This document shows, piece after piece, positions 1 to 64,000 of a stretch of 64,000 nucleotides of DNA; position 1 is the first letter of the stretch; each line of letters begins with the position of its first letter. A model generated the notes under the pieces. That model ran no database searches and had not been told where the DNA came from. It was given only the letters and a program-made list of their open reading frames with translations. The position numbers were made by a program, and so were the translations under genes. Origin of the DNA: Candidatus Synechococcus calcipolaris G9 (GTDB taxonomy: Bacteria > Cyanobacteriota > Cyanobacteriia > Thermosynechococcales > Thermosynechococcaceae); NCBI RefSeq assembly GCF_029582805.1, contig NZ_JAKKUT010000001.1, positions 365,068 through 429,067 on the forward strand, in the 5' to 3' direction.

Positions 1-531
1 ACGAGACATCACTATCGAGTAGTAAAACTCTGGGAAGAAGACCCTAACCAATTTTTTAGGATTCCCGCCCTCCTACCCTTTGCGGTTTTGGGAAAAGTTG
101 ATAACGGAGAAGCCCTATTGCAAGCCGTTGCCGATCAAATTGGTCAGATAGAATCCGAGCAGACTCGCCAAGACCTGAGTACCGTCGTTCAACTATTGGC
201 TGGGTTACAGTACAGTAAAGAGCTTATTCAAACCATTTTTCGGGAGGGAATGATGCGTGAATCAGTGATATATCAAGAGATTCTACAGGAAGGTGAACGC
301 AAAGGACTGCAAAAAGGTCTTGAACGCGGACGACAAGAAGGGCAACGAGAGGGAGAATGTACCCTTGTCCTTCGCCAACTCCGTCGACGACTGGGGATTC
401 TTCCTGATGAGGTTGTTCGCCAAATCCATGGATTATCCCTCGACCAATTGGAATCCTTGGGGGAAGCTCTCTTGGATTTTCAAGACTTCGATGCTCTAGA
501 AACGTGGCTAGGATCACGAATAAAAGGTTAA
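1..531 (+). CDS. Rpn family nuclease/transposase-like protein, C-terminal part (DUF4351), cut by window edge
   Basis: The reading frame is open from the first base to the TAA at 529-531, so the gene starts upstream of the window. The upstream part (HHYRVVKLWEED, then FRIPALLPFAVL) and the charged stretch rich in GxxxGxxxG (EGERKGLQKGLERG) are typical of the cyanobacterial Rpn/PD-(D/E)XK family with a DUF4351 tail; the end with LRRRLGILPDEV and LDQLESLGEALLDF matches DUF4351. Family members are recombination-promoting nuclease-like proteins, often in many genomic copies. A TTG at 88 could be read as a start but coding-like sequence continues upstream of it. The catalytic N-terminal domain is not in the window, so activity cannot be judged. 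Confidence 0.75.
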   Translation, partial: TRHHYRVVKLWEEDPNQFFRIPALLPFAVLGKVDNGEALLQAVADQIGQIESEQTRQDLSTVVQLLAGLQYSKELIQTIFREGMMRESVIYQEILQEGERKGLQKGLERGRQEGQREGECTLVLRQLRRRLGILPDEVVRQIHGLSLDQLESLGEALLDFQDFDALETWLGSRIKG

Positions 532-542
532 AACCCTAATAG

Positions 543-773
543 CTAGGCTATTTTCGTTAAGGCTTTCAACGTTAAAACCTTAAAATCTTGATTACAGCGA
601 ACAAAAACTGATGGGCTTTGCTCTAGTTCAGGGCTTTCATAGATGTGATGGCTACTAGTAACTCTTCGCAAAACCCAACCGCTCTGTTCTAGAATCTTGC
701 ACAACCACAACCGTTTCCCTAATTTATTCTTGAAAAGAAGAACAACCATCGGTGTGCATGATTTGTTGACCAT
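543..773 (-). pseudogene. HicA-like toxin remnant
   Basis: A 76-codon frame whose middle reads KILEQSGWVLRRVTSSHHIY, which is the HicA mRNA interferase signature (GW, then a hydrophobic stretch, then SHH with the catalytic His). The end, FKVLTLKALTKIA, matches the HicA C-terminal strand and helix but stops early. The loop that normally reads xxVPVHGNxxL is altered (VFVRCNQDF), and the first ~25 residues do not look like a HicA N-terminus. No hicB antitoxin gene is beside it. I read it as a decayed toxin gene; a divergent functional protein is possible. Its ATG overlaps the stop of the ridA remnant by one base. Confidence 0.5.
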
Positions 774-996
774 TATCCGCTGATATAGGCATCAGCCTCA
801 ATTTCCACGAGCAATTCAGGAGAGATAAGCTTACTGACTTCTGCCATGGTGGAAGCGGGACGAATTTTCCCAAAAAACTGCCCATGGGCCCGACCTACGT
901 CTTCCCAGCGAGATATGTCCGTGACGTACATACGACACGGGAGTAACCCACAACAGATTCCCAAGGCACGCCGGATGAGATACTTTGGCGGGTCAC
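773..996 (-). pseudogene. ridA (YjgF family enamine/imine deaminase), internal deletion
   Basis: Two pieces of a RidA-family gene lie in different frames. From a GTG at 996 the first frame reads VTRQSISSGVPWESVVGYSR, the usual N-terminus of this subfamily. After about 20 residues the match moves to another frame, which reads RMYVTDISRWEDVGRAHGQF and continues through SKLISPELLVEIEADAYI to a TAA at 773-775. About 50 central residues of a normal ~130-residue protein are missing and the join is out of frame. RidA hydrolyses reactive enamine/imine intermediates; this copy should be inactive. Confidence 0.75.
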
Positions 997-1029
997 TGAT
1001 GGTTTTCCATATTGAGATCTAATGTTTGT

Positions 1030-3636
1030 TTATAGGGAGGCAACTAATTTTGCTTCCTCTTCCTTCGACATTAAACGTCCTTGATCGGCAAAGTTCTCAA
1101 TCTGATCAAAATAGAGATAGCGATAGAGATCATTGGCAAAGGGATCAATTTTCTCGCTGACAATCTTTAAGTATTCTTCTGGACTGGGAATTTTTCCTAG
1201 GAGGGCACAAACCGCCGCCAGTTCCGCCGAACCTAAATAAACCTGCGCTCCCTTGCCCATCCGGTTATTAAAATTACGGGTTGAGGTGGAAAACACGGTG
1301 GTATTATCAGCCACTCGGGCCTGATTTCCCATACAAAGGGAGCAGCCAGGCATCTCCATCCGCGCCCCAGCCGCTGCAAAAATGCCGTAGTAGCCTTCTT
1401 CCCGTAGCTTTTCTTCATCCATCCGGGTGGGCGGGGCAATCCAAAGCCGTACTTTGACCGGGCCTTCTCCCTCTAGGACTTTAGCCGCTGCCCGGTAATG
1501 GCCAATATTGGTCATACAAGAACCAATAAAGACTTCCTGAATGGGATCCCCCACACAATCAGAAATGGTTTTAATATTGTCCGGATCATTGGGGGCTGCC
1601 ACGAGGGGTTCTTTGATTTGATCTAGATCCACAATAATGCGATCAGCGTAGTTCGCCTGTTCATCGGCAGAAAGCAGGTGGGGATGGGCTAACCAATCCT
1701 CCATTTTTTTGATCCGTCGCCAGATTGTGCGGGCATCACCATATCCCCGGGCCACCATATTTTTGAGAAGGGCAACATTGGATCGCAGGTACGTGGCAAC
1801 GGTTTCTTCACTGAGTTTGATCGTACAGCCCGCCGCCGATCGCTCCGCCGTCGCATCGGTCAATTCAAAGGCCTGCTCCAATTGCAGATCCGGTAGCCCC
1901 TCCATTTCAATAATCCGCCCGGAGTACACATTCTGTTTATTTTCTTTGCTAACTGTGAGTTTACCCTCTTGCATGGCAACGTAGGGAATGGCATTGACAA
2001 TATCCCGCAGCGTCACCCCCGGCTGCAACGTTCCCGTAAATTTCACCAAGACGGATTCTGGCATATCCAGGGGCATCACCCCCAAGGCAGCGGCAAAGGC
2101 AACAAGTCCCGATCCCGCCGGAAAGGAAATCCCCAGGGGAAAGCGGGTATGGGAATCTCCCCCCGTGCCCACCGTATCTGGCAAGAGCATCCGATTTAAC
2201 CAGGAGTGAATAATGCCATCGCCGGGCCGCAGGGAAACCCCGCCGCGAGCGGTAATAAAGTCCGGTAGATCCCTATGGGTATTAATATCCACCGGTTTGG
2301 GATAGGCCGCGGTATGGCAAAAGCTCTGGAGTACCAGATCTGCTCCAAATCCTAGGCAGGCCAGTTCTTTGAGTTCATCCCGGGTCATGGGGCCCGTGGT
2401 ATCCTGTGAACCCACCGTGGTCATGACGGGTTCACAGTAGGTTCCGGGCAAAATACCCGGTAAGCCACAGGCTTGACCGACCATTTTTTGGGCGAGGGTA
2501 TAACCTTGGGTATCGCTGCTGGTGACGGGAGTCGGTCGAGTAAAGAGGGGACTCGGGCCCAACTTAAGGGCGGCCCGGGCCTTATCGGTCAGGGTGCGGC
2601 CAATAAGGAGGGGAATACGCCCTCCGGCCCGTACTTCATCTAAAATCGTGTCGGGTTTCAGCTTAAAGGTGGCAATCACGTCCCCCGCTTCATTGGTGAT
2701 CTCCCCCCGGTAGGGATAAATCGTAATCACATCCCCCGTATTCATCTGGGTGACATCGCATTCAATCGGGAGTGCCCCAGAGTCTTCTAGGGTATTAAAA
2801 AAGATCGGTGCAATTTTACCACCGAGGCAAAAACCACTGGTGCGCTTATTGGGCACAAAGGGAATATCATCCCCCGTATGCCAAAGTACCGAATTCGTGG
2901 CGGATTTACGAGAGGAGCCGGTTCCCACCACATCGCCAACGTAGGCGACGGGATAGCCCTTTTCCTTGAGTTGGGCGATCGCCCCTAGGGAGCCAGGTAA
3001 GCGACTTTCTAGCATCACGGTGGCATGGAGGGGAATGTCGGGGCGGGTGGTGGCATGGGGGGCAGGGGAGAGATCATCGGTATTGGTTTCCCCAGGCACT
3101 TTGAAGACGGTCACGGTAATGGCTTCGGCCAGGGGGGGGCGATCGCTAAACCATTGGCCATCAGCCCAGGCTTGCAGAACCGCTTGGGCGTAGGTATTTC
3201 CCTGGGTGGCTAGTTCCTGAACATCATGGAAGGCATCGTAGACGAGAAGGGTTTTGCTGAGGGCCCGCACCGCCGCCGTTGCCAGATCCGGGGCATCACC
3301 CTTGAGGAGATCAATGAGGGAATGGACATTATAGCCCCCCAGCATGGTTCCCAAAAGTTCCACGGCGGCAAGGGCAGAAATCAAGGGACTGGTGAGTTCC
3401 CCCTTGGCCAGGGCGGTTAAAAATCCTGCCTTCACGTAGGCCGCTTGATCCACCCCCGGTGGCACGCGATCGCGGAGCAAATGAATTAAATAGTCCTCTT
3501 CACCCGTGGGGGGATGCTGGAGAAGATCGCAGACCTGAGAGACCTCTTCTGGGGTTAAGGGGAGGGGGGGAATACCTAACTGTCCCCGTTCCTGGGTTTG
3601 TTGCCGATAGCGGGTTAAGACCGTCTCAGATGCCAC
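1030..3636 (-). CDS. acnB: Aconitate hydratase B (bifunctional aconitase / 2-methylisocitrate dehydratase)
   Basis: AcnB interconverts citrate and isocitrate through a 4Fe-4S cluster and is the usual aconitase of cyanobacteria. The protein has the AcnB order: N-terminal helical HEAT-like domain, swivel domain, then the catalytic core. Cluster cysteines are visible near the C-terminus in [15 protein letters not shown] and [13 protein letters not shown]. From the GTG at 3636 the product is 868 residues, close to the 865 of E. coli AcnB. I chose this GTG because a GGAGG sits eight bases upstream; an in-frame upstream ATG at 3666 would add ten residues and has no such site. It lies downstream of argD on the same strand, about 100 bases away. 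Confidence 0.97.
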
Positions 3637-3644
3637 TGGATTTA

Positions 3645-3649
3645 CCTCC
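3645..3649 (-). promoter_or_regulatory. Ribosome binding site that sets the acnB GTG start
   Basis: GGAGG on the minus strand with an eight-base spacer to the GTG at 3636. It falls inside the longer alternative reading that starts at 3666, so it argues for the shorter 868-residue protein. Confidence 0.6.
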
Positions 3650-3707
3650 AACAAATGTGAACACAATGCAAAAAATTCAAAAACAATGTAAAAAAATTTA
3701 GCCTTGG

Positions 3708-3729
3708 CTTTAGGGATGCTTTAGGGATG
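3708..3729. repeat. Tandem duplication, 11 bp x 2
   Basis: CTTTAGGGATG occurs twice head to tail with no mismatch, just past the argD stop codon. Read on the minus strand it is followed by a small AGCC/GGCT hairpin and a run of seven T (about 3693-3707), which may weakly terminate argD transcripts. Confidence 0.85.
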
Positions 3730-3734
3730 TTTCG

Positions 3735-4997
3735 TTATTTAGCCTGAAGGGTTTCCAGGGTTCGCGTTAAGGCCCCAAGGGCTTGATCCACTTCCGCCGT
3801 TGAAACAATCAAGGGGGGAACAAACCGCACCACTTGCGGCCCCGCTGGAACCAGTAATAAGCCCTGGGCGATCGCCCCTTTGACAATATCAATGGAGGTA
3901 ACAGAGGCGGTATCGGCCAGTTCTAGGCCATTAATTAAACCCCAACCCCGCACGTCGGCGATCAAACCGGGGTAGCGTTGGCTAATTGCCTTTAAGCCCT
4001 GGCGTAATTGTTCACCGCGATCGCGGACATTGGTTAATAACTGTTCCTGTTCAATGGTTTGGCAAACGGTGAGGGCCGCAGCACAGGCAAAGGGATTGCC
4101 ACCAAAGGTACTGGCATGATCTCCCGGCTGAAAAACATCACAGAAGGATTTAGAGATCAGGGCACCAATGGGAATGCCGCCCGCTAATCCCTTGGCAGAG
4201 GTAAAAATATCCGGCTCAATTCCCAAACATTCATAGCCCCAGAGGTTGCCCGTGCGGCCCATGCCCACCTGCACTTCATCAAAAATTAGCAGGATGCCTT
4301 TCTCGGTGCAGATATCCCGTACCCGTTGGAAGTAGGCGCGATCGCCCGGGCGAACTCCTCCCTCTCCCTGGAGTGATTCTAATAAAATAGCCGCAACTCG
4401 CCGCTGGGGGTGATCTATTTCGGCGATCGCCGTTTCCAGGGCCCCGATGTCGTTGTAGGGCACATAGGCAAAACCTGGCATCAGGGGGTCAAAATTTTTC
4501 TGGTATTTGGGTTGGCCCGTCGCCGTAATCGTAGCCAGAGTCCGACCATGGAAGCTGGCCTGGGCCGTGAGAATCAGCGGCTCTTGAATATTCAGGACCG
4601 TGTGGGCATACTTGCGGGCCAGTTTGATTGCGCCCTCATTGGCTTCGGCCCCAGAGTTACAGAAAAAGGCGCGATCGCCGCAGGAATGGTTCACGAGCCA
4701 CTCCGCTAACGCCCCCTGCTGGGGAATGTAGTAGAGATTGGAGACATGGTGTAGGGTTTGGATTTGCTCGGTAATGGTTTTCACTAGGGCTGGATGGCTA
4801 TGACCCAGGGTGCAGGTGGCAATACCGGCGACAAAATCCAGATAGACCTTTCCCTCACTATCCCAGACGCGGCAGCCCTCTCCCCGCTCCAAGGCCAGGG
4901 GAAAACGGCCATAGGTAGTCATGACATACTGATCAAATTGTTGGGGATCAAAGGGCTGGGGAGCCACAGGCGAAGGGAGTAGGGTGTCTAAACTCAC
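3735..4997 (-). CDS. argD: Acetylornithine aminotransferase (class III PLP aminotransferase)
   Basis: ArgD converts N-acetylglutamate semialdehyde to N-acetylornithine in arginine synthesis. The family pattern is clear: FVAGIATCTLGHSHPALV near the start, the PLP phosphate site CNSGAEANEGAIKLARKY, the PLP ring Asp in FDEVQVGMGRTG, and the Schiff-base Lys in SAKGLAGGIPIGALI. The frame is open up to an ATG at 5111, but the first ~38 residues look unlike the family; I start at GTG 4997 (VSLDTLLPSP), giving 420 residues, the usual length. No strong ribosome site is visible, so the start is uncertain. It is followed by acnB on the same strand. Confidence 0.93.
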   Translation of the reverse strand: MSLDTLLPSPVAPQPFDPQQFDQYVMTTYGRFPLALERGEGCRVWDSEGKVYLDFVAGIATCTLGHSHPALVKTITEQIQTLHHVSNLYYIPQQGALAEWLVNHSCGDRAFFCNSGAEANEGAIKLARKYAHTVLNIQEPLILTAQASFHGRTLATITATGQPKYQKNFDPLMPGFAYVPYNDIGALETAIAEIDHPQRRVAAILLESLQGEGGVRPGDRAYFQRVRDICTEKGILLIFDEVQVGMGRTGNLWGYECLGIEPDIFTSAKGLAGGIPIGALISKSFCDVFQPGDHASTFGGNPFACAAALTVCQTIEQEQLLTNVRDRGEQLRQGLKAISQRYPGLIADVRGWGLINGLELADTASVTSIDIVKGAIAQGLLLVPAGPQVVRFVPPLIVSTAEVDQALGALTRTLETLQAK

Positions 4998-5136
4998 GGA
5001 GGAATACCAGAGGCGTGTCAAAATATATTTTTGTATCCTAGCGGATCTCTTCGGACAACTATTGATACCTATTGCACAGAACAACAGTTCCCTAAAGAGA
5101 AATTGCACCAACCGCCGGACTCAAAATGACGGAATA

Positions 5137-6744
5137 TCACCTAGGGTTGGCTGGTGGGGGTTGGCTCGTGGCTAATCCGGCGCGACAGGCCCGCCGTGCT
5201 TGATTTAACTGGGTGGCAACCCGACCAAAGTCAAAGTGACTCACGGAATTAACCGTCGGTGTCACCTGACGAATGGCGAGCATTTGATCCTCTAGGGAGG
5301 GTCGATTTTCCACACTTCGCCCCCAGGCCCCCACTAAAACCGGGGCAACGCTTATTCCTGGGGGAGCCTCATCCACCACCCGTTTCACCTGATCAGTAAT
5401 ACAACTGGTTTGCCCACAGACTCCGTAGGCCATGGCGTGCCATTCTCCCACCTGGGTAAAGCGATCCCATCCCTGCAAACGGGAGTCATAGCCTTGGCCC
5501 ACCGTATTCTTGCCCTCTGGAAAAAATACTGCTCCCGTGGAAATTCCCATTTGTTTGGCGGGGGCTGTCACGTAATGAAGAAAATCCGCAACTCCCTGGT
5601 AGGCATGATTCACACTCAGTAACCAGAGTTGCCATTGCATTGGCCCCAAGCGTTCCGAGATGGGGGGTAGGGCAGGGGGCTTGCTGGTCTGATTATTGTT
5701 ATTGCTAGTATTTCCGCTACTGCTTGCATTCTGAGTAGCTGGCACAGGGGTAGGACTACGGCCTTGCCACAGGGGTTCCCGCTCGTCTGGGTAGAGGGCA
5801 GACACCGTTTCCACATCCGTTTGGGTCAGATACCCTTGGCGCAAGTAGCGTTCAATCAGGGCGCGCCCTTCATTATTTGTTCCCCGCTGAATCAAGGCTT
5901 GGAAGGAGGCCGGACTGTAGACCCATAGATCCTTAACCCGAACAGCAACGGAGGCCGGCCCCGTCTGACGAGGATAGCGAATGTAGTCAATGAGTAAGCC
6001 ATCGGGTCGTCGCTCAAGCACAGCCCCCACCGCTGCCAGATAGTCGGCGCGACCTTGGGGACTATAGGGATCCACAAAGGCCTTATCCGCATCGCCAATA
6101 AATTCGGTAGCACCACCGGAACGTTCGATGACCTCTAAGCTATTTTTTCCGTAACCGTTACGGGCCAAGACCTCTTGGCGATCGCCCCGTTGACTATAGG
6201 CATAGCCAAAATTAAGACCATGGAACCAGGCATAGGAAACTAACCCCCGCTCTCGACTTTTTTGTAAAGCTAGGGCTAGTAAATCCGCATCCGCCCATTC
6301 CGGTTGCCTTACCACAGAGGGCCACACCGTTGGGTTGCGATTGGCCGGTAAAACCACCCGACCATCAAAGAAGGTTTCAATATAAACCCGGTTATAGCCC
6401 TGATTGACAATTTCATCAAAAACTTGCTCTAGAACCCCGGGTTGCAGATCGCAGGGGTACAACCGTAACCAAATAGCCTGGGTTTGGGGCCAAGCACGAC
6501 TACGGCATTGTTGTAATCGGCGGGCCTCCTCGCTGATCAAAGTACGATAGGCCTCAAAGGCCCCCTCTTGGCCCTGTAAAGTTGCCTGGAGAAGGGCCTG
6601 TTTGCGATCGCTAATGGCGGGATCGGCTCGACAGGTAAAGGCAACGGCAGGCGCGGAGGGCAAAAGACCGGCCCCGATCACACCAACCATACTCAAGCAG
6701 GAAATAAGTCTTTGTAACCCAAGCCTTGGTAATATATTCAGCAC
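5137..6744 (-). CDS. Secreted family-10 glycosylhydrolase-like protein (GHL10/DUF187 type)
   Basis: The N-terminus has a signal peptide: a basic start, a hydrophobic stretch to about residue 30, then PSAPAVAF. The next ~230 residues have the TIM-barrel pattern of the GHL10 family (GYNRVYIETFFDGRVVLPAN, SYAWFHGLNFGYAY, FVDPYSPQGRADYL, DGLLIDYIRYPRQ). An Asn/Ser-rich linker (NASSSGNTSNNNNQ, about residue 340) separates this from a second conserved region. At 535 residues it is typical of cyanobacterial members. The substrate is unknown; bacterial relatives act on cell-wall glycans or polysaccharides. It likely works in the periplasm or outside the cell. It stands alone between argD and the dCMP deaminase gene. 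Confidence 0.75.
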   Translation of the reverse strand: MLNILPRLGLQRLISCLSMVGVIGAGLLPSAPAVAFTCRADPAISDRKQALLQATLQGQEGAFEAYRTLISEEARRLQQCRSRAWPQTQAIWLRLYPCDLQPGVLEQVFDEIVNQGYNRVYIETFFDGRVVLPANRNPTVWPSVVRQPEWADADLLALALQKSRERGLVSYAWFHGLNFGYAYSQRGDRQEVLARNGYGKNSLEVIERSGGATEFIGDADKAFVDPYSPQGRADYLAAVGAVLERRPDGLLIDYIRYPRQTGPASVAVRVKDLWVYSPASFQALIQRGTNNEGRALIERYLRQGYLTQTDVETVSALYPDEREPLWQGRSPTPVPATQNASSSGNTSNNNNQTSKPPALPPISERLGPMQWQLWLLSVNHAYQGVADFLHYVTAPAKQMGISTGAVFFPEGKNTVGQGYDSRLQGWDRFTQVGEWHAMAYGVCGQTSCITDQVKRVVDEAPPGISVAPVLVGAWGRSVENRPSLEDQMLAIRQVTPTVNSVSHFDFGRVATQLNQARRACRAGLATSQPPPANPR

Positions 6745-6781
6745 TGATTAACCTTTTCTTTACCTTTGAATGTAAGTCATA

Positions 6782-6799
6782 GTGTAATGGGTGTAATGG
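6782..6799. repeat. Tandem duplication, 9 bp x 2
   Basis: GTGTAATGG occurs twice head to tail, 38 bases upstream of the glycosylhydrolase-like gene start (minus strand). Confidence 0.8.
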
Positions 6800-6864
6800 G
6801 GCTACGAGCCAATAAACAGACGATGGATACTGACGCGACGGTAGGTTAGATGGTTCCTGCCTGG

Positions 6865-6887
6865 CCTAGGGGGGATACCTAGGGGGG
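6865..6887. repeat. Direct repeat, 10 bp x 2 with 3-bp spacer
   Basis: CCTAGGGGGG occurs at 6865-6874 and 6878-6887, separated by ATA, in the same gap as the 9-bp duplication at 6782. Each copy contains the palindrome CCTAGG. Confidence 0.8.
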
Positions 6888-6910
6888 CTGGCTTAAATAT
6901 GGCTAAAATC

Positions 6911-6932
6911 CCTTATCTATGCCTTATCTATG
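6911..6932. repeat. Tandem duplication, 11 bp x 2, spanning a stop codon
   Basis: CCTTATCTATG occurs twice head to tail across the end of the dCMP deaminase gene. The second copy supplies the TAG stop in the minus-strand frame, so the duplication appears to have changed the C-terminus of the protein by a few residues. Confidence 0.85.
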
Positions 6933-7456
6933 ATGGACGTGGGCTTGAGGAGAGATTGGGCCGCTTTTTCGGCAATCACGTCCGATAAGTAAATCTGTTT
7001 AATTTGAATCAGGCGATCGCCAATAAACAGATCTCTGACATGGGCACTGGCTTTACCCATGAAGGGGGTTTCATAGTAGATGTGTCGAATACCGGCGGAC
7101 ATAATCAACTTTAGGCAGGACAGGCAAGGCTCTAGGGTGACGTAAATACTCGCTCCATCGGTGGCAATGCCATGTTTGGCAGCCTGGGCGATCGCATTGG
7201 CTTCCGCATGAACGGCCCTAGAGGGCAAATCCTTACTGGCATCACAGCTAGATAACTCAGGATAGCAAAATCCCTGGGAGATACAATGCTCCGAACCGGA
7301 TGGTGGGCCGTTATATCCGGTGGCAAGGATTTGCTTATTTTTGACAATGACTGCACCCACCGGAAATGCCAAACAGGTGGAGCGTGTAGCTGCTAATTTT
7401 GCCAGCATTAAGAAATACTCGTCCCAAGAGGGTCGGTTATACACCGGTTGAGCCAA
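6917..7456 (-). CDS. dCMP deaminase (ComEB-like cytidine/deoxycytidylate deaminase)
   Basis: This zinc enzyme deaminates dCMP to dUMP, the substrate of thymidylate synthase. The zinc and proton-transfer residues are His83 and Glu85 in HAEANAI and Cys111 and Cys114 in PCLSC. A second Cys/His set (Cys58, Cys64, Cys71) lies between them, as in the dCMP-deaminase/ComEB group. At 179 residues the length is normal. Its ATG lies 20 bases inside the 3' end of dut, so the two are probably translated from one message. The last residues seem to have been altered by the 11-bp tandem duplication at the stop codon. Confidence 0.9.
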
Positions 7457-7871
7457 AGCCGCCCTCCCCCCTGGCGGTCATCCCCAGCGTTTCTTCAACT
7501 TCAACGTTGACCCTAATCACAGGTTTAATCACCATCTGGGCGATCTTCATGCCCATATCTACCTTAAACGTGTCTTGTCCGTGGTTAATTAAAATCACCC
7601 CAATTTCGCCTCGGTAGCCTGCATCAATGGTTCCCGGTGAGTTCAGGACGGTAATCTGATGCTTCAATGCCAAGCCACTGCGAGGACGGATCTGAGCCTC
7701 AGTGTCGGCGGGCAGTTGAATACAAATTCCAGTGGGAACAAGGGCACTTTGACCCGGCGGAATACTAACTTCTTTGCTTGAAAACAAATCAAGGCCCGCA
7801 TCTCCATCATGGGCATAGGCCGGTAATCGGGATGCTTCGTTTAATAGCTTGACCTTTAAGGTATATTCCAT
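7437..7871 (-). CDS. dut: dUTP diphosphatase (dUTPase)
   Basis: Dut hydrolyses dUTP to dUMP and pyrophosphate, keeping uracil out of DNA. All five trimeric-dUTPase motifs are present: [42 protein letters not shown] and [10 protein letters not shown]. Starting at ATG 7871 ([10 protein letters not shown]) gives 144 residues, the usual size; the frame is open for 13 more codons upstream but these look unlike the family. It overlaps the following dCMP deaminase gene by 20 bases. The two enzymes feed the same product, dUMP, which explains the coupling. Confidence 0.96.
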
Positions 7872-8229
7872 GGGTTTTGTGTGTTTTGTCGTTGTTTTTG
7901 CGAAAAACAATTTACTGGTGAGGTAATTTTAGACTGGAAAATGCTCTACCAGCTATTCATCAGCCATTTTAGACTGAAGGATTACCAGATCATCGGTTTC
8001 GTAGATGCATTGAATCGTTAAAGTCTGGATATGGGAGTGAAATCCTCTTTGGGCAGGGCCAACCCATAGTCTTTTGTTCTCTTGATGTCAATCGCCACCG
8101 GGATTTCAATATGATCAGCGGGGGACAAGAGTCACGATGAAAGTCCAAATACAGTTCTTATTGGGGGATTAATCTTTACTTTACCTACGCTCGGTATGAT
8201 TACTTACGTTGAGTTCCTTCAATATTCCT
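7872..8229. other. Gap between divergent dut and MFS genes, with decayed coding-like sequence
   Basis: This 358-base gap separates dut (minus) from the MFS transporter (plus), so promoters for both should lie here; none is clear. It holds the broken minus-strand frame described at 7953-8154 and two copies of ATTTTAGACTG (7926-7936 and 7966-7976). No RNA gene is seen. Confidence 0.5.
7953..8154 (-). pseudogene. Unrecognised frameshifted coding remnant
   Basis: Three minus-strand frames join into one protein-like string: LYLDFHRDS, then ADHIEIPVAIDIKRTKDYGL continuing to LPKEDFT, then HIQTLTIQCIYETDDLVILQ ending KMADE and a TAG at 7953-7955. The changes of frame fall near 8125 and 8040. The composition looks like real protein, but no family is recognised and there is no start codon in frame. 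It may be a dead gene with two indels, or chance. Confidence 0.35.
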
Positions 8230-9624
8230 ATGACAACCTCAAAAAGCCTCCAAGCCCATATTGATGAGACTCCGCCTCGCCCCCTTAGTTCAATGCAATG
8301 GCGAATTTGGCTATTGGCGGCCATGGGCAAGTTTTTTGAGGGCATGATTATTTTTATCACTGGCGTTGCCCTGCCCCTGATCGAGCGAGATTTTAATTTA
8401 CCCTCGGACTTAAAAGGAACGGTTGCGGCAGCAACCCTTTTCGGCATTCTCATTGGTGCATCCCTGTTTGGAAATTTAGCCGATCGCCTGGGTCGTCGAT
8501 ACGTTTTTGTACTGGAAATGGGGCTATTTACCCTATTTGTTGGCTTGACGGCGATCTCTTGGAATATTCAAGTTTTAATTTTCTTTCTCTTTTGTGTCGG
8601 CGTATGCCTCGGTGCCGACTATCCCACGGCCCACATTGTTGTGTCAGAATCCATTCCTAGTAAATTTCGAGGACGGATGGTATTGGGAGCCTTTGCCTTT
8701 CAGTCCGTAGGTTCCCTAGGGGGCGTGCTATTAGGATTGGCCACATTGAAGGCCTATCCGCAGGTGGGAGCGTGGCACTGGATGTATGGGGTCTTGGTTA
8801 TCCCTGGATTAGTTGTTTTTCTGATGCGAACAACCCTCGCCGAATCGGCCCATTGGCTCCTCTCCCGGGATCGCCCTGAAGCGGCCCACCGCTCCGCCCA
8901 CAAACTCCTACAACGCCCAGTTGATATTCTGCCCAGTCCCAAGGGTGAAAATACCTCAAAGCATCGGCGGGGATTTCGAGTTCTATTTACCCCCCGTTAC
9001 CTGCGGGCAACCATTTTGGCGGCGGTACCCTGGTTTATACAAGACCTATCCACCTACGGCATTGGTATTTTTACGCCAACCATCTTGGCCACCCTGTTTA
9101 CCCGCACTAATTCCAATTTTATTTTTCAGGATATGGCCGCAGCCGAAGGTTCCGGGGCCATTGATCTCTTTTTGTTATTTGGATTTCTGGCATCGATTCC
9201 CCTAGTGGATCGAATTGGCCGCATTCCCTTGCAGATTATTGGTTTTATCGGTTGTGCCGTGGGCCTCTTGATTGCCTCCCTCTCTGCGGGTATTCCTGAG
9301 GGCCATGAATTAAAAGTCATGCTTATCTTTGCTGGATTTATGATATTTAACTTCATGACCAATTTTGGCCCCAATGCCATGACCTATGTTTTAGCAGGAG
9401 AGGTTTTTCCCACGGAAATTCGGGGGGTGGGGGCTGGCTTTGCCGCCTCCTTTGCCAAGGTGGGTGCGGTTCTAACAGCCTTTTTCTTTCCAATTTTACG
9501 CAAGGATATAGGTACCGCTAATTTGCTCTATGGGTTAGCCGCCACAGCGATCATTGGCGCGATTGTTACCTATCTGTTTCGGATTGAACCCAAGGGCCAA
9601 AACTTAGAGGCGTTGGAAGAGTAA
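8230..9624 (+). CDS. Major facilitator superfamily transporter
   Basis: A 12-helix MFS permease of 464 residues from ATG 8230; a TTG at 8209 would add seven residues. The first signature, FGNLADRLGRRYVF, lies between helices 2 and 3, and a related DRIGRIPLQ lies in the second half. GADYPTAHIVVSESIPSKFRGRM and the matching GEVFPTEIRGVGAGF place it in the sugar/metabolite:H+ symporter branch. A hydrophilic loop follows helix 6 (about residues 215-250). The substrate cannot be told from the sequence. It stands alone, divergent from dut. Confidence 0.88.
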   Translation: MTTSKSLQAHIDETPPRPLSSMQWRIWLLAAMGKFFEGMIIFITGVALPLIERDFNLPSDLKGTVAAATLFGILIGASLFGNLADRLGRRYVFVLEMGLFTLFVGLTAISWNIQVLIFFLFCVGVCLGADYPTAHIVVSESIPSKFRGRMVLGAFAFQSVGSLGGVLLGLATLKAYPQVGAWHWMYGVLVIPGLVVFLMRTTLAESAHWLLSRDRPEAAHRSAHKLLQRPVDILPSPKGENTSKHRRGFRVLFTPRYLRATILAAVPWFIQDLSTYGIGIFTPTILATLFTRTNSNFIFQDMAAAEGSGAIDLFLLFGFLASIPLVDRIGRIPLQIIGFIGCAVGLLIASLSAGIPEGHELKVMLIFAGFMIFNFMTNFGPNAMTYVLAGEVFPTEIRGVGAGFAASFAKVGAVLTAFFFPILRKDIGTANLLYGLAATAIIGAIVTYLFRIEPKGQNLEALEE

Positions 9625-9770
9625 ATACTCCTTGAGTCACCTGACATCATCAAGCTCTATAAAACTCTAGGGTCAAAACTCCGGGTGTTTACGCCGGAGG
9701 GCAAGCAAAATGTTAATATATTTTTTACTAGAATCTAAATTTTCTCCAGTTTTTAGCTTGTCAATTAGGA

Positions 9771-9778
9771 GCGATCGC
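9771..9778. repeat. HIP1 octamer GCGATCGC between ribosome site and start codon
   Basis: HIP1 palindromes are scattered through the window, for example at 3868-3875, 15713-15720 and 15817-15824, often within GGCGATCGCC. This one overlaps the AGGAG (9767-9771) and ends one base before the ATG of the repeat protein. HIP1 abundance is a hallmark of many cyanobacteria. Confidence 0.9.
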
Positions 9779-9779
9779 C

Positions 9780-10346
9780 ATGACGACATCAGAAACCCCA
9801 AAGGAAGAAACGCCCACAACCCCGGCCAAATCCACCCCCCGCACAAGCTCCCGATCCTCGCGGAGTACCACCACCACCGCCAAGGAAAACAGTGGTCAAA
9901 TGGTCTCCCTGGCTGAAAAAACTGCCTCCCTTGCCCCCACCACCCCTGGGAATAAAGTAACGGATTTCACTGTTTGGCAAACCTTTAATAGTGCCGGTCT
10001 CCGGCCCATTGCCAATGATTTAGTAGAAGTGGTGGGAACCATTCAGGATGCCGGGCTCCGCCCCATTTTATCCAGTGGCCTCCAGGTTTTTGATACGATC
10101 AACTCCGCCGGTCTGCGCCCCATCATTACTACCGATTTCCATGCGATCGATACGATCAATATCATGGGAGTCCGCCCTATTTGCGCCGATAACTTTGAAA
10201 TTGCTGAAATTGTGAATTGGATGGGAATGCGTCCAATCATTTACAGTGGCCTCCAGATTAGTGAAACCTACTATTCCGCCGGAGAACGTCCCGTTGCCTC
10301 CAATGTGATTGACAATTCCTCTCTGTTGATGGGGTATTTAGACTAA
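9780..10346 (+). CDS. Unknown protein of six 19-residue GLRPI repeats
   Basis: I do not recognise a named family. Residues 1-65 are low in complexity, rich in Thr, Ser, Pro and Lys, and probably disordered. Residues 66-179 are six tandem 19-residue units with the pattern xDTINSAGLRPIxxxxLxV; the invariant core is G-x-RP followed by I or V. The last nine residues, SSLLMGYLD, are not part of the repeat. There is no signal peptide or membrane segment. A good AGGAG precedes the ATG at 9780. It has no partner genes: the MFS gene upstream ends 155 bases away and the next genes are on the opposite strand. A short-repeat scaffold or binding protein is possible, but that is inference. Confidence 0.85.
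   Translation: MTTSETPKEETPTTPAKSTPRTSSRSSRSTTTTAKENSGQMVSLAEKTASLAPTTPGNKVTDFTVWQTFNSAGLRPIANDLVEVVGTIQDAGLRPILSSGLQVFDTINSAGLRPIITTDFHAIDTINIMGVRPICADNFEIAEIVNWMGMRPIIYSGLQISETYYSAGERPVASNVIDNSSLLMGYLD
9975..10316 (+). repeat. Six tandem 57-bp coding units (19 residues each)
   Basis: Units begin at 9975, 10032, 10089, 10146, 10203 and 10260. Units 1-3 share AGLRPI, unit 4 has MGVRPI, unit 5 MGMRPI, unit 6 AGERPV. The DNA copies have drifted, so the repeat is old and kept at protein level. Confidence 0.9.
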
Positions 10347-10421
10347 AGCACGCAGCACATCGGCTAGAGAAAACCAAACTCTGGGTCATGCACCTAATAG
10401 CCCAGTTACTGAGGTGAGGTT

Positions 10422-10874
10422 TTAGCGGTTTCTGAAGTGAGACGCCCGCTGCTGTAATAGTGGCGGCCCCTTGGGCTGAGGTTCTCGCCGCACCATAAAT
10501 GTCAAACTCAAACTCCCCAAAATGATGACGATGATGGTCGTGATCAAAATCATGAGGCGATTGGGTTGGTAGTTTCCCTGTTCAATTTGCCGAAAACTTT
10601 GGTTGTAACTCCACAGGGCGGCAACAATCATAAAAATACCGAAGACCACTAGGGCCATACCTAGGTTTTCTGAGGTAGCTAGGGTATAAATACGTGGTTC
10701 CTGGGGGGCAAGGGAAAGCTGTAATTGCTTCACAAAAATGCCAAACCGGGCGATCGCAAAGCCAAAACTAATTAGGGCAATGGAGGTGCGTAGCCAGGCT
10801 AAATAGGTGCGTTCATTGGCTTGGTGTTCCCGTTGCCGGTCAATTTTTGGGGGATTTTTGGGGGGCTGGGTCAT
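10422..10874 (-). CDS. YidH family (DUF202) inner-membrane protein
   Basis: A 150-residue protein starting at ATG 10874 (MTQPPKNPPKIDRQREHQAN), with three predicted membrane helices. ERTYLAWLRTSIALISFGFA is the DUF202 signature; helix 2 is near GMALVVFGIFMIVAALW and helix 3 near ILITTIIVIILGSL. Function is not established for the family. The start lies 35 bases inside the 3' end of the helicase gene, so translation is likely coupled. The frame is open up to 10934, but that part lies wholly within the helicase. Confidence 0.85.
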   Translation of the reverse strand: MTQPPKNPPKIDRQREHQANERTYLAWLRTSIALISFGFAIARFGIFVKQLQLSLAPQEPRIYTLATSENLGMALVVFGIFMIVAALWSYNQSFRQIEQGNYQPNRLMILITTIIVIILGSLSLTFMVRREPQPKGPPLLQQRASHFRNR

Positions 10875-13563
10875 AACTGAGGGTATCTTGGGGTTCCATC
10901 TCGATGTCGGGTGTCTCACTAAAGAGTAGGTCATTCACCGGGAAGCGATCGAGGAGATAGCGGGCTTGATTCGCGGTTTGACGTAATTGGAGACTGGTAT
11001 GGGGGGCATGGGGAATTTGGGAGAGAAAATCGAGGGTACGCCGCAGCAATCGGACAATGTCCCCCGCATCTAGGTTGGTATTTTGGCAGAGTTCCGGCCA
11101 ACTGACCCCCAGGGCCCAATGCTCCACCAGGCCAATGAGTTCCCATTCAAACCAAATTGGGAAAATAATTTTATGACGGCGTTGCACTTGAAATAATTGC
11201 CGCCGCGTGTGGCGTAAACTGCCTAAACTCTCTTCCACTTCAGGGGCCGTGGGATAATGGGTCCAACTGTCGGAGCGAGGGGTTTCTGTAACTAGGGCTG
11301 CTGCTGCCGCGGCCAAGTGATGGGGAGCCAACCCATCCAATTCGCCGGAGGTCAGAGCCAGGGCTAACCAGAGTTCGTTTTCCCCCCGCAGGGCCGCCGC
11401 CATTTCACCTAGAGGCGTGGGGGATAAGTCCTCTAGTCCACCAAAGTCTTGCAGGGCAGCAATTAAGGCTAAAAAGTTTTCCCAGTGATATTCGGACTGT
11501 TGAAGAAGTTTGGCCTGGCGATCGCCCAGGTCAGCTTCTAGCCGTTGTTGGCGACGCTCTAAGCGCAGGAAATAATTGGGATTCTCCCAGTCCGCCTGGG
11601 CGTCCAATTGGCTCAGTTCCTGAGTGAGTTGCTCCACTAGGGTTTGTTGCTCCAAGACCTCTGGGGGGGGTGTCCAGGGCAGGGTGGGGAATGCCTTCAG
11701 CAGATCATGGAATTCCGGGGGAGCAGCGGTGGAAAAACCAGGTTTTGCCAGGAGGCTGGGCAGGTCAGGGATGGGATTCAGGGGTGGGCGATCGCCATCA
11801 ACGGCAATAACTTGGTTGACTTCGACGACATAGAGCCGTTGATCCTGGGCTAAACAAATTAAAAGGGGAAACTGACCTCGACCCGGCAATTGACCCACTA
11901 AACAAGCTGCCAGGGGCAGGGCATCGTTGGTTTGGGGCTTGAGGGTGATCACCGTTCCCAAGGGAGCCTGGAGGATCAGGGGAGCCAAAGAAGCATTGAG
12001 GGTTTCGTAGGATTGCTGTTGCAGGGTTTTCAGCAGTCGTTGCTCTTGCCGTAGTCGTTCCCGCAGTTTTTGGTATTGTTTCAGGGCGGTGCGATCGATG
12101 TTGCCAAGGCATTCTTTCACCTGATGAAGTTCCGCTTCCACCTCGGCGATCGCCTGACGTTGGGGAGCTAGGTGCAGAGTGGCGATATATTGCCCAAAAC
12201 TGCGTTCAATTAAATCCCGCGCTTCCGTCAACGTATGCCGCTGAAGTAAATTCAAGACCATGCCATAGCTGGGGGTGAATTGGCTAATCAGCGGATCGGG
12301 ACTGGCAGTGGCTAAATAGGCCGCTTCCTTTGCCCCCTCAAAGGGGGTTTGCAGCGTAATCACATGGCCGATCTCATCCATGCCCCGGCGGCCGGCCCGA
12401 CCCGCCATCTGTAAAAATTCTGAGGCAGTAAGGAGACGATGGCCACTATCGGTACGCTTGGAGAGGGTAGAAATCACCGTGGTGCGGGCAGGCATATTAA
12501 TTCCAGCGGCCAAGGTTTCCGTGGCAAAGATCAGTTTAATCAGGCCGGCCTGAAAGAGGGTTTCGATCAGGGTTTTCCAGAGGGGGAGGACTCCGGCATG
12601 GTGGGAGGCAATCCCCTGATAGAGGGGGGCAATCTGGTCTGGAGCTGCAATTTCACGATGCTTGGCTAAAAAATCATCAATGGCCATGGCTAATCGCGAT
12701 CGCTCCTCTGGGGTGAGTAAATTAATCCCCGTCACCTGATTAATCGCCTGATCACAGCCGCGCCGACTAAAAATAAAGTAGATCGCCGGCAACATCTGGC
12801 GTTCCTGAAGCTGTTTAATGACAAAGTTAATATCTAAAAATTCCCGTCGCCCGCGACTCCGACCTTGGGGAGCAGACTTGCCCTGCAAGCGGGGATTCAG
12901 ACGGGTGCGGTTGCCATTGAGCAGGGGGGCTAACCCTTTTTTATTACAAAAATAGAAATGAAGCGGAATCGGTCGCCAATCAGAATAAATTAATCGCGTG
13001 GGGCCATGCACTGCTTGCAACCAATCGGCCATTTGCTGACCATTGGCAATGGTGGCAGACAGGGCAACCAATTGAATTTCCGGTGGGCAGTAGATAATAG
13101 ATTCTTCCCAGACCGTACCCCGCTGGCGATCGTTCATGTAATGGCATTCATCGAGTACCACCGCCTCCACTCCCGTTAAGGAGGTTCCCACTTCGCCAAT
13201 GGGCGTACCGTAGAGCATATTACGAAAAATTTCTGTGGTCATCACCAAAATGGGGGCATCCCGATTAATCGAGACATCCCCAGTGAGTAACCCCACCTGA
13301 TCCAGGCCAAATTGTTGCTGAAAATCCCGTAATTTTTGATTGGATAGGGCCTTGAGGGGAGTGGTATAAAAAACCCGCTGCTGCCGGCTCAGGGCCCGAT
13401 GAATTACATACTCCCCAATCAGGGTTTTGCCGGAACCCGTAGGAGCACACACAACCACGGAACACCGCTCTTCCAGAGCAGCGATCGCCTGGGTTTGAAA
13501 ATCATCTAACTGAAAGGGAAGTTGCTCAATAAAGTCATTGACCCCTACTGAGGAGAAACTCAT
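10840..13563 (-). CDS. DEAD/DEAH-box RNA helicase, Ski2/Mtr4-like
   Basis: A 907-residue superfamily-2 helicase. Motif I is APTGSGKT, motif II is DECH in VVLDECHYMND, motif III is SAT, and motif VI is QMAGRAGRRGMDE. The long C-terminal part, with a coiled coil followed by an rRNA-processing-arch or DSHCT-like region, matches the Ski2-like helicases of cyanobacteria and chloroplasts (ISE2 type), which act in RNA processing. Its ATG overlaps the stop of the pilL gene by four bases (ATGA), so it is translated from the chemosensory message. A role in cold adaptation or RNA turnover is plausible but not shown. Confidence 0.9.
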   Translation of the reverse strand: MSFSSVGVNDFIEQLPFQLDDFQTQAIAALEERCSVVVCAPTGSGKTLIGEYVIHRALSRQQRVFYTTPLKALSNQKLRDFQQQFGLDQVGLLTGDVSINRDAPILVMTTEIFRNMLYGTPIGEVGTSLTGVEAVVLDECHYMNDRQRGTVWEESIIYCPPEIQLVALSATIANGQQMADWLQAVHGPTRLIYSDWRPIPLHFYFCNKKGLAPLLNGNRTRLNPRLQGKSAPQGRSRGRREFLDINFVIKQLQERQMLPAIYFIFSRRGCDQAINQVTGINLLTPEERSRLAMAIDDFLAKHREIAAPDQIAPLYQGIASHHAGVLPLWKTLIETLFQAGLIKLIFATETLAAGINMPARTTVISTLSKRTDSGHRLLTASEFLQMAGRAGRRGMDEIGHVITLQTPFEGAKEAAYLATASPDPLISQFTPSYGMVLNLLQRHTLTEARDLIERSFGQYIATLHLAPQRQAIAEVEAELHQVKECLGNIDRTALKQYQKLRERLRQEQRLLKTLQQQSYETLNASLAPLILQAPLGTVITLKPQTNDALPLAACLVGQLPGRGQFPLLICLAQDQRLYVVEVNQVIAVDGDRPPLNPIPDLPSLLAKPGFSTAAPPEFHDLLKAFPTLPWTPPPEVLEQQTLVEQLTQELSQLDAQADWENPNYFLRLERRQQRLEADLGDRQAKLLQQSEYHWENFLALIAALQDFGGLEDLSPTPLGEMAAALRGENELWLALALTSGELDGLAPHHLAAAAAALVTETPRSDSWTHYPTAPEVEESLGSLRHTRRQLFQVQRRHKIIFPIWFEWELIGLVEHWALGVSWPELCQNTNLDAGDIVRLLRRTLDFLSQIPHAPHTSLQLRQTANQARYLLDRFPVNDLLFSETPDIEMEPQDTLSYDPAPQKSPKN

Positions 13564-16500
13564 GAGGATGCAACGGCGGCATGAACCAAAACTTCTCCCT
13601 GTAGTAGTCGATTGGCCGCATCTAACAACTGTTCTTCCAGGTACGGCTTGGTGAAATAGCCCTTGGCCCCCAGTTGGGCCGCCATTTGTCGGTGGCGATC
13701 GGCCCCACGGGACGTGAGCATGGCAATGGGAAGTTCACTCAGTTTCGGGTCTTTCTGAATTCGGGATAGCAATTCTAAGCCATCCATCCGCGGCATCTCA
13801 ATGTCACAGAAGACCAAATCACAGGGTAAGCCCGACCGCAGTTTTTCCCAGGCATCCTGACCATCCCGTGCTTGCTCCACCCGGAAACCAGCGCGGGTAA
13901 AGGTCATCGACAACAGTTCCCGCACCGTAATTGAGTCATCAATAATCAGTACTAAGGGTTCTGCTTTCTCAGCTTCTATATCTTCCGGAGAGATGATGGG
14001 AGTTCCCCAACCACTTTGATCAACACGATCCAGGGATACATCAATCAACTCCAACACATCGGCGATCGCCATGGCACGGCCATCCCCCTGCACCGTCACC
14101 CCGGCAATGCCTAGGGGTTTGGGAACCGGCCCCGTCAATTGTTTAATCACAATTTCCTGCTCACCAATCACCTGATCCACCCGTACGGCAATGTGATCAT
14201 CCCCACTGCGGAGGACAACCACTGAGACCACATCCTCATCGTGGGAGGCCCCACCATAGACATTGCTACGGCTAATATGACGGCTATAGGGTAAAAGATC
14301 ACTCAGGTTACGGAAGGGTAACGGGCGATCGTGCCAAACCAGAACTTTTTCCTGTTTTTCATTTTCCTGAATCCGCTCTTCCGGCAGGTCTAACATATCC
14401 TCCACCCCATCAATGGGGAAGGCAATCCGGCAGTGATTATCAATACAACAGAGGGCTTTGGTAATGCTCAACGTCACGGGAAGACGAATGGTAAAGGTGG
14501 TTCCCTTGCCTAGGGTGGAATCGGTGTTAATGGTGCCGCGAATTTCTTCTAAGCTGGCCCTCACCACATCCATGCCCACGCCCCGACCCGCTAAATCATC
14601 GGCCTGATCCTTGGTACTAAAACCAGACTGGAACAGAAAGGCATAAATATCTTGGCGGGAGAGGTGCTCGGCATCCCCAGGGGCAAGAAGTCCCTTCTCA
14701 ATGGCCTTAGCCTTAACTCGCTCGGCATCAATACCGCCACCATCATCACTAACGACAATAATCGCCTGGCTACCTTGGTAAAAGGCTCGCAACTTAATAG
14801 TTCCCTTAGGCTTTTTGCCGATAGCTTGGCGGGTTTCCGGTGTTTCAATCCCGTGGTAAATGGCATTATTAATCAAGTGGGTCATGGGATCGTAGAGTCG
14901 CTCCAGAATCCCCTTATCAATTAAGGTGTCTTCCCCTTCAATCACTAACTCGGTGTTTTTACCACAGGCTTGGGAGACTTGCCGCACCGCCCGGGGCAAA
15001 CGACTAGACATTTCCTTAAAGGGCACCATGCGAGAGCGACTCAGCCCTTCCTGCACTTTGGTCGTGACTTGCCGGAACATGCGAGCCACCTGCTCCACTT
15101 CATCCACCACGTACTCAATGTCATCGGCTGCTTCCCGAACCCGGACAATCCGCTCAATGACTTCCTGAGACAGGGTATGGAATCCGGTAAAGTGATCCAT
15201 TTCTAGGGCGTCAAATTCCACCCCTGTGGCATGACTGCGATCGTCGCCATTAGTGCCACCACTGCCCCCAGGACGGCCAAAACGGGAACCAAGAAGTGAA
15301 CTTTCTAACAAGGAGCGATCGTAGAGGTCTTGCATCTGTTGGCTAACATCGCCCAGTTGTTGCACTTGATAGAGCAAATTGTCTAGAAACTGGCGTAACC
15401 GATCCTGGCTATCTTCTAAACCATTCCGGTTGACCACCATTTCCCCAACCAGGTTGCCGAGGCTATCCAAGTGGCGGACAGGAACCCGCATCGTTTGCTC
15501 AACAAGGGATACCTTCTTCTCACGACCACGAGCCAGAGGTTGGGGGCGCCGAGGTGCTGCCACCTCAGGAGTGCGTGGGGTAGGAGTGGAACCTACTAGA
15601 TCCTCTAATTCACCAAAATCAAGTTCAGGCTCAGGTTCCAGAGCAGGGGCAGGAGAATCATCATCCAGAAGAGACTCTAAATCATCAAACTCAACGGGAG
15701 CAGCGATCGCTGGGGCCGGTTCTTCATCCAGGAAAGCCGCCAAATCATCAAAATCTTCCGCTTCAGAGGGGGGAGCCTTGAGGGTAGATTCTGGTTCATT
15801 AAACTCAACGGGAACAGCGATCGCCGAGGCTGGTTCTTCATCCAGAAGAGCCGCCAACTCATCAAAATCCTCTAAGGACTCCGATAGCCCTAAGTCACCG
15901 GCAATCTCGCTAGCAGCCTCAGGAGTGCCGACGGCCGATGCTTCGCTGCCAATAAACTGGGCAAGATCATTATCCTGATCATTATCTGGAAGGGGGGCAG
16001 CTACAGGTTCAGGGTCACCCCAAAAATCTTCATCTAGGGCATTAGATTCAGCATTAGATTCAACGACGGGGGCAGCATTCTCCGCTGGCTCTTCGGTGGT
16101 AAATTGATCAAATATTTCATTGGCATCCCCATCTGCCGCGCCCGTCAGATCTGCTATATCCAAATCCGCCAGATCCAAAGATTCTTGACCGATATCTAAA
16201 TCCCCTAGGGAAACCGCAACAGTCTCACTTTCTTCTAAGACTAGGCTATCTAGAGCTTGGGTTAATTCATCACTATCCCCAAGTAACTCAGCCATGGATT
16301 CGGCTAAATTTCCCGACAGTTCAGCATCCTCAAGATCATCTAGATCGCCCAGATCAGCAAGATCCCCCAGTGCTGAAATGCCATCATCTTCTCCTAACTC
16401 TTCCCCTAGGAGACTATTCAGAAGATCATCCGCTGCCGAATCAGAGGTTTCCTCGAGTAAATCGCTGCCAAAGGCGATCGCCCCCAGGGGATCCGACTCA

Positions 16501-18011
16501 CCTAGTTCGCTATCGTCTATGTCCATCAGACCTGCTAAATCGGACAAGTCTCCCAGATCGGTATCAGCAGACTGGAGAATATCCTCCGTATCCTGCCCTG
16601 ACTGGCTCACAAAGGCGGCTAAATCTAGCTCATCATCAAGGTCACTGTCCTGATCGGTGTCACTTCCTTGGCGATCGCTAACCAGAGCCGCATTAGCTTC
16701 TTCTAGAGCTTCTAGATCAAACTGATGATCCTCCGCTAGGGCCAGATCCCGCTCCGCATCGGCAAATAGATCCGCCAGTTCCCCTTCCTGATCCTGCTCT
16801 TGGTTTTGGGATGTCACCGCCAAGATTTCTGACAGATCTTCATCCAGCAGATCACTATTGTCGCGGTTGAGGTCAGCCAGTTGCTCATCTAGGGCAGCAC
16901 TATCGGCCCACCCACCTTGAAGATCACCCGTCAAGGAGAAAATATCATCGAGTTCCTGTAAATCACCACTTTGTTCAATTTCAAAGTTGGTCATCTCACC
17001 GGAATCTAAATCGTCAGTCGCTAGGCCAAAATCCTCTAAATCCTGAGAGGGTTCATCGGATGCTTCAGATAGGTCTAAGATGGATTCTTCCAGTGACATA
17101 CTCTCTGATGCGCTCTCTGGCTCGGATAACTCCAATGCAGATGGCGTTTCCACGGCGGGTTCCGGCACAAGCACCTCTTCCTCTTCCACCTCCACTGGCG
17201 CAGGAGGTTGGAGGGCGACCATGGCTTCACTGGGCTGAATTTGGCTTGCCTGACCTGCTAAGACCAAATCTCGGGCACTCTTAATATCCTTAATGAGAAC
17301 AGGAGCTAGGGTTGTGAGGGCATTCCCTGAATTCAGCACCCCCTGACGGGCCATCCCTAGGAGAGAGACCCAAGCTGGCAAATCAAAGGTTTCCCCCAGT
17401 TGTCCTAAGCTGACGCAGGCGGCTTCCAATTGCTGGCGGGTAGCCGGGGTATCTCCCTGCTTGAATATTTGCAACATACCCCGTAATCGCTCAGGCACAT
17501 CGGTCTGAAACACAAATTGATAGCTACTATCATCCGGCGTTGCTGGCTTGGCATCCGGAACTGGCTCAGGGGGAATTGGGGCTGTCCCACCACCTACAAG
17601 TTGATTCAGATGAGCTTGGAGAGACTCAAAAACAGGTTCAACCTTTTTCAGGGCTGCATCAGCGATCTCATCCGATAAACCAAAGGGACTTTGGAGTTCA
17701 TCTAGCAGCTCCCGTAGGGTATCAAAGCCCTGCAAGAAAAGATTCTCAAGGGTTTCATCCACCTTAATGGGATGTTCCTTCAGTATCTTGAAGTAATCTT
17801 CTAGTTTATGGGACGTGCTTTGGATACTATAGATGCCCAACATGGCCGCCCCCCCCTTCACGGAGTGAGCCGCCCGAAACATCTCACTCATTGCTTCTGG
17901 ATCATCTACGACCCGCTGCAAATTCATGAGACTTTCTTCGATGGTCATTAAATGCTCTTGGGCTTCTTCGATAAAATAGCCCAGGATTCGTTTTTGTTGA
18001 TCGGTTTGCAT
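13560..18011 (-). CDS. pilL: CheA-type hybrid histidine kinase of the type IV pilus chemosensory system (PilL/HmpE-like)
   Basis: A 1483-residue CheA hybrid. Residues 1-125 form a histidine phosphotransfer domain with His49 in RAAHSVKGGAAMLG. Residues ~265-810 are a very acidic Asp/Leu/Glu-rich region. The dimerisation and ATPase domains follow (N box HLINNAIYHGIE near 1045, DDGGGID near 1090, GRGVGMDVV near 1143), then a CheW-like domain (~1190-1330), then a C-terminal receiver with Asp1403 and Lys1455. In cyanobacteria this kinase controls type IV pilus motility, phototaxis or hormogonium movement. A GGAGG five bases before the ATG sets the start. It lies 14 bases after pilJ. Only one HPt domain is seen. 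Confidence 0.95.
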   Translation of the reverse strand: MQTDQQKRILGYFIEEAQEHLMTIEESLMNLQRVVDDPEAMSEMFRAAHSVKGGAAMLGIYSIQSTSHKLEDYFKILKEHPIKVDETLENLFLQGFDTLRELLDELQSPFGLSDEIADAALKKVEPVFESLQAHLNQLVGGGTAPIPPEPVPDAKPATPDDSSYQFVFQTDVPERLRGMLQIFKQGDTPATRQQLEAACVSLGQLGETFDLPAWVSLLGMARQGVLNSGNALTTLAPVLIKDIKSARDLVLAGQASQIQPSEAMVALQPPAPVEVEEEEVLVPEPAVETPSALELSEPESASESMSLEESILDLSEASDEPSQDLEDFGLATDDLDSGEMTNFEIEQSGDLQELDDIFSLTGDLQGGWADSAALDEQLADLNRDNSDLLDEDLSEILAVTSQNQEQDQEGELADLFADAERDLALAEDHQFDLEALEEANAALVSDRQGSDTDQDSDLDDELDLAAFVSQSGQDTEDILQSADTDLGDLSDLAGLMDIDDSELGESDPLGAIAFGSDLLEETSDSAADDLLNSLLGEELGEDDGISALGDLADLGDLDDLEDAELSGNLAESMAELLGDSDELTQALDSLVLEESETVAVSLGDLDIGQESLDLADLDIADLTGAADGDANEIFDQFTTEEPAENAAPVVESNAESNALDEDFWGDPEPVAAPLPDNDQDNDLAQFIGSEASAVGTPEAASEIAGDLGLSESLEDFDELAALLDEEPASAIAVPVEFNEPESTLKAPPSEAEDFDDLAAFLDEEPAPAIAAPVEFDDLESLLDDDSPAPALEPEPELDFGELEDLVGSTPTPRTPEVAAPRRPQPLARGREKKVSLVEQTMRVPVRHLDSLGNLVGEMVVNRNGLEDSQDRLRQFLDNLLYQVQQLGDVSQQMQDLYDRSLLESSLLGSRFGRPGGSGGTNGDDRSHATGVEFDALEMDHFTGFHTLSQEVIERIVRVREAADDIEYVVDEVEQVARMFRQVTTKVQEGLSRSRMVPFKEMSSRLPRAVRQVSQACGKNTELVIEGEDTLIDKGILERLYDPMTHLINNAIYHGIETPETRQAIGKKPKGTIKLRAFYQGSQAIIVVSDDGGGIDAERVKAKAIEKGLLAPGDAEHLSRQDIYAFLFQSGFSTKDQADDLAGRGVGMDVVRASLEEIRGTINTDSTLGKGTTFTIRLPVTLSITKALCCIDNHCRIAFPIDGVEDMLDLPEERIQENEKQEKVLVWHDRPLPFRNLSDLLPYSRHISRSNVYGGASHDEDVVSVVVLRSGDDHIAVRVDQVIGEQEIVIKQLTGPVPKPLGIAGVTVQGDGRAMAIADVLELIDVSLDRVDQSGWGTPIISPEDIEAEKAEPLVLIIDDSITVRELLSMTFTRAGFRVEQARDGQDAWEKLRSGLPCDLVFCDIEMPRMDGLELLSRIQKDPKLSELPIAMLTSRGADRHRQMAAQLGAKGYFTKPYLEEQLLDAANRLLQGEVLVHAAVASS
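15687..15872 (-). repeat. Duplicated acidic block within pilL
   Basis: Two copies of a ~23-residue block, DFDELAALLDEEPASAIAVP... at residues ~714-737 and DFDDLAAFLDEEPAPAIAAP... at ~752-775. Each copy carries a HIP1 octamer (15817-15824 and 15713-15720) within the AIA codons. A third, partial echo (EFDDLESLLDDD) follows the second copy. Confidence 0.85.
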
Positions 18012-18025
18012 TGCCCCCTCCCGGA

Positions 18026-21000
18026 TTAGCCCTGATCTTCAGTTTGTTCAACGCGGAATTTTTCCACCGATGTTTGCAGACCACGGGCAACGGATACCAA
18101 GCCTTGCAAGGAGTCAGAGACTCGTTGGGCTTCTTGGGAAGTCGCTTGGGCTGTCAATTCCACCGATTGCATCACCTGGGCCATCGAACGTGCTGTTTCG
18201 GTTTGTTCTACCGTAGCATTTGTAATCGATCGCACCAAGGTATCAATTTGCGAGGATACCTGGATAATGTCCTCCAGAGAGCGTTTAGCCTGTTCTGCCC
18301 GTTTTGTCCCGTCAATAACCTGTTGGGTACCTTCCTCCATCGCTGTCATCACTGCCCCGGTCTCACTTTGAATTTGGAGAACGATCTGCTCAATTTCCTT
18401 GGAAGCTTTAGCCGCCCGGTCTGCCAGTTGGCGCACCTCATCCGCCACCACTGCGAAGCCCCGCCCTGATTCACCGGCTCGGGCAGCCTCAATACTGGCG
18501 TTTAAGGCTAATAGGTTGGTTCGAGAGGCAATTTGGGAAATCACACCCACAATCTTGGCAATTTCCTGGGAGGATTCAGCGAGACGTTTCACCTTGCGAG
18601 TGGTTTCTGCCACTGTTTCCCGAATTTGTAGAATACCAGCCACGGTGCGCTCCACCGCCTCACCCCCTTTCAGGGCTGTTTCCGACGCACTTCGAGCCAC
18701 ATCATTGGCTTCCTTGGCACTGTCAGCAACCCGCTGAATCGCGTTGGTCATCATCTGCATTGAGTTGAGGGTTACTGCAAGTTCTTCCGCTTGACGTAGG
18801 GCATCGGAGGATAGGGAACGGGCAAAGGCTTCGTTATCGGCCGCACCTCGGTTCACCTGGCGAGCCGCAACTTTCACCTGTTGCACAATGGTTCGTAGGT
18901 TATGAATCGTCAAGTTGAAGGAGTCCGCTACCGCCCCTAAGACATCGGCGGTTACTTCTGCCTGAACCGTTAGGTCGCCTCGGGCTGCCCCTTCCACATC
19001 GTCTAGCAGTCGGATCACCTGACGCTGAAGATCATCCCGCTGTCGCTCGTTTTCTTCTGCTTTTTTCTGGGCATCCCCCGTAACGGTGAGAATGCTCTCC
19101 GTCATTTGGTTAAAGCTACTGGCTAGCTGGCCAAATTCATCCTCGGAGGTAACGGGAACTTTGGCTGACATATCCCCGCCAATAATGGCATTACACTGGG
19201 CTTGCAAGTCGGTGGTACACCGCTTCATCCGGGCAACGTTTCGCTGGCCGAGGGCAAAACTAGCCACACCCCCTGCCAATCCGGCCGCTGCACCTGCTAA
19301 AAGAATCGGCGGCATTTGCGGCCGCTCACTCAGTCCAAAGCCAACCAAACCCGCTGCCAATGCTGAAACCACACCGGTGGTGACGGCCGTTGTCATATTT
19401 TGTTTGCCCAAGGAGGATGGGGCAGAGGGGCGGCCTGTACCAGATGCACTAGAATCACGACCGGTGGCACTTGGCGAAGGACTACTTGCAGCGTCTCCCC
19501 CAGCCGATTTTGCCGGCTTGCTCACTACACTTCCCAGGGTTGAGGCTTCCTGGCCAATAGGCTCCGGCATCTCAGCAATGTTGGTCCAGGCACTCATTTC
19601 CGCCGCTAGGTCTTCCTGGGATACCTCTGGAGGCTCTAGTTCAAGGGGGGAGTCGGCATCTAAACTAAAGTCCAGATCAGCTAGGCCTTCACTCGCGCCT
19701 AGTTCTCCAGGTAAAACGGCAAAGGTTTCAGTGCCACCATCTTGGTGCAGGGTATCAGGGTCAAAATTTTGCACCTGGGGATTGGCAATGGTGAGATCAT
19801 CATCCCCATCGAAGTCAAAACTATCATTGGATAAATCTAGATCATCAAATTCGGGTAAGTCCGCGAGGGCTTGGGCTGCTTCATCTTCTTCGGGGACAGA
19901 GAAGGTATCGGGGGATGGGGCGGGAAAGTTGGCTCCAAAGGCCATGGTGGCATCATTCTCATCCATGATCAGGGTTTGATCAAACTGCTCAGGACTCAAG
20001 GATTCAGCTACAATGCCAGCTTCCTCAAAGTCAAGGTTGGGTAGAGGAGTTTCAGCCTCGGGGTGGTCACTACCACCGAAGTCGTCGAAGAGGCTTTCGG
20101 CTTCGTCTATCTCTCCATACTCTGCTTCTCCATACGCTGCCAGAGGTTCTTCCGCTGCAACGGTCTCTGGAAAAAGTGCAGCATCACCAAAATCGGGATC
20201 AAGATCGTGATCTTCCTCGGAGGCCTGGGCAAATAAATCACTAATGCCATCACTTATGTCTGCGGGAGTGGCTTCCAGGATATCTGCGGATTCAGGGAGT
20301 TCTTCTAGGAGGTCTGTTTCAGAGGTAAAGAGGGCATCGCCTGCAAAACTTTCCTCGGAAACCTCTGTTTCAGCGATCGCCGATCCTAGGTCAAGGGATG
20401 CACCTGCTTCAGATTCAGGGCCGCCAAAGTCAAATAGCCCTTGATCCTGATCACTGATTTCTAGATCATTGATTTCCAGATTATCTAGTTCAAAATCTGC
20501 GGATAGAGCATCAGTCCCTAGGGGAGATTCACCCATGGCTATAGTGAGGTCATCGTCTCCCATACCTGATCCCATGTCCAGTGGAGAGGACTCTGGAGAT
20601 CCTAGGGGAGAGGCATCCATGGCCATGGTGAGATCATCGTCATTATCGTCAAATTGATCGGTGACGGCAATCTCTTCTGAGAGTTCGGGAAGGTCACCAA
20701 AGGGGTCCTCAAAGGAAATTTCTGCCCCAAGGTCAGCACCACCAAAATTTCCCAGATTGTCTAAATCTCCTAAATCTCCCAAATCTTGGTGACCTAGGGC
20801 AAAGGGATCTCCCGTGGGGGGGTCGGTCGTGGAATCAAATTGGGCTTGGGGATCAAAGTTAAACAACTCCTGATCCGATACATCTGCGCCTACGGAATCG
20901 ATGGCTTCAAGGGAGTCGCCAAAGGCATTTTCAGGATCGGCAGGACTGGGACTGCCCAAGTCTAAATCCGCGGGCATATTGGATTGTAGAACAGTGTAAT

Positions 21001-21373
21001 CGCTTTGAATGCTAGTCTGGGAGTCCTCTTGCCATTGGGCACTTCCATTGCCATTGCCGGTATTGACGGATTCTGCACTATCCTGACTGGGCTGGGAGGC
21101 GACCATATCTTGAATTTTGGCAAGACTTTCATTAGCGCAACTAATTAACTCTGTATCTGTCGTTAGAGTAAGAACCCTCTGGTACTCTTCGTGGGCCGCG
21201 TCATATTCTTGCTGACAACAGTAAATATGCCCCCGGAGTAAACGCAGATTTGGATCATCTGGCCGGGTAGTGACGAGACCATCAGTAATGGTGGCAGCTT
21301 GGTCGTATTGCCCTTGGACGTAGGCACTGACAGCTTTTGTATATTCTTGGCTATGTTGAGTGGTTGATGCCAT
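18026..21373 (-). CDS. pilJ: Methyl-accepting chemotaxis protein of the pilus system (PilJ/HmpD-like)
   Basis: A 1115-residue receptor. Residues ~5-75 resemble TPR repeats. Residues ~130-600 are acidic and low in complexity. Two adjacent membrane helices lie at ~661-681 and ~690-708, leaving almost no periplasmic domain. Two HAMP-like segments follow (~715-765 and ~785-830), then the signalling coiled coil with the conserved tip [20 protein letters not shown] near 948-967. In known systems it signals through CheW to the CheA kinase to control pilus extension and direction. The lack of a periplasmic sensor suggests that input is cytoplasmic, possibly through the TPR and acidic regions. Confidence 0.95.
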
Positions 21374-21415
21374 GCGTTGACTCCCGGGATTGGACTGCTA
21401 AACTGGGGTTCTCCT

Positions 21416-21441
21416 GCTGTTACTTAACGCTGTTCCTTAAC
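21416..21441. repeat. Tandem duplication, 13 bp x 2, one mismatch
   Basis: GCTGTTACTTAAC is followed directly by GCTGTTCCTTAAC, in the gap between pilI and pilJ and 43 bases upstream of the pilJ start. Confidence 0.8.
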
Positions 21442-21508
21442 AGAGTATGGGTTAAACTGCTTAGAAAGTTACACATTGTTATTGATTTTTGGTAAATATT
21501 ACATCGCG

Positions 21509-22039
21509 TTAAGCTCCCCAGCGGGCACTACGAAGAATCGTGATCGGATCTAACAGCTTGAGGGTTTGCTCTTCCTCTAGATCAAGCACCCATTCTCCCC
21601 GAATAAAGGGAGCCATTTTGTCATTGAGATTACTAGAGGGGCGGATGGTATCACTATCGAGCCATTCCATCCCTTTCACCTCATCTACCGCTAGACCCAC
21701 GATCATCTCCTCATCTTCGATGGCAATCACGACCATTTCTGGGCGATCGGTATTGATGGGGGTTTCATCACCCAGGAATTGCCCTGTATCAGCAACCCAG
21801 ATGACCTGACCCCGAAGGTTCAAGATGCCCAGTAATAGTGGGGATGTATTGGGTACGGGGGTAATGCGATCGGGCGTTAGGGCAATGACTTCCCGCACCC
21901 CAATGGCCGGCAATGCCAGGGAAATACCGCAGGGAATGCTAAAGAGAATATGCAGATCACCTTCGGGAGCTTTGAGGGCATCCATCTGCCCCCCTTGCAT
22001 TTGTTGGTCACCAGTAAGTAAGTCAGAACTACTGAACAT
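21509..22039 (-). CDS. pilI: CheW-like coupling protein (PilI/HmpC-like)
   Basis: A 176-residue CheW-domain protein that links the PilJ receptor to the PilL kinase. The pattern is clear from about residue 28: ILFSIPCGISLALPAIGVRE, then NTSPLLLGILNLRGQVIWV, the core CheW motif, then VVIAIEDEEMIVGLAVDEV and a C-terminal LLDPITIL. The first 27 residues are a Gln/Gly-rich lead. It starts six bases after the end of pilH, so the two are likely read together. The 135-base gap to pilJ contains the 13-bp duplication. Confidence 0.93.
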   Translation of the reverse strand: MFSSSDLLTGDQQMQGGQMDALKAPEGDLHILFSIPCGISLALPAIGVREVIALTPDRITPVPNTSPLLLGILNLRGQVIWVADTGQFLGDETPINTDRPEMVVIAIEDEEMIVGLAVDEVKGMEWLDSDTIRPSSNLNDKMAPFIRGEWVLDLEEEQTLKLLDPITILRSARWGA

Positions 22040-22045
22040 ACCTGC

Positions 22046-22411
22046 CTAGCCTCGCAATAGCTGTTTAATCGTACCCACTAACTCTTTTGGTTGAAAGGGC
22101 TTTGTGATATACGCATCAGCCCCCTGCTTCATGCCCCAATAGCGATCAAATTCTTCCCCTTTAGAGCTACAAATCACAACGGGAACATCCTGGGTACGGG
22201 GATCTGACTTGATTGTGCGGCAAACTTCGTAGCCATTCATCCGGGGCATCACAATGTCTAGGACAACAATATCGGGTTTTATATCCTTTAGGAGATCGAC
22301 GGCTTCCATCCCATCACTGGCAATGGAGACCTCTAAACCACTTTTGGCTAGGAGTTCACTAATCATTTCCCGCTGGGGGGCACTATCTTCAACGACTAAC
22401 ACAGTACTCAT
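22046..22411 (-). CDS. pilH: CheY-like response regulator (PilH/HmpB-like)
   Basis: A single receiver domain of 121 residues. Acid-pocket residues are Glu8 and Asp9 (VVEDS), the phosphoacceptor is Asp52 (VLDIVMPRMNGYE), and Lys104 (YITKPFQPKE) completes the site. It has no output domain, so it works by protein contact, as PilH/CheY does in pilus switching or as a phosphate sink for PilL. It is the second gene of the cluster, 171 bases after pilG and directly before pilI. Confidence 0.93.
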   Translation of the reverse strand: MSTVLVVEDSAPQREMISELLAKSGLEVSIASDGMEAVDLLKDIKPDIVVLDIVMPRMNGYEVCRTIKSDPRTQDVPVVICSSKGEEFDRYWGMKQGADAYITKPFQPKELVGTIKQLLRG

Positions 22412-22530
22412 AGGGCAATATTTACCATCCCATAGGGGGTATCAAAGCGGAACGGAAATCTAGCATAAGATCTAATGTTACTATCCTAAGTCAATCATCC
22501 CAGAATGAAAGGAAGATTGTACATTAGTTC

Positions 22531-22552
22531 TACATCATTTTTACATCATTAT
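22531..22552. repeat. Tandem duplication, 11 bp x 2, one mismatch
   Basis: TACATCATTTT followed by TACATCATTAT in the 171-base gap between pilG and pilH. Confidence 0.7.
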
Positions 22553-22582
22553 AGTGGGATTTAATTCTCGGGAAGTGTCAGT

Positions 22583-23788
22583 TTATTGACCTGCCAGGGT
22601 TTCACCAGATGTTTTCTGTTCTAGCACGTCATTGAGAATTTGGTCGGAATTGCCATGGGCAGGATTGGCACAACCAATATAGCGACGGGTCATTGTTAAT
22701 AATTCTGTACTCGTAAAGGGCTTACTCAAGTAATCCGTTGCTCCGGCAATGTTGGCTCGCAGGCGATCGGGTAAGCCGACTAGGCTCGTTAACATAATGA
22801 TGGGGGTGTAACGAAAGCGGGGGGTATGGCGGAGCATGGTGCAAAAGTCGTAGCCATCAAGTTCGGGCATGGCAATGTCACAGAGGATGAGATCGGGATT
22901 TAGCTGAAAGATCAAGCTCAGGGCTTTGAGGGGATGGGCGATCGCCGTGGCTTCGTAACCGGCATTTTTCAGGGTCAACTCCACTACTTGTCGTACCGTG
23001 GCCGCATCATCAATGCAGACAATCCGTGGGGACTCCCGCAGGGGAATTGGGGATAGGGGCATGAGATAGCCACTGGGCAGGGGAGAGTTGAGTTGGATTA
23101 GTCCCTGTTGCAGGTAGGGAGAAAGGACTTTCCCGACACTGGTTAAATCTCGGCCCAGTCGCCGACTTAACTGCCGTAGGCTTAAATGTTCACCGGCCCA
23201 GTTTTCGAGGTACTTTAGTCGACTTTCCGGAAGGATGCGGTGGAGTTCAGTGGCGTTGGCAAGATCAAGTTGCTGATCGGCGGAGCGAATATAGGGATAC
23301 AGTTTTTTCCATTCCCGCAGTTGCACAAGGGTGTCGTTCAGTAAACTCACGAGGGGCAAACTGGCGAGTTGGGGCGAAAGGGCAGCGGTCAGACGAAAGC
23401 AAAACCAGCCGCGATAGAGGGAGGCAACATCAAATAGGGCTTCCCGAATCACACTGCGCCATAGGGTCTGAATTTGGGCTAAATTCCGATGCTGAAGGAG
23501 CCACCACAAACATTCGTACTCCGGCCAACCACTGCCAGCGGTGGTTTCTACGAGGGGATGATCGTTGTTGAGGTTGGGCCAGTCGATCCCTTGGCCATAG
23601 AGGAGATCCTGTAACCGCTCTAGACCTTGACTATGGCGATCGGCAATGTAGAGTAAACGACCATGGTAAAGGAACAGTAGCCAAACATTCCCGGCTTCAT
23701 CATCCACATAGAGTTCGCCCGTTCGCTGGGCCAGGGAAAGGCTCTGGAACAAACTGTAAAGATCAATATCGCTGAGACGGCCTTCCAT
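22583..23788 (-). CDS. pilG: PatA-type response regulator (PilG/HmpA-like)
   Basis: A 401-residue regulator. Residues 1-~165 match the PATAN (DUF4388) domain: MEGRLSDIDLYSLFQSLSLA and the GELYV/GRLLYIAD strands. Residues ~185-240 look like a winged helix (LSLRQLSRRLGRDLTSVGKV). A receiver follows at ~255-375 with Asp260-Asp261, Asp304 (CDIAMPELDGYDF) and Lys356 (LSKPF). PATAN regulators in cyanobacteria act in directional pilus motility and, in PatA, in heterocyst patterning. It heads the chemosensory cluster, 73 bases after ftsI. Confidence 0.92.
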   Translation of the reverse strand: MEGRLSDIDLYSLFQSLSLAQRTGELYVDDEAGNVWLLFLYHGRLLYIADRHSQGLERLQDLLYGQGIDWPNLNNDHPLVETTAGSGWPEYECLWWLLQHRNLAQIQTLWRSVIREALFDVASLYRGWFCFRLTAALSPQLASLPLVSLLNDTLVQLREWKKLYPYIRSADQQLDLANATELHRILPESRLKYLENWAGEHLSLRQLSRRLGRDLTSVGKVLSPYLQQGLIQLNSPLPSGYLMPLSPIPLRESPRIVCIDDAATVRQVVELTLKNAGYEATAIAHPLKALSLIFQLNPDLILCDIAMPELDGYDFCTMLRHTPRFRYTPIIMLTSLVGLPDRLRANIAGATDYLSKPFTSTELLTMTRRYIGCANPAHGNSDQILNDVLEQKTSGETLAGQ

Positions 23789-23861
23789 AAACTGAGGGAT
23801 GAGGGGGAATAAACGGTACTAAGTACTAAAGATTACTAAAGAGGGAGCATTGACCCTAACC

Positions 23862-25628
23862 CTAAGGCGAGGGAGTTTGAGGGGGCGATCGCCGCAGTTC
23901 CTCTGGGTGGCTTGGGGGAATCCCTTCTATGGTAATCAGGGACTCAAGGACAGATTTGACGACGGGAATGGCCACCGTGGAGCCATAGGCATCATCCCCT
24001 TGGGGCTCATCTACTACCGTTAAAACCACATAGCGGGGAGACTCTAGGGGAAAAATAGCAGCAAAGCTGGTAATCCGCTGGTTGCTATAGGTGCCGCCGA
24101 TCGCCTTTTGGGCCGTCCCAGTTTTTCCCCCGAGGCGATAGCCGGGAATTTGCGCCCCTTTGCCCGTGCCCGATCTAACCACATCCCCCATCATATTGAG
24201 AACATAGCGGCTGGTGCTAGTGGAAAAGACGCGCCTTGGTTGGGGCCGTTTTAGGGGTTGTTTTAGCCGACCCTGGTGATCGTAAAGACCCTCTACGGTA
24301 TAGGGAACCACCAATTCGCCCCCATTGGCGATCGTCCCGAGGAGTTGGGCCAAATGGAGAGGAGTCAAAGAAAAACCCTGGCCAAAGGAGGTGGTGGCAG
24401 GTTCAATGGGGTAGTCAATAAATTGGCGAGCGGGCTTGAGTTGGGCAGCGGTTTCAAAGGGTAGATCACTGCCAATGGGTTTATTTAAGCCAAGGCGATC
24501 CAGATAACGGTAGTAATGGCGGGCCGGGATTCGATTCATCATGTGAACCATTGCCACATTACTGGAATAGGACAAAATCTGGGAGATGGATAGGGAACCC
24601 CGTCCCCCCACTTGGCTAAAATCATTATTTTGAACGGGCCAGCCCCCCACCGTAATCCGACCCTCATCGGGCAAAACCGTGGTCGGAGTAATGCCCCTTA
24701 GCTCTAGGGCAATGGCCGTATTAATGGGCTTAAAGGTTGATCCCGGCTCGTATAAATCAGAGATCGCCCAATTCCGAAATAGGGCGGGATCTGCTCGATA
24801 GTAATGGGTGGGGTTATAGGATGGTTCGGAGACGAGGGACAGAATTGCCCCGGTTTGGCTATTGAGAACAATGACTGTACCCCGCTTGGCATTAAACTTC
24901 TGAAGTTGTTGCCGGAGGGACTGGCGGGCAGTGCGTTGCAGGCGGCTATCGAGGGACAAACGAATCCCGTAGCCTTGGGTGAGGAGTTGGGGATCCTCCG
25001 GGGCGAGTTCCGGTAGCCACTGCCCCAGGGCATCACTGGAAAGAACGGGTTGCTCCGGTGGAGCCTGGAAAAATTCATTCTGGCTAAACTCTAAGCCAGC
25101 CTGGCCCTGGTGTTCCCGATCCACATAGCCAATGATTCCGGCCATGAGTTCCTGTTGGGGATAGATCCGCTGCCAGGATTGATTAAACTCCAAACCATCT
25201 AAGTACAAATTGCGAATCTGGGAGGCAACACTTTCGGTGACATCGTAGGCGATGGGAATACCGGTGGGAGCCACCCTCAACTGTTCCTCTAGACCTGATA
25301 CGGGGACATCTAGGAGGGGAGCGACCTGGGCGGCAATTTCTTCTGGGGGTTCACTGAATTGAATCGGGTGGGCAAACAGGTTAAATACAGGGCGATCCAA
25401 GGCTAGCAGGGTTCCGCGGCGATCGCTAATGGGATAGCGGGCCAGGGTAGGGGGCGTTTCCTGCTGCTGTTGCTCTCGAGCCTTGTCCGCCAAGATCGGG
25501 CCCTGAACCACCTGCAAATAGGTGAGCCGCCCAACCACCAATGAGGTTACGGTTAGGAGAAATAAAGAGACAAACCGCAGTCGCCAACGCAATAACGACT
25601 CCGATGAAGAGGATAACCCAACAGCCAT
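23862..25628 (-). CDS. ftsI: Septal peptidoglycan transpeptidase (penicillin-binding protein 2/FtsI family)
   Basis: A class B penicillin-binding protein of 588 residues. A membrane anchor lies at ~17-40, followed by the pedestal domain (SDRRGTLLALDRPVFNL). The transpeptidase active site is Ser297-Thr-Phe-Lys300 in PGSTFK, with Ser355-Ser-Asn357 and Lys502-Thr-Gly in GGKTGTAQK. It cross-links peptidoglycan at the division septum. It follows the ftsL-like gene and rsmH, the conserved start of the division and cell-wall cluster. It has no PASTA domains. Confidence 0.95.
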   Translation of the reverse strand: MAVGLSSSSESLLRWRLRFVSLFLLTVTSLVVGRLTYLQVVQGPILADKAREQQQQETPPTLARYPISDRRGTLLALDRPVFNLFAHPIQFSEPPEEIAAQVAPLLDVPVSGLEEQLRVAPTGIPIAYDVTESVASQIRNLYLDGLEFNQSWQRIYPQQELMAGIIGYVDREHQGQAGLEFSQNEFFQAPPEQPVLSSDALGQWLPELAPEDPQLLTQGYGIRLSLDSRLQRTARQSLRQQLQKFNAKRGTVIVLNSQTGAILSLVSEPSYNPTHYYRADPALFRNWAISDLYEPGSTFKPINTAIALELRGITPTTVLPDEGRITVGGWPVQNNDFSQVGGRGSLSISQILSYSSNVAMVHMMNRIPARHYYRYLDRLGLNKPIGSDLPFETAAQLKPARQFIDYPIEPATTSFGQGFSLTPLHLAQLLGTIANGGELVVPYTVEGLYDHQGRLKQPLKRPQPRRVFSTSTSRYVLNMMGDVVRSGTGKGAQIPGYRLGGKTGTAQKAIGGTYSNQRITSFAAIFPLESPRYVVLTVVDEPQGDDAYGSTVAIPVVKSVLESLITIEGIPPSHPEELRRSPPQTPSP

Positions 25629-25728
25629 AGAACCTTAGGGGACAAAAAACCTGAGTAAAAACTTTAGTATAGGATGCCAGTGGAATCGGCGTGAAATTAA
25701 ACTTTTTAGGAAATCCTTGGGGGGAAAT

Positions 25729-26202
25729 CTAATAGCTCACAGCCCGCTTAGGGGCAGGGGCGACTTGGGCAAGGGTTACGGTGGCGCTAGCTCCAAGGGT
25801 TGCCGGTTTCTCTGGAATAAAGACCACTTGCTGGGGCCCTTGCCGTACCAGTCCCTGGGGTTGCCGCTCAATCTGTTCAGCGACTTGATACCGTTGACTC
25901 TGCTGGGCCGCTAGGAGTTCGCGCTCCTGTTGTTTGAGTTGCTCCAATTGGCGATAGGATTGCCCCCATTGGTATTGACAAAGGGCCGACCAGCCATACA
26001 GGGGTAATAGGCTAGCGAGGATTGCGACGCTACCGAGGCCCGTTCCCCATTTGAGTACACCCAGGGATTTCAACCACAGGGGAGTATCCGAAGAACTCAA
26101 GGGCCGAATTTCTGTGAGATGGCTCGGCTTAGTTTTTCTTAGAGGGGCAGATGGGGGTGAATAGACCTGGGGAGGATATTTCGCGGGGGCAACGGCAACC
26201 AT
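25729..26202 (-). CDS. FtsL-like single-pass division protein (cyanobacterial)
   Basis: I start at ATG 26202 (MVAVAPAKYPPQVYSPP), giving 157 residues; an upstream ATG at 26292 would add a hydrophobic stretch unlike the family. A Pro/Ser/Lys-rich N-terminus is followed by one membrane helix (VAILASLLPLYGWSALC), then a coiled coil (YRQLEQLKQQERELLAAQQS) and a Pro/Val-rich tail. This form, and the place between rsmH and ftsI, match FtsL, which joins FtsB and FtsQ and activates FtsI/FtsW. Sequence conservation in FtsL is low, so the call rests mainly on topology and neighbours. Confidence 0.7.
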   Translation of the reverse strand: MVAVAPAKYPPQVYSPPSAPLRKTKPSHLTEIRPLSSSDTPLWLKSLGVLKWGTGLGSVAILASLLPLYGWSALCQYQWGQSYRQLEQLKQQERELLAAQQSQRYQVAEQIERQPQGLVRQGPQQVVFIPEKPATLGASATVTLAQVAPAPKRAVSY

Positions 26203-26227
26203 AGGGGGACTCGACTCCTCTAACCAC

Positions 26228-26243
26228 AATGAAGTAATGAAGT
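26228..26243. repeat. Tandem duplication, 8 bp x 2
   Basis: AATGAAGT occurs twice head to tail, 26 bases upstream of the ftsL-like start and just after the rsmH stop. Confidence 0.65.
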
Positions 26244-26298
26244 TATAGACAAAAAAATAGGAAAAATATATCCAAAGATTAATCAATAACAATCCACT

Positions 26299-27183
26299 TT
26301 ATGCAGATTGACGTTCAGCCAGTCTGAGTTTAGCTGATCGCGATCGCGGATTATGTTCAATTTCCGACATTCCAGGGATAATCGGCTTTTTCATGAGTAC
26401 CTTGAGGCGGGGATCGCTGCGCCAGGTATGTTTCACCCGCCGATCCTCAAGACTATGGAAACTAATGATCGCCAAACGGCCACCGGGAACCAGCCAATCA
26501 GGGGAATGGGCCAAAAAGGTTTCTAAGACCTCGAGTTCTCGATTGACGGCGATGCGGAGGGCCTGAAACACCCGTGTCGCAGGATGAATGTTTTGGCGGG
26601 GTTGACGGGCCAAACTCTGGCAGACGATAGTGGCTAGTTCCGTGGTGGTGTGCAGGGGCCGTTGAGCCACAATACGGCGGGCAATGCGCCGGGAAAAGCG
26701 TTCTTCTCCGTAGGTGTAAAATAAATCCGCCAAGTCTTTTTCGCCCAGATGGTTGATCAACTCAGCCGCAGTGAGGGATTGGCCCGGATCCATCCGCATA
26801 TCTAAGGGGGCCGGATGGCGAAAACTAAATCCCCGCTCTGGGGCATCAAACTGGGGAGAACTCACCCCTAGATCTGCCAAGATGCCATCAAATTGGACTG
26901 ATCCAGGGTCAAATTCAGCAAAATTTCCCTGGACAAACTCCACCCGATCGCCAAAGGCAGCTAAATGGGACTGGGCGGCAGCAAGGGCCACGGGATCCTG
27001 ATCAATGGCCACCAGTTGACTCTGGGGTGCAGCGGCTAAAATCAAGCCACCGTGGCCTCCGCCGCCGACGGTGACATCCAGATAACGTCCTCCGGGCTGA
27101 AGGTTTAGTCCCTCAATCACCGCCTCGGCCAGGACAGGTACATGGGAAAAATCAGAGGAAGACAGCGGCAATTTTTGCATCAA
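26299..27183 (-). CDS. rsmH: 16S rRNA (cytosine1402-N4)-methyltransferase
   Basis: RsmH (MraW) methylates N4 of C1402 in the 16S rRNA decoding centre. The 294-residue protein has the SAM-binding glycine-rich motif [16 protein letters not shown], the acidic AIDQDP after the next strand, the [18 protein letters not shown] motif, and the C-terminal [11 protein letters not shown]. It begins with two ATG codons in a row; either may be used. It heads the rsmH-ftsL-ftsI run. The intergenic stretch to the divergent coiled-coil gene is 120 bases. Confidence 0.96.
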
Positions 27184-27303
27184 GTTTAGAAGGGCGGCGT
27201 ATTAAGCGGGAAATGCCTGAAAAAATCATGGTCTCACATCCTAGCACCAGTAAACGATCTCAGGTATTTGCAGTTCCTAAAATTTGGCTGGAGAGGATTA
27301 CCC

Positions 27304-27897
27304 GTGACTAAAGCACTATCCTGTTACCCGACCGCAGACCCCCAGGAATCACCAACACTGTTCATGGCTGAACAGGAGCTAATGGTGCGAGACCAACTGG
27401 TGGAACAACTGTCGGAAGAACTTTATCGCTTGATGGTTCAACACCCGGAATTATTTGCTCGTTTTTATCAGGCCCGTCAGGCAGAAACAGCCAACGCTGA
27501 GCTAATGCAAACTCTGCAAGAGCAACTTCGGCAGGTGGAAGGTCAAATCACGTTCTATCAAGAGCAAATCAATCTCTACCAAGAGCAAATGCAAAGTCGC
27601 CAGGATGAAATTGGCCAACTCCAGGACGCGATGCAGGAAATGGGCGATCGCAACCAAATGTTGGAAAAAGTGATCCAGGAGATGCCCGAGGTTTACCGCC
27701 AGAAATTTGCGGAACGACTCACCCAAGTCAAAGCCAAGGTGGAATCCCTGCAACAGGAAAATCGTCAACTCCGGGCCGAACTTCGCAATATGCACGGTCT
27801 ACTGGCGGCCCAATCTCGCCAAACCATGAACCTGCCCAGCTTGCCCTCCTTGCAACCGACCCGCGTTGGTCTGATCCCCAGTTTTGGGAATGTCTAG
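27304..27897 (+). CDS. Coiled-coil protein of unknown function, first gene of a five-gene operon
   Basis: A 197-residue protein from a GTG at 27304, chosen because GGAGAGG (27290-27296) lies seven bases upstream; a 12-codon upstream extension from 27268 has no such site. About residues 35-165 form a Gln/Glu-rich coiled coil with YQEQINLYQEQMQSR. The N-terminus and the last 25 residues (LPSLPSLQPTRVGLIPSFG) are not coiled. No membrane segment or enzyme motif is seen. Its stop overlaps the start of the next gene. Function unknown; a structural or adaptor role is inference. Confidence 0.8.
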   Translation: MTKALSCYPTADPQESPTLFMAEQELMVRDQLVEQLSEELYRLMVQHPELFARFYQARQAETANAELMQTLQEQLRQVEGQITFYQEQINLYQEQMQSRQDEIGQLQDAMQEMGDRNQMLEKVIQEMPEVYRQKFAERLTQVKAKVESLQQENRQLRAELRNMHGLLAAQSRQTMNLPSLPSLQPTRVGLIPSFGNV

Positions 27898-28585
27898 TCT
27901 CCGTCTTTGGTATCGGGCTACGGCCACGGCCGCGGATGAGGAACTGGATCACGACACCCTGGAAACCCAGGTTAAGCCCCTGCTAATGGAAACAATGGCG
28001 GGGGACATTACCTTAATTACCCTAATGGCAGCCACGGAGCAGACATCGGATCGGTTATCGGCGGAAACCTGGGGGGATGGGGATCTCAGTTTTACCCTAG
28101 GGGTCTTACCCCCACCGTTGGCGATCTGCCGAGATGTGGGCCACCTTCGTCAACGGGTTGCCCATTGGGGCTATGGCACGGCGGATGGGGCCCTCTATTT
28201 ACCCATTGTCTGGACGGGAAAGGGGCCCCTCTACGGTGAGGTGATTGGCAAAATGCCTGGAGAACATTCTGGGGAACATGATTGCCAGTATCGCCAGCCG
28301 GTGCATCTGGGGGATTCCCTGCGTCAGCCCCTCTATCGTCTGGGCCAGCGGCTGATTGGGGAGTTGGGGGGGATACCCAGCTGTTATCTGCTCCAGTTTG
28401 CCCTAAAAGGGGATGGGATTGACTTCGATCGCCTCTGGCCGTTTCCGACTCGGGCAGCTTTAGCAAGTATGGGCATTCAAGAGCCAGATCTATTCACCTG
28501 TCATGGCCGTTGTTTGAGGGGAGAGGCGATCTATGATCTGCGTATTGGCTCCCACCATCCCTATTACCACCCCACAGATTTTTAA
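27890..28585 (+). CDS. Conserved cyanobacterial protein of unknown function
   Basis: A 231-residue soluble protein from the ATG at 27890, which lies across the stop of the coiled-coil gene. No family is recognised. It is rich in Gly, Trp and His. Stretches that look conserved include YGTADGALYLPIVWTGKGPL and the Cys/His-containing GEHDCQYRQPVHLGD and FTCHGRC, the last near the C-terminus; these could bind metal, but the spacing fits no motif I know. No signal peptide or membrane helix. Overlap with the upstream gene and 17 bases to the next suggest one message. Confidence 0.75.
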   Translation: MSSLRLWYRATATAADEELDHDTLETQVKPLLMETMAGDITLITLMAATEQTSDRLSAETWGDGDLSFTLGVLPPPLAICRDVGHLRQRVAHWGYGTADGALYLPIVWTGKGPLYGEVIGKMPGEHSGEHDCQYRQPVHLGDSLRQPLYRLGQRLIGELGGIPSCYLLQFALKGDGIDFDRLWPFPTRAALASMGIQEPDLFTCHGRCLRGEAIYDLRIGSHHPYYHPTDF

Positions 28586-28602
28586 CCCCATCGATTTTTT
28601 CC

Positions 28603-28794
28603 ATGATCACCCTCCTGAGTAAACTTGACCAACCCATTACCCTGGACTGCTTTTTTGGGCCCTTGACCCTGCAACCGGGCCTGAATCCTGAGGTGAGCGA
28701 TCGCCAGTGGCGCAATTGTAAAAAATTTAATCCAGATGCCCAAGCTCTGATCAAAAAAGGGATGATTGAGGAAGTAAATTCAACGGAAGGCTAA
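28603..28794 (+). CDS. Small unknown protein (63 residues)
   Basis: A short frame starting at ATG 28603 with the pattern PITLDCFFGPLTLQPGLN, then VSDRQW, then ALIKKGMIEEV. The sequence of a strand pair, a Pro-Gly-x-Asn turn, and a short helix ending in ALIxxGxIEEV resembles small proteins of phage tail or neck clusters, but there is no other phage gene here. It lies 17 bases after the preceding gene and five bases before the serine hydrolase gene, so it is probably real. Function unknown. Confidence 0.6.
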   Translation: MITLLSKLDQPITLDCFFGPLTLQPGLNPEVSDRQWRNCKKFNPDAQALIKKGMIEEVNSTEG

Positions 28795-28799
28795 CCTCA

Positions 28800-30419
28800 A
28801 TGGTCATGTTTCGGCCCCTCGCGACCCTTTTTTCCCTGGTAAGTCTTGCAGTTGGTGTTGATGTGCATGGGGCTGAGGTTGCCCGGGCCCAGATGGATTC
28901 TAGTCCGACGACCCACCCGGTTTATGTGGCATCCCAGCCAAGGGAACCAATCACCTTAGCCAGGGTGAAGAATGCCCTACCTCAATTTGAAACCCTGGTT
29001 AACGACACCCTCCTCAGAACCCAGGTTCCGGGATTAGCCATTGCCATTGTCTATGAAGATGAGGTGATCTATCTCCAGGGCTTTGGGGTACGGGAGGTGA
29101 ATCAACCGGAGGCGGTGGATATTGATACCCTCTTCCAGTTGGCCTCAGTGTCTAAACCCATTGCCTCAACGGTGATGGCGGCCCTCGTCAGTGATGGTAC
29201 GATTCAGTGGGATGATCCAATTCAACGCCACGATCCCAATTTCGCGATGAATGAGTCCTTTGTCAGCCAGTCGGTAACGCTGCGGGATATGTTTAGCCAT
29301 CGCAGTGGCCTCCCTGTCTACGGGGGCGATCGCCTTGAGGACATCGGCTTTAGCCAAGCAGAGGTGATTCGACGGTTGCGTTTTTTACCCCTAGACAATC
29401 GTTTTCGCGCAACCTATGCCTATACCAATTTTGGGTTAACGGCGGCGGCGGTGGCAGCGGCCAAGTCTAGGGGCCAATCCTGGGAAGACCTTTCAAGGAC
29501 GCGGCTTTATCAACCCCTGGGCATGACTCGTACCAGTTCCCGCCATGCCGATTTTTTAGCCGACCCCAATCGAGTCAAAAATCATCGCCAACGGGGCGAT
29601 CGCTGGGTGGTTTCCCCTGAACAACGGAATCCCGATGCCCAAACCCCAGCCGGTGGAGTCAGTTCGTCCATTCGAGATCTAGCCCAATGGATGCGGCTGC
29701 AATTGAATCAAGGGCAATTTCAAGGTCGCCAAATTATGACAGCGGATGCCCTCGCTGAAACCCATCGTCCCCAAATGATTAGTCAAGCTCCCGCAAACCC
29801 CAGTCAGGATCGGGCCGGTTTCTATGGCTTAGGCTGGAATGTTTCATACCCTACATCGGATGCAGTGCGACTCTCCCATTCTGGCGGATTTTTATTAGGT
29901 GCGGCCACGGTGGTCGTTCTCGTACCCCAGGAGAAATTGGGAATTGCGGTGTTGAGTAATGCCGCCCCCATTGGGGTTCCCGAAGCATTGGCTGCTAGCT
30001 TCCTGGATATTGTGAACGAGGGACAGCCCCAGCAGGATTATGTCGCCCTGTTTGCGGATCTGTTCAAAATATTATTTGCCCCTCCCTACGGCGAGGGTCG
30101 AACCTACACTCCACCTGACAATGCCTTACCGGCAAAACCGGGCGATCGCTACGTGGGCATTTACAAGAATGACTATGTTGGCCCCATTGCCGTGGAGAAA
30201 ATGAATGGTGATCTCACCCTATACTTAGGCCCCAACCGTATGGCCTTTCCCCTGAGGCATTACAGTGGCAATACCTTTAGCTATCAACCCACCGGCGAAA
30301 ATGCCTACGGCCCGAGTGCGGTGACGTTTCGTTTTGCCCTAGAGTCTCAGCCGGCCTCCCACGTTACCATTGAAAACTTGGATGTCTATGGCCAGGGAAC
30401 CTTTGCCCGTCAACCGTAA
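28800..30419 (+). CDS. Secreted class C beta-lactamase-like serine hydrolase
   Basis: A 539-residue protein with a signal peptide ending near Ala-Gln at residue ~31. The active-site set of the beta-lactamase/DD-peptidase fold is present: Ser116-Val-Ser-Lys119, Tyr208-Thr-Asn210 in YAYTNFG, and HSGG in the third position. The N-terminal domain is about 370 residues, followed by a lipocalin-like C-terminal domain (DUF3471 type, AVEKMNGDLTLYLGPN). Such proteins may be D-aminopeptidases, DD-peptidases or esterases; the substrate is not known. It lies five bases after the 63-residue gene and three bases before thiL. Confidence 0.85.
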   Translation: MVMFRPLATLFSLVSLAVGVDVHGAEVARAQMDSSPTTHPVYVASQPREPITLARVKNALPQFETLVNDTLLRTQVPGLAIAIVYEDEVIYLQGFGVREVNQPEAVDIDTLFQLASVSKPIASTVMAALVSDGTIQWDDPIQRHDPNFAMNESFVSQSVTLRDMFSHRSGLPVYGGDRLEDIGFSQAEVIRRLRFLPLDNRFRATYAYTNFGLTAAAVAAAKSRGQSWEDLSRTRLYQPLGMTRTSSRHADFLADPNRVKNHRQRGDRWVVSPEQRNPDAQTPAGGVSSSIRDLAQWMRLQLNQGQFQGRQIMTADALAETHRPQMISQAPANPSQDRAGFYGLGWNVSYPTSDAVRLSHSGGFLLGAATVVVLVPQEKLGIAVLSNAAPIGVPEALAASFLDIVNEGQPQQDYVALFADLFKILFAPPYGEGRTYTPPDNALPAKPGDRYVGIYKNDYVGPIAVEKMNGDLTLYLGPNRMAFPLRHYSGNTFSYQPTGENAYGPSAVTFRFALESQPASHVTIENLDVYGQGTFARQP

Positions 30420-30422
30420 GCC

Positions 30423-31412
30423 ATGGGAATCCTGATCAAAGACCTAGGGGAACGGGGACTGCTGCCCATCCTGCAAAAATTTTGTCCTCCAGGGATTGTC
30501 GGGGATGATGGGGCGGTGATCCTCCTTGATCCCGATCGCCAACTGGTGGTGAGTACGGACGTTCTGGTGGATGGGGTTCATCTCAGTGTCGGTTTGGCCC
30601 GACCCAATTTAATTACCACGTCTGGGGCCGATGCAGGTTGGCGGGCGGCGACGGCCAATCTTTCGGATTTAGCTGCCATGGGGGCGGATCCCCTAGGGAT
30701 TACGGTGGGCTTAGGCATTCCCGAAACCTGTCCCCTAGATTTGATCACCGATCTATACCAGGGGCTTTATGATTGCTTGCAATTGCACAGGACAGTGATT
30801 TGGGGGGGAGATATTTGCCGATCGCCGGTGTTAACCCTCAGCATTACCGCCCTCGGCCAAGCTTCCCCCCATCAAGTAATCTATCGCCATCGGGCCCAGG
30901 TGGGGGATCTAATTTTAACCAGCGGGATCCATGGGGCCTCCCGGGCGGGCCTAGAATGCCTCAGTCACCCTGAATGGGGCCAAGCCTTTCCCAATCACTG
31001 CCGCCAAACCTGGATTCGGGCGCACCAACGGCCGCGGCCACGCTTAGATCTCCTGCCTGCCCTGCGATCGCTCCCCCAGGGAACCCGCATCAGTGGCATG
31101 GATAGTAGCGATGGACTGGCGGATGCGGTCATTCAACTCTGTCAAGCCAGTGGCGTGGGCGGGCAATTACACCGGGAGAACTTACCCCTGATTCCCGAAT
31201 TGGAGCCATCCCTAGCCCTAGAATGGGGCCTCTATGGGGGCGAAGACTTTGAACTGGTGATCTGTGTTGATCCAGTAGCGGCCGATACTCTGATCCAGAC
31301 CTCACCCTTTCGGATTATTGGCACGATCATTCCTCAGCCAGGGGTGACACTGGAGACCGGGGAAGGAAACCTTACTATCAGTGATCATCAAAGTTTTCAG
31401 CACTTTGGTTAG
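30423..31412 (+). CDS. thiL: Thiamine-monophosphate kinase
   Basis: ThiL phosphorylates thiamine monophosphate to the active cofactor thiamine diphosphate. Features of the AIR synthase-like ATP-binding fold are present: GDDGAVI near the N-terminus, STDVLVDGVHL, the metal-binding ATANLSDLAAMGADPLG, and GGDICRSP. The SGMDSSDGLADAV motif and YGGEDFELVI follow. At 329 residues it is full length. The ATG at 30423 is three bases after the serine hydrolase stop, so it is the last gene of the operon that began at 27304. Confidence 0.95.
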   Translation: MGILIKDLGERGLLPILQKFCPPGIVGDDGAVILLDPDRQLVVSTDVLVDGVHLSVGLARPNLITTSGADAGWRAATANLSDLAAMGADPLGITVGLGIPETCPLDLITDLYQGLYDCLQLHRTVIWGGDICRSPVLTLSITALGQASPHQVIYRHRAQVGDLILTSGIHGASRAGLECLSHPEWGQAFPNHCRQTWIRAHQRPRPRLDLLPALRSLPQGTRISGMDSSDGLADAVIQLCQASGVGGQLHRENLPLIPELEPSLALEWGLYGGEDFELVICVDPVAADTLIQTSPFRIIGTIIPQPGVTLETGEGNLTISDHQSFQHFG

Positions 31413-31440
31413 CTAGGTAAGATGTTAGCAAGATAGTGGT

Positions 31441-34400
31441 CTAGGCACGAGAGAGAGGGCGACATTCCTTGAGGGCCCGCAGCAGTTCATCCATATTCAC
31501 CGGCTTACTCACATAATCATTCATCCCCGCATCTAAACAGGCCTGGCGATCGCTCTCCATGGCATTGGCAGTCATGGCAATAATGCGGGGTCGTTTTTCT
31601 GGAGGATAGTCTTGGACAATTTTTTGGGTCGCCGTAATCCCATCCATTTCCGGCATTTGCATATCCATCAAAATAACATCGTAGGGCTGTCGCTCTAGGG
31701 ATTCGAGGACTTCTAAGCCATTGGCCGCAATATCCCCCCGATAGCCCAACCGATCTAAAATTCGCAGGGCCACCATCTGATTAATCTTGTTATCTTCCGC
31801 CACTAAAATTCGCAAGGAGGAGGGGAGGGATTGTTCCTCTGCAACCCCAGGGGTAGAGGATTCCGGAACTTGCTCCGTTTGGGGTTGTCGTTGACTTAGG
31901 ACATCATTGAGAATATTAAACAAATTAGATTGCTTAATGGGTTTTGTAATGGATGTAGCAAAAACAGAAGATTGGGTGATTTCCGGGGTTTGGCCAATAG
32001 AAGTCAGTAGGACAAGGGGAAGTTTCTGGTACTGGGGTAACTGATGGATCATCTCCCCTAGGGTGAGGCCATCAATACCCGGCATCTGTAAATCTAGAAT
32101 GGCTAGATCAAAGACCTGATTATTTTTTAAGATATCTAGGGCCGCCTCTCCACTGCTAGCAGCCACAGAGGTCATTTGCCAGGCCTGGGCCTGAAGGGTA
32201 AGTATTTGGCGATTGGTGGCATTGTCATCCACAATTAACAGGCGGCAGTCCTTGAGGTGAGCAATACGATCCTTTTCGACTAATTTAGGGGACTGGGGAT
32301 TGACGGGTAACTGAATCGTAAAATAAAAGACGGAGCCGGTTTTAGGTATCTCAATTTTTTGATCATTAGGGCTGGGCGTGCCTCCCGCAGATATTTCACC
32401 ATTGGCGGTACAACTTTCCACCCAAATCGTCCCCCCCATCGATTCACACAGGCGTTTAGAAATGGCTAATCCCAGACCTGTACCACCATAGTTCCGCGTA
32501 ATCGAAGCATCCACCTGACTAAAGGGCTTAAAGAGTCGCTCCATCCCCGTCGGGGAAATCCCCACCCCAGAGTCCCGTACCGCAAACTGAAATTCATGGC
32601 AGGGGTAGTCCTGCTCAGCGTTTGTTAGGTAGTCTGGCAGGGAGACACGGGAGCAAGATTCCTTGGCTTTGAGGTAGAGAACGACTTCCCCCTGCTCCGT
32701 AAATTTAATGGCATTGGTTAACAAGTTCACTAAGATTTGCCGCAGGCGGCCCATATCACCAATCACCGCCATAGGAATATTTGGATCAATGTGGCAGGTC
32801 AATTCTAACTGGCGATCGCTGGCCCGACCAGCCACCAAGTCTAGGGACTCCTCGACACAGGTCAGCAAATTGAAGGGATAGGCTTCAATATCCAGTTTCC
32901 CCGACTCAATTTTCGAGAAGTCTAAAATATCATTGATAATCGTCAGCAGGGCATCCCCACTCAGGCGAATGGTATTCATGAACTCCCGCTGCTGGCTGGA
33001 TAAGTCCATGTCTAAAAGCAATCCCGTTAAGCCAATAATTGCATTCATGGGGGTGCGAATTTCGTGACTCATGGTGGCGAGAAAATCACTCTTGGCTCGG
33101 CTGGCGGATTCCGCGGATTGCTGTGCTTTTTCCAGTAGTTGATGCTGCTCCATCAATCGGGAAATATCTTCACAGGTTCCGACAAAGCCAACAAACTTAT
33201 TTTGACTAGAAAGTACCGGAACCGCCCGTGTATTTAGCCAGCGATAGGATTCGGCTTCATCCTCTGCATCACTGATATTTTTGAGCCGAAATTGGAACTG
33301 AAACCCCTCCTGTTCCCTCAGGGCGGTTTGCCATGCGTCGAGCAGTGACCTTTTATCTTCAGGATGAATGTACTCAGCCCAGTTTGCCATTTTCTCTAGC
33401 TCTAGGCCAAACATTTCTTTCATGGATGCATTGATGTAGGTGGTTGTTCCCGTGGTATTGGTTTGAAAAATACCCACAGGGGACAGATCACTAAGGGAAC
33501 GAAATTTATTTTCACTGGCCCGTAATTGAGTATTTAGATCTTCTTTGCGGAGGCGATCGCGGCCAAACCAATAGACCCCTAAGGCAAAAAGGCCATCAAT
33601 CACCAGAAAGATCACCAGTAGTTGCAACGCCAATTGATTCAGGGGTGCATTAAGTAGGGCTGCCGGTATATAAGTTATCACCTTAAACTGGTAATCCTGA
33701 TTATGGATGGGTTCCCCGGTTTGGGTATTTACCGACACATGGCCGCTGGGGAGCGGATACGCGGTGGTATAGGTAAATAGGCCATCCTTCGTTTCTAGCT
33801 GACCACTTTGGCGGCTCTGAATTTCTTGCCAAACCTCAGGAAAATCCTTGGCAAAGGAGCGATCGCGGCGATCGTCTACCATAAATCCCCATTCATCTTC
33901 TGGGGTCGATCCCACCAGCCAATATCCATCAGGATTGACCAGCATACAGGTGGTTAAAACCCCGGTACAGGTGGACTTAAAATCGCGAATGAGATGTTCA
34001 CCCAAAAAATTGACGACAAACAGCCCGATAGTCTCTCCCTGGCGATCGCTGACGGGAGTAGCAAAACGAATGGTGGGTTGATGGGGCCAGCGGATCCCTT
34101 GTCCATCACGATCAAGCTCAAACTGGGATACTAATACCTGCCCCTTCGGTAAGTTTAAGCCCACAGAAAAATAAACTTTATCGTGATTTTCCTTGAGCTC
34201 TCCATCCTCAACAATAGTGGGGGTGTTTTGAATATTATTAATCCGTAAAATTTCCTGCCCCGTTGGTTCTAAGTAGCGAATTTGATCATAAATGGGCTTC
34301 CGTGCCATAAAAGCTTGTAGTTCTTCAAGAAACAGGTTTTGCTCCTCTGGGGATGCCTGGTCAAACCCGCGTAGTTCGCTTTGTCCGCCCAGGGTGAGAA

Positions 34401-34608
34401 TATCGGAACTCAGCTGATCAAATTGCCCCAGGATCACTGACACCTCCCGGTTGACCTTGGCCTGCTCCCGCAATCGAATATCTGCCCGTTCAGCGTGTTT
34501 CTGGGATAGAAAAACAAAGCTGAGGGTACTCCCCAACAGTAGGGTCAGGGGAACAAAGGTAAGCAGAATATGGCGAAACCAAAACAGGGAACGGGAGTTG
34601 AATTTCAT
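31441..34608 (-). CDS. Hybrid sensor histidine kinase with Cache-like, PAS and two receiver domains
   Basis: A 1055-residue kinase. Membrane helices lie at ~12-34 and ~325-347, with a ~290-residue extracytoplasmic domain between them that resembles a double Cache sensor. A PAS domain follows at ~365-485, then HisKA with His515 ([12 protein letters not shown]), then the ATPase with Asn632, DSGVGI and [11 protein letters not shown]. The two receivers have Asp839 ([10 protein letters not shown]) and Asp982 ([10 protein letters not shown]). No HPt domain is present, so a separate phosphotransfer protein is expected. The gene lies 40 bases after the transporter on the same strand, suggesting a shared message. 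The ligand is not known. Confidence 0.93.
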
Positions 34609-34648
34609 AAAAGATTAATCTTCTCAAATTCATTCACAAATATGTATA

Positions 34649-35983
34649 TTATAAAAACCGAAAAGCAATAAAAACGATACTCACCCCAATCTGTACCCCC
34701 ATCACCGGCAAGCCATAGCGTAAAAACCGATAAAAGGAAATTTTACCCCCATGCAATTCAGCAATCCCTGCTGCAACAATATTGGCAGAAGCCCCCACCA
34801 ATGTGCCATTTCCTCCCAAGGTTGCCCCCAGCATCATGGCATAGAACAGCGGTAACACCAGGGACGGAAATTGCCCGGAAAAATTGGGGTCTACCATTTC
34901 TGCTGTGATTAAATTCACATTAAATAAATATTGTTTCAGGAGGGGCACCATTGCCACAACTAGGGGAATATTGGGTACAACGCTGGACAGGAGGGCGACC
35001 AATACCATCAGGACAATACAGCCGAGGGCAATATTCTGCCCTAAAACCATACCTAAAATAGTTGAAAGTTGGCGCACCACTCCCGTTTTTTCCAATCCAC
35101 CAATCATCACAAAGGTACACATAAAGAAAATTAGCGTACTCCAGTCAACATCCTTGAGAATGTTGTTCACGGTGTCAATTTTGCTTTGATGGGCAAGAAA
35201 TAAAGCTAATCCTGCCCCCATTAGGGCAACGGCCCCAGGTTGGACGGGAATAGGTAAGGATTCGCCCACGACAAATAAAAACAAAACCAATGCCATGATT
35301 AGGGAGCCAAAGGCAAGGGTACGGGGGTGATTAATGGGGGGTAATTTTAGGTTTTCATATCCGGCAAATTGACTATTCCAAGTTTTAGAGAATAATACGG
35401 GTAGTAGACAAATAATGGCAACAATTGCCAAGACACCGCCTAAACTCAAACGCTGCATATACTCGATGAAGGTAATATTAATACCATCGCCAACAATAAA
35501 TGTCGCCGGATCCCCCACAAGGGTTAATAACCCGGCACTATTGGCCACCAATACCATCAAGATTAAGAGGGGTGCAAAATCAATGCCAATATCTTGGGCT
35601 AAGGGAGGGATAAGGGGAGCCAGTAGCATGACGGTGGTGGCATTGGGTAGCACAGCACAGATGGGGGTGGTAATAGCGACAATTCCCAGCAAAAGTAACT
35701 TGCCACTGCCACGGGATAGCTTTACCATTTGACCAGCAAGATAGCTGAAAATCTGAGTAGGTTCAAAGGCACGGATTAAAACCATGATGCCAAAGAAGAG
35801 GGCGATCGTGGCATGACTTTGACTAATATAATCAATCGCTTCGCCCAGGGTCATCACATGGGTAAAAACTAAGATTAAGGCCCCTAAAAAAGCAGCAACC
35901 ATGAGATGAACTTTTTCAAACATGATCGCCAGAATGACTGATACAAATGTTGTGAGACTAATGAATGCAGAAATGTTTTCCAT
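34649..35983 (-). CDS. ArsB/NhaD-type ion transporter (SLC13-like)
   Basis: A 444-residue protein with about 11-12 membrane helices. It shows the repeated helix-hairpin pattern of the ion transporter superfamily: ICAVLPNATTVMLLAPLIPP in the first half and VVPNIPLVVAMVPLL in the second, plus GDPATFIVGDGINITF and GATLGGNGTLVGASANIV. Members move arsenite, Na+/H+ or di- and tricarboxylates; the bacterial relatives of the P-protein have this pattern. The ion cannot be chosen from the sequence. The downstream gene is a sensor kinase, which might respond to the transported ion. Confidence 0.85.
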   Translation of the reverse strand: MENISAFISLTTFVSVILAIMFEKVHLMVAAFLGALILVFTHVMTLGEAIDYISQSHATIALFFGIMVLIRAFEPTQIFSYLAGQMVKLSRGSGKLLLLGIVAITTPICAVLPNATTVMLLAPLIPPLAQDIGIDFAPLLILMVLVANSAGLLTLVGDPATFIVGDGINITFIEYMQRLSLGGVLAIVAIICLLPVLFSKTWNSQFAGYENLKLPPINHPRTLAFGSLIMALVLFLFVVGESLPIPVQPGAVALMGAGLALFLAHQSKIDTVNNILKDVDWSTLIFFMCTFVMIGGLEKTGVVRQLSTILGMVLGQNIALGCIVLMVLVALLSSVVPNIPLVVAMVPLLKQYLFNVNLITAEMVDPNFSGQFPSLVLPLFYAMMLGATLGGNGTLVGASANIVAAGIAELHGGKISFYRFLRYGLPVMGVQIGVSIVFIAFRFL

Positions 35984-36657
35984 GGCTTCCTAGGAAAGAG
36001 TAGGGCGGATGGATAAAAAAAGGGATGATGCTCTCTCCCTGGCTATGGCAGCGAGAAACCTGCCGTCACGTTCTACACCATGAACGCTAGGGGGAAGATA
36101 ATGTAAAAAAGCCCCGACTCTTAGGAGAATCTGAGCATTGGCTGTGGCAAATAGTCAGCGGGCGATCGCCCGTTAGTCTGTCATCTAAACTTTTGGGACG
36201 GATTAACCCCAAGGGGCAACCAGCACCGTTGGCCCAGGGCGATCGTCATCGGCAAAAACTTGATCTGCATTTAATAGCCTCCAGAGTCTAAGCGGGTACA
36301 AGGGCAAGACATTGAAGTACGAGCCAAGGACACTGACCAGGCCATCATTTTCAGTGAAAATGCTTCCTTTCAGTCTCCCCTCAATGCCTACGAAGTTAGC
36401 TGACGGGCTAGGACTGAGAGATGTCCCACTTAGATCCCTAATCTGTATTCCCAACCTGACATTGAAAATCACAGATTAGTCTTTCTAGGTTTACGCCCCA
36501 GGGTGTGGTTCCTCCGCTTCATCACTGTCATGGCTACATCGCCCATGAGTAGTAATGAACTAGGCTGACTTGCTTAAATTTTTAGACATCCTAGCATATA
36601 CAGCTTAACTTTTGACTTACTTTTTTTTGGTACGGCGGACTTGGGGTAGTCGTTTTT
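35984..36657. other. 674-base gap between transporter and FHA-kinase genes
   Basis: This is the longest gap in the window. It holds a plus-strand coding-like stretch with a probable frameshift (36091-36403), a minus-strand hairpin followed by a run of T (about 36105-36143) that may end kinase transcripts, and an extended HIP1 palindrome near 36163. A minus-strand frame at 36203-36472 looks like a shadow. The last ~180 bases show nothing I can name. Confidence 0.5.
36091..36403 (+). pseudogene. Unrecognised frameshifted coding remnant
   Basis: One plus-strand frame reads GEDNVKKPRLLGESEHWLWQ and continues through SKLLGRINPKGQPAPLAQ to HLIASRV and a stop. A second frame takes over at about 36285 with VQGQDIEVRAKDTDQAIIFS, then NAYEVS and a TGA at 36401-36403. 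Both halves have protein-like composition and join at a point where one base change would restore a single frame. I do not recognise the family and see no good start codon. It may be a dead gene. Confidence 0.35.
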
Positions 36658-37875
36658 TCAGGATGGTAAACAGGCCCGTAGAGCTTGAGCTAAGACAAGG
36701 GCCGTAGGATAGCGATCGATCAGGCGGGGTTCTGTGGCCTGATGAATCACTTGACGCAAGGGTTCGGGGATACTCGATTCCTCTAGAATTTGTAGGCGGT
36801 GTACCCCTTGACGGTGGCGATAAAACCGAATTGGACTATCCCCCATCAGTAAAAAGACGAGGGTTGCGCCCACGGCATAAATATCGGACTGGGTATGGGG
36901 ATTTCCCATCATTTGCTCTGGGGCACTGTAGCCTTCTACGGCAATCCGAGTTCCGGGGGAATGGCCCGCTTCCTTCACCGCCCCAAAGTCAATTAATACC
37001 ACTTGATTGTCCCGCGATCGCACCAGAAGATTACTGGGCTTAAGATCTCGATGGATAACAGGCGGGTCTTGGCCATGGATATAGTCTAGGATGCCGCAGG
37101 CCTGTAACATCCACTGAATGGCTTGGACAGGATCCACCGGCCCATTGCGAAGCACCCACCGCTCTAAATCCAGACCATGGATGAGTTCCATGACCAGATA
37201 TTTTTTGTTATTCTCGACAAAGTAATCATAAAATGTTGGAATCCCAGCATAACAGAGAGATTGCAAAATCCGGGCTTCCCGCTCAAATAGTTCCTGGGCC
37301 TTCTCGACCGATTCCATATCTGCCCGTAGCTCTTTGAGTACCCGCACTTCTGGTAAGCCTTTGCGGGGCGAGGGTTCAGTATGTTGCTGACAAACTAAAT
37401 AGGTTGTTCCCATCCCACCGTGGCCCAAAAGTCGCAGCACTTGATAATCCCGAATTGTCCGCTGGACATTGAGGGGTTCGCCACAGTGAATACAAAACAA
37501 ATTCCCTGGCACATTCCCCACATGGGTACATCCCGCCAAGGTAGGGGCACTTCGTTTTTGGTGCTGCTCCAGAAACTGAATAATGGGCCCCGTCGCCCCC
37601 AGTTGCAGTAAGCTGCCGTTGGATAACGTGCCTTCACTGACAAGTTTGCCATCTAAAAATGTGCCCATGGTGCCACAACTCTTCAGATACCAGCGACCCA
37701 GGTTTTCGGGATCTCGATAGCAAGCTAATTCAGTGTGATACCGGCCGATTAAAATGTCATTCAAAATTACATCATTATCCGCTGCCCGCCCAATTCGGAT
37801 TAACGTTTTCAGGGGAAACCGCCATGTTTTAACTGGCGTGCGCTTCCAAGGGTCTAAGAGGTGCAGGATAATCAC
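36658..37875 (-). CDS. Ser/Thr protein kinase with N-terminal FHA domain and zinc ribbon
   Basis: A 405-residue kinase. Residues ~20-100 form an FHA domain (IGRAADNDVIL, then GRYHTEL with His47), which binds phosphothreonine. A zinc-ribbon-like motif follows with Cys116, Cys128 and Cys131 (CIHCGEPL). The kinase domain starts near 143: glycine loop GHGGMG, Lys181 (VLKEL), HRDLKPSN with Asp277, and DFGAVK with Asp297. The EGYSAPEQM segment is the usual P+1 region. It ends soon after the catalytic domain, with no membrane anchor. It lies 55 bases after a PP2C phosphatase gene, so the two likely form a reversible phosphorylation pair. Confidence 0.92.
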   Translation of the reverse strand: MIILHLLDPWKRTPVKTWRFPLKTLIRIGRAADNDVILNDILIGRYHTELACYRDPENLGRWYLKSCGTMGTFLDGKLVSEGTLSNGSLLQLGATGPIIQFLEQHQKRSAPTLAGCTHVGNVPGNLFCIHCGEPLNVQRTIRDYQVLRLLGHGGMGTTYLVCQQHTEPSPRKGLPEVRVLKELRADMESVEKAQELFEREARILQSLCYAGIPTFYDYFVENNKKYLVMELIHGLDLERWVLRNGPVDPVQAIQWMLQACGILDYIHGQDPPVIHRDLKPSNLLVRSRDNQVVLIDFGAVKEAGHSPGTRIAVEGYSAPEQMMGNPHTQSDIYAVGATLVFLLMGDSPIRFYRHRQGVHRLQILEESSIPEPLRQVIHQATEPRLIDRYPTALVLAQALRACLPS

Positions 37876-37930
37876 AGTGCTAAAACGAGATAATCGGACA
37901 TTAATTAAAGCGTGAATTAAAATAAATAAC

Positions 37931-40072
37931 TTAAAACAAATAATTAAGTTGCGATCGCAGTTTCATGCGGGCAGCAATCACCGTTAAATTATCATGACCA
38001 TTAAATTCATTCCCCAATTGAACGAGTTGATAGACTCCCTGGCGTAAATCCGCCTTAAAATCTAGCATAGGTAGGATATGACTCACCACATGGGATTCTA
38101 AGCAACGATTATCCGTCAAACCATCGGAGCAAAGTAACAGCAGGGTATCCTCGTGAACCTCAATATCATAAACATCGGGAGATAGGGCATTGCTATTCCG
38201 GGGGCCAAGGGCCTGGGTGAGTTGGTAGGCATCGGGGCGACCATAGGCAATCTCTGGCTCAACCCCCTGTTGAATAAATCGCTGCCCTACTTCATGATCC
38301 ACGGTAATTTGTTCTAGACCTAGGCGTTTACTAAATCGATAGACACGACTATCACCAACATGGCCAATGCGGATCATAGAACCCTGAACAAGGGCGGCAA
38401 TCAAGGTGGTTCCCATGCGGCCACTGCCGGTCTTGGATTTATCTTCATTCACACTGAAAATAGCTTGGTTAGCTCGCAAAATCCCTTCTCGAAATAGGGT
38501 GGCATCGGGTAACGGGGATTGCCACGGCCAAAACTCTTCAAAATAATCACATAGGGTTTTAGCCGCCAAGGAACTGGCAACTTCCCCCTCGGCGTGGCCG
38601 CCCATCCCATCGCAGACAATATACAACCCCTCCGCCTGAACCTGCTGACCACTGGAGGTAAACCATTGTTTTTGACGATTATGAATTAGGAAAAAGTCTT
38701 CGTTGTGGTGTCGTTCACGACCGGTATCGGTATGGCCGAAAACTTCTAGGCAAACCACCTGCTTGGGTAAAACTGCGGTGGGGGCATCATCGGCGGCGGT
38801 GGCATCCTCCAACTCATCCATTGTCAGGATGCCCATATCCTCCTCATCTGGACTGATATCCCCCGTGTCATCCTCTATATCTGCCCCATCCCCGCCATCT
38901 ATTTCATCTCTTTCATCAATAATTTCATTGGTATCCCTTGCCCCCATATCCTCCCCAATCTCTGTGTCTAAGGAGAGGAGAAGATCACTTTGCAGGGTTT
39001 CCGCCAAATCATCCAAAAGGTTTTGCAACTCTAAAATACTCGTCACTGGCTGACTGGCGAGACAGGCTAGAAGGGGCGAAAAAGAGGTCTGACGGCGAGG
39101 GGTGGTCAGTTCAAAGAGTTTTTGCCATGCCTTGACCAAGGGTAATTGCTGCTCAGGCACAATGCGACGAACACCAATGACCTGCTCGACGAATTCCGGG
39201 GTGGGGTCGGAAATGGGATCAAAGGACAACTGGCGCAGATAAAGGGTGCGATCGCTGCGGACACAAATATTATCCTCAATGATCAAGGAGGCACTACAGC
39301 CCCAGGGTTCTAGCCCCTGCCAAATCTCAAGCATATCCTCTAGCCAACGGAAGATTGCCTGATCGGGAATGGTTTCATCGCGCCACAGTTGACTTAGGGG
39401 TTGGGCCTGGGGATCAAATCCCAACGCCACACCCTGGCATTTGCCGGTTAACTTATCAATGGAATGATTGTCTGTCCAAATATCATGGAGTTCGGGGATG
39501 GTCTCTGGCATCAGTAAATGTAGGGTGAGATAGGCCACTCCCAGGGGGCTGAACTCAGGAACATAGCATTGAAATTGCTTAATGATCTGTTCGGGTTCGC
39601 TGGGATCCAATTCATGGCCCCACTGACTGAGGCTCTCCAACACCGGGGCGATCGCCGTGGGCCAATCCGGGGTCATATCTTCAACAAACTGGGGTTGATC
39701 TTCGGGTAAACCCGCTTGATAGCGACGGTAGCGTTGTTGGGGATCGGCGTAGAGGGGCGTACTGGGAGGTTGGGTGTCCTCGTCAATTTCTACTTCAGTG
39801 ACTCCCCTGTGGGCACAGTTTAGCCAAAAATTGTTTACTTCATCGGGGTAAATAACGGTCCACCAGTAGGAGGGAGGATTGTCCTCCGGAGATTGATCGA
39901 CATCCGCAGATTCAGTAGATTCCAATGCAGATTGTTCTGGAGATTGTTCAGTATCGTATTGGGATTGCGCCGCCATAGATTCTGCCGCCGTAGATTCTAA
40001 AGTTGGTTCGGTAGGAACGTCACGATTATTATTCATTGTAGGTACGGCTCTGGACGCATCAGTAGAAGGCAC
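37931..40072 (-). CDS. PP2C-type Ser/Thr phosphatase with long N-terminal region
   Basis: A 713-residue protein if started at GTG 40072; an ATG at 40036 would give 701. Neither has a clear ribosome site. Residues ~60-360 are an unrecognised domain, followed by an acidic linker (~370-430). The PP2C domain begins near 443 with HTDTGRERHHNEDFF; metal-binding residues include Asp488 (VCDGMGGH), Asp650 (CSDGLTD) and Asp694 (GHDNLTV), and GHVGDSRVYR is present. It should remove phosphate from Ser/Thr, plausibly on targets of the adjacent FHA kinase or on the kinase itself. The N-terminal Gln/Glu/Ser-rich 50 residues look disordered. Confidence 0.92.
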   Translation of the reverse strand: MPSTDASRAVPTMNNNRDVPTEPTLESTAAESMAAQSQYDTEQSPEQSALESTESADVDQSPEDNPPSYWWTVIYPDEVNNFWLNCAHRGVTEVEIDEDTQPPSTPLYADPQQRYRRYQAGLPEDQPQFVEDMTPDWPTAIAPVLESLSQWGHELDPSEPEQIIKQFQCYVPEFSPLGVAYLTLHLLMPETIPELHDIWTDNHSIDKLTGKCQGVALGFDPQAQPLSQLWRDETIPDQAIFRWLEDMLEIWQGLEPWGCSASLIIEDNICVRSDRTLYLRQLSFDPISDPTPEFVEQVIGVRRIVPEQQLPLVKAWQKLFELTTPRRQTSFSPLLACLASQPVTSILELQNLLDDLAETLQSDLLLSLDTEIGEDMGARDTNEIIDERDEIDGGDGADIEDDTGDISPDEEDMGILTMDELEDATAADDAPTAVLPKQVVCLEVFGHTDTGRERHHNEDFFLIHNRQKQWFTSSGQQVQAEGLYIVCDGMGGHAEGEVASSLAAKTLCDYFEEFWPWQSPLPDATLFREGILRANQAIFSVNEDKSKTGSGRMGTTLIAALVQGSMIRIGHVGDSRVYRFSKRLGLEQITVDHEVGQRFIQQGVEPEIAYGRPDAYQLTQALGPRNSNALSPDVYDIEVHEDTLLLLCSDGLTDNRCLESHVVSHILPMLDFKADLRQGVYQLVQLGNEFNGHDNLTVIAARMKLRSQLNYLF

Positions 40073-40227
40073 AAATAGGGTTGCATAGAAGATCTATTAA
40101 AAACAGGGAGTAGATTTTATTGTATAGCGATCGCCCGAACCATCTGACCCTTCCTTAAGAATCCGCTAAAATTAGGCCATAATATTCACCCAGCCCTATT
40201 CATAACTATTAAGGAGCGTTCTACTCT

Positions 40228-42333
40228 GTGGTTGCTGCCCTTTCCTCAATTCAAACCGAAAATCCACTATTACGGGGTCAAGGCTTTCCGCCCTTTGACG
40301 ACATTAAAGCCGATCATGTGGAACCTGCGGTTACCATCCTTCTGGCCAATCTTCGCCAGGAACTAGAGGAACTAGAGCAACGGGTTCAACCCACCTGGGA
40401 GCATCTAGTGGAGCCATTGGATCACTTGGGCGATCGCCTGAGTTGGATCTGGGGAATTGTGAATCACTTGACAGGGGTGAAAAATAGCCCGGAACTTCGG
40501 CAGGCCTACGAACAGGTTCAACCCCAAGTCGTAGAATTTTATACGGAACTGGCCCAGTCCCAACCCCTTTACTACACCTTTAAGGCTCTGCGGGATAGCC
40601 CAGAATTTAGCGGCCTCACGCCAGCCCAACAACGGATTGTTATCGCCGCCATCCGCAATGCCGAGCATACGGGGGTGAGTCTGACCGGCGCAGCCAAGGA
40701 ACGGTTTAATCAGATCCAACAACGCCTGGCGGAACTGGGTACCCAATTTTCTAACCATGTTCTGGATGCCACAAAGGCCTTTCGCCTCAAACTCACCCAA
40801 GCCGATGAGATTGCCGGTTTACCCCCCAGTTTATTGGCCTTAGCAGCCCAAACTGCCCGATCCGATGGGGAAGCCAACGCCACACCCGAAACCGGCCCCT
40901 GGCATATCACCTTAGACTTCCCCAGTTTTGGCCCCTTTTTACAGCACAGCCAACGCCGAGATCTGCGGAAACAAGTGTATCGGGCCTACATTAGCCGGGC
41001 CGCCAGTGGTGAATTAGATAACTTGCCCATTTTGGAGCAAATTTTAGCCCTGCGCCGGGAAGAGGCCCAACTCCTTGGCTTTGAAACCTATGCTGACCTT
41101 AGTTTAGATAGCAAGATGGCCAGTAGTGTCAGTGCAGTGGAAACCCTCTTAGAGGATCTGCGCCGAGTCAGCTATCCAGCCGCCAAGGTCGAGCTAGACC
41201 AACTCCAGGCCTTTGCCCAAGAGCATGGAGAGACGGAACCCTTGCAGCACTGGGATATGGGTTACTGGGCCGAGCGACAGCGGGAAGCTCTTTTTGCCTT
41301 CAATGATGAGGAATTACGTCCCTATTTTCCCCTGCCCCAGGTCTTAGAGGGCCTGTTTGGCTTAGTGGAGCGGCTGTTTGGCGTGCAGATTGTGCCTGGG
41401 GATGGTCAAGCCCCTGTGTGGCATCCCGATGTCCGCTTTTTTACCATCCAAGATGAAAACCACGTCACCATTGCCCATTTTTATTTGGATCCCTATAGCC
41501 GTCCAGCGGAAAAACGGGGCGGAGCCTGGATGGATGACTGTTGGGGTCGGGCTAAGGTACGCCAAGGAACTCAGTGGCAGACCCGTTTACCCGTTGCCTA
41601 TCTTATTTGTAATCAAACCCCCCCGGTGGATGACAAACCCAGCTTGATGACCTTTGGGGAGGTGGAGACCCTCTTCCATGAGTTTGGCCACGGCTTGCAG
41701 CATATGCTCACCCAGGTGGATGAAGCCGGAGCCGCAGGGATTAACAATATCGAATGGGATGCGGTGGAATTGCCCAGCCAGTTCATGGAAAACTGGTGTT
41801 ACCATCGCCCCACCCTCTTTGGCATGGCCCGACATTATCAAACCGGGGAACCCCTGCCGGAACATTACTACGAAAAACTCCTGGCGGCCCGCACCTATCG
41901 CAGTGGTAGCGCTATGCTGCGCCAACTCAACTTTAGCTTGTTAGATATTGAATTACACTATCGTTATCGTCCGGGTTCCGGGGAAACGGCCCTGGATGTG
42001 CGCGATCGCCTCGCTCCCCTAACAACGGTTTTACCTCCCCTGAAGGATGATGCCTTTCTCTGTAGTTTTGGTCATATTTTTGCCGGTGGGTATGCGGCCG
42101 GATACTACAGCTATAAGTGGGCCGAAGTCTTGAGTGCCGATGCCTTTGCCGCCTTTGAAGAAGTGGGCTTAGACAATGACTCAGGAATCGCTGAGACGGG
42201 GCGACGGTTTCGGGATACGGTCTTAGCCCTAGGTGGAAGTTTGCCCCCAATGGATGTGTTTAAGGCATTTCGTGGCCGGGAGCCGAGTACGGAACCCCTA
42301 TTGCGTCACAGTGGACTTTTAACGGCAAAATAA
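40228..42333 (+). CDS. prlC: Oligopeptidase A-type metallopeptidase (M3 family)
   Basis: A 701-residue cytosolic zinc peptidase that cleaves short peptides, including released signal peptides in E. coli. The zinc motif is HEFGHGLQHML, with the third ligand downstream in NIEWDAVELPSQFMENW. The N-terminal helical half starts with NPLLRGQGFPPFDDIKADHV, as in PrlC/OpdA. I use the GTG at 40228, preceded by AAGGAG eleven bases away. It is 155 bases from the divergent PP2C gene. No signal peptide. Confidence 0.94.
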   Translation: MVAALSSIQTENPLLRGQGFPPFDDIKADHVEPAVTILLANLRQELEELEQRVQPTWEHLVEPLDHLGDRLSWIWGIVNHLTGVKNSPELRQAYEQVQPQVVEFYTELAQSQPLYYTFKALRDSPEFSGLTPAQQRIVIAAIRNAEHTGVSLTGAAKERFNQIQQRLAELGTQFSNHVLDATKAFRLKLTQADEIAGLPPSLLALAAQTARSDGEANATPETGPWHITLDFPSFGPFLQHSQRRDLRKQVYRAYISRAASGELDNLPILEQILALRREEAQLLGFETYADLSLDSKMASSVSAVETLLEDLRRVSYPAAKVELDQLQAFAQEHGETEPLQHWDMGYWAERQREALFAFNDEELRPYFPLPQVLEGLFGLVERLFGVQIVPGDGQAPVWHPDVRFFTIQDENHVTIAHFYLDPYSRPAEKRGGAWMDDCWGRAKVRQGTQWQTRLPVAYLICNQTPPVDDKPSLMTFGEVETLFHEFGHGLQHMLTQVDEAGAAGINNIEWDAVELPSQFMENWCYHRPTLFGMARHYQTGEPLPEHYYEKLLAARTYRSGSAMLRQLNFSLLDIELHYRYRPGSGETALDVRDRLAPLTTVLPPLKDDAFLCSFGHIFAGGYAAGYYSYKWAEVLSADAFAAFEEVGLDNDSGIAETGRRFRDTVLALGGSLPPMDVFKAFRGREPSTEPLLRHSGLLTAK

Positions 42334-42334
42334 A

Positions 42335-42379
42335 ATAAACTTCCAGAATAATAAACTTCCAGAATAACGTTCCAGAATA
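42335..42379. repeat. Three copies of TTCCAGAATA, two inside a 16-bp tandem duplication
   Basis: ATAAACTTCCAGAATA occurs twice head to tail at 42335-42350 and 42351-42366. A third TTCCAGAATA follows at 42370-42379. The set fills the 70-base gap between the peptidase stop and the ctpA start, so it could be a repeated regulatory site or a slippage duplication. Confidence 0.9.
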
Positions 42380-42403
42380 TTGTAGGCAGGCAGGACAATT
42401 GCT

Positions 42404-43666
42404 ATGGTGAATCGATTGGGCGATCGCTGGCGGCGGATGGGTGCTTTCTTAGCCCTCATCTGTACCTTGATGGCGACGGGGTTAATATGGTCGTCCCCGG
42501 CCCTTGCCCTAACGGCGGAGCAAAAACTCTTTAATGAAGCCTGGCGAATCGTCAGCCAAGCCTACGTGGACGAGAGCTTTAATGGCCAGGATTGGTGGTC
42601 TGTGCGTCAAAAAGCCTTGAGCCAACCCCTGCCCGATCGTCCCTCCACCTATACCGCTATTCAAAAGATGTTGGCCAGCCTGGACGATCCCTTTACCCGC
42701 TTTTTACCACCCTCCCAATACCGCAGCTTACAAACCAGTACCAGTGGTGAACTCACCGGCGTGGGGCTGCAAATTAGCATCGATCCGGCCACGGGTATTC
42801 TGCAAATCATTGCCCCCATTGAAGGCTCACCCGCCGCCGCTGCTGGCCTGCAACCGGGCGATCTCATTCTTGCCATTGACCAAGTACCCACCCAAAGCCT
42901 CAGCCTGGATGAAGCTGCCGAAAAAATGCGTGGCCCTGCCGGAACCGTTGTCACCCTCAATGTTGCCCGTGGTTCTGGGGATGCCGCTGCCCAAAACCTG
43001 GAATTGACCCGTAGCCGTATTGAGATTAATCCCGTAGTTGCCGAACTGCGCCCCCAGGAGGATGGTCATCGACTCGGCTATATTCGCTTGACTCAGTTTA
43101 ATGGCGTTGCCACAGAGGAAATGGCCCAGGCCTTGCAAAAACTGGAACGGCAAGGGGCCGATCGCTACGTTCTGGATTTACGCAATAATCCCGGCGGATT
43201 GCTCCAGGCAGGGGTGGATATTGCCGAACTGTGGATGGAGCCAGGGGTAGTAGTTTATACCGTGGATCGTAAGGGTCTCTTAGGTAGTTTTAATACCACT
43301 CACCAACCCCTCACCAAGGATCCCCTCGTGGTTTTGGTGAATCAGGGAACTGCCAGTGCCAGTGAAATTTTGGCGGGTGCTTTGCAAGATACGGGGCGGG
43401 CCCAATTGGTGGGCGATCGCACCTTTGGTAAGGGGTCAATTCAGTCCCTATTTGATCTATCCGATGGGGCGGGGTTGGCCGTCACCATTGCCCACTACGA
43501 AACGCCGGCCCACCACAATATCAACAAAGTCGGCATTGAACCCGATCGCACTGTTAGTTTAAGGACTCCCCTGGGAATTAACGAAATTGCCTCCAATGCT
43601 GATTCTCAATATCAAGCGGCGATCGGTGTTTTAACAGATTTGGAAATGGTTGCAACCGGGGTTTGA
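42404..43666 (+). CDS. ctpA: C-terminal processing serine protease (S41 family, PDZ domain)
   Basis: A 420-residue exported protease. A signal peptide covers about residues 1-36, ending SSPALA. A PDZ domain (LTGVGLQISIDPATGILQII, then GDLILAIDQVP) is followed by the S41 domain: RLTQFNGVA, DLRNNPGGLLQAGVDIA, the nucleophile Ser in GTASASEILAGALQD, and the general-base Lys in FGKGSIQ. CtpA removes the C-terminal extension of photosystem II protein D1 in the thylakoid lumen; paralogues CtpB and CtpC have less clear targets, so the exact paralogue is not certain. It lies 70 bases after prlC. Confidence 0.92.
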   Translation: MVNRLGDRWRRMGAFLALICTLMATGLIWSSPALALTAEQKLFNEAWRIVSQAYVDESFNGQDWWSVRQKALSQPLPDRPSTYTAIQKMLASLDDPFTRFLPPSQYRSLQTSTSGELTGVGLQISIDPATGILQIIAPIEGSPAAAAGLQPGDLILAIDQVPTQSLSLDEAAEKMRGPAGTVVTLNVARGSGDAAAQNLELTRSRIEINPVVAELRPQEDGHRLGYIRLTQFNGVATEEMAQALQKLERQGADRYVLDLRNNPGGLLQAGVDIAELWMEPGVVVYTVDRKGLLGSFNTTHQPLTKDPLVVLVNQGTASASEILAGALQDTGRAQLVGDRTFGKGSIQSLFDLSDGAGLAVTIAHYETPAHHNINKVGIEPDRTVSLRTPLGINEIASNADSQYQAAIGVLTDLEMVATGV

Positions 43667-43799
43667 GCAGCTTAAGGGCATCTCGATTAATTCAAAATCC
43701 GAGGCGATCGCAAACGAGATTTCAATGATTTCAGCCTCTATTTTTAGCAGATCGAGTAATTTTTCGAGGTGCCCATCATTTTGGACTGGGAGGTTTATT

Positions 43800-44072
43800 C
43801 TAACCAGCGGGTCGCAGACCTTCAGGAACACAGGTAGCTACTGTTTCATAACCAACCACAAAAATTCCATCATCATCGTAAATTGGTTTCTGCCAAGAAG
43901 AGGGCTGTTGCCCTTCCGGACAGCGATCACGAAAACCAGTTGGGCCACCAATACCTGCTGGGCGAGTCGGAGATTGGTTTTGTCCCTGGATGCCAGAGGG
44001 TGAGGCAAAAGCGGCCGAACCAACGGATACAGCTAGAAGCAAGCTAATTGTTATCGGTTTAATCATTTTCAT
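43800..44072 (-). CDS. Small secreted protein with two cysteines, unknown
   Basis: A 90-residue protein from the ATG at 44072, chosen for the AGGAG seven bases upstream (44080-44084). It has a good signal peptide (MKMIKPITISLLLAVSVGSA, then AFA). The mature part of about 67 residues is rich in Gly, Pro and Gln and has two cysteines in similar settings, RCPEGQQP and TCVPEGLRP, which could form a disulphide. No family is recognised. It stands alone, facing ctpA tail to tail with a 133-base gap. Confidence 0.7.
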   Translation of the reverse strand: MKMIKPITISLLLAVSVGSAAFASPSGIQGQNQSPTRPAGIGGPTGFRDRCPEGQQPSSWQKPIYDDDGIFVVGYETVATCVPEGLRPAG

Positions 44073-44253
44073 TGTGAGTCTCCTGTAATTAATAGCGGTC
44101 AATGAACTCATAAATTAACTATCTCGAAATTTTCAGGTTCTTGCTGTGAGATGTCACACTGTCTCAAAATCAATTGATCACTGGATTAGGGTGATCCTGC
44201 TCCGAGATACTGCATCTTCCCCTGCAACCTATTTTTGTTTGTTGATTGGGTAA

Positions 44254-45654
44254 TTATTTTTTGATTTGGACTTTTAGCCAACCACTGAGACGCTCAGCTA
44301 ACCATTCCAATTCCGGTTCCTTTAAGCGTCCATTTTCCCCTAGTTCAATTTTCTTCGTTCCAGCCCACAAAATAATATGGGGATTCACCTGGACAATATC
44401 GCCATCACTGTCTTTGCGTCTGGATTGACGGTTAAATTCTAGTTGACCAATGGCGTAACGGGGTGCTTGGATCCCCCTAGAGCAGGGAAAACCAAACATC
44501 TCACGGCGGAATCGAATATCGGTTTTGGTGATGCGCAGCCGCACTTGGCCAAATAATGTAAAAAGAATGAACCAAATTAAGCCGAGACCAACCGCCAGAT
44601 GACCCGACGCAAATAGGGCCGCAAACCAACCAAACTCACTCCAACTGGCAATGGCAATGCTATACCACATCACTAAAAAAGAATTCCAGGCGATCGCAAA
44701 GAAGCCAATGGGAATTAAACCTAGATGAAACCCATGGGGCGGAATCAAAATTTCTAGAACCTCCGGGGTTTCCCGCAACTGCACCGTAGAGCCAAGGGGA
44801 CGAGTGAGTTTTCCAGTGGTTTGGGGGGCTGTTTTTGGGGTAGATAGACCAGAAGTCAGGGCATGGAGGGCTTGGCTTGCGGAGGAAAATCGTTGCTCTA
44901 GGGCCGGATCCGTGAGGGTTTCTAACCAGTGAACCATGGAGGGCCGCAAGGACACATAACCCTGAAAGAGTCGCCGCATTTGTTTTTGCGGTAGGGAATC
45001 GGGAGAGCGGCCACTGGCCAGATAAATCAAGGTTGCCCCCAAACCATACAAATCCGAGGCGGGTACGGTGTGGCCACCAAACTGCTCCGGCGGCATATAG
45101 CCATAGGTGCCGACAATGGTACGGGTTCCCCCCTGATGACTGGTCTGAACCGAACCAAAATCAACCAAATAAATACTGCCAGGGCTGTGGCCACTGCGAT
45201 CGCCCAGGAGAATATTACTGGGTTTAATATCCCGATGGATGACGGGGGGAAAGCGGCCATGGAGATAGATCAAAATATCCAGTAAATCCCTGGCAATCCG
45301 GTGCAGATCCTCCTCAGAAAAATGTCGCCCTTGGTTCAGCCATTCCTGGAGCGATGGAGCCGGAATATAGGTCTGAACCAAGCCAAATCCTTTCCCTAAC
45401 TCGGTTTCAATATCAAAATAGTCTAGGTAGCGAGGAATGGCTGGGTGATCTAAGGACTTAAGAACCTCGGCTTCCCGTTCAAACAGTTTCAGATCATCCC
45501 AATTGAAATCCGGGCCGAAGAGGAGTAATTTTATGACGACCTGTTGCCCCGTGCCCTGATCTTGGGCTAAATAGGTGCGTCGCCCCGTTTGCTTTCCCAA
45601 AAGGGTGGTCAGCCGGTAGCGATCGCCGAGAACCTGATCCACCAAAGCATCCAT
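44254..45654 (-). CDS. Ser/Thr protein kinase with C-terminal membrane domain
   Basis: A 466-residue kinase. The catalytic domain (residues 12-~265) has Lys42, HRDIKPSN with Asp142, and DFGSVQ with Asp165, then GTYGYMPPEQFGG. The glycine loop is irregular (LLGKQTGRRTYLA) and lacks the usual GxGxxG, a feature of a cyanobacterial subgroup. Two membrane helices lie at ~310-335 and ~343-370, followed by ~95 residues that resemble a PH-like lipid-binding fold. The targets are unknown. It is 65 bases after hisC on the same strand. Confidence 0.9.
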   Translation of the reverse strand: MDALVDQVLGDRYRLTTLLGKQTGRRTYLAQDQGTGQQVVIKLLLFGPDFNWDDLKLFEREAEVLKSLDHPAIPRYLDYFDIETELGKGFGLVQTYIPAPSLQEWLNQGRHFSEEDLHRIARDLLDILIYLHGRFPPVIHRDIKPSNILLGDRSGHSPGSIYLVDFGSVQTSHQGGTRTIVGTYGYMPPEQFGGHTVPASDLYGLGATLIYLASGRSPDSLPQKQMRRLFQGYVSLRPSMVHWLETLTDPALEQRFSSASQALHALTSGLSTPKTAPQTTGKLTRPLGSTVQLRETPEVLEILIPPHGFHLGLIPIGFFAIAWNSFLVMWYSIAIASWSEFGWFAALFASGHLAVGLGLIWFILFTLFGQVRLRITKTDIRFRREMFGFPCSRGIQAPRYAIGQLEFNRQSRRKDSDGDIVQVNPHIILWAGTKKIELGENGRLKEPELEWLAERLSGWLKVQIKK

Positions 45655-45719
45655 AAGATTTGCTAGATTCCTTTTTGATGGGAGTAAGGGGTATTACTGA
45701 TGGATGATAGGCCAACAAA

Positions 45720-46829
45720 CTAAGGACTAGCAAAATACTCGTTTATCCGCGTTAGGAGACGATCATTTTCGGCAGGTGTGCCAACACTGAGTCGAATCCC
45801 ATCGGCGATCGCCCGCACCAGGGTACCTTGGTGTTGCAGGGTATCCCGTAGGGCCGTTGCCTTCTCCGGTTCCCCTAGGCGCAGAAACAAAAAATTACCC
45901 ACACTGGGCCAAACCCGCACCTGGGGTATGCTTTTTAGGGACTGGTAGAGGCGATCGCGCTCGGCCAACACCTGGGGAATATCCCCTAAAAGGGCTTGGC
46001 GATGGTCTAGGGCAAACTGGGCGGCCACCTGGGAATAGGCCGATAAATTATAGGGCAACCGTAACTTTTCCAGAATGGCGATCAGTTCTGGCTGGGCAAG
46101 GCCATAGCCGACTCGATGGGCCGCCAAGCGAAGGGCCTTAGAAAATGTCCGTAGAATCAACCAATTGGGATGATCCGCCAGTCGAGCAACCAAGGACTGA
46201 CCACAAAACTCAAAGTAGGCCTCATCAATAACCACTAAGATATGGGCTGGTAGGGTTTCTAGCCAGGCAACCTCTGCGGCAGTTAAGGCATTGCCCGTGG
46301 GGGAATTGGGCTGAAGCATAAAAACAACCCGCACCGATCCCTGCTCAATGATTCCTTGGGCCGCCTTTAGGTCAACAGCAAAGGCATCTTCATCCCGGCC
46401 CACCCGTTCCACCGGAATGCCAAGGGACTGGGCAAGAATCGCATACATCGAAAACGTTGGTTCCGCCACTAAAATTGACCCCTGACCATTCACACAGGTG
46501 GCCAGCAAAATGGAACGGATCAGTTCATCGGAGCCACTACCCACGGAAATAGATGCGGTGGTGAGGGACTGATGGGGTGGTAATTGTTCATTAACATAGG
46601 TGGCGATCGCCTGCTTCAGGTAAAACTGACCACTGTCAGGGTAGCGATTCGCCAGTACGATTTCTGTATAGATGTGGGCAAGTTTTTGTTTCAGTTCCGG
46701 TGGTAAATCTAGGGGAAACTCGTTGGTATCCAGATAGTCTACCTGTTCCGGTAAGTTATCGGTGCTTTGCTCAGGGGGCGTAGCGTAAGCCACTAATTCC
46801 TGTAATTCGGGACGAATAAACCCCAGCAT
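45720..46829 (-). CDS. hisC: Histidinol-phosphate aminotransferase
   Basis: HisC transfers an amino group from glutamate to imidazole-acetol phosphate in histidine synthesis. The 369-residue fold-type I enzyme shows LDTNEFPLDLPPEL at the substrate-binding start, FMLQPNSPTGNAL, VIDEAYFEFCG and the Schiff-base Lys in RTFSKALRLAAHRVGYGLA. The pattern is that of the cyanobacterial HisC branch. The start is the ATG at 46829. The divergent dnaJ-type gene begins 123 bases away. Confidence 0.92.
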   Translation of the reverse strand: MLGFIRPELQELVAYATPPEQSTDNLPEQVDYLDTNEFPLDLPPELKQKLAHIYTEIVLANRYPDSGQFYLKQAIATYVNEQLPPHQSLTTASISVGSGSDELIRSILLATCVNGQGSILVAEPTFSMYAILAQSLGIPVERVGRDEDAFAVDLKAAQGIIEQGSVRVVFMLQPNSPTGNALTAAEVAWLETLPAHILVVIDEAYFEFCGQSLVARLADHPNWLILRTFSKALRLAAHRVGYGLAQPELIAILEKLRLPYNLSAYSQVAAQFALDHRQALLGDIPQVLAERDRLYQSLKSIPQVRVWPSVGNFLFLRLGEPEKATALRDTLQHQGTLVRAIADGIRLSVGTPAENDRLLTRINEYFASP

Positions 46830-46870
46830 AAGAACGGTAAACCCTACTCGGACGTTGAAAAACCCTCATC

Positions 46871-46876
46871 TATAAT
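46871..46876 (+). promoter_or_regulatory. Possible -10 promoter element for the DnaJ-type gene
   Basis: A perfect TATAAT lies 77 bases upstream of the start at 46953. The expected -35 region (about 17 bases upstream) is poor. It is the best promoter-like site in this gap. Confidence 0.35.
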
Positions 46877-46912
46877 AACATTGTAAGAATATAAAAAAAT
46901 CTCTCTTGTTTA

Positions 46913-46934
46913 TCACCCATTGATCACCCATTGA
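46913..46934. repeat. Tandem duplication, 11 bp x 2
   Basis: TCACCCATTGA occurs twice head to tail in the leader of the DnaJ-type gene, 18 bases before the ATG. Confidence 0.85.
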
Positions 46935-46952
46935 TGCTAGGGCAATTGTTCT

Positions 46953-47927
46953 ATGGCAAGTACTGATTTCAAAGACTACTATCAAATTCTGGGGGTAGCC
47001 AAAACTGCCACAGAAAAGGAAATTCGCACTGCCTTTAAGCGTCTAGCTCGCAAATATCATCCAGACCTCAATCCTGGCGATCTCAGTGCGGAGGAGAAAT
47101 TCAAAGAGATTAATGAAGCCCACGAGGTTCTATCAGACCCAGAGAAACGGCAAAAGTACGATCAATTCGGTCGCTATTGGCAGCAGGCTAGTCCCGATGC
47201 CGGAACCCCAGGTTCGGGTTTTGGCTTTGATGTCGGCGGCTTTAATGTCAGTGGCTTTGATGGCGATTTTAGCCGTTATGCCAACTTCGATGAATTTATT
47301 AACGAACTCCTAGGAAATTTTGCCGGACAAGGGGCTGCGCCGGGGGGGACGTGGGGAGCTAGTCCCTATGGCAGTTCAAGTACGGGGGTTCCTGGCAGTG
47401 ATATTGAGGGCGATGTGCGTTTATCCTTTCCAGAGGCCTTCCAAGGAACGGAAAAACAGTTTCAGATTGGTACGGAAAAAGTAACGGTTCGCATCCCCGC
47501 AGGGGTAAAACCCGGTAGTCGCATTCGCCTCAAGGGTAAAGGCAATGTCAATCCCCTCGGCCAAGTTCGCGGCGATCTGTACTTAAAGGTGATCTTGGAA
47601 CCCCACCCCCTTTTTCGCTTTGAGGATGAGCAACTGGTCTTTGATTTACCCCTCGCTGCCGATGAAGCGGCCCTAGGAACCCAACTGGATATCCCCACCC
47701 CCAGCGGCACAGTCAAGCTCAATATTCCCAGCGGTACAAAATCAGGGCAATTGCTGCGACTAAAGGGCAAGGGCTGGCCCCAAGCCAAAGGTGTTCAAGG
47801 GGATCTCATTGCCAAAATTCAAATTGTTCCCCCCAAACCTCTATCGGAACCGGAACGGGAACTCTACGAAAAACTGAGCCACCTACGCACAATGGATCCT
47901 CGGGCCCAGATGCCCAAGGTGTTTTAG
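46953..47927 (+). CDS. DnaJ/CbpA-type co-chaperone (no zinc finger)
   Basis: A 324-residue Hsp40. The J domain occupies residues ~7-70 with the HPD signature in YHPDLNP, which stimulates the ATPase of DnaK. A Gly/Phe-rich linker follows (~80-150, FGFDVGGFNVSGFDGDF). The Cys-rich zinc domain is absent, and two C-terminal beta domains begin near 155 (DIEGDVRLSFPEAFQGTEKQ). This is the type B (CbpA/DnaJ2) arrangement. It delivers unfolded proteins to DnaK in the cytosol. Gene stands alone, with PLD gene facing it. Confidence 0.93.
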   Translation: MASTDFKDYYQILGVAKTATEKEIRTAFKRLARKYHPDLNPGDLSAEEKFKEINEAHEVLSDPEKRQKYDQFGRYWQQASPDAGTPGSGFGFDVGGFNVSGFDGDFSRYANFDEFINELLGNFAGQGAAPGGTWGASPYGSSSTGVPGSDIEGDVRLSFPEAFQGTEKQFQIGTEKVTVRIPAGVKPGSRIRLKGKGNVNPLGQVRGDLYLKVILEPHPLFRFEDEQLVFDLPLAADEAALGTQLDIPTPSGTVKLNIPSGTKSGQLLRLKGKGWPQAKGVQGDLIAKIQIVPPKPLSEPERELYEKLSHLRTMDPRAQMPKVF

Positions 47928-47977
47928 ATTCCTGAGAGTACGTTTACCCCTGGGACAATCCTTACGCCAATCCTCCT

Positions 47978-49717
47978 CTACCAGGTCACTCGATCCTGGA
48001 TGCGCTCCATGATGCGGGGGCCAATGCCTGGAACCGCCTTCACATCGTCTATGGAGGCAAAGGGCTTCTGCTCCCGGGATTTGATAATCTCTCCGGCAAT
48101 TTTGGGGCCGATTCCCGGTAAAGAAGTTAATTCTTCTAGGGACGCACTATTGAGGTTAATCACCCCCCCACTGGCGGCCGCTGGACTGGGAGAAGGGGAA
48201 GGGGTACTGGTGCGAGCGGTGGTTTGGCTCTCTTCGCGGGTGGCAATTTCACCACCACAATCCTGCAACTGTTTGGCAATCCGCTGGCGCAAGCTATCGG
48301 GAACACCTAAACGACTATTGGCATAGAGTCGCTCAAATTCTCGTTCGTAGTGGGCCGCAACCGTTGGTTGATAGATTACCAGTAAAAATTCATCATTACC
48401 GCGATTGGCTGCCGCTGACCAATTATGGGAGCCAACAATAACGGTTTGGTTATCCACTAAGCCATATTTGTGGTGGAGTTTATCGCCCCGGGCGAGTTCG
48501 GGGGTGCCCACGGTTTCAATGGGATTTTTCCAGGGGTTGTTCCCCGCTTCGTAGTAACATTTTCCTTGCCGTGCTTGGCCCGTATTGGCCAGGGCAACCC
48601 CCAGCATATCGAGGCCTTCACTAAAATCTCGATAGATAAAGCCGGGGTCAATGAGGGTGCGAATCTTTACCCCCTGATCATTTTTCGGCTCCAAGGCCTT
48701 GGAAATCTCCTGATCCGAAAAAACAAACAAGGCCATATCAATGGTTTTACGGGCTTGGGTGAGGACATGGGCAATCAAGCCATTGGTGGTATCTGCCCAG
48801 GCAATGCTGCGGGAGGCAGGGGAAAATTTGACATCGACGGTGACATCCCCGACTTGAACCCGTTGGGTGGGGCGAAAGGGTTTCTGTACGCCAAAAAGAC
48901 TATCCGGCGCGCCGCCGGGGCCATCCCCCCACATAATATTGAATTCTTCAATAAATAATTTTGCCAAGTCACGGCTATCTATCACTAAAAGGGAGTTGGC
49001 ATTCCCCCGCGTATCCGGTACGCCAATATCCCCATGGACATCACTAAGGGTAAAGTTGGCGGTGGTGGCAATCAACTTCTCGCCATCAATGACGACGAAC
49101 TTATGGTGCATGAGCATACTGCCCTTGGAGCCATCGGCGGTGTCATCAATCCAGGGTACGTTTCCCTGCTCTAAAATTGTGATCACATCCCGCTCGGCAA
49201 TCTCGCGATCGCTGGCCCGGCCATCCCCATCGGTGTCCATTAAGTTAACCCAGTCATGGTAGCGTTCCCGCATCCGTGGATCCAGGTTATCTAGCTCTGC
49301 CTGGGAATATTTAGCCCAACTTTTGGTGTAGGTGTTTTCCATTACCACCCGCACATTTAGCCCTGCTTTTTTCCGATCCACCAGGGCATGGGCCAAATTT
49401 GGCAGGCGAAATTCCTGCACTGCTACCTCTACGGCGGCTTTGGCTTGCTTGATCTCATCGATCATAATTTTTTCAAAGTCTTCACCTTGGCGGGTGTAGG
49501 GGCGATAGGGTTCGGTGAAGGTATGGGCCTGGCTATTGTTCATGTGGACATGAAGCAGGGGATGCTGGGGCAGGGGCGAGAGATTGCCCACCAGCAGGGG
49601 TTGCGATCGAAATTGGCTGAGAATGACGAGGGCAATCAGCAACCCAATCACAAATAGAATCAGGTAACGCCAATGCTTCCGCAGAAATTTAGCTAGGGTG
49701 CTGGGGGAAGTCAACAT
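47978..49717 (-). CDS. Membrane-anchored phospholipase D-like protein with EF-hand-like loop and helix-hairpin-helix tail
   Basis: A 579-residue protein. A membrane helix lies at ~17-35, so the rest is probably outside the cytoplasm. Two HKD motifs are present: His205, Lys206 and Asp211 (HHKFVVID), and His416, Lys417 and Asp422 (HHKYGLVD). Between residues 161 and 173 lies a calcium-loop-like DTDGDGRASDREI. A Ser/Pro/Thr linker (~498-515) leads to a ComEA-like helix-hairpin-helix pair, LNSASLEELTSLPGIGPKIA and VPGIGPRIM, which binds DNA in ComEA. A nuclease acting on DNA at the cell surface is inferred; a lipase is possible. It is 105 bases after the PcrA gene. Confidence 0.88.
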   Translation of the reverse strand: MLTSPSTLAKFLRKHWRYLILFVIGLLIALVILSQFRSQPLLVGNLSPLPQHPLLHVHMNNSQAHTFTEPYRPYTRQGEDFEKIMIDEIKQAKAAVEVAVQEFRLPNLAHALVDRKKAGLNVRVVMENTYTKSWAKYSQAELDNLDPRMRERYHDWVNLMDTDGDGRASDREIAERDVITILEQGNVPWIDDTADGSKGSMLMHHKFVVIDGEKLIATTANFTLSDVHGDIGVPDTRGNANSLLVIDSRDLAKLFIEEFNIMWGDGPGGAPDSLFGVQKPFRPTQRVQVGDVTVDVKFSPASRSIAWADTTNGLIAHVLTQARKTIDMALFVFSDQEISKALEPKNDQGVKIRTLIDPGFIYRDFSEGLDMLGVALANTGQARQGKCYYEAGNNPWKNPIETVGTPELARGDKLHHKYGLVDNQTVIVGSHNWSAAANRGNDEFLLVIYQPTVAAHYEREFERLYANSRLGVPDSLRQRIAKQLQDCGGEIATREESQTTARTSTPSPSPSPAAASGGVINLNSASLEELTSLPGIGPKIAGEIIKSREQKPFASIDDVKAVPGIGPRIMERIQDRVTW

Positions 49718-49822
49718 AATGTTTCTGAGACCCTATTTATTTTTCTAAGACCCATGAACAGAGAGCCCAATAGAATTGTAGGGGCGAGGGGTAAAGTTTA
49801 CGTTAAGTTCGCCATTCAACCT

Positions 49823-52183
49823 TCAAATTAATAATTCAAGGGCCGTTAGGGTTGGATCAATCACTTTTTGCCCCCGGCCGGGAAAACGAATAGCTAGGGA
49901 TAGGGCCTTACCGCTTTTGAAGACATGGGTCACTTCCCCCGCACCAAAATCAGGATGGCGAATGCGATCGCCCACGTGCCATTTTCGATCTGAGGGGATA
50001 CCCACGGCGCGATTTGGATTTGCACTGGCCTTGATGGAGCTATTTTTGGCCCCAGCGGGCGATCGCCGGCCCGGGCGAGAACCCTTGGAGCTAGAACCAC
50101 CCACCAACTCTGGGGGCAGTTCCCTTAAAAACTGGGAAGGAATCGTATCTTCACTGTTTCCATAGAGGCGACGGGTCTGGGCTTGGCAAAGGTAGAGTTT
50201 TTCCTGGGCACGGGTAATACCCACATAGCAAAGGCGGCGTTCCTCCTCTAGGGCAAGGGGATCCTGAATAGAGCGAAAGTTGGGAAAAAGACCTTGCTCC
50301 AGCCCCACTAGAAACACCACCGGAAATTCTAGGCCCTTGGAGGAATGGAGCGTCATTAAAGATACCGCCGAGGTTCCCTCTTCTAAGTTGTCTAGGTCGG
50401 AGGCAAGGGCCGCATTCTCCAAAAAACTGCCTAGGGTACTGTCTTCGTGCTCTTCGTCAAATTGTTGGGCGGCATTCACCAATTCCTGGAGGTTTTGCAG
50501 GCGATCAATGGCTTCATCGGTACCTTTATTTTCTAAATCCCGACGGTAGCCACTTTGCTCCAAAAGGGCTTTGGTCATTTCTGCGGCGGAGTAATGGTTC
50601 AGTTGTCCCTGTAGGTCTTGGATTATCTGCACAAATTTCAAGATTGATCGCCCCGATCGCCCCCCTAGGGTTTGGACGGAGGTTTCATCACAGAGGAGAT
50701 CCCAAAGGGGACAGTTGAGTTGGCTGGCGGCATCACTGAGTCGCTCTAGGGTAGTTTTACCAATTCCTCGACGGGGCGTATTGATTACCCGGCGTAGACT
50801 CACACTATCCCTGGGATTGATTAACAGCCGCAAATAAGCCAGGGTATCCTTAATTTCCTTGCGATCGTAAAACTTCAGGCCCCCCACCACAATGTAGGGA
50901 ATATTTGCCCGCACTAGACTTTCTTCAAAGGGGCGGGATTGGGCATTGGTGCGATAGAGGATAGCAAACTGACCCCAATTGGCTTCTAGATTTTGCCCCC
51001 CTAATCCGCGGATCTGTTGCACCACAAAGTCCGCTTCTTCCACTTCCGTATTGGCACTGTGGCAGGAAATGGGTAGGCCCGCAGGACGGGTTGGCCGCAA
51101 CACCTTATCAATTCGCTCGGTGTTTAACTGAATCAATGAATTCGCCGCTTCCAAAATATTGGCAACGGAGCGATAATTTTCCTCCAACTTGATCATGGTG
51201 CGGGTATCGTCATCGGGCAGCCCATCGCCAAAATCATTTTGGAAATTCATCAAAATTGTAAAATCAGCACAGCGGAAGGAATAAATCGATTGATCCACAT
51301 CCCCCACCACAAATACCGATCGCCCCTGCCATTGATCAAAGTCTCGACAGTCAGCTCCATTGGTGGTCAAGAGGCGAATCAGATCATACTGGGTGCGGTT
51401 GGTATCCTGGTATTCATCCACGAGAATATGATGAAACTTTTGATGCCAGTAGGCTAAAACCTGATCATTTTGCTGAAACAGTTTGACTAACACTAAAATC
51501 AAGTCATCAAAATCCAGGGCATTATTGGCCGCTAGGGCAGCTTGGTACTGGCGGTACACTTCGGCAAGAATTCGCCCCTGGTACCCCGGTTGCTCTTCCT
51601 CCACTTGCCGGGGACTTAACCCCTGGTTTTTGGCATTACTGATTTTGTAGCGCATGGATCGGGGCGGGTACTTGCGATCGTCCAGTTTCAGTTGCACCGT
51701 CACGATTTCCTTAATCAGGCTTTGGACATCGGACTCATCAAAAATCGTAAAATTATTTTGCCAACGATGGCCGCTGGGGTCTTGGTACTTCTCAATTTCA
51801 AGGCGGAGTATACGGGCGCAAAGACTGTGAAAGGTGCCCACCCACAACGGCTTCGTATAGGTTTTATAGACCTGCGATCGCAGCCGCTTTTGCTCAAGGG
51901 GCGAAAGATCCCCAAAGGAACGCTGCTTTTTTTCCTGGGCCATTTGTTCCGCAAAGACCCGTTCAATCCGCTCCTTCATTTCCCGGGCCGCTTTATTGGT
52001 GAACGTCACCGCCAAAATATTTTCCGGGGCAACCCGATGGGTTTGAATCAGATGGGCAATGCGATAGGTGAGGGTGCGGGTTTTACCGGAGCCAGCCCCG
52101 GCTACCACCAACATCGGCCCACAAAAATGTTGAACGGCCTGTTGTTGGCAGTCATTTAAGCCCGTAAAAATTTCAAGTCCCAT
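49823..52183 (-). CDS. pcrA: UvrD/PcrA-family ATP-dependent DNA helicase
   Basis: A 786-residue superfamily-1 3'-5' helicase for repair, replication restart and removal of RecA. Motifs seen are: Q motif LNDCQQQAV, Walker A AGAGSGKT, Walker B ILVDEYQDTN, SIYSFRCAD, LYRTNAQSR, LMTLHSSKGLEFPVVFLVG and RRLCYVGITRA. The C-terminus after a Ser/Arg-rich linker has the PcrA-type Tudor-like module, WHVGDRIRHPDFGAG, that contacts RNA polymerase in PcrA. It starts 15 bases after the sua5 stop and is probably read with it. Confidence 0.95.
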   Translation of the reverse strand: MGLEIFTGLNDCQQQAVQHFCGPMLVVAGAGSGKTRTLTYRIAHLIQTHRVAPENILAVTFTNKAAREMKERIERVFAEQMAQEKKQRSFGDLSPLEQKRLRSQVYKTYTKPLWVGTFHSLCARILRLEIEKYQDPSGHRWQNNFTIFDESDVQSLIKEIVTVQLKLDDRKYPPRSMRYKISNAKNQGLSPRQVEEEQPGYQGRILAEVYRQYQAALAANNALDFDDLILVLVKLFQQNDQVLAYWHQKFHHILVDEYQDTNRTQYDLIRLLTTNGADCRDFDQWQGRSVFVVGDVDQSIYSFRCADFTILMNFQNDFGDGLPDDDTRTMIKLEENYRSVANILEAANSLIQLNTERIDKVLRPTRPAGLPISCHSANTEVEEADFVVQQIRGLGGQNLEANWGQFAILYRTNAQSRPFEESLVRANIPYIVVGGLKFYDRKEIKDTLAYLRLLINPRDSVSLRRVINTPRRGIGKTTLERLSDAASQLNCPLWDLLCDETSVQTLGGRSGRSILKFVQIIQDLQGQLNHYSAAEMTKALLEQSGYRRDLENKGTDEAIDRLQNLQELVNAAQQFDEEHEDSTLGSFLENAALASDLDNLEEGTSAVSLMTLHSSKGLEFPVVFLVGLEQGLFPNFRSIQDPLALEEERRLCYVGITRAQEKLYLCQAQTRRLYGNSEDTIPSQFLRELPPELVGGSSSKGSRPGRRSPAGAKNSSIKASANPNRAVGIPSDRKWHVGDRIRHPDFGAGEVTHVFKSGKALSLAIRFPGRGQKVIDPTLTALELLI

Positions 52184-52198
52184 GGTCTACCACCTGTC

Positions 52199-52858
52199 CT
52201 AATCCATATCAGTATCGCTGTATGCTTCCAATTGATCAAAGGGCAGATTTTCCCAACCCGCACCTCGGCGAATAATTACCCCCGGATCAATCCCCAAATC
52301 TAAAATACTGGAGACCTTTTGCCCAGGGGGTTCGCCCGTATCCACAATTAAGTCCACCCGTTTCTCAAACTGATCAAAGAGTTCTGCGGTACCCACATAG
52401 TAGTCGCGATCGCCCGGGAGTCGAGCCGATGTGGAAATAATTGGATTCCCTAAGGCATCCAGGAGAGCCTGACAAAGGGGATGATCGGGCACACGAATCC
52501 CCGTGGTTTTTCGCTTCGGATTTTGGACTAATCGAGGCACTAATTTAGTGGCGGGCAATAAAAACGTATAGGGCCCGGGAATGAGCCGCCGCATTAATCG
52601 ATAGGCGGAGTCACTGACATAGGCATACTGGGCAATATTTGAAAGGGAGGAGCAAAGAAAGGTAAGGGGCTTTTCATTGGAGAGTTGCTTCAATTGCCGT
52701 ACTCGCTCAACGGCTCCCTTATGGTTGAGATCGCAGCCAATGGCATAGACCGTATCCGTGGGATAAAGCATAATTGCCCCAGCCTGGAGCGCTTGACGAA
52801 TTTGGTCAACAATTCGAGTTTGGGGAGTCGTGGGGTGGAGGGTCAGTAAATTAGCCAT
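52199..52858 (-). CDS. L-threonylcarbamoyladenylate synthase (Sua5/YrdC/YciO family)
   Basis: The family makes threonylcarbamoyl-AMP for the t6A37 modification of tRNAs. The 219-residue protein shows the core IMLYPTDTVYAIGCD, QLSNEKPLTFLC, RLIPGPYTFLLPA, GIRVPDHPL and IISTSARLPGD. It has the YciO-like form of the single YrdC domain without a Sua5 C-terminal domain, so it could be the tRNA enzyme or a YciO paralogue of less sure function. I start at the ATG at 52858, with an AGGA five bases upstream, rather than the ATG two codons earlier. Confidence 0.88.
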   Translation of the reverse strand: MANLLTLHPTTPQTRIVDQIRQALQAGAIMLYPTDTVYAIGCDLNHKGAVERVRQLKQLSNEKPLTFLCSSLSNIAQYAYVSDSAYRLMRRLIPGPYTFLLPATKLVPRLVQNPKRKTTGIRVPDHPLCQALLDALGNPIISTSARLPGDRDYYVGTAELFDQFEKRVDLIVDTGEPPGQKVSSILDLGIDPGVIIRRGAGWENLPFDQLEAYSDTDMD

Positions 52859-52875
52859 AATCATCCTAGGCTTCT

Positions 52876-52907
52876 TTCTAACCTTAGCGGATTCTAACCT
52901 TAACGGA
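52876..52907. repeat. Tandem duplication, 16 bp x 2, one mismatch
   Basis: TTCTAACCTTAGCGGA followed directly by TTCTAACCTTAACGGA, in the 146-base gap between the divergent sua5-like gene and the 98-residue gene. Confidence 0.85.
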
Positions 52908-53010
52908 TTGTTGTCGAGGTCATCCGTTTGTTGATCCCCTAATTCGGTACAATTAAGTTAATATCCTTAGCAAAAGGTGTGATTTTATTTATTTAAGGTC
53001 AGGTGTTCTC

Positions 53011-53307
53011 ATGATGCTTCCCCAGGAAATAATTGGACAAAAAGTTTGGCTTGAGGTCGAGCGGGATGATCCCTACGGCCCTAGAGAGCCAGTCAAGGTG
53101 CAAGCAGAAATTAGTCAGCCCACATCCCCACCATGGTTTTATGCCCGTTTTGAAAATGCACCGCGTTGGCTACGGCAAGCCGGGCAGTGGTTAACCCACC
53201 ATGAAGCAGAAATGGCCGTTCTCCTACATCCAGTTCTAGAGGATCTAGACTATGACGAGGGCGACGACCTAGATGATCTGTATGAAGACGAAGTTAACTC
53301 CCGGTAG
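53011..53307 (+). CDS. Small conserved cyanobacterial protein with acidic tail
   Basis: A 98-residue protein starting with two ATG codons. Residues 1-75 contain EIIGQKVWLEVERDDPYGPR and PRWLRQAGQWL, which look structured. The last ~22 residues are nearly all Asp, Glu and Leu (LEDLDYDEGDDLDDLYEDE). There is no signal peptide or membrane segment. I do not recognise a named family. It is followed by a good intrinsic terminator, so it is probably a single-gene unit. Confidence 0.75.
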   Translation: MMLPQEIIGQKVWLEVERDDPYGPREPVKVQAEISQPTSPPWFYARFENAPRWLRQAGQWLTHHEAEMAVLLHPVLEDLDYDEGDDLDDLYEDEVNSR

Positions 53308-53333
53308 TGTATACGCCCAGAAGTTTTTATCGT

Positions 53334-53374
53334 CGTCAAATAATGACCTTTTAGCTTTTGACGTTTAATTTTTT
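53334..53374 (+). terminator. Intrinsic terminator after the 98-residue gene
   Basis: A seven-base-pair stem, CGTCAAA (53334-53340) with TTTGACG (53357-53363), with a 16-base loop, followed by TTTAATTTTTT. It lies 27 bases after the stop codon and points along the plus strand. The T-run is on the correct side for the plus strand only. Confidence 0.65.
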
Positions 53375-53389
53375 CTAGACCACTTATCC

Positions 53390-54088
53390 TTATTTGGCAA
53401 GAGCTTCGCTCGGCATGCCTACTGCCACAGAAATGCTGGCTTTTTCAAGTTGCCGTTTGAACTGGGGCAGAATACGGCCACATTGACTGACAAACCCATT
53501 GAGCCAGTCCTGCATTTGTTGAATCTGCTCAAGGCTTAGGAAAATTTCTTTGCTGGAACGGGGATTCTGGCAGATAATTTCACCGGAACCCGTTACTTCA
53601 AAATCCGCAAACCAACTGCTGTGGGGCCGGGTGCAACGCCAGTAGTTAGCAATAATTAATTCACCTAGATACTTTTTCGCCAGTTGACTGACCTGGTTAT
53701 ATTGTTCCAGTACGTCCGCTAGGGAGATCAAGTGGGAGGATGATCCCGAATTGTCTAGGGGGCCACTCATATCTTGGAGGGGTAAGGTGGGATCCTGGAG
53801 GTCGCCAAAACCCATGGAGAGACCCATCAGGGCAAAGAGCTTGGCCTCTAGGTTGGCGATGTAGCTGTTGTAGGTTTGACCATTGCGACTGAGGGCTTGG
53901 TGCATCCGCACAATCAGGTCTAATTCGGTCAACTTAGTGGTGGCTAGGGATTCCAGCTTGATCAACTGATCGAGGAAGATTTTGTCGTCTCCTTCGGTAG
54001 ATGCATCCACGGGCAACAGTCCCAGTTCTTGGGCCCGCTCGGAAAGGAGGCGGCGGATGTAATAGCGAGTCATGGGAGAAAGTTGCAT
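53390..54088 (-). CDS. Conserved protein of unknown function, mostly helical
   Basis: A 232-residue soluble protein with no signal peptide. The first ~95 residues are helical (MTRYYIRRLLSERAQELGLL, then LTELDLIVRMHQALSR). The middle (~95-115) is rich in Gly, Pro and Ser. The second half has conserved Trp and Cys residues (IIANYWRCTRPHSSW, FVSQCGRILPQFKRQ). I do not recognise the family. It stands alone; the 209-base upstream gap has an AT-rich stretch (ctatatatatcata near 54151) that may hold the promoter. Confidence 0.7.
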   Translation of the reverse strand: MQLSPMTRYYIRRLLSERAQELGLLPVDASTEGDDKIFLDQLIKLESLATTKLTELDLIVRMHQALSRNGQTYNSYIANLEAKLFALMGLSMGFGDLQDPTLPLQDMSGPLDNSGSSSHLISLADVLEQYNQVSQLAKKYLGELIIANYWRCTRPHSSWFADFEVTGSGEIICQNPRSSKEIFLSLEQIQQMQDWLNGFVSQCGRILPQFKRQLEKASISVAVGMPSEALAK

Positions 54089-54297
54089 GGGAGTACCTCG
54101 GAGCTAGGGAAACAGATGAGTTAGGCTTTATTAAGTTTTGTAACCTGTTTCTATATATATCATAAGTCGGGGATCAGTGGGCTGATACTGTCAAATATAC
54201 GGAAAGTCGTGGATTTAAAATCGAAAATAATTGTTAAAAATCACTGATTTCTCCGTAGAATTACGGATACCCCTAGTGAAATTATACATTTTGTCCC

Positions 54298-54792
54298 CTA
54301 GGAGCGTCCTTGGCGCAGGTTCATCCGGCGAATCATCCAATAGCTAATAGATAGGGCCAAAACTGCAAAGGCTAGTCCTAGAAGTTTTTGGGCGATTTGA
54401 TCCTGATTGATATCGAGGATAATGATTTTGCGGGCGATCGCAATCAGGGATGTGACAATCACCAGTTCAACAATCTGGGATGACACATGGGTTTTTAGGT
54501 AGGCGGTAATATTTTCCAGGATTTCTAGGGCAACGAGAACATTAAGGAATAGGCCAAAAATCTTAACAATACTGGTGGTGAATTGGCCATAGGGGGGAAT
54601 AAAGAGTTCCTGGGTAAGGAATCGCCCCAAATCTACAATGGCAAATAAAACAACCAACAGCATCCCCACCGCTAGGGCGCGAATAGCGATCCCCTCAATT
54701 TGTTTGATTGCCCGAAGAAACTTTTCGTCACTATAAAAGAGGGCCATGAATTCACTGACAAGGGTCGCTAAACGATTCGCCCGGCGATTCAT
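54298..54792 (-). CDS. PsiE-family (phosphate-starvation-inducible E) membrane protein
   Basis: A 164-residue protein with four predicted membrane helices, the pattern of the PsiE family: GIAIRALAVGMLLVVLFAIV, the Pro-rich LFIPPYGQ, FLNVLVALEILENI and ELVIVTSLIAIARKIII. E. coli psiE responds to phosphate starvation, but the protein's function is not known. The ATG at 54792 lies three bases after the stop of the MBL-fold gene, so the two are very likely one operon. Confidence 0.88.
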   Translation of the reverse strand: MNRRANRLATLVSEFMALFYSDEKFLRAIKQIEGIAIRALAVGMLLVVLFAIVDLGRFLTQELFIPPYGQFTTSIVKIFGLFLNVLVALEILENITAYLKTHVSSQIVELVIVTSLIAIARKIIILDINQDQIAQKLLGLAFAVLALSISYWMIRRMNLRQGRS

Positions 54793-54795
54793 AGT

Positions 54796-55569
54796 CTAGG
54801 GTTGCCTCAGGGGCGTGGGGTCAAGGGATCGACTCTCCCAAGGGTTCAGCTGTAGAACCTGGGTATCTAAGCCTGCGATTTGAAGCTGTTCCTGAAATTG
54901 ATCCAGATCGCCATCAGCTTGAAAGAGGCGGGTGAGCCATCCCGAAAATTCTAGTTCCCCGGCTCCGGCAGTGGGGATCATATAGGTGGGGGTCAGACGT
55001 TGGGCCAGGTTGAGGGCTGCGACTCCTCCTTGAATAATGGCCCCTAGCAAGGGCAGGGTAATACTCACGAGGGGGGTAATCACCACATCTACAGTTGTTG
55101 GGGACTGTAATTGGGGATCGTGGTAGCCATGGGGTTCGTAATAGAGGGTTGTTTTAGAGGTTAATCCTTGGAGCAGGTAGCCATTTTCGTAGCGATTGGG
55201 GCCCACGGGGGAACCCAGGGTGGCTTGGATGTTGATATTGTTCCAGGTGTGATTCTCGCCAGGCTTTAGGGCAGTAACTTGGCTAAATCCTAGGGATCGG
55301 GCAATATCGGCGGCAGCAACGGAACCAATAACGGGAATTTGGCGATCGCACTGACTGAGGGTGGGGGGGTGGGTGTGGTCTGGTAATCCCTGGGAGAGCA
55401 AAATCAGATCGATATTTTCAGGTATGGGACGATCGTAGGGGCGTTGGGCCTTAAAAAACCAGGGAGTCTGACCAAACATTAGGGGGCCTACTAACCAGGG
55501 ATCCACCAAAATGCGGGTACCGTCGATCTGCCAAAGCCAAGAGTTACTGTCTAACCAGGTTAAGTCCAT
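54796..55569 (-). CDS. MBL-fold (metallo-beta-lactamase superfamily) protein with a changed metal motif
   Basis: A 257-residue protein of the UlaG-like MBL branch. The start, LTWLDSNSWLWQIDGTRILV then DPWL, is typical of this branch. The metal motif, normally HxHxDH, reads QGLPDHTH here, so the first two histidines are Gln and Leu while Asp-His are kept. This form also appears in cyanobacterial and plant relatives, so it may be a lineage feature. It may have lost one of the metal sites or use it differently. Followed by PsiE after three bases. Confidence 0.8.
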   Translation of the reverse strand: MDLTWLDSNSWLWQIDGTRILVDPWLVGPLMFGQTPWFFKAQRPYDRPIPENIDLILLSQGLPDHTHPPTLSQCDRQIPVIGSVAAADIARSLGFSQVTALKPGENHTWNNINIQATLGSPVGPNRYENGYLLQGLTSKTTLYYEPHGYHDPQLQSPTTVDVVITPLVSITLPLLGAIIQGGVAALNLAQRLTPTYMIPTAGAGELEFSGWLTRLFQADGDLDQFQEQLQIAGLDTQVLQLNPWESRSLDPTPLRQP

Positions 55570-55782
55570 GGTGTATCCCAGTTCAAGAATATTGACGTTA
55601 GCATTAGCATTGTAATATCCCGATCAACCCATTTTTGCCCTTGGGTCAGAAGCAGGTCTGCTTGCTCGCTTGTGGGGTTGGGTCTAAAGCGGTAAGCTTT
55701 TTCCATGCCACGTATCTTAACGCAGATATTGCCAAGCCATTTTCAAGCACGGGGTTTGAGACCCAGGAGTTAGGAGTTTTCG

Positions 55783-56391
55783 ATGAGTACGGTTTACACT
55801 CGTCCCCTTGCCCGTTTAATTGAACATCTCCAACGGTTGCCGGGTATTGGCCCCAAAACGGCTCAACGTCTAGCTCTGCATCTCTTAAAGCGACCGGAAG
55901 CAGAAATTCAGGCCCTTGCCCAAGCCCTTGTGGATGCCAAACAGCAAGTGGGGGTCTGCTCGGTTTGCTTCCATCTGTCCGCTGACCCCACCTGTGATAT
56001 TTGTAGGGCACCCCAGCGGGATGATTCAACCCTCTGTGTTGTTGCCGATTCCCGAGATGTGATTGCCATTGAAAAAACCCGGGAATACCGTGGTAAGTAC
56101 CATGTTCTTGGCGGATTGATCTCACCGATGGAAGGCATTACCCCCGATCACCTCCATCTCCATCCCCTGATTCAACGGGCTAGTCAACCCCAAATTACGG
56201 AAATTATTTTAGCGATCAATCCCAGTATTGAAGGGGAAACGACGACCCTCTACGTGGGTCAACTACTCAAACCCTTTGCTAAGGTGACTCGCATTGCCTT
56301 TGGTCTACCCGTGGGCGGTGATTTGGAGTATGCCGATGAAATTACCCTGGCGCGCGCCCTAGAGGGACGACGGGAACTGGATTGGCGTTAA
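55783..56391 (+). CDS. recR: Recombination mediator protein RecR
   Basis: RecR joins RecF and RecO to load RecA at gaps. The 202-residue protein has the helix-hairpin-helix [20 protein letters not shown] near residues 16-35, a zinc finger with Cys59, Cys62, Cys71 and Cys74, and a Toprim domain ([14 protein letters not shown], then [14 protein letters not shown]). The C-terminal Walker B-like part and [14 protein letters not shown] complete it. It faces the response-regulator gene tail to tail with a 12-base gap. Confidence 0.96.
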
Positions 56392-56403
56392 TCACCTGAA
56401 TGG

Positions 56404-57123
56404 TTAGTGATGGGAGCCACTTGCTTGCATTTTTTTGATTAAGTTCACGACTTGGATCACGGTGCGCTTGAGGGCATCTAACTCCGTGTGCAACTGCTTA
56501 TTTTGGGCTTCTAGGGCGGCAATCTTGGCTCTATCAGCTCCCGAACCCCCACTTCCTTGGGCCTGTAGTTGCTCTACGGTGGCCTTTAACTGGGCAAAGG
56601 CGGCGGGATCAACCCCACCACTGGCTGCGGGGGCGGCATTTATTTGATCCTGAAGTTGACTGACAACGGTCTTGAGGGCCAGCAACTCAGAATGATCGAC
56701 TGCACCAGCAGCGGGTTGGGGTGTTGGTTCAGGTGCGGGTAGGGGGGCAAGGCGCGCTTTAGAAAAGGCTCGTTTAATGGCCTCTTCCAGATCCGCCTTT
56801 TCAAAGGGCTTCTCAATAAATTCAAACAGTTCAAAGGGTTCCCGGAGTTTTTCGGTGACTTCTTCCCGCCGACCAGACATAATCACGAGGGGAACACGCC
56901 CTAGAAGTTGTCGCTTTTCCAGTTCTTGGACGATTTCCCAACCACTTACCTTAGGCAAAATAAAATCCAGCATGATTAGGGTGGGAGTGGATTCGGTAAT
57001 TCTATCGAGACCTTCGCGGCCATCCTTTGCTTCGACGATTTCATAATCGCCCTCAGGAATCATGTCCCGTACCCGCATCCGAATGACTTTACTATCATCG
57101 ATAACAACTATTTTCTTTTGCAC
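56404..57123 (-). CDS. Response regulator with C-terminal coiled coil
   Basis: A 239-residue protein. The receiver spans residues 1-~120: Asp9 and Asp10 (VVIDDSKVIRMRV), Asp53 (MLDFILPKVSGWEIV), Lys104 (FIEKPF). After an Ala/Pro-rich linker (~125-140) come two coiled-coil segments (~145-165 and ~200-235) with a Gly/Ala-rich stretch between them. There is no DNA-binding domain, so it likely acts through protein contacts. No histidine kinase is adjacent. The upstream region holds 9-bp tandem repeats. Confidence 0.88.
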   Translation of the reverse strand: MQKKIVVIDDSKVIRMRVRDMIPEGDYEIVEAKDGREGLDRITESTPTLIMLDFILPKVSGWEIVQELEKRQLLGRVPLVIMSGRREEVTEKLREPFELFEFIEKPFEKADLEEAIKRAFSKARLAPLPAPEPTPQPAAGAVDHSELLALKTVVSQLQDQINAAPAASGGVDPAAFAQLKATVEQLQAQGSGGSGADRAKIAALEAQNKQLHTELDALKRTVIQVVNLIKKMQASGSHH

Positions 57124-57489
57124 GGAAACACCCCATTCTGATTATGAATAGAGACATAACTGACGCTATTGACGCTACCGACCCTACCGATGCTTAAATA
57201 GTTTCCTAGAACTGGGGCGATCGCCACGGAAATCAGTCCAAAGAAATCCTCAGGGAAACGTAATAGCCAGGTCAGAACTCGCTGAATCAAAATAACCACT
57301 CTTTTTTGATCATTGATCATGGAGGATGTCTGACGTATTCATAACACGTTATCATAAAAAGAAAAAATAATCTCTCTAATAATTAAATCCTCTTAATTAT
57401 TCCTCGTAACTTAATTTAGCCCGTTTCTATTTTTTATACTACTCCTAATACTGCTGTCGACTCGTTGATGTTAAGGGGACTATCAAAGC
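57124..57489. other. 366-base gap between divergent response-regulator and lipA genes
   Basis: The left half holds the 9-bp repeats at 57161-57187. The right half, from about 57350 to 57460, is AT-rich with several TAAT/TTAATT runs, and should hold the lipA promoter, but no clear pair of elements stands out. A minus-strand frame of 70 codons (57108-57320) overlaps the response-regulator start and is probably not a gene. Confidence 0.5.
57161..57187. repeat. Three imperfect 9-bp tandem repeats
   Basis: TGACGCTAT, TGACGCTAC and CGACCCTAC follow one another without spacers, then CGATGC as a fading fourth copy, 38 bases upstream of the response-regulator start (minus strand). Confidence 0.7.
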
Positions 57490-58374
57490 TTGAGTCAACC
57501 CACCATTGAACGACTACCGCCGTGGTTACATCAGCCCCTAGGCAAGGCCACTGAGATTTCTACGGTACAGCGACTCCTACGCCAATACCAAATCCACACC
57601 ATCTGTGAAGAGGGCCGTTGCCCCAATCGAGGGGAGTGCTATGGCCAGAAAACAGCCACGTTTCTACTGATGGGCCCGGTATGTACCCGCTCCTGTGCCT
57701 TTTGCCAAGTGGAGAAGGGACAGGCTCCCCACGGAATTGATCCCCAGGAGTCAGAAAAAATTACCGCTGCTGTCCAGGCCCTTGGCCTCCGCTATGTGGT
57801 GTTAACGGCCGTTGCTCGGGATGATTTGCCCGATCAGGGGGCCGGACAATTTGTGGCTACGATGAATGCTCTGCATCGCCTTGATCCGACCCTAGGCATT
57901 GAGGTACTAACCCCTGATTTTCGGATGGATAAAAACGGCCGCGGTTTAAGTCAACGGGATTGTGTAGCAATGATTGTGGCGGCGGGGCCAGCCTGCTATA
58001 ACCACAATCTAGAAACCGTTGCCCGACTCCAAGGGGTGGTGCGGCGGGGAGCAACCTATGGGTCATCGTTACAGGTTTTAGCTCTGGCGAAGAAAATAAA
58101 TGCTGCGATTCCCACTAAATCCGGTTTGATGTTGGGGTTGGGGGAGACGGAGACGGAGATCATTCAAGCCTTGGCGGATTTACGCTCCGTGGGCTGCGAT
58201 CGCCTGACATTGGGACAATACCTGCGGCCATCCCTAGCCCATTTACCCGTACAAAAATATTGGCATCCCGATGAATTTGTTCGCCTGGGGAACATTGCCA
58301 AAGAAATGGGGTTTGAACGGGTGAGATCGGGGCCCCTAGTGCGGAGTTCCTACCATGCCCATGACGAGAATTAG
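57490..58374 (+). CDS. lipA: Lipoyl synthase
   Basis: LipA inserts two sulphurs into protein-bound octanoyl groups using radical SAM chemistry. Cys39, Cys44 and Cys50 ([12 protein letters not shown]) hold the auxiliary cluster, Cys65, Cys69 and Cys72 (CTRSCAFC) the radical-SAM cluster, and the C-terminal RSSYHA supplies the Ser ligand. At 294 residues it is full length. The start is a TTG at 57490, with AAGGGG about 12 bases upstream; no ATG or GTG fits the family N-terminus. Cyanobacteria often have two lipA paralogues; this looks like a complete one. Confidence 0.95.
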
Positions 58375-58478
58375 GGTACGTTTGTGGGGCTATCCTTCTT
58401 GCCCTGATAGGATAGGTAAGGGGTTTCTCGGTAAATTTTCATACTTTTTCTGCAATATTTTCTAGAGGTGATGATCCT

Positions 58479-59936
58479 TTGACCGTTCGTGTCCGCATTG
58501 CTCCAAGTCCAACGGGTAACTTACATATTGGTACCGCCCGCACAGCCGTTTTTAATTGGCTGTATGGACGACATCATCAAGGAACGTTTATCCTCCGCAT
58601 TGAAGATACGGATCAGGAGCGATCGCGATCAGACTATACCGAAAATATTATCTCTGGACTAAAGTGGCTTGGATTAGATTGGGATGAGGGCCCCTTCTTT
58701 CAAACCCAACGTCTAGAGCATTACGAAGCAGCAGTGCAAACCCTCCTAGATGCTGGTTTAGCCTACTATTGCTACTGCACTCCCGCAGAACTCGATGACC
58801 TGCGGGCCCGCCAAAAAGCCAAGGGTCAGGCCCCCCGCTACGACAACCGCCACCGCAATTTAACCCCAGAGCAGCAGTCCGCCTTTGATGCGGAGGGTCG
58901 GGAGCCGGTGATCCGGTTCAAAATCGAAGACGATCGGCAAATTCAATGGACAGATCTCGTGCGGGGAACCGTGACCTGGAAAGGGGCTGACCTAGGTGGA
59001 GACATGGTAATTAGTCGGGCTGCGCCTCGGGGAACCATTGGCATTCCACTATATAACTTAGTTGTGGTCGTGGATGACATTGCCATGGGCATTACCGATG
59101 TCATTCGGGGTGAGGATCACATTGGCAATACACCGAAACAAATTTTGCTCTATGAGGCCCTAGGGGCACCCCTTCCCAATTTCGGCCATACGCCCCTGAT
59201 TTTGAATACGAGTGGTCAAAAACTTTCCAAACGGGATGGGGTTACATCCATTTCCGATTTTCAGGAGATGGGCTATTTAGCAGAGGCTCTGACTAACTAT
59301 ATGACCCTATTGGGATGGTCTCCCCCGGAGGAGCTATCGGAAATCTTTAACCTGTCCGCAGCGGCAGCAGTATTTTCCTTTGATCGGGTCAATAAGGCAG
59401 GAGCCAAGTTTGACTGGGATAAATTGAATTGGTTAAATAGCCAGTATCTTCACCAGATGCCCCTACCCCAATTGCTTGATCATCTCATCCGGGTTTGGCA
59501 GGGTGCAGGCTATGATTTTGACCCAACGGGCGATCGCCCCTGGCTAGAATCCTTAACGGCCCTCCTGCAACCCAGTTTAGTCAAATTGACCGATGCCATT
59601 GCCCAGGGACGGTTATTTTTTAATGAGCCACCGTCCATGGATGGGGAGGCGATCTCCCAGTTGAATCAATCGGGCAGTGATGAGGTCTTGACCCAACTTC
59701 TCCACGGACGGCAGTCCGAGGGACAATTGACCCCAGAGACGGCAAAGAGTCTAATTAATCACGCCACCAAAGCAGTGGGTGTCAAAAAAGGCTTAACCAT
59801 GAGAACCCTGCGGGCCGCCCTGACGGGAGCCATCCACGGCCCAGATTTAATCGAAACCTGGCTGATCCTGCATCAACGACGGTGGGATATACCGCGACTG
59901 GAGCGGGCAATCAGCCTTTACAGCAATAGTAATTGA
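58479..59936 (+). CDS. gltX: Glutamyl-tRNA synthetase
   Basis: The enzyme charges tRNA-Glu, which also feeds tetrapyrrole synthesis in cyanobacteria; the non-discriminating type may charge tRNA-Gln as well. The 485-residue class I synthetase has the HIGH motif as [12 protein letters not shown] and the KMSKS motif as KLSKR, with FILRIEDTD and [12 protein letters not shown] between. The start is a TTG at 58479 with AGAGGTGA about six bases upstream; no in-frame ATG fits. The gene faces atpC tail to tail with a ten-base gap. Confidence 0.97.
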
Positions 59937-59946
59937 TTATATAAAA

Positions 59947-60363
59947 TTAAATTTCCACAACCCCACCCGCCGCCTGTAGGCGGGCCCGGGCGCGGCGATA
60001 GGCTTGGGATGCTTGGATTTGGGCTTGCTTTGAATCACCCTGCTCCGCTTGGGCAAGTTTTGCTTGGGCCTCACTAAAGGCCGCTTTGGCCTCTTCTCGA
60101 TCAATGAGATCGCCCCGCTCCGCCCCGTTCACTAATACGGTGACTTCATTATTCTCAACTTCAGCAAATCCCCCCATCAGGGCGATCGCTACCCAATTTC
60201 GGTCTTCCCGTACCCGCATCACCCCTGTTTCTAGGGCCGTGATCAAGGGAGCATGATTAGACAAAACGCCCAACTGTCCCGTGGTACTGGGCAAAATAAC
60301 TTCTTCGGCGGGGGAATCCCAAACCGTTTTATCCGGGGCAATGACCCGCACAGCCATAACCAT
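59947..60363 (-). CDS. atpC: ATP synthase F1 epsilon subunit
   Basis: This subunit regulates the F1 motor. The N-terminal beta sandwich ([15 protein letters not shown], then [20 protein letters not shown]) is followed by the C-terminal helical hairpin ([16 protein letters not shown], then [10 protein letters not shown]). I place the start at the ATG at 60363, five bases after GGGAGG (60369-60374), for 138 residues; the ATG two codons later is also possible. The frame is open farther upstream but that part does not resemble the family. It follows the beta-subunit gene after 74 bases. In chloroplast naming this is atpE. Confidence 0.95.
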
Positions 60364-60437
60364 AACAACCTCCCAAATTTCGATAAAGAACCCAAGGGTG
60401 GGTTTCCCCACCCGACAAACCGAGTTAACGCTGGCCC

Positions 60438-61889
<1,452 letters not shown>

Positions 61890-61997
61890 CTATGCCTTAC
61901 CGTCTTGGTTATGTCTGGAGAGAAGTTTTAAGAGCCATGCTTACAAAAGCACCACTTTTTTCAAGTTACCACTAATGGGACAGGGGAAGTTCAGCCC

Positions 61998-62192
61998 TTA
62001 GCTCACCAATTCTATTTCGTCTTCAAAAAACCAGGTACTAGATTGATCATCAAAGGTGACGACTAAACCGATCGCACTGCCATCGGTCATTTTGTAGCCC
62101 TTGATTTCTCCGACTTTCCCTAGTTTTTTGATCACATCCTGGGCGACGCGATCGCGAATCCGGCAGACGCGCACTTTTTGCCCCACGTCCAT
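61998..62192 (-). CDS. petP: Cytochrome b6f complex subunit PetP (DUF2862)
   Basis: A 64-residue protein from the ATG at 62192, set by GGGAG five bases upstream (62198-62202); a frame start at 62204 adds four residues. MDVGQKVRVCRIRDRVAQDV, then LGKVGEIKGYKMTDGSAIGL, then the C-terminal STWFFEDEIELV, match PetP, an SH3-like peripheral subunit on the cytoplasmic face of cytochrome b6f, linked to electron-flow control in cyanobacteria. It lies near the ATP synthase pair, another thylakoid complex. Confidence 0.9.
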   Translation of the reverse strand: MDVGQKVRVCRIRDRVAQDVIKKLGKVGEIKGYKMTDGSAIGLVVTFDDQSSTWFFEDEIELVS

Positions 62193-62284
62193 AGCTACTC
62201 CCAAAACTCGTTAATCCTTGGTCATCCTACCAGGAAATTGCCGCTCAATTTACACCTTGTTGATTTAACTGCTAAATTTTTGGT

Positions 62285-64000
62285 CTAGGAGCTAAAGTCG
62301 CGCCGTTTTTGTAGGAAGGGAAGGGCGATGAGCATCACTAGAATCAGGATGCCTTGATTGCGCCAGTGCCGCTGAACATTGACATTAAACATATAACCCT
62401 GATCTTTGTTAAAGCGACTAATGGTGCCTTCCGCCTCGTTGATGGCCCGACTCCGTTGCCGATTCCACTCTAGGTAGGTGTCTTGCCAGGTCTCCATATC
62501 CGCTTGATATTGCTCGACCCGTGCTTGGTAGTCTTCCAGTTCAAAGGGATCCTCCGGCGGATCCCCTGGAGATGTGGGTTTGACTGGCTCCGGCTCATTG
62601 ACTGCGGGATCGTACTTCGCCTGAATTCCTGGAAAGTTGCAGGTTTCAAAGAGTCCTGGGCCGTAGCAGAGGCACTCTTGTCGCTGTTGTTCTTCGCTGA
62701 GGGCATCCCGTTGTTCGGCGGTCAGAGTTTGCCAGCAGGGATCTCGGGCAACATCTTGGCCCAGTCCGGTGAGGGTGACCATGGATTCAAAGGGCCATTT
62801 AATCACGGTCATGTGGTTAATGATTTTGCCGGGTAAACCCAAGGAGTCCACGGGTTGAATGCCACCACTGAAAATAATTTGGGGGACGAGACACATCAAA
62901 ATAAGTAGGGGAACAATGTTTTGACTGGGGGCAAAGGCAGAGACCACTAACCCCATGATCATCCCGCCAAAAATGGCCAGGGCAAGGGTGATGTACATCT
63001 CAAAGGTGATTGACCAATCCCCGGGAATATTCACCGCTAGTTTGGTGACGAGTAGGTAGGTGGCCCCTTGATACAGGGACAGCATCAGGGCGATCGCCAC
63101 CTTGGAGGAGATATAGGGCAATATCTGTAGGCCAATCATCCGTTCCCGGCGATAGATTTCCACCTCCTTGACCAAATCCCGCATTGTTGTCATTGCGCCG
63201 ATCATCACCGCAATCAGAGTCGTGACAAAAATCATCGTTAAGGCCTGGCCCGCATTACCAGTCAACGGGTCAAACACATCCCGTTTCCAGGAGACGAAAC
63301 TCAACATTCCCAGCAACGGGGCGATCAGCAGAGTCAGGAGTAAGTTACTGCGATCCTGGGCGAGAATGGCAATATTTCGCTGAGTAAGAATAATAAATTG
63401 CTGCCAGGCGGAAATGCGGGCTTTCCGTTCATCGGGTTTGGGCCGCGATCGCTGGCGGCGGGTGTTTTCTTCTGGGGGACGGCTACTGAGTACCCGTTGT
63501 CGGCCAATCACATATTCTTGGTACAACTGGGATTGCCGATAGGCCTGCTCTAGGTCGTGGGGGCTGGGGGCATTGGGGTTTTTCTCTTTGTCCAGGGCGC
63601 GGTAAATTCCCGAAAAATCATCTAGTTTAATGCCCCGGAATTGGGTAGCAAAGGTATGACGAAAATAGTCCAGCATTTGCTCTGGCGGGCCAAAATAGGC
63701 TAATCGCCCGCCCTCGGCCATGTAAATCACCAGATTACATTCACGAATGTTTTGGGTAGCATGGGTAATGATCAAGATGGTACGGCCCTGATCGGCTAAT
63801 TGCCGCAGCAGGTACATCATGTCTGCCTCTGTGCCAGGGTCTAAACCGGAGGTGGCTTCATCTAGGAAAAACAGACTCGGCTGGGTCAGGAGTTCCGCAC
63901 CAATACAGACCCGTCGTTGCTGGCCACCGCTCAAACGGGAAATGGGTATGTCGCGGCGATGGGAAAGGCCCAATTCACTTAACACTGCTTTGACCCGTTC
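62285..64000 (-). CDS. ABCG-type ABC transporter, ATPase-permease fusion, cut by window edge
   Basis: The frame runs through the window edge; the first visible codons read ERVKAVLSELGLSHRRD, so the Walker A part lies outside. The ABC signature SGGQQRRV, Walker B LFFLDEATSGLD and the H loop ITHAT are followed by a linker and a membrane domain of about six helices, in the ABC-then-membrane order of ABCG half-transporters. Cyanobacterial members often have FHA domains at the N-terminus, which would be outside the window. A large loop of ~150 residues between the last two helices is rich in Cys, Pro, Glu and Trp. The substrate is not known. Confidence 0.88.
   Translation of the reverse strand, partial: ERVKAVLSELGLSHRRDIPISRLSGGQQRRVCIGAELLTQPSLFFLDEATSGLDPGTEADMMYLLRQLADQGRTILIITHATQNIRECNLVIYMAEGGRLAYFGPPEQMLDYFRHTFATQFRGIKLDDFSGIYRALDKEKNPNAPSPHDLEQAYRQSQLYQEYVIGRQRVLSSRPPEENTRRQRSRPKPDERKARISAWQQFIILTQRNIAILAQDRSNLLLTLLIAPLLGMLSFVSWKRDVFDPLTGNAGQALTMIFVTTLIAVMIGAMTTMRDLVKEVEIYRRERMIGLQILPYISSKVAIALMLSLYQGATYLLVTKLAVNIPGDWSITFEMYITLALAIFGGMIMGLVVSAFAPSQNIVPLLILMCLVPQIIFSGGIQPVDSLGLPGKIINHMTVIKWPFESMVTLTGLGQDVARDPCWQTLTAEQRDALSEEQQRQECLCYGPGLFETCNFPGIQAKYDPAVNEPEPVKPTSPGDPPEDPFELEDYQARVEQYQADMETWQDTYLEWNRQRSRAINEAEGTISRFNKDQGYMFNVNVQRHWRNQGILILVMLIALPFLQKRRDFSS

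Follow-up and report, generated by a model that had tools for sequence, protein, structure and literature searches.

What kind of protein is encoded at positions 9780-10346 of the window, the stretch of 64,000 nucleotides from Candidatus Synechococcus calcipolaris G9 analysed here, and what does it do in the cell? The first-pass annotation of this DNA had pointed to an array of short repeats in the protein and had proposed no function for it. The gene (9780-10346, plus strand) runs from ATG to TAA, stop included, and codes for 188 amino acids. The protein is called GRPI in the following.

The translation start is preceded by a ribosome-binding site (TAGGAG) that overlaps HIP1 octamer GCGATCGC at 9771-9778; both are read from the sequence at 9766-9779 on the plus strand, the HIP1 site covering part of AGGAG. 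Start region AGGAGCGATCGCCATG is common to most Thermosynechococcus orthologues read. The initial remark that a HIP1 site lies by the start codon is thus correct as to position, but no functional weight can be given to it; since 72 HIP1 sites occur in the 64-kb window, its presence at this start is unremarkable. Promoter and terminator scanning at the gene gave no signal above chance.

The first 62 residues (9780-9965, plus strand) form a slightly basic head in which Thr, Ser and Pro account for 52% of residues. Judging from its composition and from its variable length, this head is probably disordered. It is the Thr/Ser/Pro segment of the earlier description, where its length was given as 65 residues; the segment is there, but it is nearer 62. 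The N-terminus is hydrophilic, and hydropathy analysis of GRPI revealed no signal peptide, no membrane segment and no hydrophobic N-terminal stretch.

Residues 64-177 (9969-10310, plus strand) consist of six 19-residue units around G-x-R-P-I/V. RP dipeptides are located at residues 75, 94, 113, 132, 151 and 170, with spacing of exactly 19, while in 20,000 shuffles of residues 59-188 the longest run never exceeded two. The six tandem units described at the outset are therefore borne out. Mean identity among them is 36% at the amino acid level and 49% at the nucleotide level, and no 57-base array was detected at the gene by Tandem Repeats Finder. In codons for the conserved G, R and P, no copy differs from another at positions 1 and 2, and position 3 agrees in only 31% of comparisons. 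Because the first two positions are fixed and the third is free, selection acts on the protein. The last unit, RPVASNVIDNSSLLMGYLD (residues 170-188; 10287-10343, plus strand), ends with LMGYLD and is the most conserved part of the whole family; it is probably a docking or capping motif. This near-invariant C-terminus had been overlooked in the first-pass annotation.

The host genome contains one copy of the gene, and orthologues in three Thermosynechococcus genomes are 66% identical to it. Search with the single sequence retrieved matches in 118 of 386 Cyanobacteriota genomes; with a profile built from 48 members, this number rose to 122, distributed over 26 cyanobacterial families. The repeats are conserved across all 26 families and vary in number, which answers the earlier call for a comparison of repeat number among cyanobacteria: most homologues have four to seven RP motifs, some have more, and 328 of 389 RP-to-RP intervals equal exactly 19 residues. 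Over 274 units, in which R and P are fixed by the anchoring itself, all but two have I or V at position 3, and 264 have G at position 18. Positions 8, 10, 14 and 16 are mostly hydrophobic, and residues within each pair are separated mainly by polar ones.

The C-terminal consensus after the last RP reads [VI]ASN-x-[IV]DD-xxx-LMG[FY][LI]D. In 69 of 79 homologues compared, the protein ends exactly 19 residues after R of the last RP. All 69 of these tails contain the R, P, N and final D, and L-M-G-[FY]-[LI] is nearly invariant in them. The dN/dS of the repeats lies between 0.03 and 0.24 in the pairs compared, and in most pairs the head evolves faster than the repeats. The repeats are thus under strong purifying selection. 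Together with the codon-position pattern, these values confirm the original suggestion that DNA copies have diverged while the GxRP core is kept by selection on the protein.

Some profile matches (G389, G390, G131, G056) contain in-frame stops, which may lie upstream of the coding frame or may break the gene. A second, acidic type of repeat (IDG-x-RPI-xxSDLEI, with tail often DY[VI]D) was noticed at loci L036, L047, L088 and L090-L095. This type occurs in some cyanobacteria, possibly alongside the main one, and partly on large plasmids of the Nostoc group. Phage or mobile origin of GRPI was considered and rejected, as no homologues were found in viral contigs or phages, and on plasmids of the Nostoc group only the second (DGxRPI) type was seen.

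No Pfam-A or NCBIfam match over curated cut-off was obtained for GRPI of the window, and the 48 family members gave only scattered weak matches in these collections, none over cut-off. PDB search with the 48-member profile yielded no match up to E 10. These results support the view, taken in the first-pass annotation, that the 19-residue unit stands outside named repeat families. A literature search for the 19-residue GxRP repeat itself found nothing. AlphaFold2, supplied with four sequences only, returned two models too poor to be used (pLDDT 33 and 37), whose strands nonetheless show a period of about 19 residues. The alternation of hydrophobic positions (3, 8, 10, 14 and 16), together with the conserved R-P and G18, fits stacked beta turns. 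This residue pattern suggests a beta-solenoid or an extended multivalent scaffold.

We examined the neighbourhood of GRPI genes. In the window, a sugar-porter MFS gene and a DUF202 gene are the neighbours. In 11 families, uvrB lies upstream of the GRPI gene and divergent from it at a distance below 600 bp, always in the same orientation, and no other neighbour is kept as widely. Such an arrangement might be expected if GRPI, coupled to uvrB, took part in nucleotide excision repair or regulated it. The two genes are nevertheless apart in many families, including that of the window, and in the three loci of symbiotic spheroid bodies that were read, uvrB is intact (669 aa) beside the remains of GRPI. 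Since uvrB outlives GRPI in symbionts, we regard a role in repair as very unlikely. Among clusters of GRPI neighbours, no recurrent ccm or rbc gene was found, and in the window's genome 169 kb separate rbcL from GRPI. In several genomes (loci L040, L043, L051, L068, L078, L080, L081, L083 and L085), GRPI is followed by two genes, one for a short lipoprotein-like protein (weak DUF6658) and one for an unnamed protein of about 170 aa. Gene order at a Synechocystis-like locus (L062) is uvrB, GRPI, purN, a 240-aa protein, ycf46, a methyltransferase and a CAAD-like protein, the genes being named by eye from their sequences, without family search.

By the gene numbers of Synechocystis, the uvrB/purN/ycf46 order presumably puts GRPI at slr0476. 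Because slr0476 takes the same place in this order as the orthologue at L062, it is probably a member of the GRPI family. The uvrB gene of Synechocystis is sll0459 (PMC5101192). The slr0476 product is described as an 'unknown protein' and is listed in the RbcR regulon together with rbcLXS, ccmK2K1LMN, sbtA and ndh genes (PMC12014562); its transcript drops under iron deprivation (PMC3516471). This expression evidence is taken from single tables of other papers, and the slr0476 literature found deals with expression alone, namely the RbcR regulon and responses to iron and solvents. In 600 bp upstream of GRPI genes, the RbcR motif ATTA(G/A)-N5-(C/T)TAAT has no exact match and is not enriched, and near matches are at chance level; rbcL of Cyanothece PCC 8801 (G143), used as control, carries the motif. 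Since no direct RbcR site was found, the regulon listing of slr0476 may be indirect.

Distribution of GRPI was then set against that of carboxysomes. The window's class comprises 186 of the 386 genomes, 173 with psbA and 13 without. CsoS2, a marker of alpha-carboxysomes, is present in 57 genomes, all from one family. GRPI matches were found in 122 of the 129 genomes of the oxygenic class outside this family (about 95%, three damaged symbiont copies included), as against none of the 57 alpha-carboxysome genomes and none of the 200 genomes of other, non-oxygenic classes. BMC shell proteins are present in all 80 carriers of GRPI that were tested. As CsoS2 is absent outside one family, we infer that they belong to beta-carboxysome shells.

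Seven of the 129 genomes have no GRPI match (G051, G085, G241, G177, G330, G159 and G372). Five genomes with rubisco and BMC proteins do without it, namely two each from families f18 and f25, and G159; GRPI is thus not required for the beta-carboxysome. G372 has psbA, psaAB and rubisco and lacks BMC proteins, CsoS2 and GRPI alike. This organism (family f12, 2.2 Mb in 70 contigs) apparently fixes carbon without a carboxysome. G051 could have been read as a joint loss of rubisco and GRPI, and was set aside as uninformative because a 24,396-aa open frame in its ccmM region suggests a long masked stretch. Counted by lineage, GRPI is present in 26 families with beta-carboxysomes and absent from three lineages with them, the respective numbers without beta-carboxysomes being zero and four (Fisher P = 0.0009); this value is rough, as lineages are few, the unit of counting was settled with the data already in view, and strong genome reduction accompanies at least two of the four losses.

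Would the same distribution be expected if GRPI served oxygenic photosynthesis in general, in upkeep of photosystem II, phycobilisomes or thylakoids, and not carboxysomes? The protein is confined to oxygenic cyanobacteria and their non-photosynthetic descendants, and photosystem II was lost along with rubisco in spheroid bodies and UCYN-A, as such a function would predict. All 57 alpha-cyanobacteria carry psbA without GRPI, however, and G372 likewise retains both photosystems and rubisco without GRPI. On balance, a general photosynthetic role seems rather improbable to us. In the window's own genome, a psaA/psaB-type gene outside the window (G000:C5:11966-14114) is covered by two separate matches and contains a stop, which indicates a frameshift, an insertion or an assembly error.

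Symbionts show what becomes of GRPI when carbon fixation is lost. Two genomes of our set are spheroid bodies, of Epithemia turgida (G147) and Rhopalodia gibberula (G183), and the above-mentioned Cyanothece PCC 8801 is their free-living relative (PMC5638926). The GRPI match contains three stop codons in G147 and five in G183. In G268, two RP dipeptides are changed to CP and the C-terminal motif is gone, and in G416 no GRPI match was found. The same four genomes have lost rbcL and shell genes or retain them in broken form. G387 and G388, putative UCYN-A, keep photosystem I and are devoid of rubisco, shell protein and GRPI.

These losses could alternatively reflect genome reduction in general, since the gene set of spheroid-body symbionts has shrunk from about 4,400 to about 1,700 (PMC5638926). 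GRPI would then be a scaffold of the cytosol with a structural or housekeeping function, perhaps a small beta-solenoid polymer of bactofilin type, and would have nothing to do with carbon fixation. Its beta-like periodicity is consistent with such a protein, and one paralogue matches the bactofilin family weakly (PF04519; 14.6 bits where the cut-off is 27.9, E 0.039). Genome reduction would, however, be expected to spare a housekeeping gene more often when about 95% of relatives retain it, and neither the RbcR-regulon listing nor the absence of GRPI from the whole alpha family is easily accommodated. We consider this explanation unlikely, yet a serious contender.

Because GRPI is missing or damaged in genomes that have lost carbon fixation or carboxysomes, we propose it as a candidate component of the carbon-fixing machinery that has been overlooked so far. 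Our preferred reading, put forward tentatively, is that GRPI may be a cytosolic repeat protein, specific to cyanobacteria, with a function in CO2 fixation as a multivalent adaptor in species with beta-carboxysomes. It is favoured by the distribution, including universal presence of BMC proteins in tested carriers, by decay of GRPI where CO2 fixation is lost and its absence from carboxysome-less G372, and by the regulon listing of slr0476. Several observations weigh against it: the symbionts in which GRPI is lost have undergone massive genome reduction, members of f18 and f25 and G159 have rubisco and BMC proteins without GRPI, neither RbcR motif enrichment nor a recurrent ccm or rbc neighbour was seen, slr0476 is identified by gene order, and AlphaFold2 with four sequences gave no usable model.

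In the adaptor that we envisage, the units would either pile up into a short beta-solenoid or form an extended series of binding segments, and each would offer an identical R-P edge to a partner. The head, probably disordered, could space or tether the protein, and the LMG[FY][LI]D motif might dock it on one specific partner. GRPI would so act within the carbon-fixing machinery, be it on the carboxysome, rubisco or their regulator. That a protein found in about 95% of the non-alpha oxygenic cyanobacteria sampled, and strongly selected, so far has neither name nor assigned function represents a gap in a well-studied group. If the link to CO2 fixation is true, GRPI is a component so far missing from the beta-carboxysome or from its control.

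Among known systems, the repeat of AIDA-I/TibA autotransporters is beta-helical, and its unit likewise has 19 residues. The NCBIfam model of AIDA-I matches six of the 48 GRPI members weakly (best E 6.7e-5), the TibA structure is matched by GRPI of the window with E 0.061, and weak matches to enterobacterial autotransporters were also obtained. Unit length and alternation of hydrophobic positions are shared as well. GRPI might on these grounds be suspected to be a surface or secreted adhesin. An AIDA-I-type profile nevertheless scores GRPI of the window with 15.8 bits against a cut-off of 1200, and the GRPI family profile has no PDB counterpart. Moreover, GRPI is of cytosolic type, lacking a signal peptide or other hydrophobic segment; its 188 residues leave no room for a beta-barrel, its core is RP in place of Gly-Gly repeats, and it is confined to cyanobacteria. 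The resemblance suggests similar turn length, not kinship, and we judge an adhesin to be extremely improbable. With bactofilins and other beta-solenoids, GRPI would share the short periodicity of stacked turns, but it has no significant sequence match to them.

CsoS2 is the repeat scaffold of alpha-carboxysomes and combines short conserved motifs with a distinctive C-terminus. By analogy, GRPI could be an assembly or cargo-linking scaffold of beta-carboxysomes, whose units would make repeated contacts with shell protein, CcmM or rubisco in the manner of the CsoS2 repeats, and whose LMG[FY][LI]D tail would serve as anchor; this more specific proposal we hold to be decidedly doubtful. CsoS2 frames in the genomes analysed here are about 800 aa long, in contrast to the 188 aa of GRPI, which has no sequence match to any Pfam family. 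The likeness is only one of how the two might work, both being conceivable as repeat scaffolds with a special C-terminus, and in their distribution they are mirror images of each other.

Follow-up and report, generated by a model that had tools for sequence, protein, structure and literature searches.

A conserved threonine motif in the disordered arm of cyanobacterial PilJ, a plausible kinase site for FHA docking

A PilJ-type chemoreceptor encoded in a 64,000-nucleotide stretch of Candidatus Synechococcus calcipolaris G9 (contig NZ_JAKKUT010000001.1, positions 365,068 to 429,067; hereafter the window) carries a repeated acidic-threonine-hydrophobic motif that, judging from its orthologues, is an old, functional short linear motif, much older than the window's genome. 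We give a probability of about 0.5 to the reading that a Ser/Thr kinase phosphorylates this site and an FHA domain then docks there. In such a scheme, a Hanks-type Ser/Thr kinase would phosphorylate the threonine of the consensus [DE][DE]xT[LIM][FLA]M, which follows acidic residues in a probably cytosolic, disordered arm of PilJ; an FHA domain would then bind the phosphothreonine together with the hydrophobic residue three positions downstream (T+3), and the FHA protein would thereby be recruited to the receptor array. Kinases could in this way act on the pilus motility system through a second input, or receive a second output from it, and the up to five copies in the window's close family could strengthen binding or grade the response. 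That Synechocystis motility requires Ser/Thr kinases has been known since about 2001, and the literature passages covered name no target in the chemosensory apparatus. A threonine kept in most of the examined PilJ proteins names one residue to mutate and, if it is an FHA site, would join kinase signalling to the chemoreceptor array and suggest where the activator of Cya1 might be sought.

The 1,115-residue PilJ begins with TPR-like helices, followed by a long acidic disordered region, a two-helix membrane hairpin, HAMP and an MCP signalling domain (Table 1). Pfam matches HAMP at residues 723–761 and MCPsignal at residues 890–1071, and TPR matches score under their curated cut-offs. An AlphaFold model of residues 1–760, built with 29 sequences as input, predicts that the motif-bearing region is exposed and disordered, and this N-terminal arm should lie on the cytosolic side because the protein has two membrane helices and a cytosolic signalling domain. 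Pseudomonas PilJ carries PilJ sensor domains; the window's PilJ has no Pfam match to these at E 0.01, with a short hairpin instead, nor any Pfam match to an FHA domain. Its signalling domain, HAMP, membrane helices and CheW, CheY, PatA-type and CheA neighbours are those of a Pil/Chp-type receptor, and the five genes make up the usual pilus chemosensory set.

Table 1. Features of the window, in window coordinates.
Feature	Position	Strand	Basis or remark
PilL-type CheA: Hpt, dimerisation, HATPase, CheW, receiver; acidic disordered-looking region without motif	13560..18011	-	Pfam
PilJ-type chemoreceptor, 1115 aa	18026..21373	-	ORF, Pfam, AlphaFold of residues 1-760
PilJ two-helix membrane hairpin running into HAMP, residues 660-731	19181..19396	-	hydropathy; helices 660-678, 690-731
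PilJ disordered acidic region (predicted), residues 104-658	19400..21064	-	AlphaFold pLDDT mostly below 50
Motif copy 5, DDLTIAN (then PQ), T528	19781..19801	-	matches close relatives' second conserved Thr site, DEMTIANPQ
Motif copy 4, T476	19937..19963	-	
Motif copy 3, FDQTLIM, T467	19964..19984	-	
Motif copy 2, DDLTIAM, T277	20534..20554	-	column Thr in 99/105 orthologues
Motif copy 1, DDLTMAM, T249	20618..20638	-	
PilJ TPR-like helical domain, residues 2-93	21095..21370	-	five helices, pLDDT mostly 96-98
CheW-type adaptor, pilJ cluster	21509..22039	-	Pfam
CheY-type receiver, pilJ cluster	22046..22411	-	Pfam
PatA/PilG-type regulator (DUF4388 + receiver)	22583..23788	-	Pfam
FHA + Ser/Thr kinase	36658..37875	-	full-length relatives in 12/77 genomes
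Ser/Thr kinase	44254..45654	-	

Five acidic-threonine-hydrophobic sites lie in the disordered region (T249, T277, T467, T476 and T528), bearing out the recurrence of a DDLTxAM-like motif reported in a preliminary description of this DNA. The pattern [DE]xT[ILVM]x[MFILVN] occurs five times in the 674-residue N-terminal part against 0.45 expected, a number reached by 0/500 shuffles. The same description had noted DNA similarity around the first two copies; the stretch concerned, 20534–20638, is exactly residues 246–280 and contains an in-register duplication with a spacing of 28 residues, identical at 30/36 nt over the core and 41/69 nt over the wider block. When a 48-nt block at copy 1 is compared with the region's DNA, its best match is copy 2 (37/48) and the next best reaches 26. 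Within the close family of the window's genome, the number of sites has grown to a maximum of five. PilL served as a control: its acidic region, 715 residues with 27 threonines, contains no instance of a close variant of the pattern, but as its own shuffle mean is only 0.15, this says little beyond the fact that composition alone seldom yields the motif. The CheR-binding pentapeptide of chemoreceptors is NWETF-like and C-terminal, with aromatic residues; the PilJ motif sits in the N-terminal region and has no aromatic residue before the threonine.

Conservation across orthologues is concentrated at T277. PilJ sequences came from the window, 29 relatives and 80 loci from cyanobacterial records; 108 of these 110 loci gave a PilJ frame (none was retrieved for L109 and L114), and three incomplete frames (L059, L060 and L083) were dropped to leave 105 rows in an unselected N-terminal alignment. 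The T277 column holds threonine in 99/105 rows, and five of the six exceptions belong to one heterocystous group: three Rivularia/Calothrix parasitica rows (Asp), Cylindrospermum (Asn) and Richelia (Gln). The sixth, a serine in L012, is a misplacement, since that protein carries the motif elsewhere. The idea that the threonine is kept while its surroundings drift is accordingly borne out for T277 in most lineages but not for the other four copies, as the T249, T467, T476 and T528 columns show no conservation across the 105 rows. Nor is T277 unique, because several Phe and Pro columns are equally well kept: for conservation it ranks among the top six positions of the disordered region (tied fourth), the others being Phe or Pro. 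In a hand-chosen 29-row alignment T277 was the sole invariant column of the disordered region, with P190, F225, L392 and F509 nearly so; because those rows were hand-chosen and include none of the five motif-less heterocystous rows, the unselected alignment is the one on which we rely.

Outside the window's close relatives, the motif usually occurs in single copy with the consensus [DE][DE]xTLFM (EDETLFM, EDDTLLM, DEITLLM), although two copies are present in five genomes (G036, G047, G063, G076 and G089), and Nostoc has DETLLI, GDETLLIV and similar forms. A strict form, [DE]xT[ILMF][LFAIV]M, is found in 70/108 readable PilJ frames, and the canonical motif in 43/67 genomes, a set that overlaps with the 108 frames. 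We also aligned 85 rows in five separate groups, none of which includes the Calothrix, Rivularia, Richelia or Cylindrospermum rows. Threonine occupies the motif position, with no serine, in 40/40 Leptolyngbya-like rows, in 14/14 rows of Nostoc and near kin, in 11/11 rows from the window's family that fall outside the close genus and, at two sites, in 10/10 rows comprising the window and nine close relatives. Among the 40 Leptolyngbya-like rows, position –2 is acidic in 40/40 and T+3 is Met in 39/40; all four Thr codons are used and 39/40 of the 21-nt contexts are distinct, which argues that selection acts on the peptide and not on the DNA.

The threonine is also strict in its context. In the 105 disordered regions, 110 contexts match [DE]xX[ILMFV][LFIAVY][MI], and their central residue is Thr in 97, Pro in 11, Asp in 1, Asn in 1 and Ser in none, although serine is 2.6 times commoner than threonine in these same regions. 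The 11 Pro-centred contexts look like an unrelated segment beside the membrane. For comparison, the 40-row group has three further common Thr columns, of which two contain serine (5 and 7 rows) and one, at the edge of the TPR-like domain, contains none; absence of serine is also seen at many additional Thr columns of the more closely related groups. FHA domains select threonine over serine and also select the residue at T+3. The PilJ motif has threonine, not serine, at its centre and a selected T+3. The absence of any exchange for serine (0/110) fits FHA domains, and with acidic residues ahead of a strict threonine and selectivity at T+3 the motif has a build similar to that of known FHA ligands. 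The preliminary proposal that the threonine is an FHA-readable kinase site is partly supported, but the motif could not be matched to any particular FHA protein (below).

Some lineages have altered or lost the motif. T+3 is Met in most Leptolyngbya-like rows and Ile in Nostoc, but Leu, Val, Ala, Lys (in L014) or Asn in some lineages, and Phe and Asn in copies 4 and 5 of the window's PilJ; it is hydrophobic but neither Met nor Ile in G042, G064, G033, G071 and G094, and G039 and G058 have EGTVIVP. Nodosilinea-type rows have DDMTVFAP, invariant in 10/10 and with a small residue at T+3, which aligns with T277 yet is also similar to copy 5 in the window and to the close relatives' DEMTIANP site. 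The motif is absent from PilJ in two families, f5 (G032, G057, G070 and G093) and f24 (G051, G065, G078 and G100), whose 8 genomes have 10–16 FHA matches each; two were checked for kinases and have 12 (G032) and 32 (G051) matches. It is also absent in the five heterocystous rows (L093, L100, L111, L115 and L116), three of which (L093, L100 and L115, from Rivularia and Calothrix parasitica) have EEDLFF or EEDVFF at the place of a DETLFM-like sequence, with Asp replacing Thr. In a single case, G086 (94% complete), a PilJ without the motif accompanies no FHA match and 7 kinase matches; this is the one PilJ-bearing genome of 77 without an FHA match.

The disordered region has further conserved segments, which may be separate docking sites. 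P190-F191, P224-F225, F509 and F519 are among the best-kept columns of the 105 rows; an acidic-aromatic segment (LDEFDEFDDLG-like) recurs, with FDDL in 78/105 regions; and a segment near the membrane reads ETFAVLP in the window's family. A second, weaker threonine site, QDDQTFVSPS, occurs in the L038-L085 group (Thr in 23 and Ser in 7 of 40 rows) and is similar to DDLTIANP (copy 5).

In the scans done, the motif appears nearly specific to PilJ. TLFM is found in 39/105 disordered regions against 0.25 expected, and a TLFM DNA pattern has 40 matches across 77 genomes versus 8 for the reversed control. PilJ holds 26 of the 40 (24 by frame and two by position). Frames shorter than 70 residues account for eight of the other 14 and frames of 103–267 residues for three; a folded-enzyme-like protein has two and a pentapeptide-repeat protein one. 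This last protein (L181, from G046), which has a tail with DTTLIV that ends in DSEDATLFMADP, is the only clear non-PilJ protein with a tail motif among the 40 matches. Within the window's genome, the DNA pattern GANGANNNNACNNTNNNNATG ([DE][DE]xT, hydrophobic, x, Met) has 7 forward and 7 reversed matches and therefore no overall enrichment; two of the seven are PilJ sites, three fall in what read as TypA-, DnaE- and Crp-like proteins, and two in frames of 19 and 29 residues. The two-acidic-residue form was not found in this genome's own FHA and kinase proteins, of which long genes were covered in part.

These observations can be read in other ways, of which the main rival is a phosphate-free docking motif for a folded partner, such as an array adaptor or regulator, PilJ's own TPR-like domain or a pilus protein, with the threonine fitting a pocket as part of an extended strand. 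We consider this possible, at odds well short of even. The same conservation data fit it: the Leu, Phe and Met core is nearly as well kept as the threonine in the 40-row group, the near confinement of the motif to PilJ is expected of a dedicated partner rather than of a general reader, and a strict threonine could reflect a structural need for its side chain. Less easily accommodated are the retention of acidic flanks and the lack, in the contexts counted, of any exchange of the threonine for Ser, Val or Ile, changes that a plain hydrophobic strand should tolerate.

Alternatively, the threonine might be phosphorylated with no FHA reader involved, the added charge altering the conformation or condensation of the acidic region. 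A very acidic disordered region with several conserved segments is a suitable setting, and three Rivularia/Calothrix parasitica rows have aspartate in place of the threonine, but these rows are one group of relatives, and other exceptions have Asn or Gln; a pure charge effect would moreover accept serine and have no need for Met or Ile at T+3. We consider this reading unlikely. That the repeats are a recent, functionless local duplication in low-complexity acidic sequence strikes us as most improbable: copies 1 and 2 are in-register duplicates and T277 alone is conserved in place, but the depth of conservation in the orthologue alignments and the enrichment over shuffles disfavour it.

For the kinase-FHA reading, candidate writers and readers were considered across the genome. 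Both Ser/Thr kinases that had been singled out in the preliminary description, one of them FHA-bearing, are present (Table 1), but a special role for them is not supported. The genome has 17 kinase matches above cut-off, of which these are two, and 25–26 FHA matches; scanned with home-made profiles tested only on the window's genes, the surroundings of pilJ (up to 6 kb) in 80 loci showed neither a kinase nor an FHA frame. Full-length relatives of the FHA-kinase, at E 1e-50, are found in 12/77 genomes, too few for a general role; any match occurs in 28/77 genomes, and association with the motif gives P = 0.19. We do not favour the window's kinases as writer or reader; a kinase-FHA reading is plausible, and they hold no special claim to the motif. 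A PP2C-type phosphatase gene (37931–40072) directly adjoins the FHA-kinase gene on the same strand, and the two possibly form a kinase-phosphatase pair.

The best-scoring FHA protein of the genome (contig 2, 556878–558053; L118) combines an FHA domain with a class III cyclase. Its best solved relatives are CyaB for the cyclase part (3r5g, presumably from P. aeruginosa; E 1.4e-21) and GarA/OdhI for the FHA part, and we take it as Cya1-type, on the assumption that Synechocystis Cya1 carries an FHA domain. The Gly-Arg, Ser-x-x-His and Asn-Gly positions, which we take to be those that bind phosphothreonine, are kept in the 20 readable of 28 cyclase FHA sequences, including four from the motif-less family f24. 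We compared the presence of motif and cyclase across genomes (counts are motif-positive with/without, then motif-negative with/without the FHA protein). The canonical motif is associated with the cyclase over 66 genomes (41/2/16/7; P = 0.0066) and over 28 families (15/0/7/6; P = 0.0046), and with 20 further genomes of the window's family added (55/6/17/8; P = 0.021), but not when the motif is broadened to Leu, Val or Phe at T+3 (44/7/13/2; P = 1.0). As a control, an FHA-penicillin-binding protein is associated with the motif over 67 genomes (43/0/17/7; P = 0.0004), less so by family (15/0/10/3; P = 0.087). The lists of cyclase-less genomes, added genomes and control proteins were entered by hand; the cyclase counts omit G071, whose gene is cut by a contig end, score G035 and G037 as present though their matches start inside the FHA part, and G098, with one acidic residue before TLIM, is scored as motif-negative. 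No full-length cyclase was found in six motif-bearing genomes (G001, G002, G007, G010, G017 and G069), two of which are 99% (G001) and 100% (G002) complete. The number of FHA matches, compared by motif status, has a median of 13 versus 11 (P = 0.051).

Since the association depends on the definition of the motif and an unrelated control FHA protein does as well, co-occurrence does not identify the reader, and we reject it as sole grounds for assigning that role to the cyclase. The cyclase is nonetheless favoured on function, as a lead rather than a result. We can envisage that the PilJ phosphothreonine docks the FHA domain of the Cya1-type FHA-nucleotide cyclase, so that cAMP would be made at the receptor array, where an FHA tether written by a kinase would keep the enzyme; we consider this a speculative and rather doubtful proposal. 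Were it true, the cyanobacterial pilus chemosensory system would be coupled to cAMP, as that of Pseudomonas is through CyaB, and the role of the cyclase FHA domain would be explained.

The Pil/Chp system of Pseudomonas aeruginosa controls the adenylate cyclase CyaB. It has a receptor cluster homologous to that of pilJ, and CyaB is the solved protein nearest to the catalytic part of the FHA-cyclase; in contrast, cyanobacterial PilJ has a TPR-like and disordered arm with no sensor-domain match, and it is the candidate cyclase that carries FHA. In Synechocystis, motility is described as lost or largely lost in spkA and spkB mutants (passages of PMC11863333). The same is described for a pilJ mutant (a passage of PMC12313861). 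Passages on Cya1 call it crucial for phototaxis and its light receptor unclear (PMC7690835), and report that cya1 mutants lack motility and regain it with cAMP (PMC3546692). SpkA, SpkB and Cya1 are all needed for pilus motility, and the passages of PMC11863333 and PMC7690835 draw no link to PilJ phosphorylation. We found no report of PilJ phosphorylation or of the motif in the titles, abstract openings and passages of the open-licence literature. Term searches of the main texts of two Synechocystis phosphoproteomes (PMC4379935 and PMC7466104) returned no mention of pili or chemotaxis, and the PilJ passages of PMC4110520 and PMC12313861 deal with motility, transformation and mutation of the signalling domain, with no phosphorylation.

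Known bacterial FHA ligands resemble the PilJ motif in part. In Agrobacterium type VI secretion, Fha binds only the phosphorylated form of TssL at DLPpTVVEI (pThr14; passages of PMC3953482). TssL shares with PilJ a membrane location within a surface machine and a threonine site in its N-terminal part, although the machine is a different one and phosphorylation of the PilJ site is a proposal. The substrate peptide of OdhI/GarA in Actinobacteria, SDEVTVETTSVFRADFL (passages of PMC8546545), an N-terminal phosphothreonine peptide paired with the kinase PknG, shares with PilJ acidic residues before the threonine, hydrophobic residues after it and a disordered segment; there, the FHA domain is part of the same protein, whereas PilJ has none. 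In DgcB of Bdellovibrio, which combines FHA with GGDEF, a threonine in a disordered tail is bound by the FHA domain of a second-messenger enzyme (passages of PMC6733907), tail and FHA domain being joined in one protein, unlike in PilJ.
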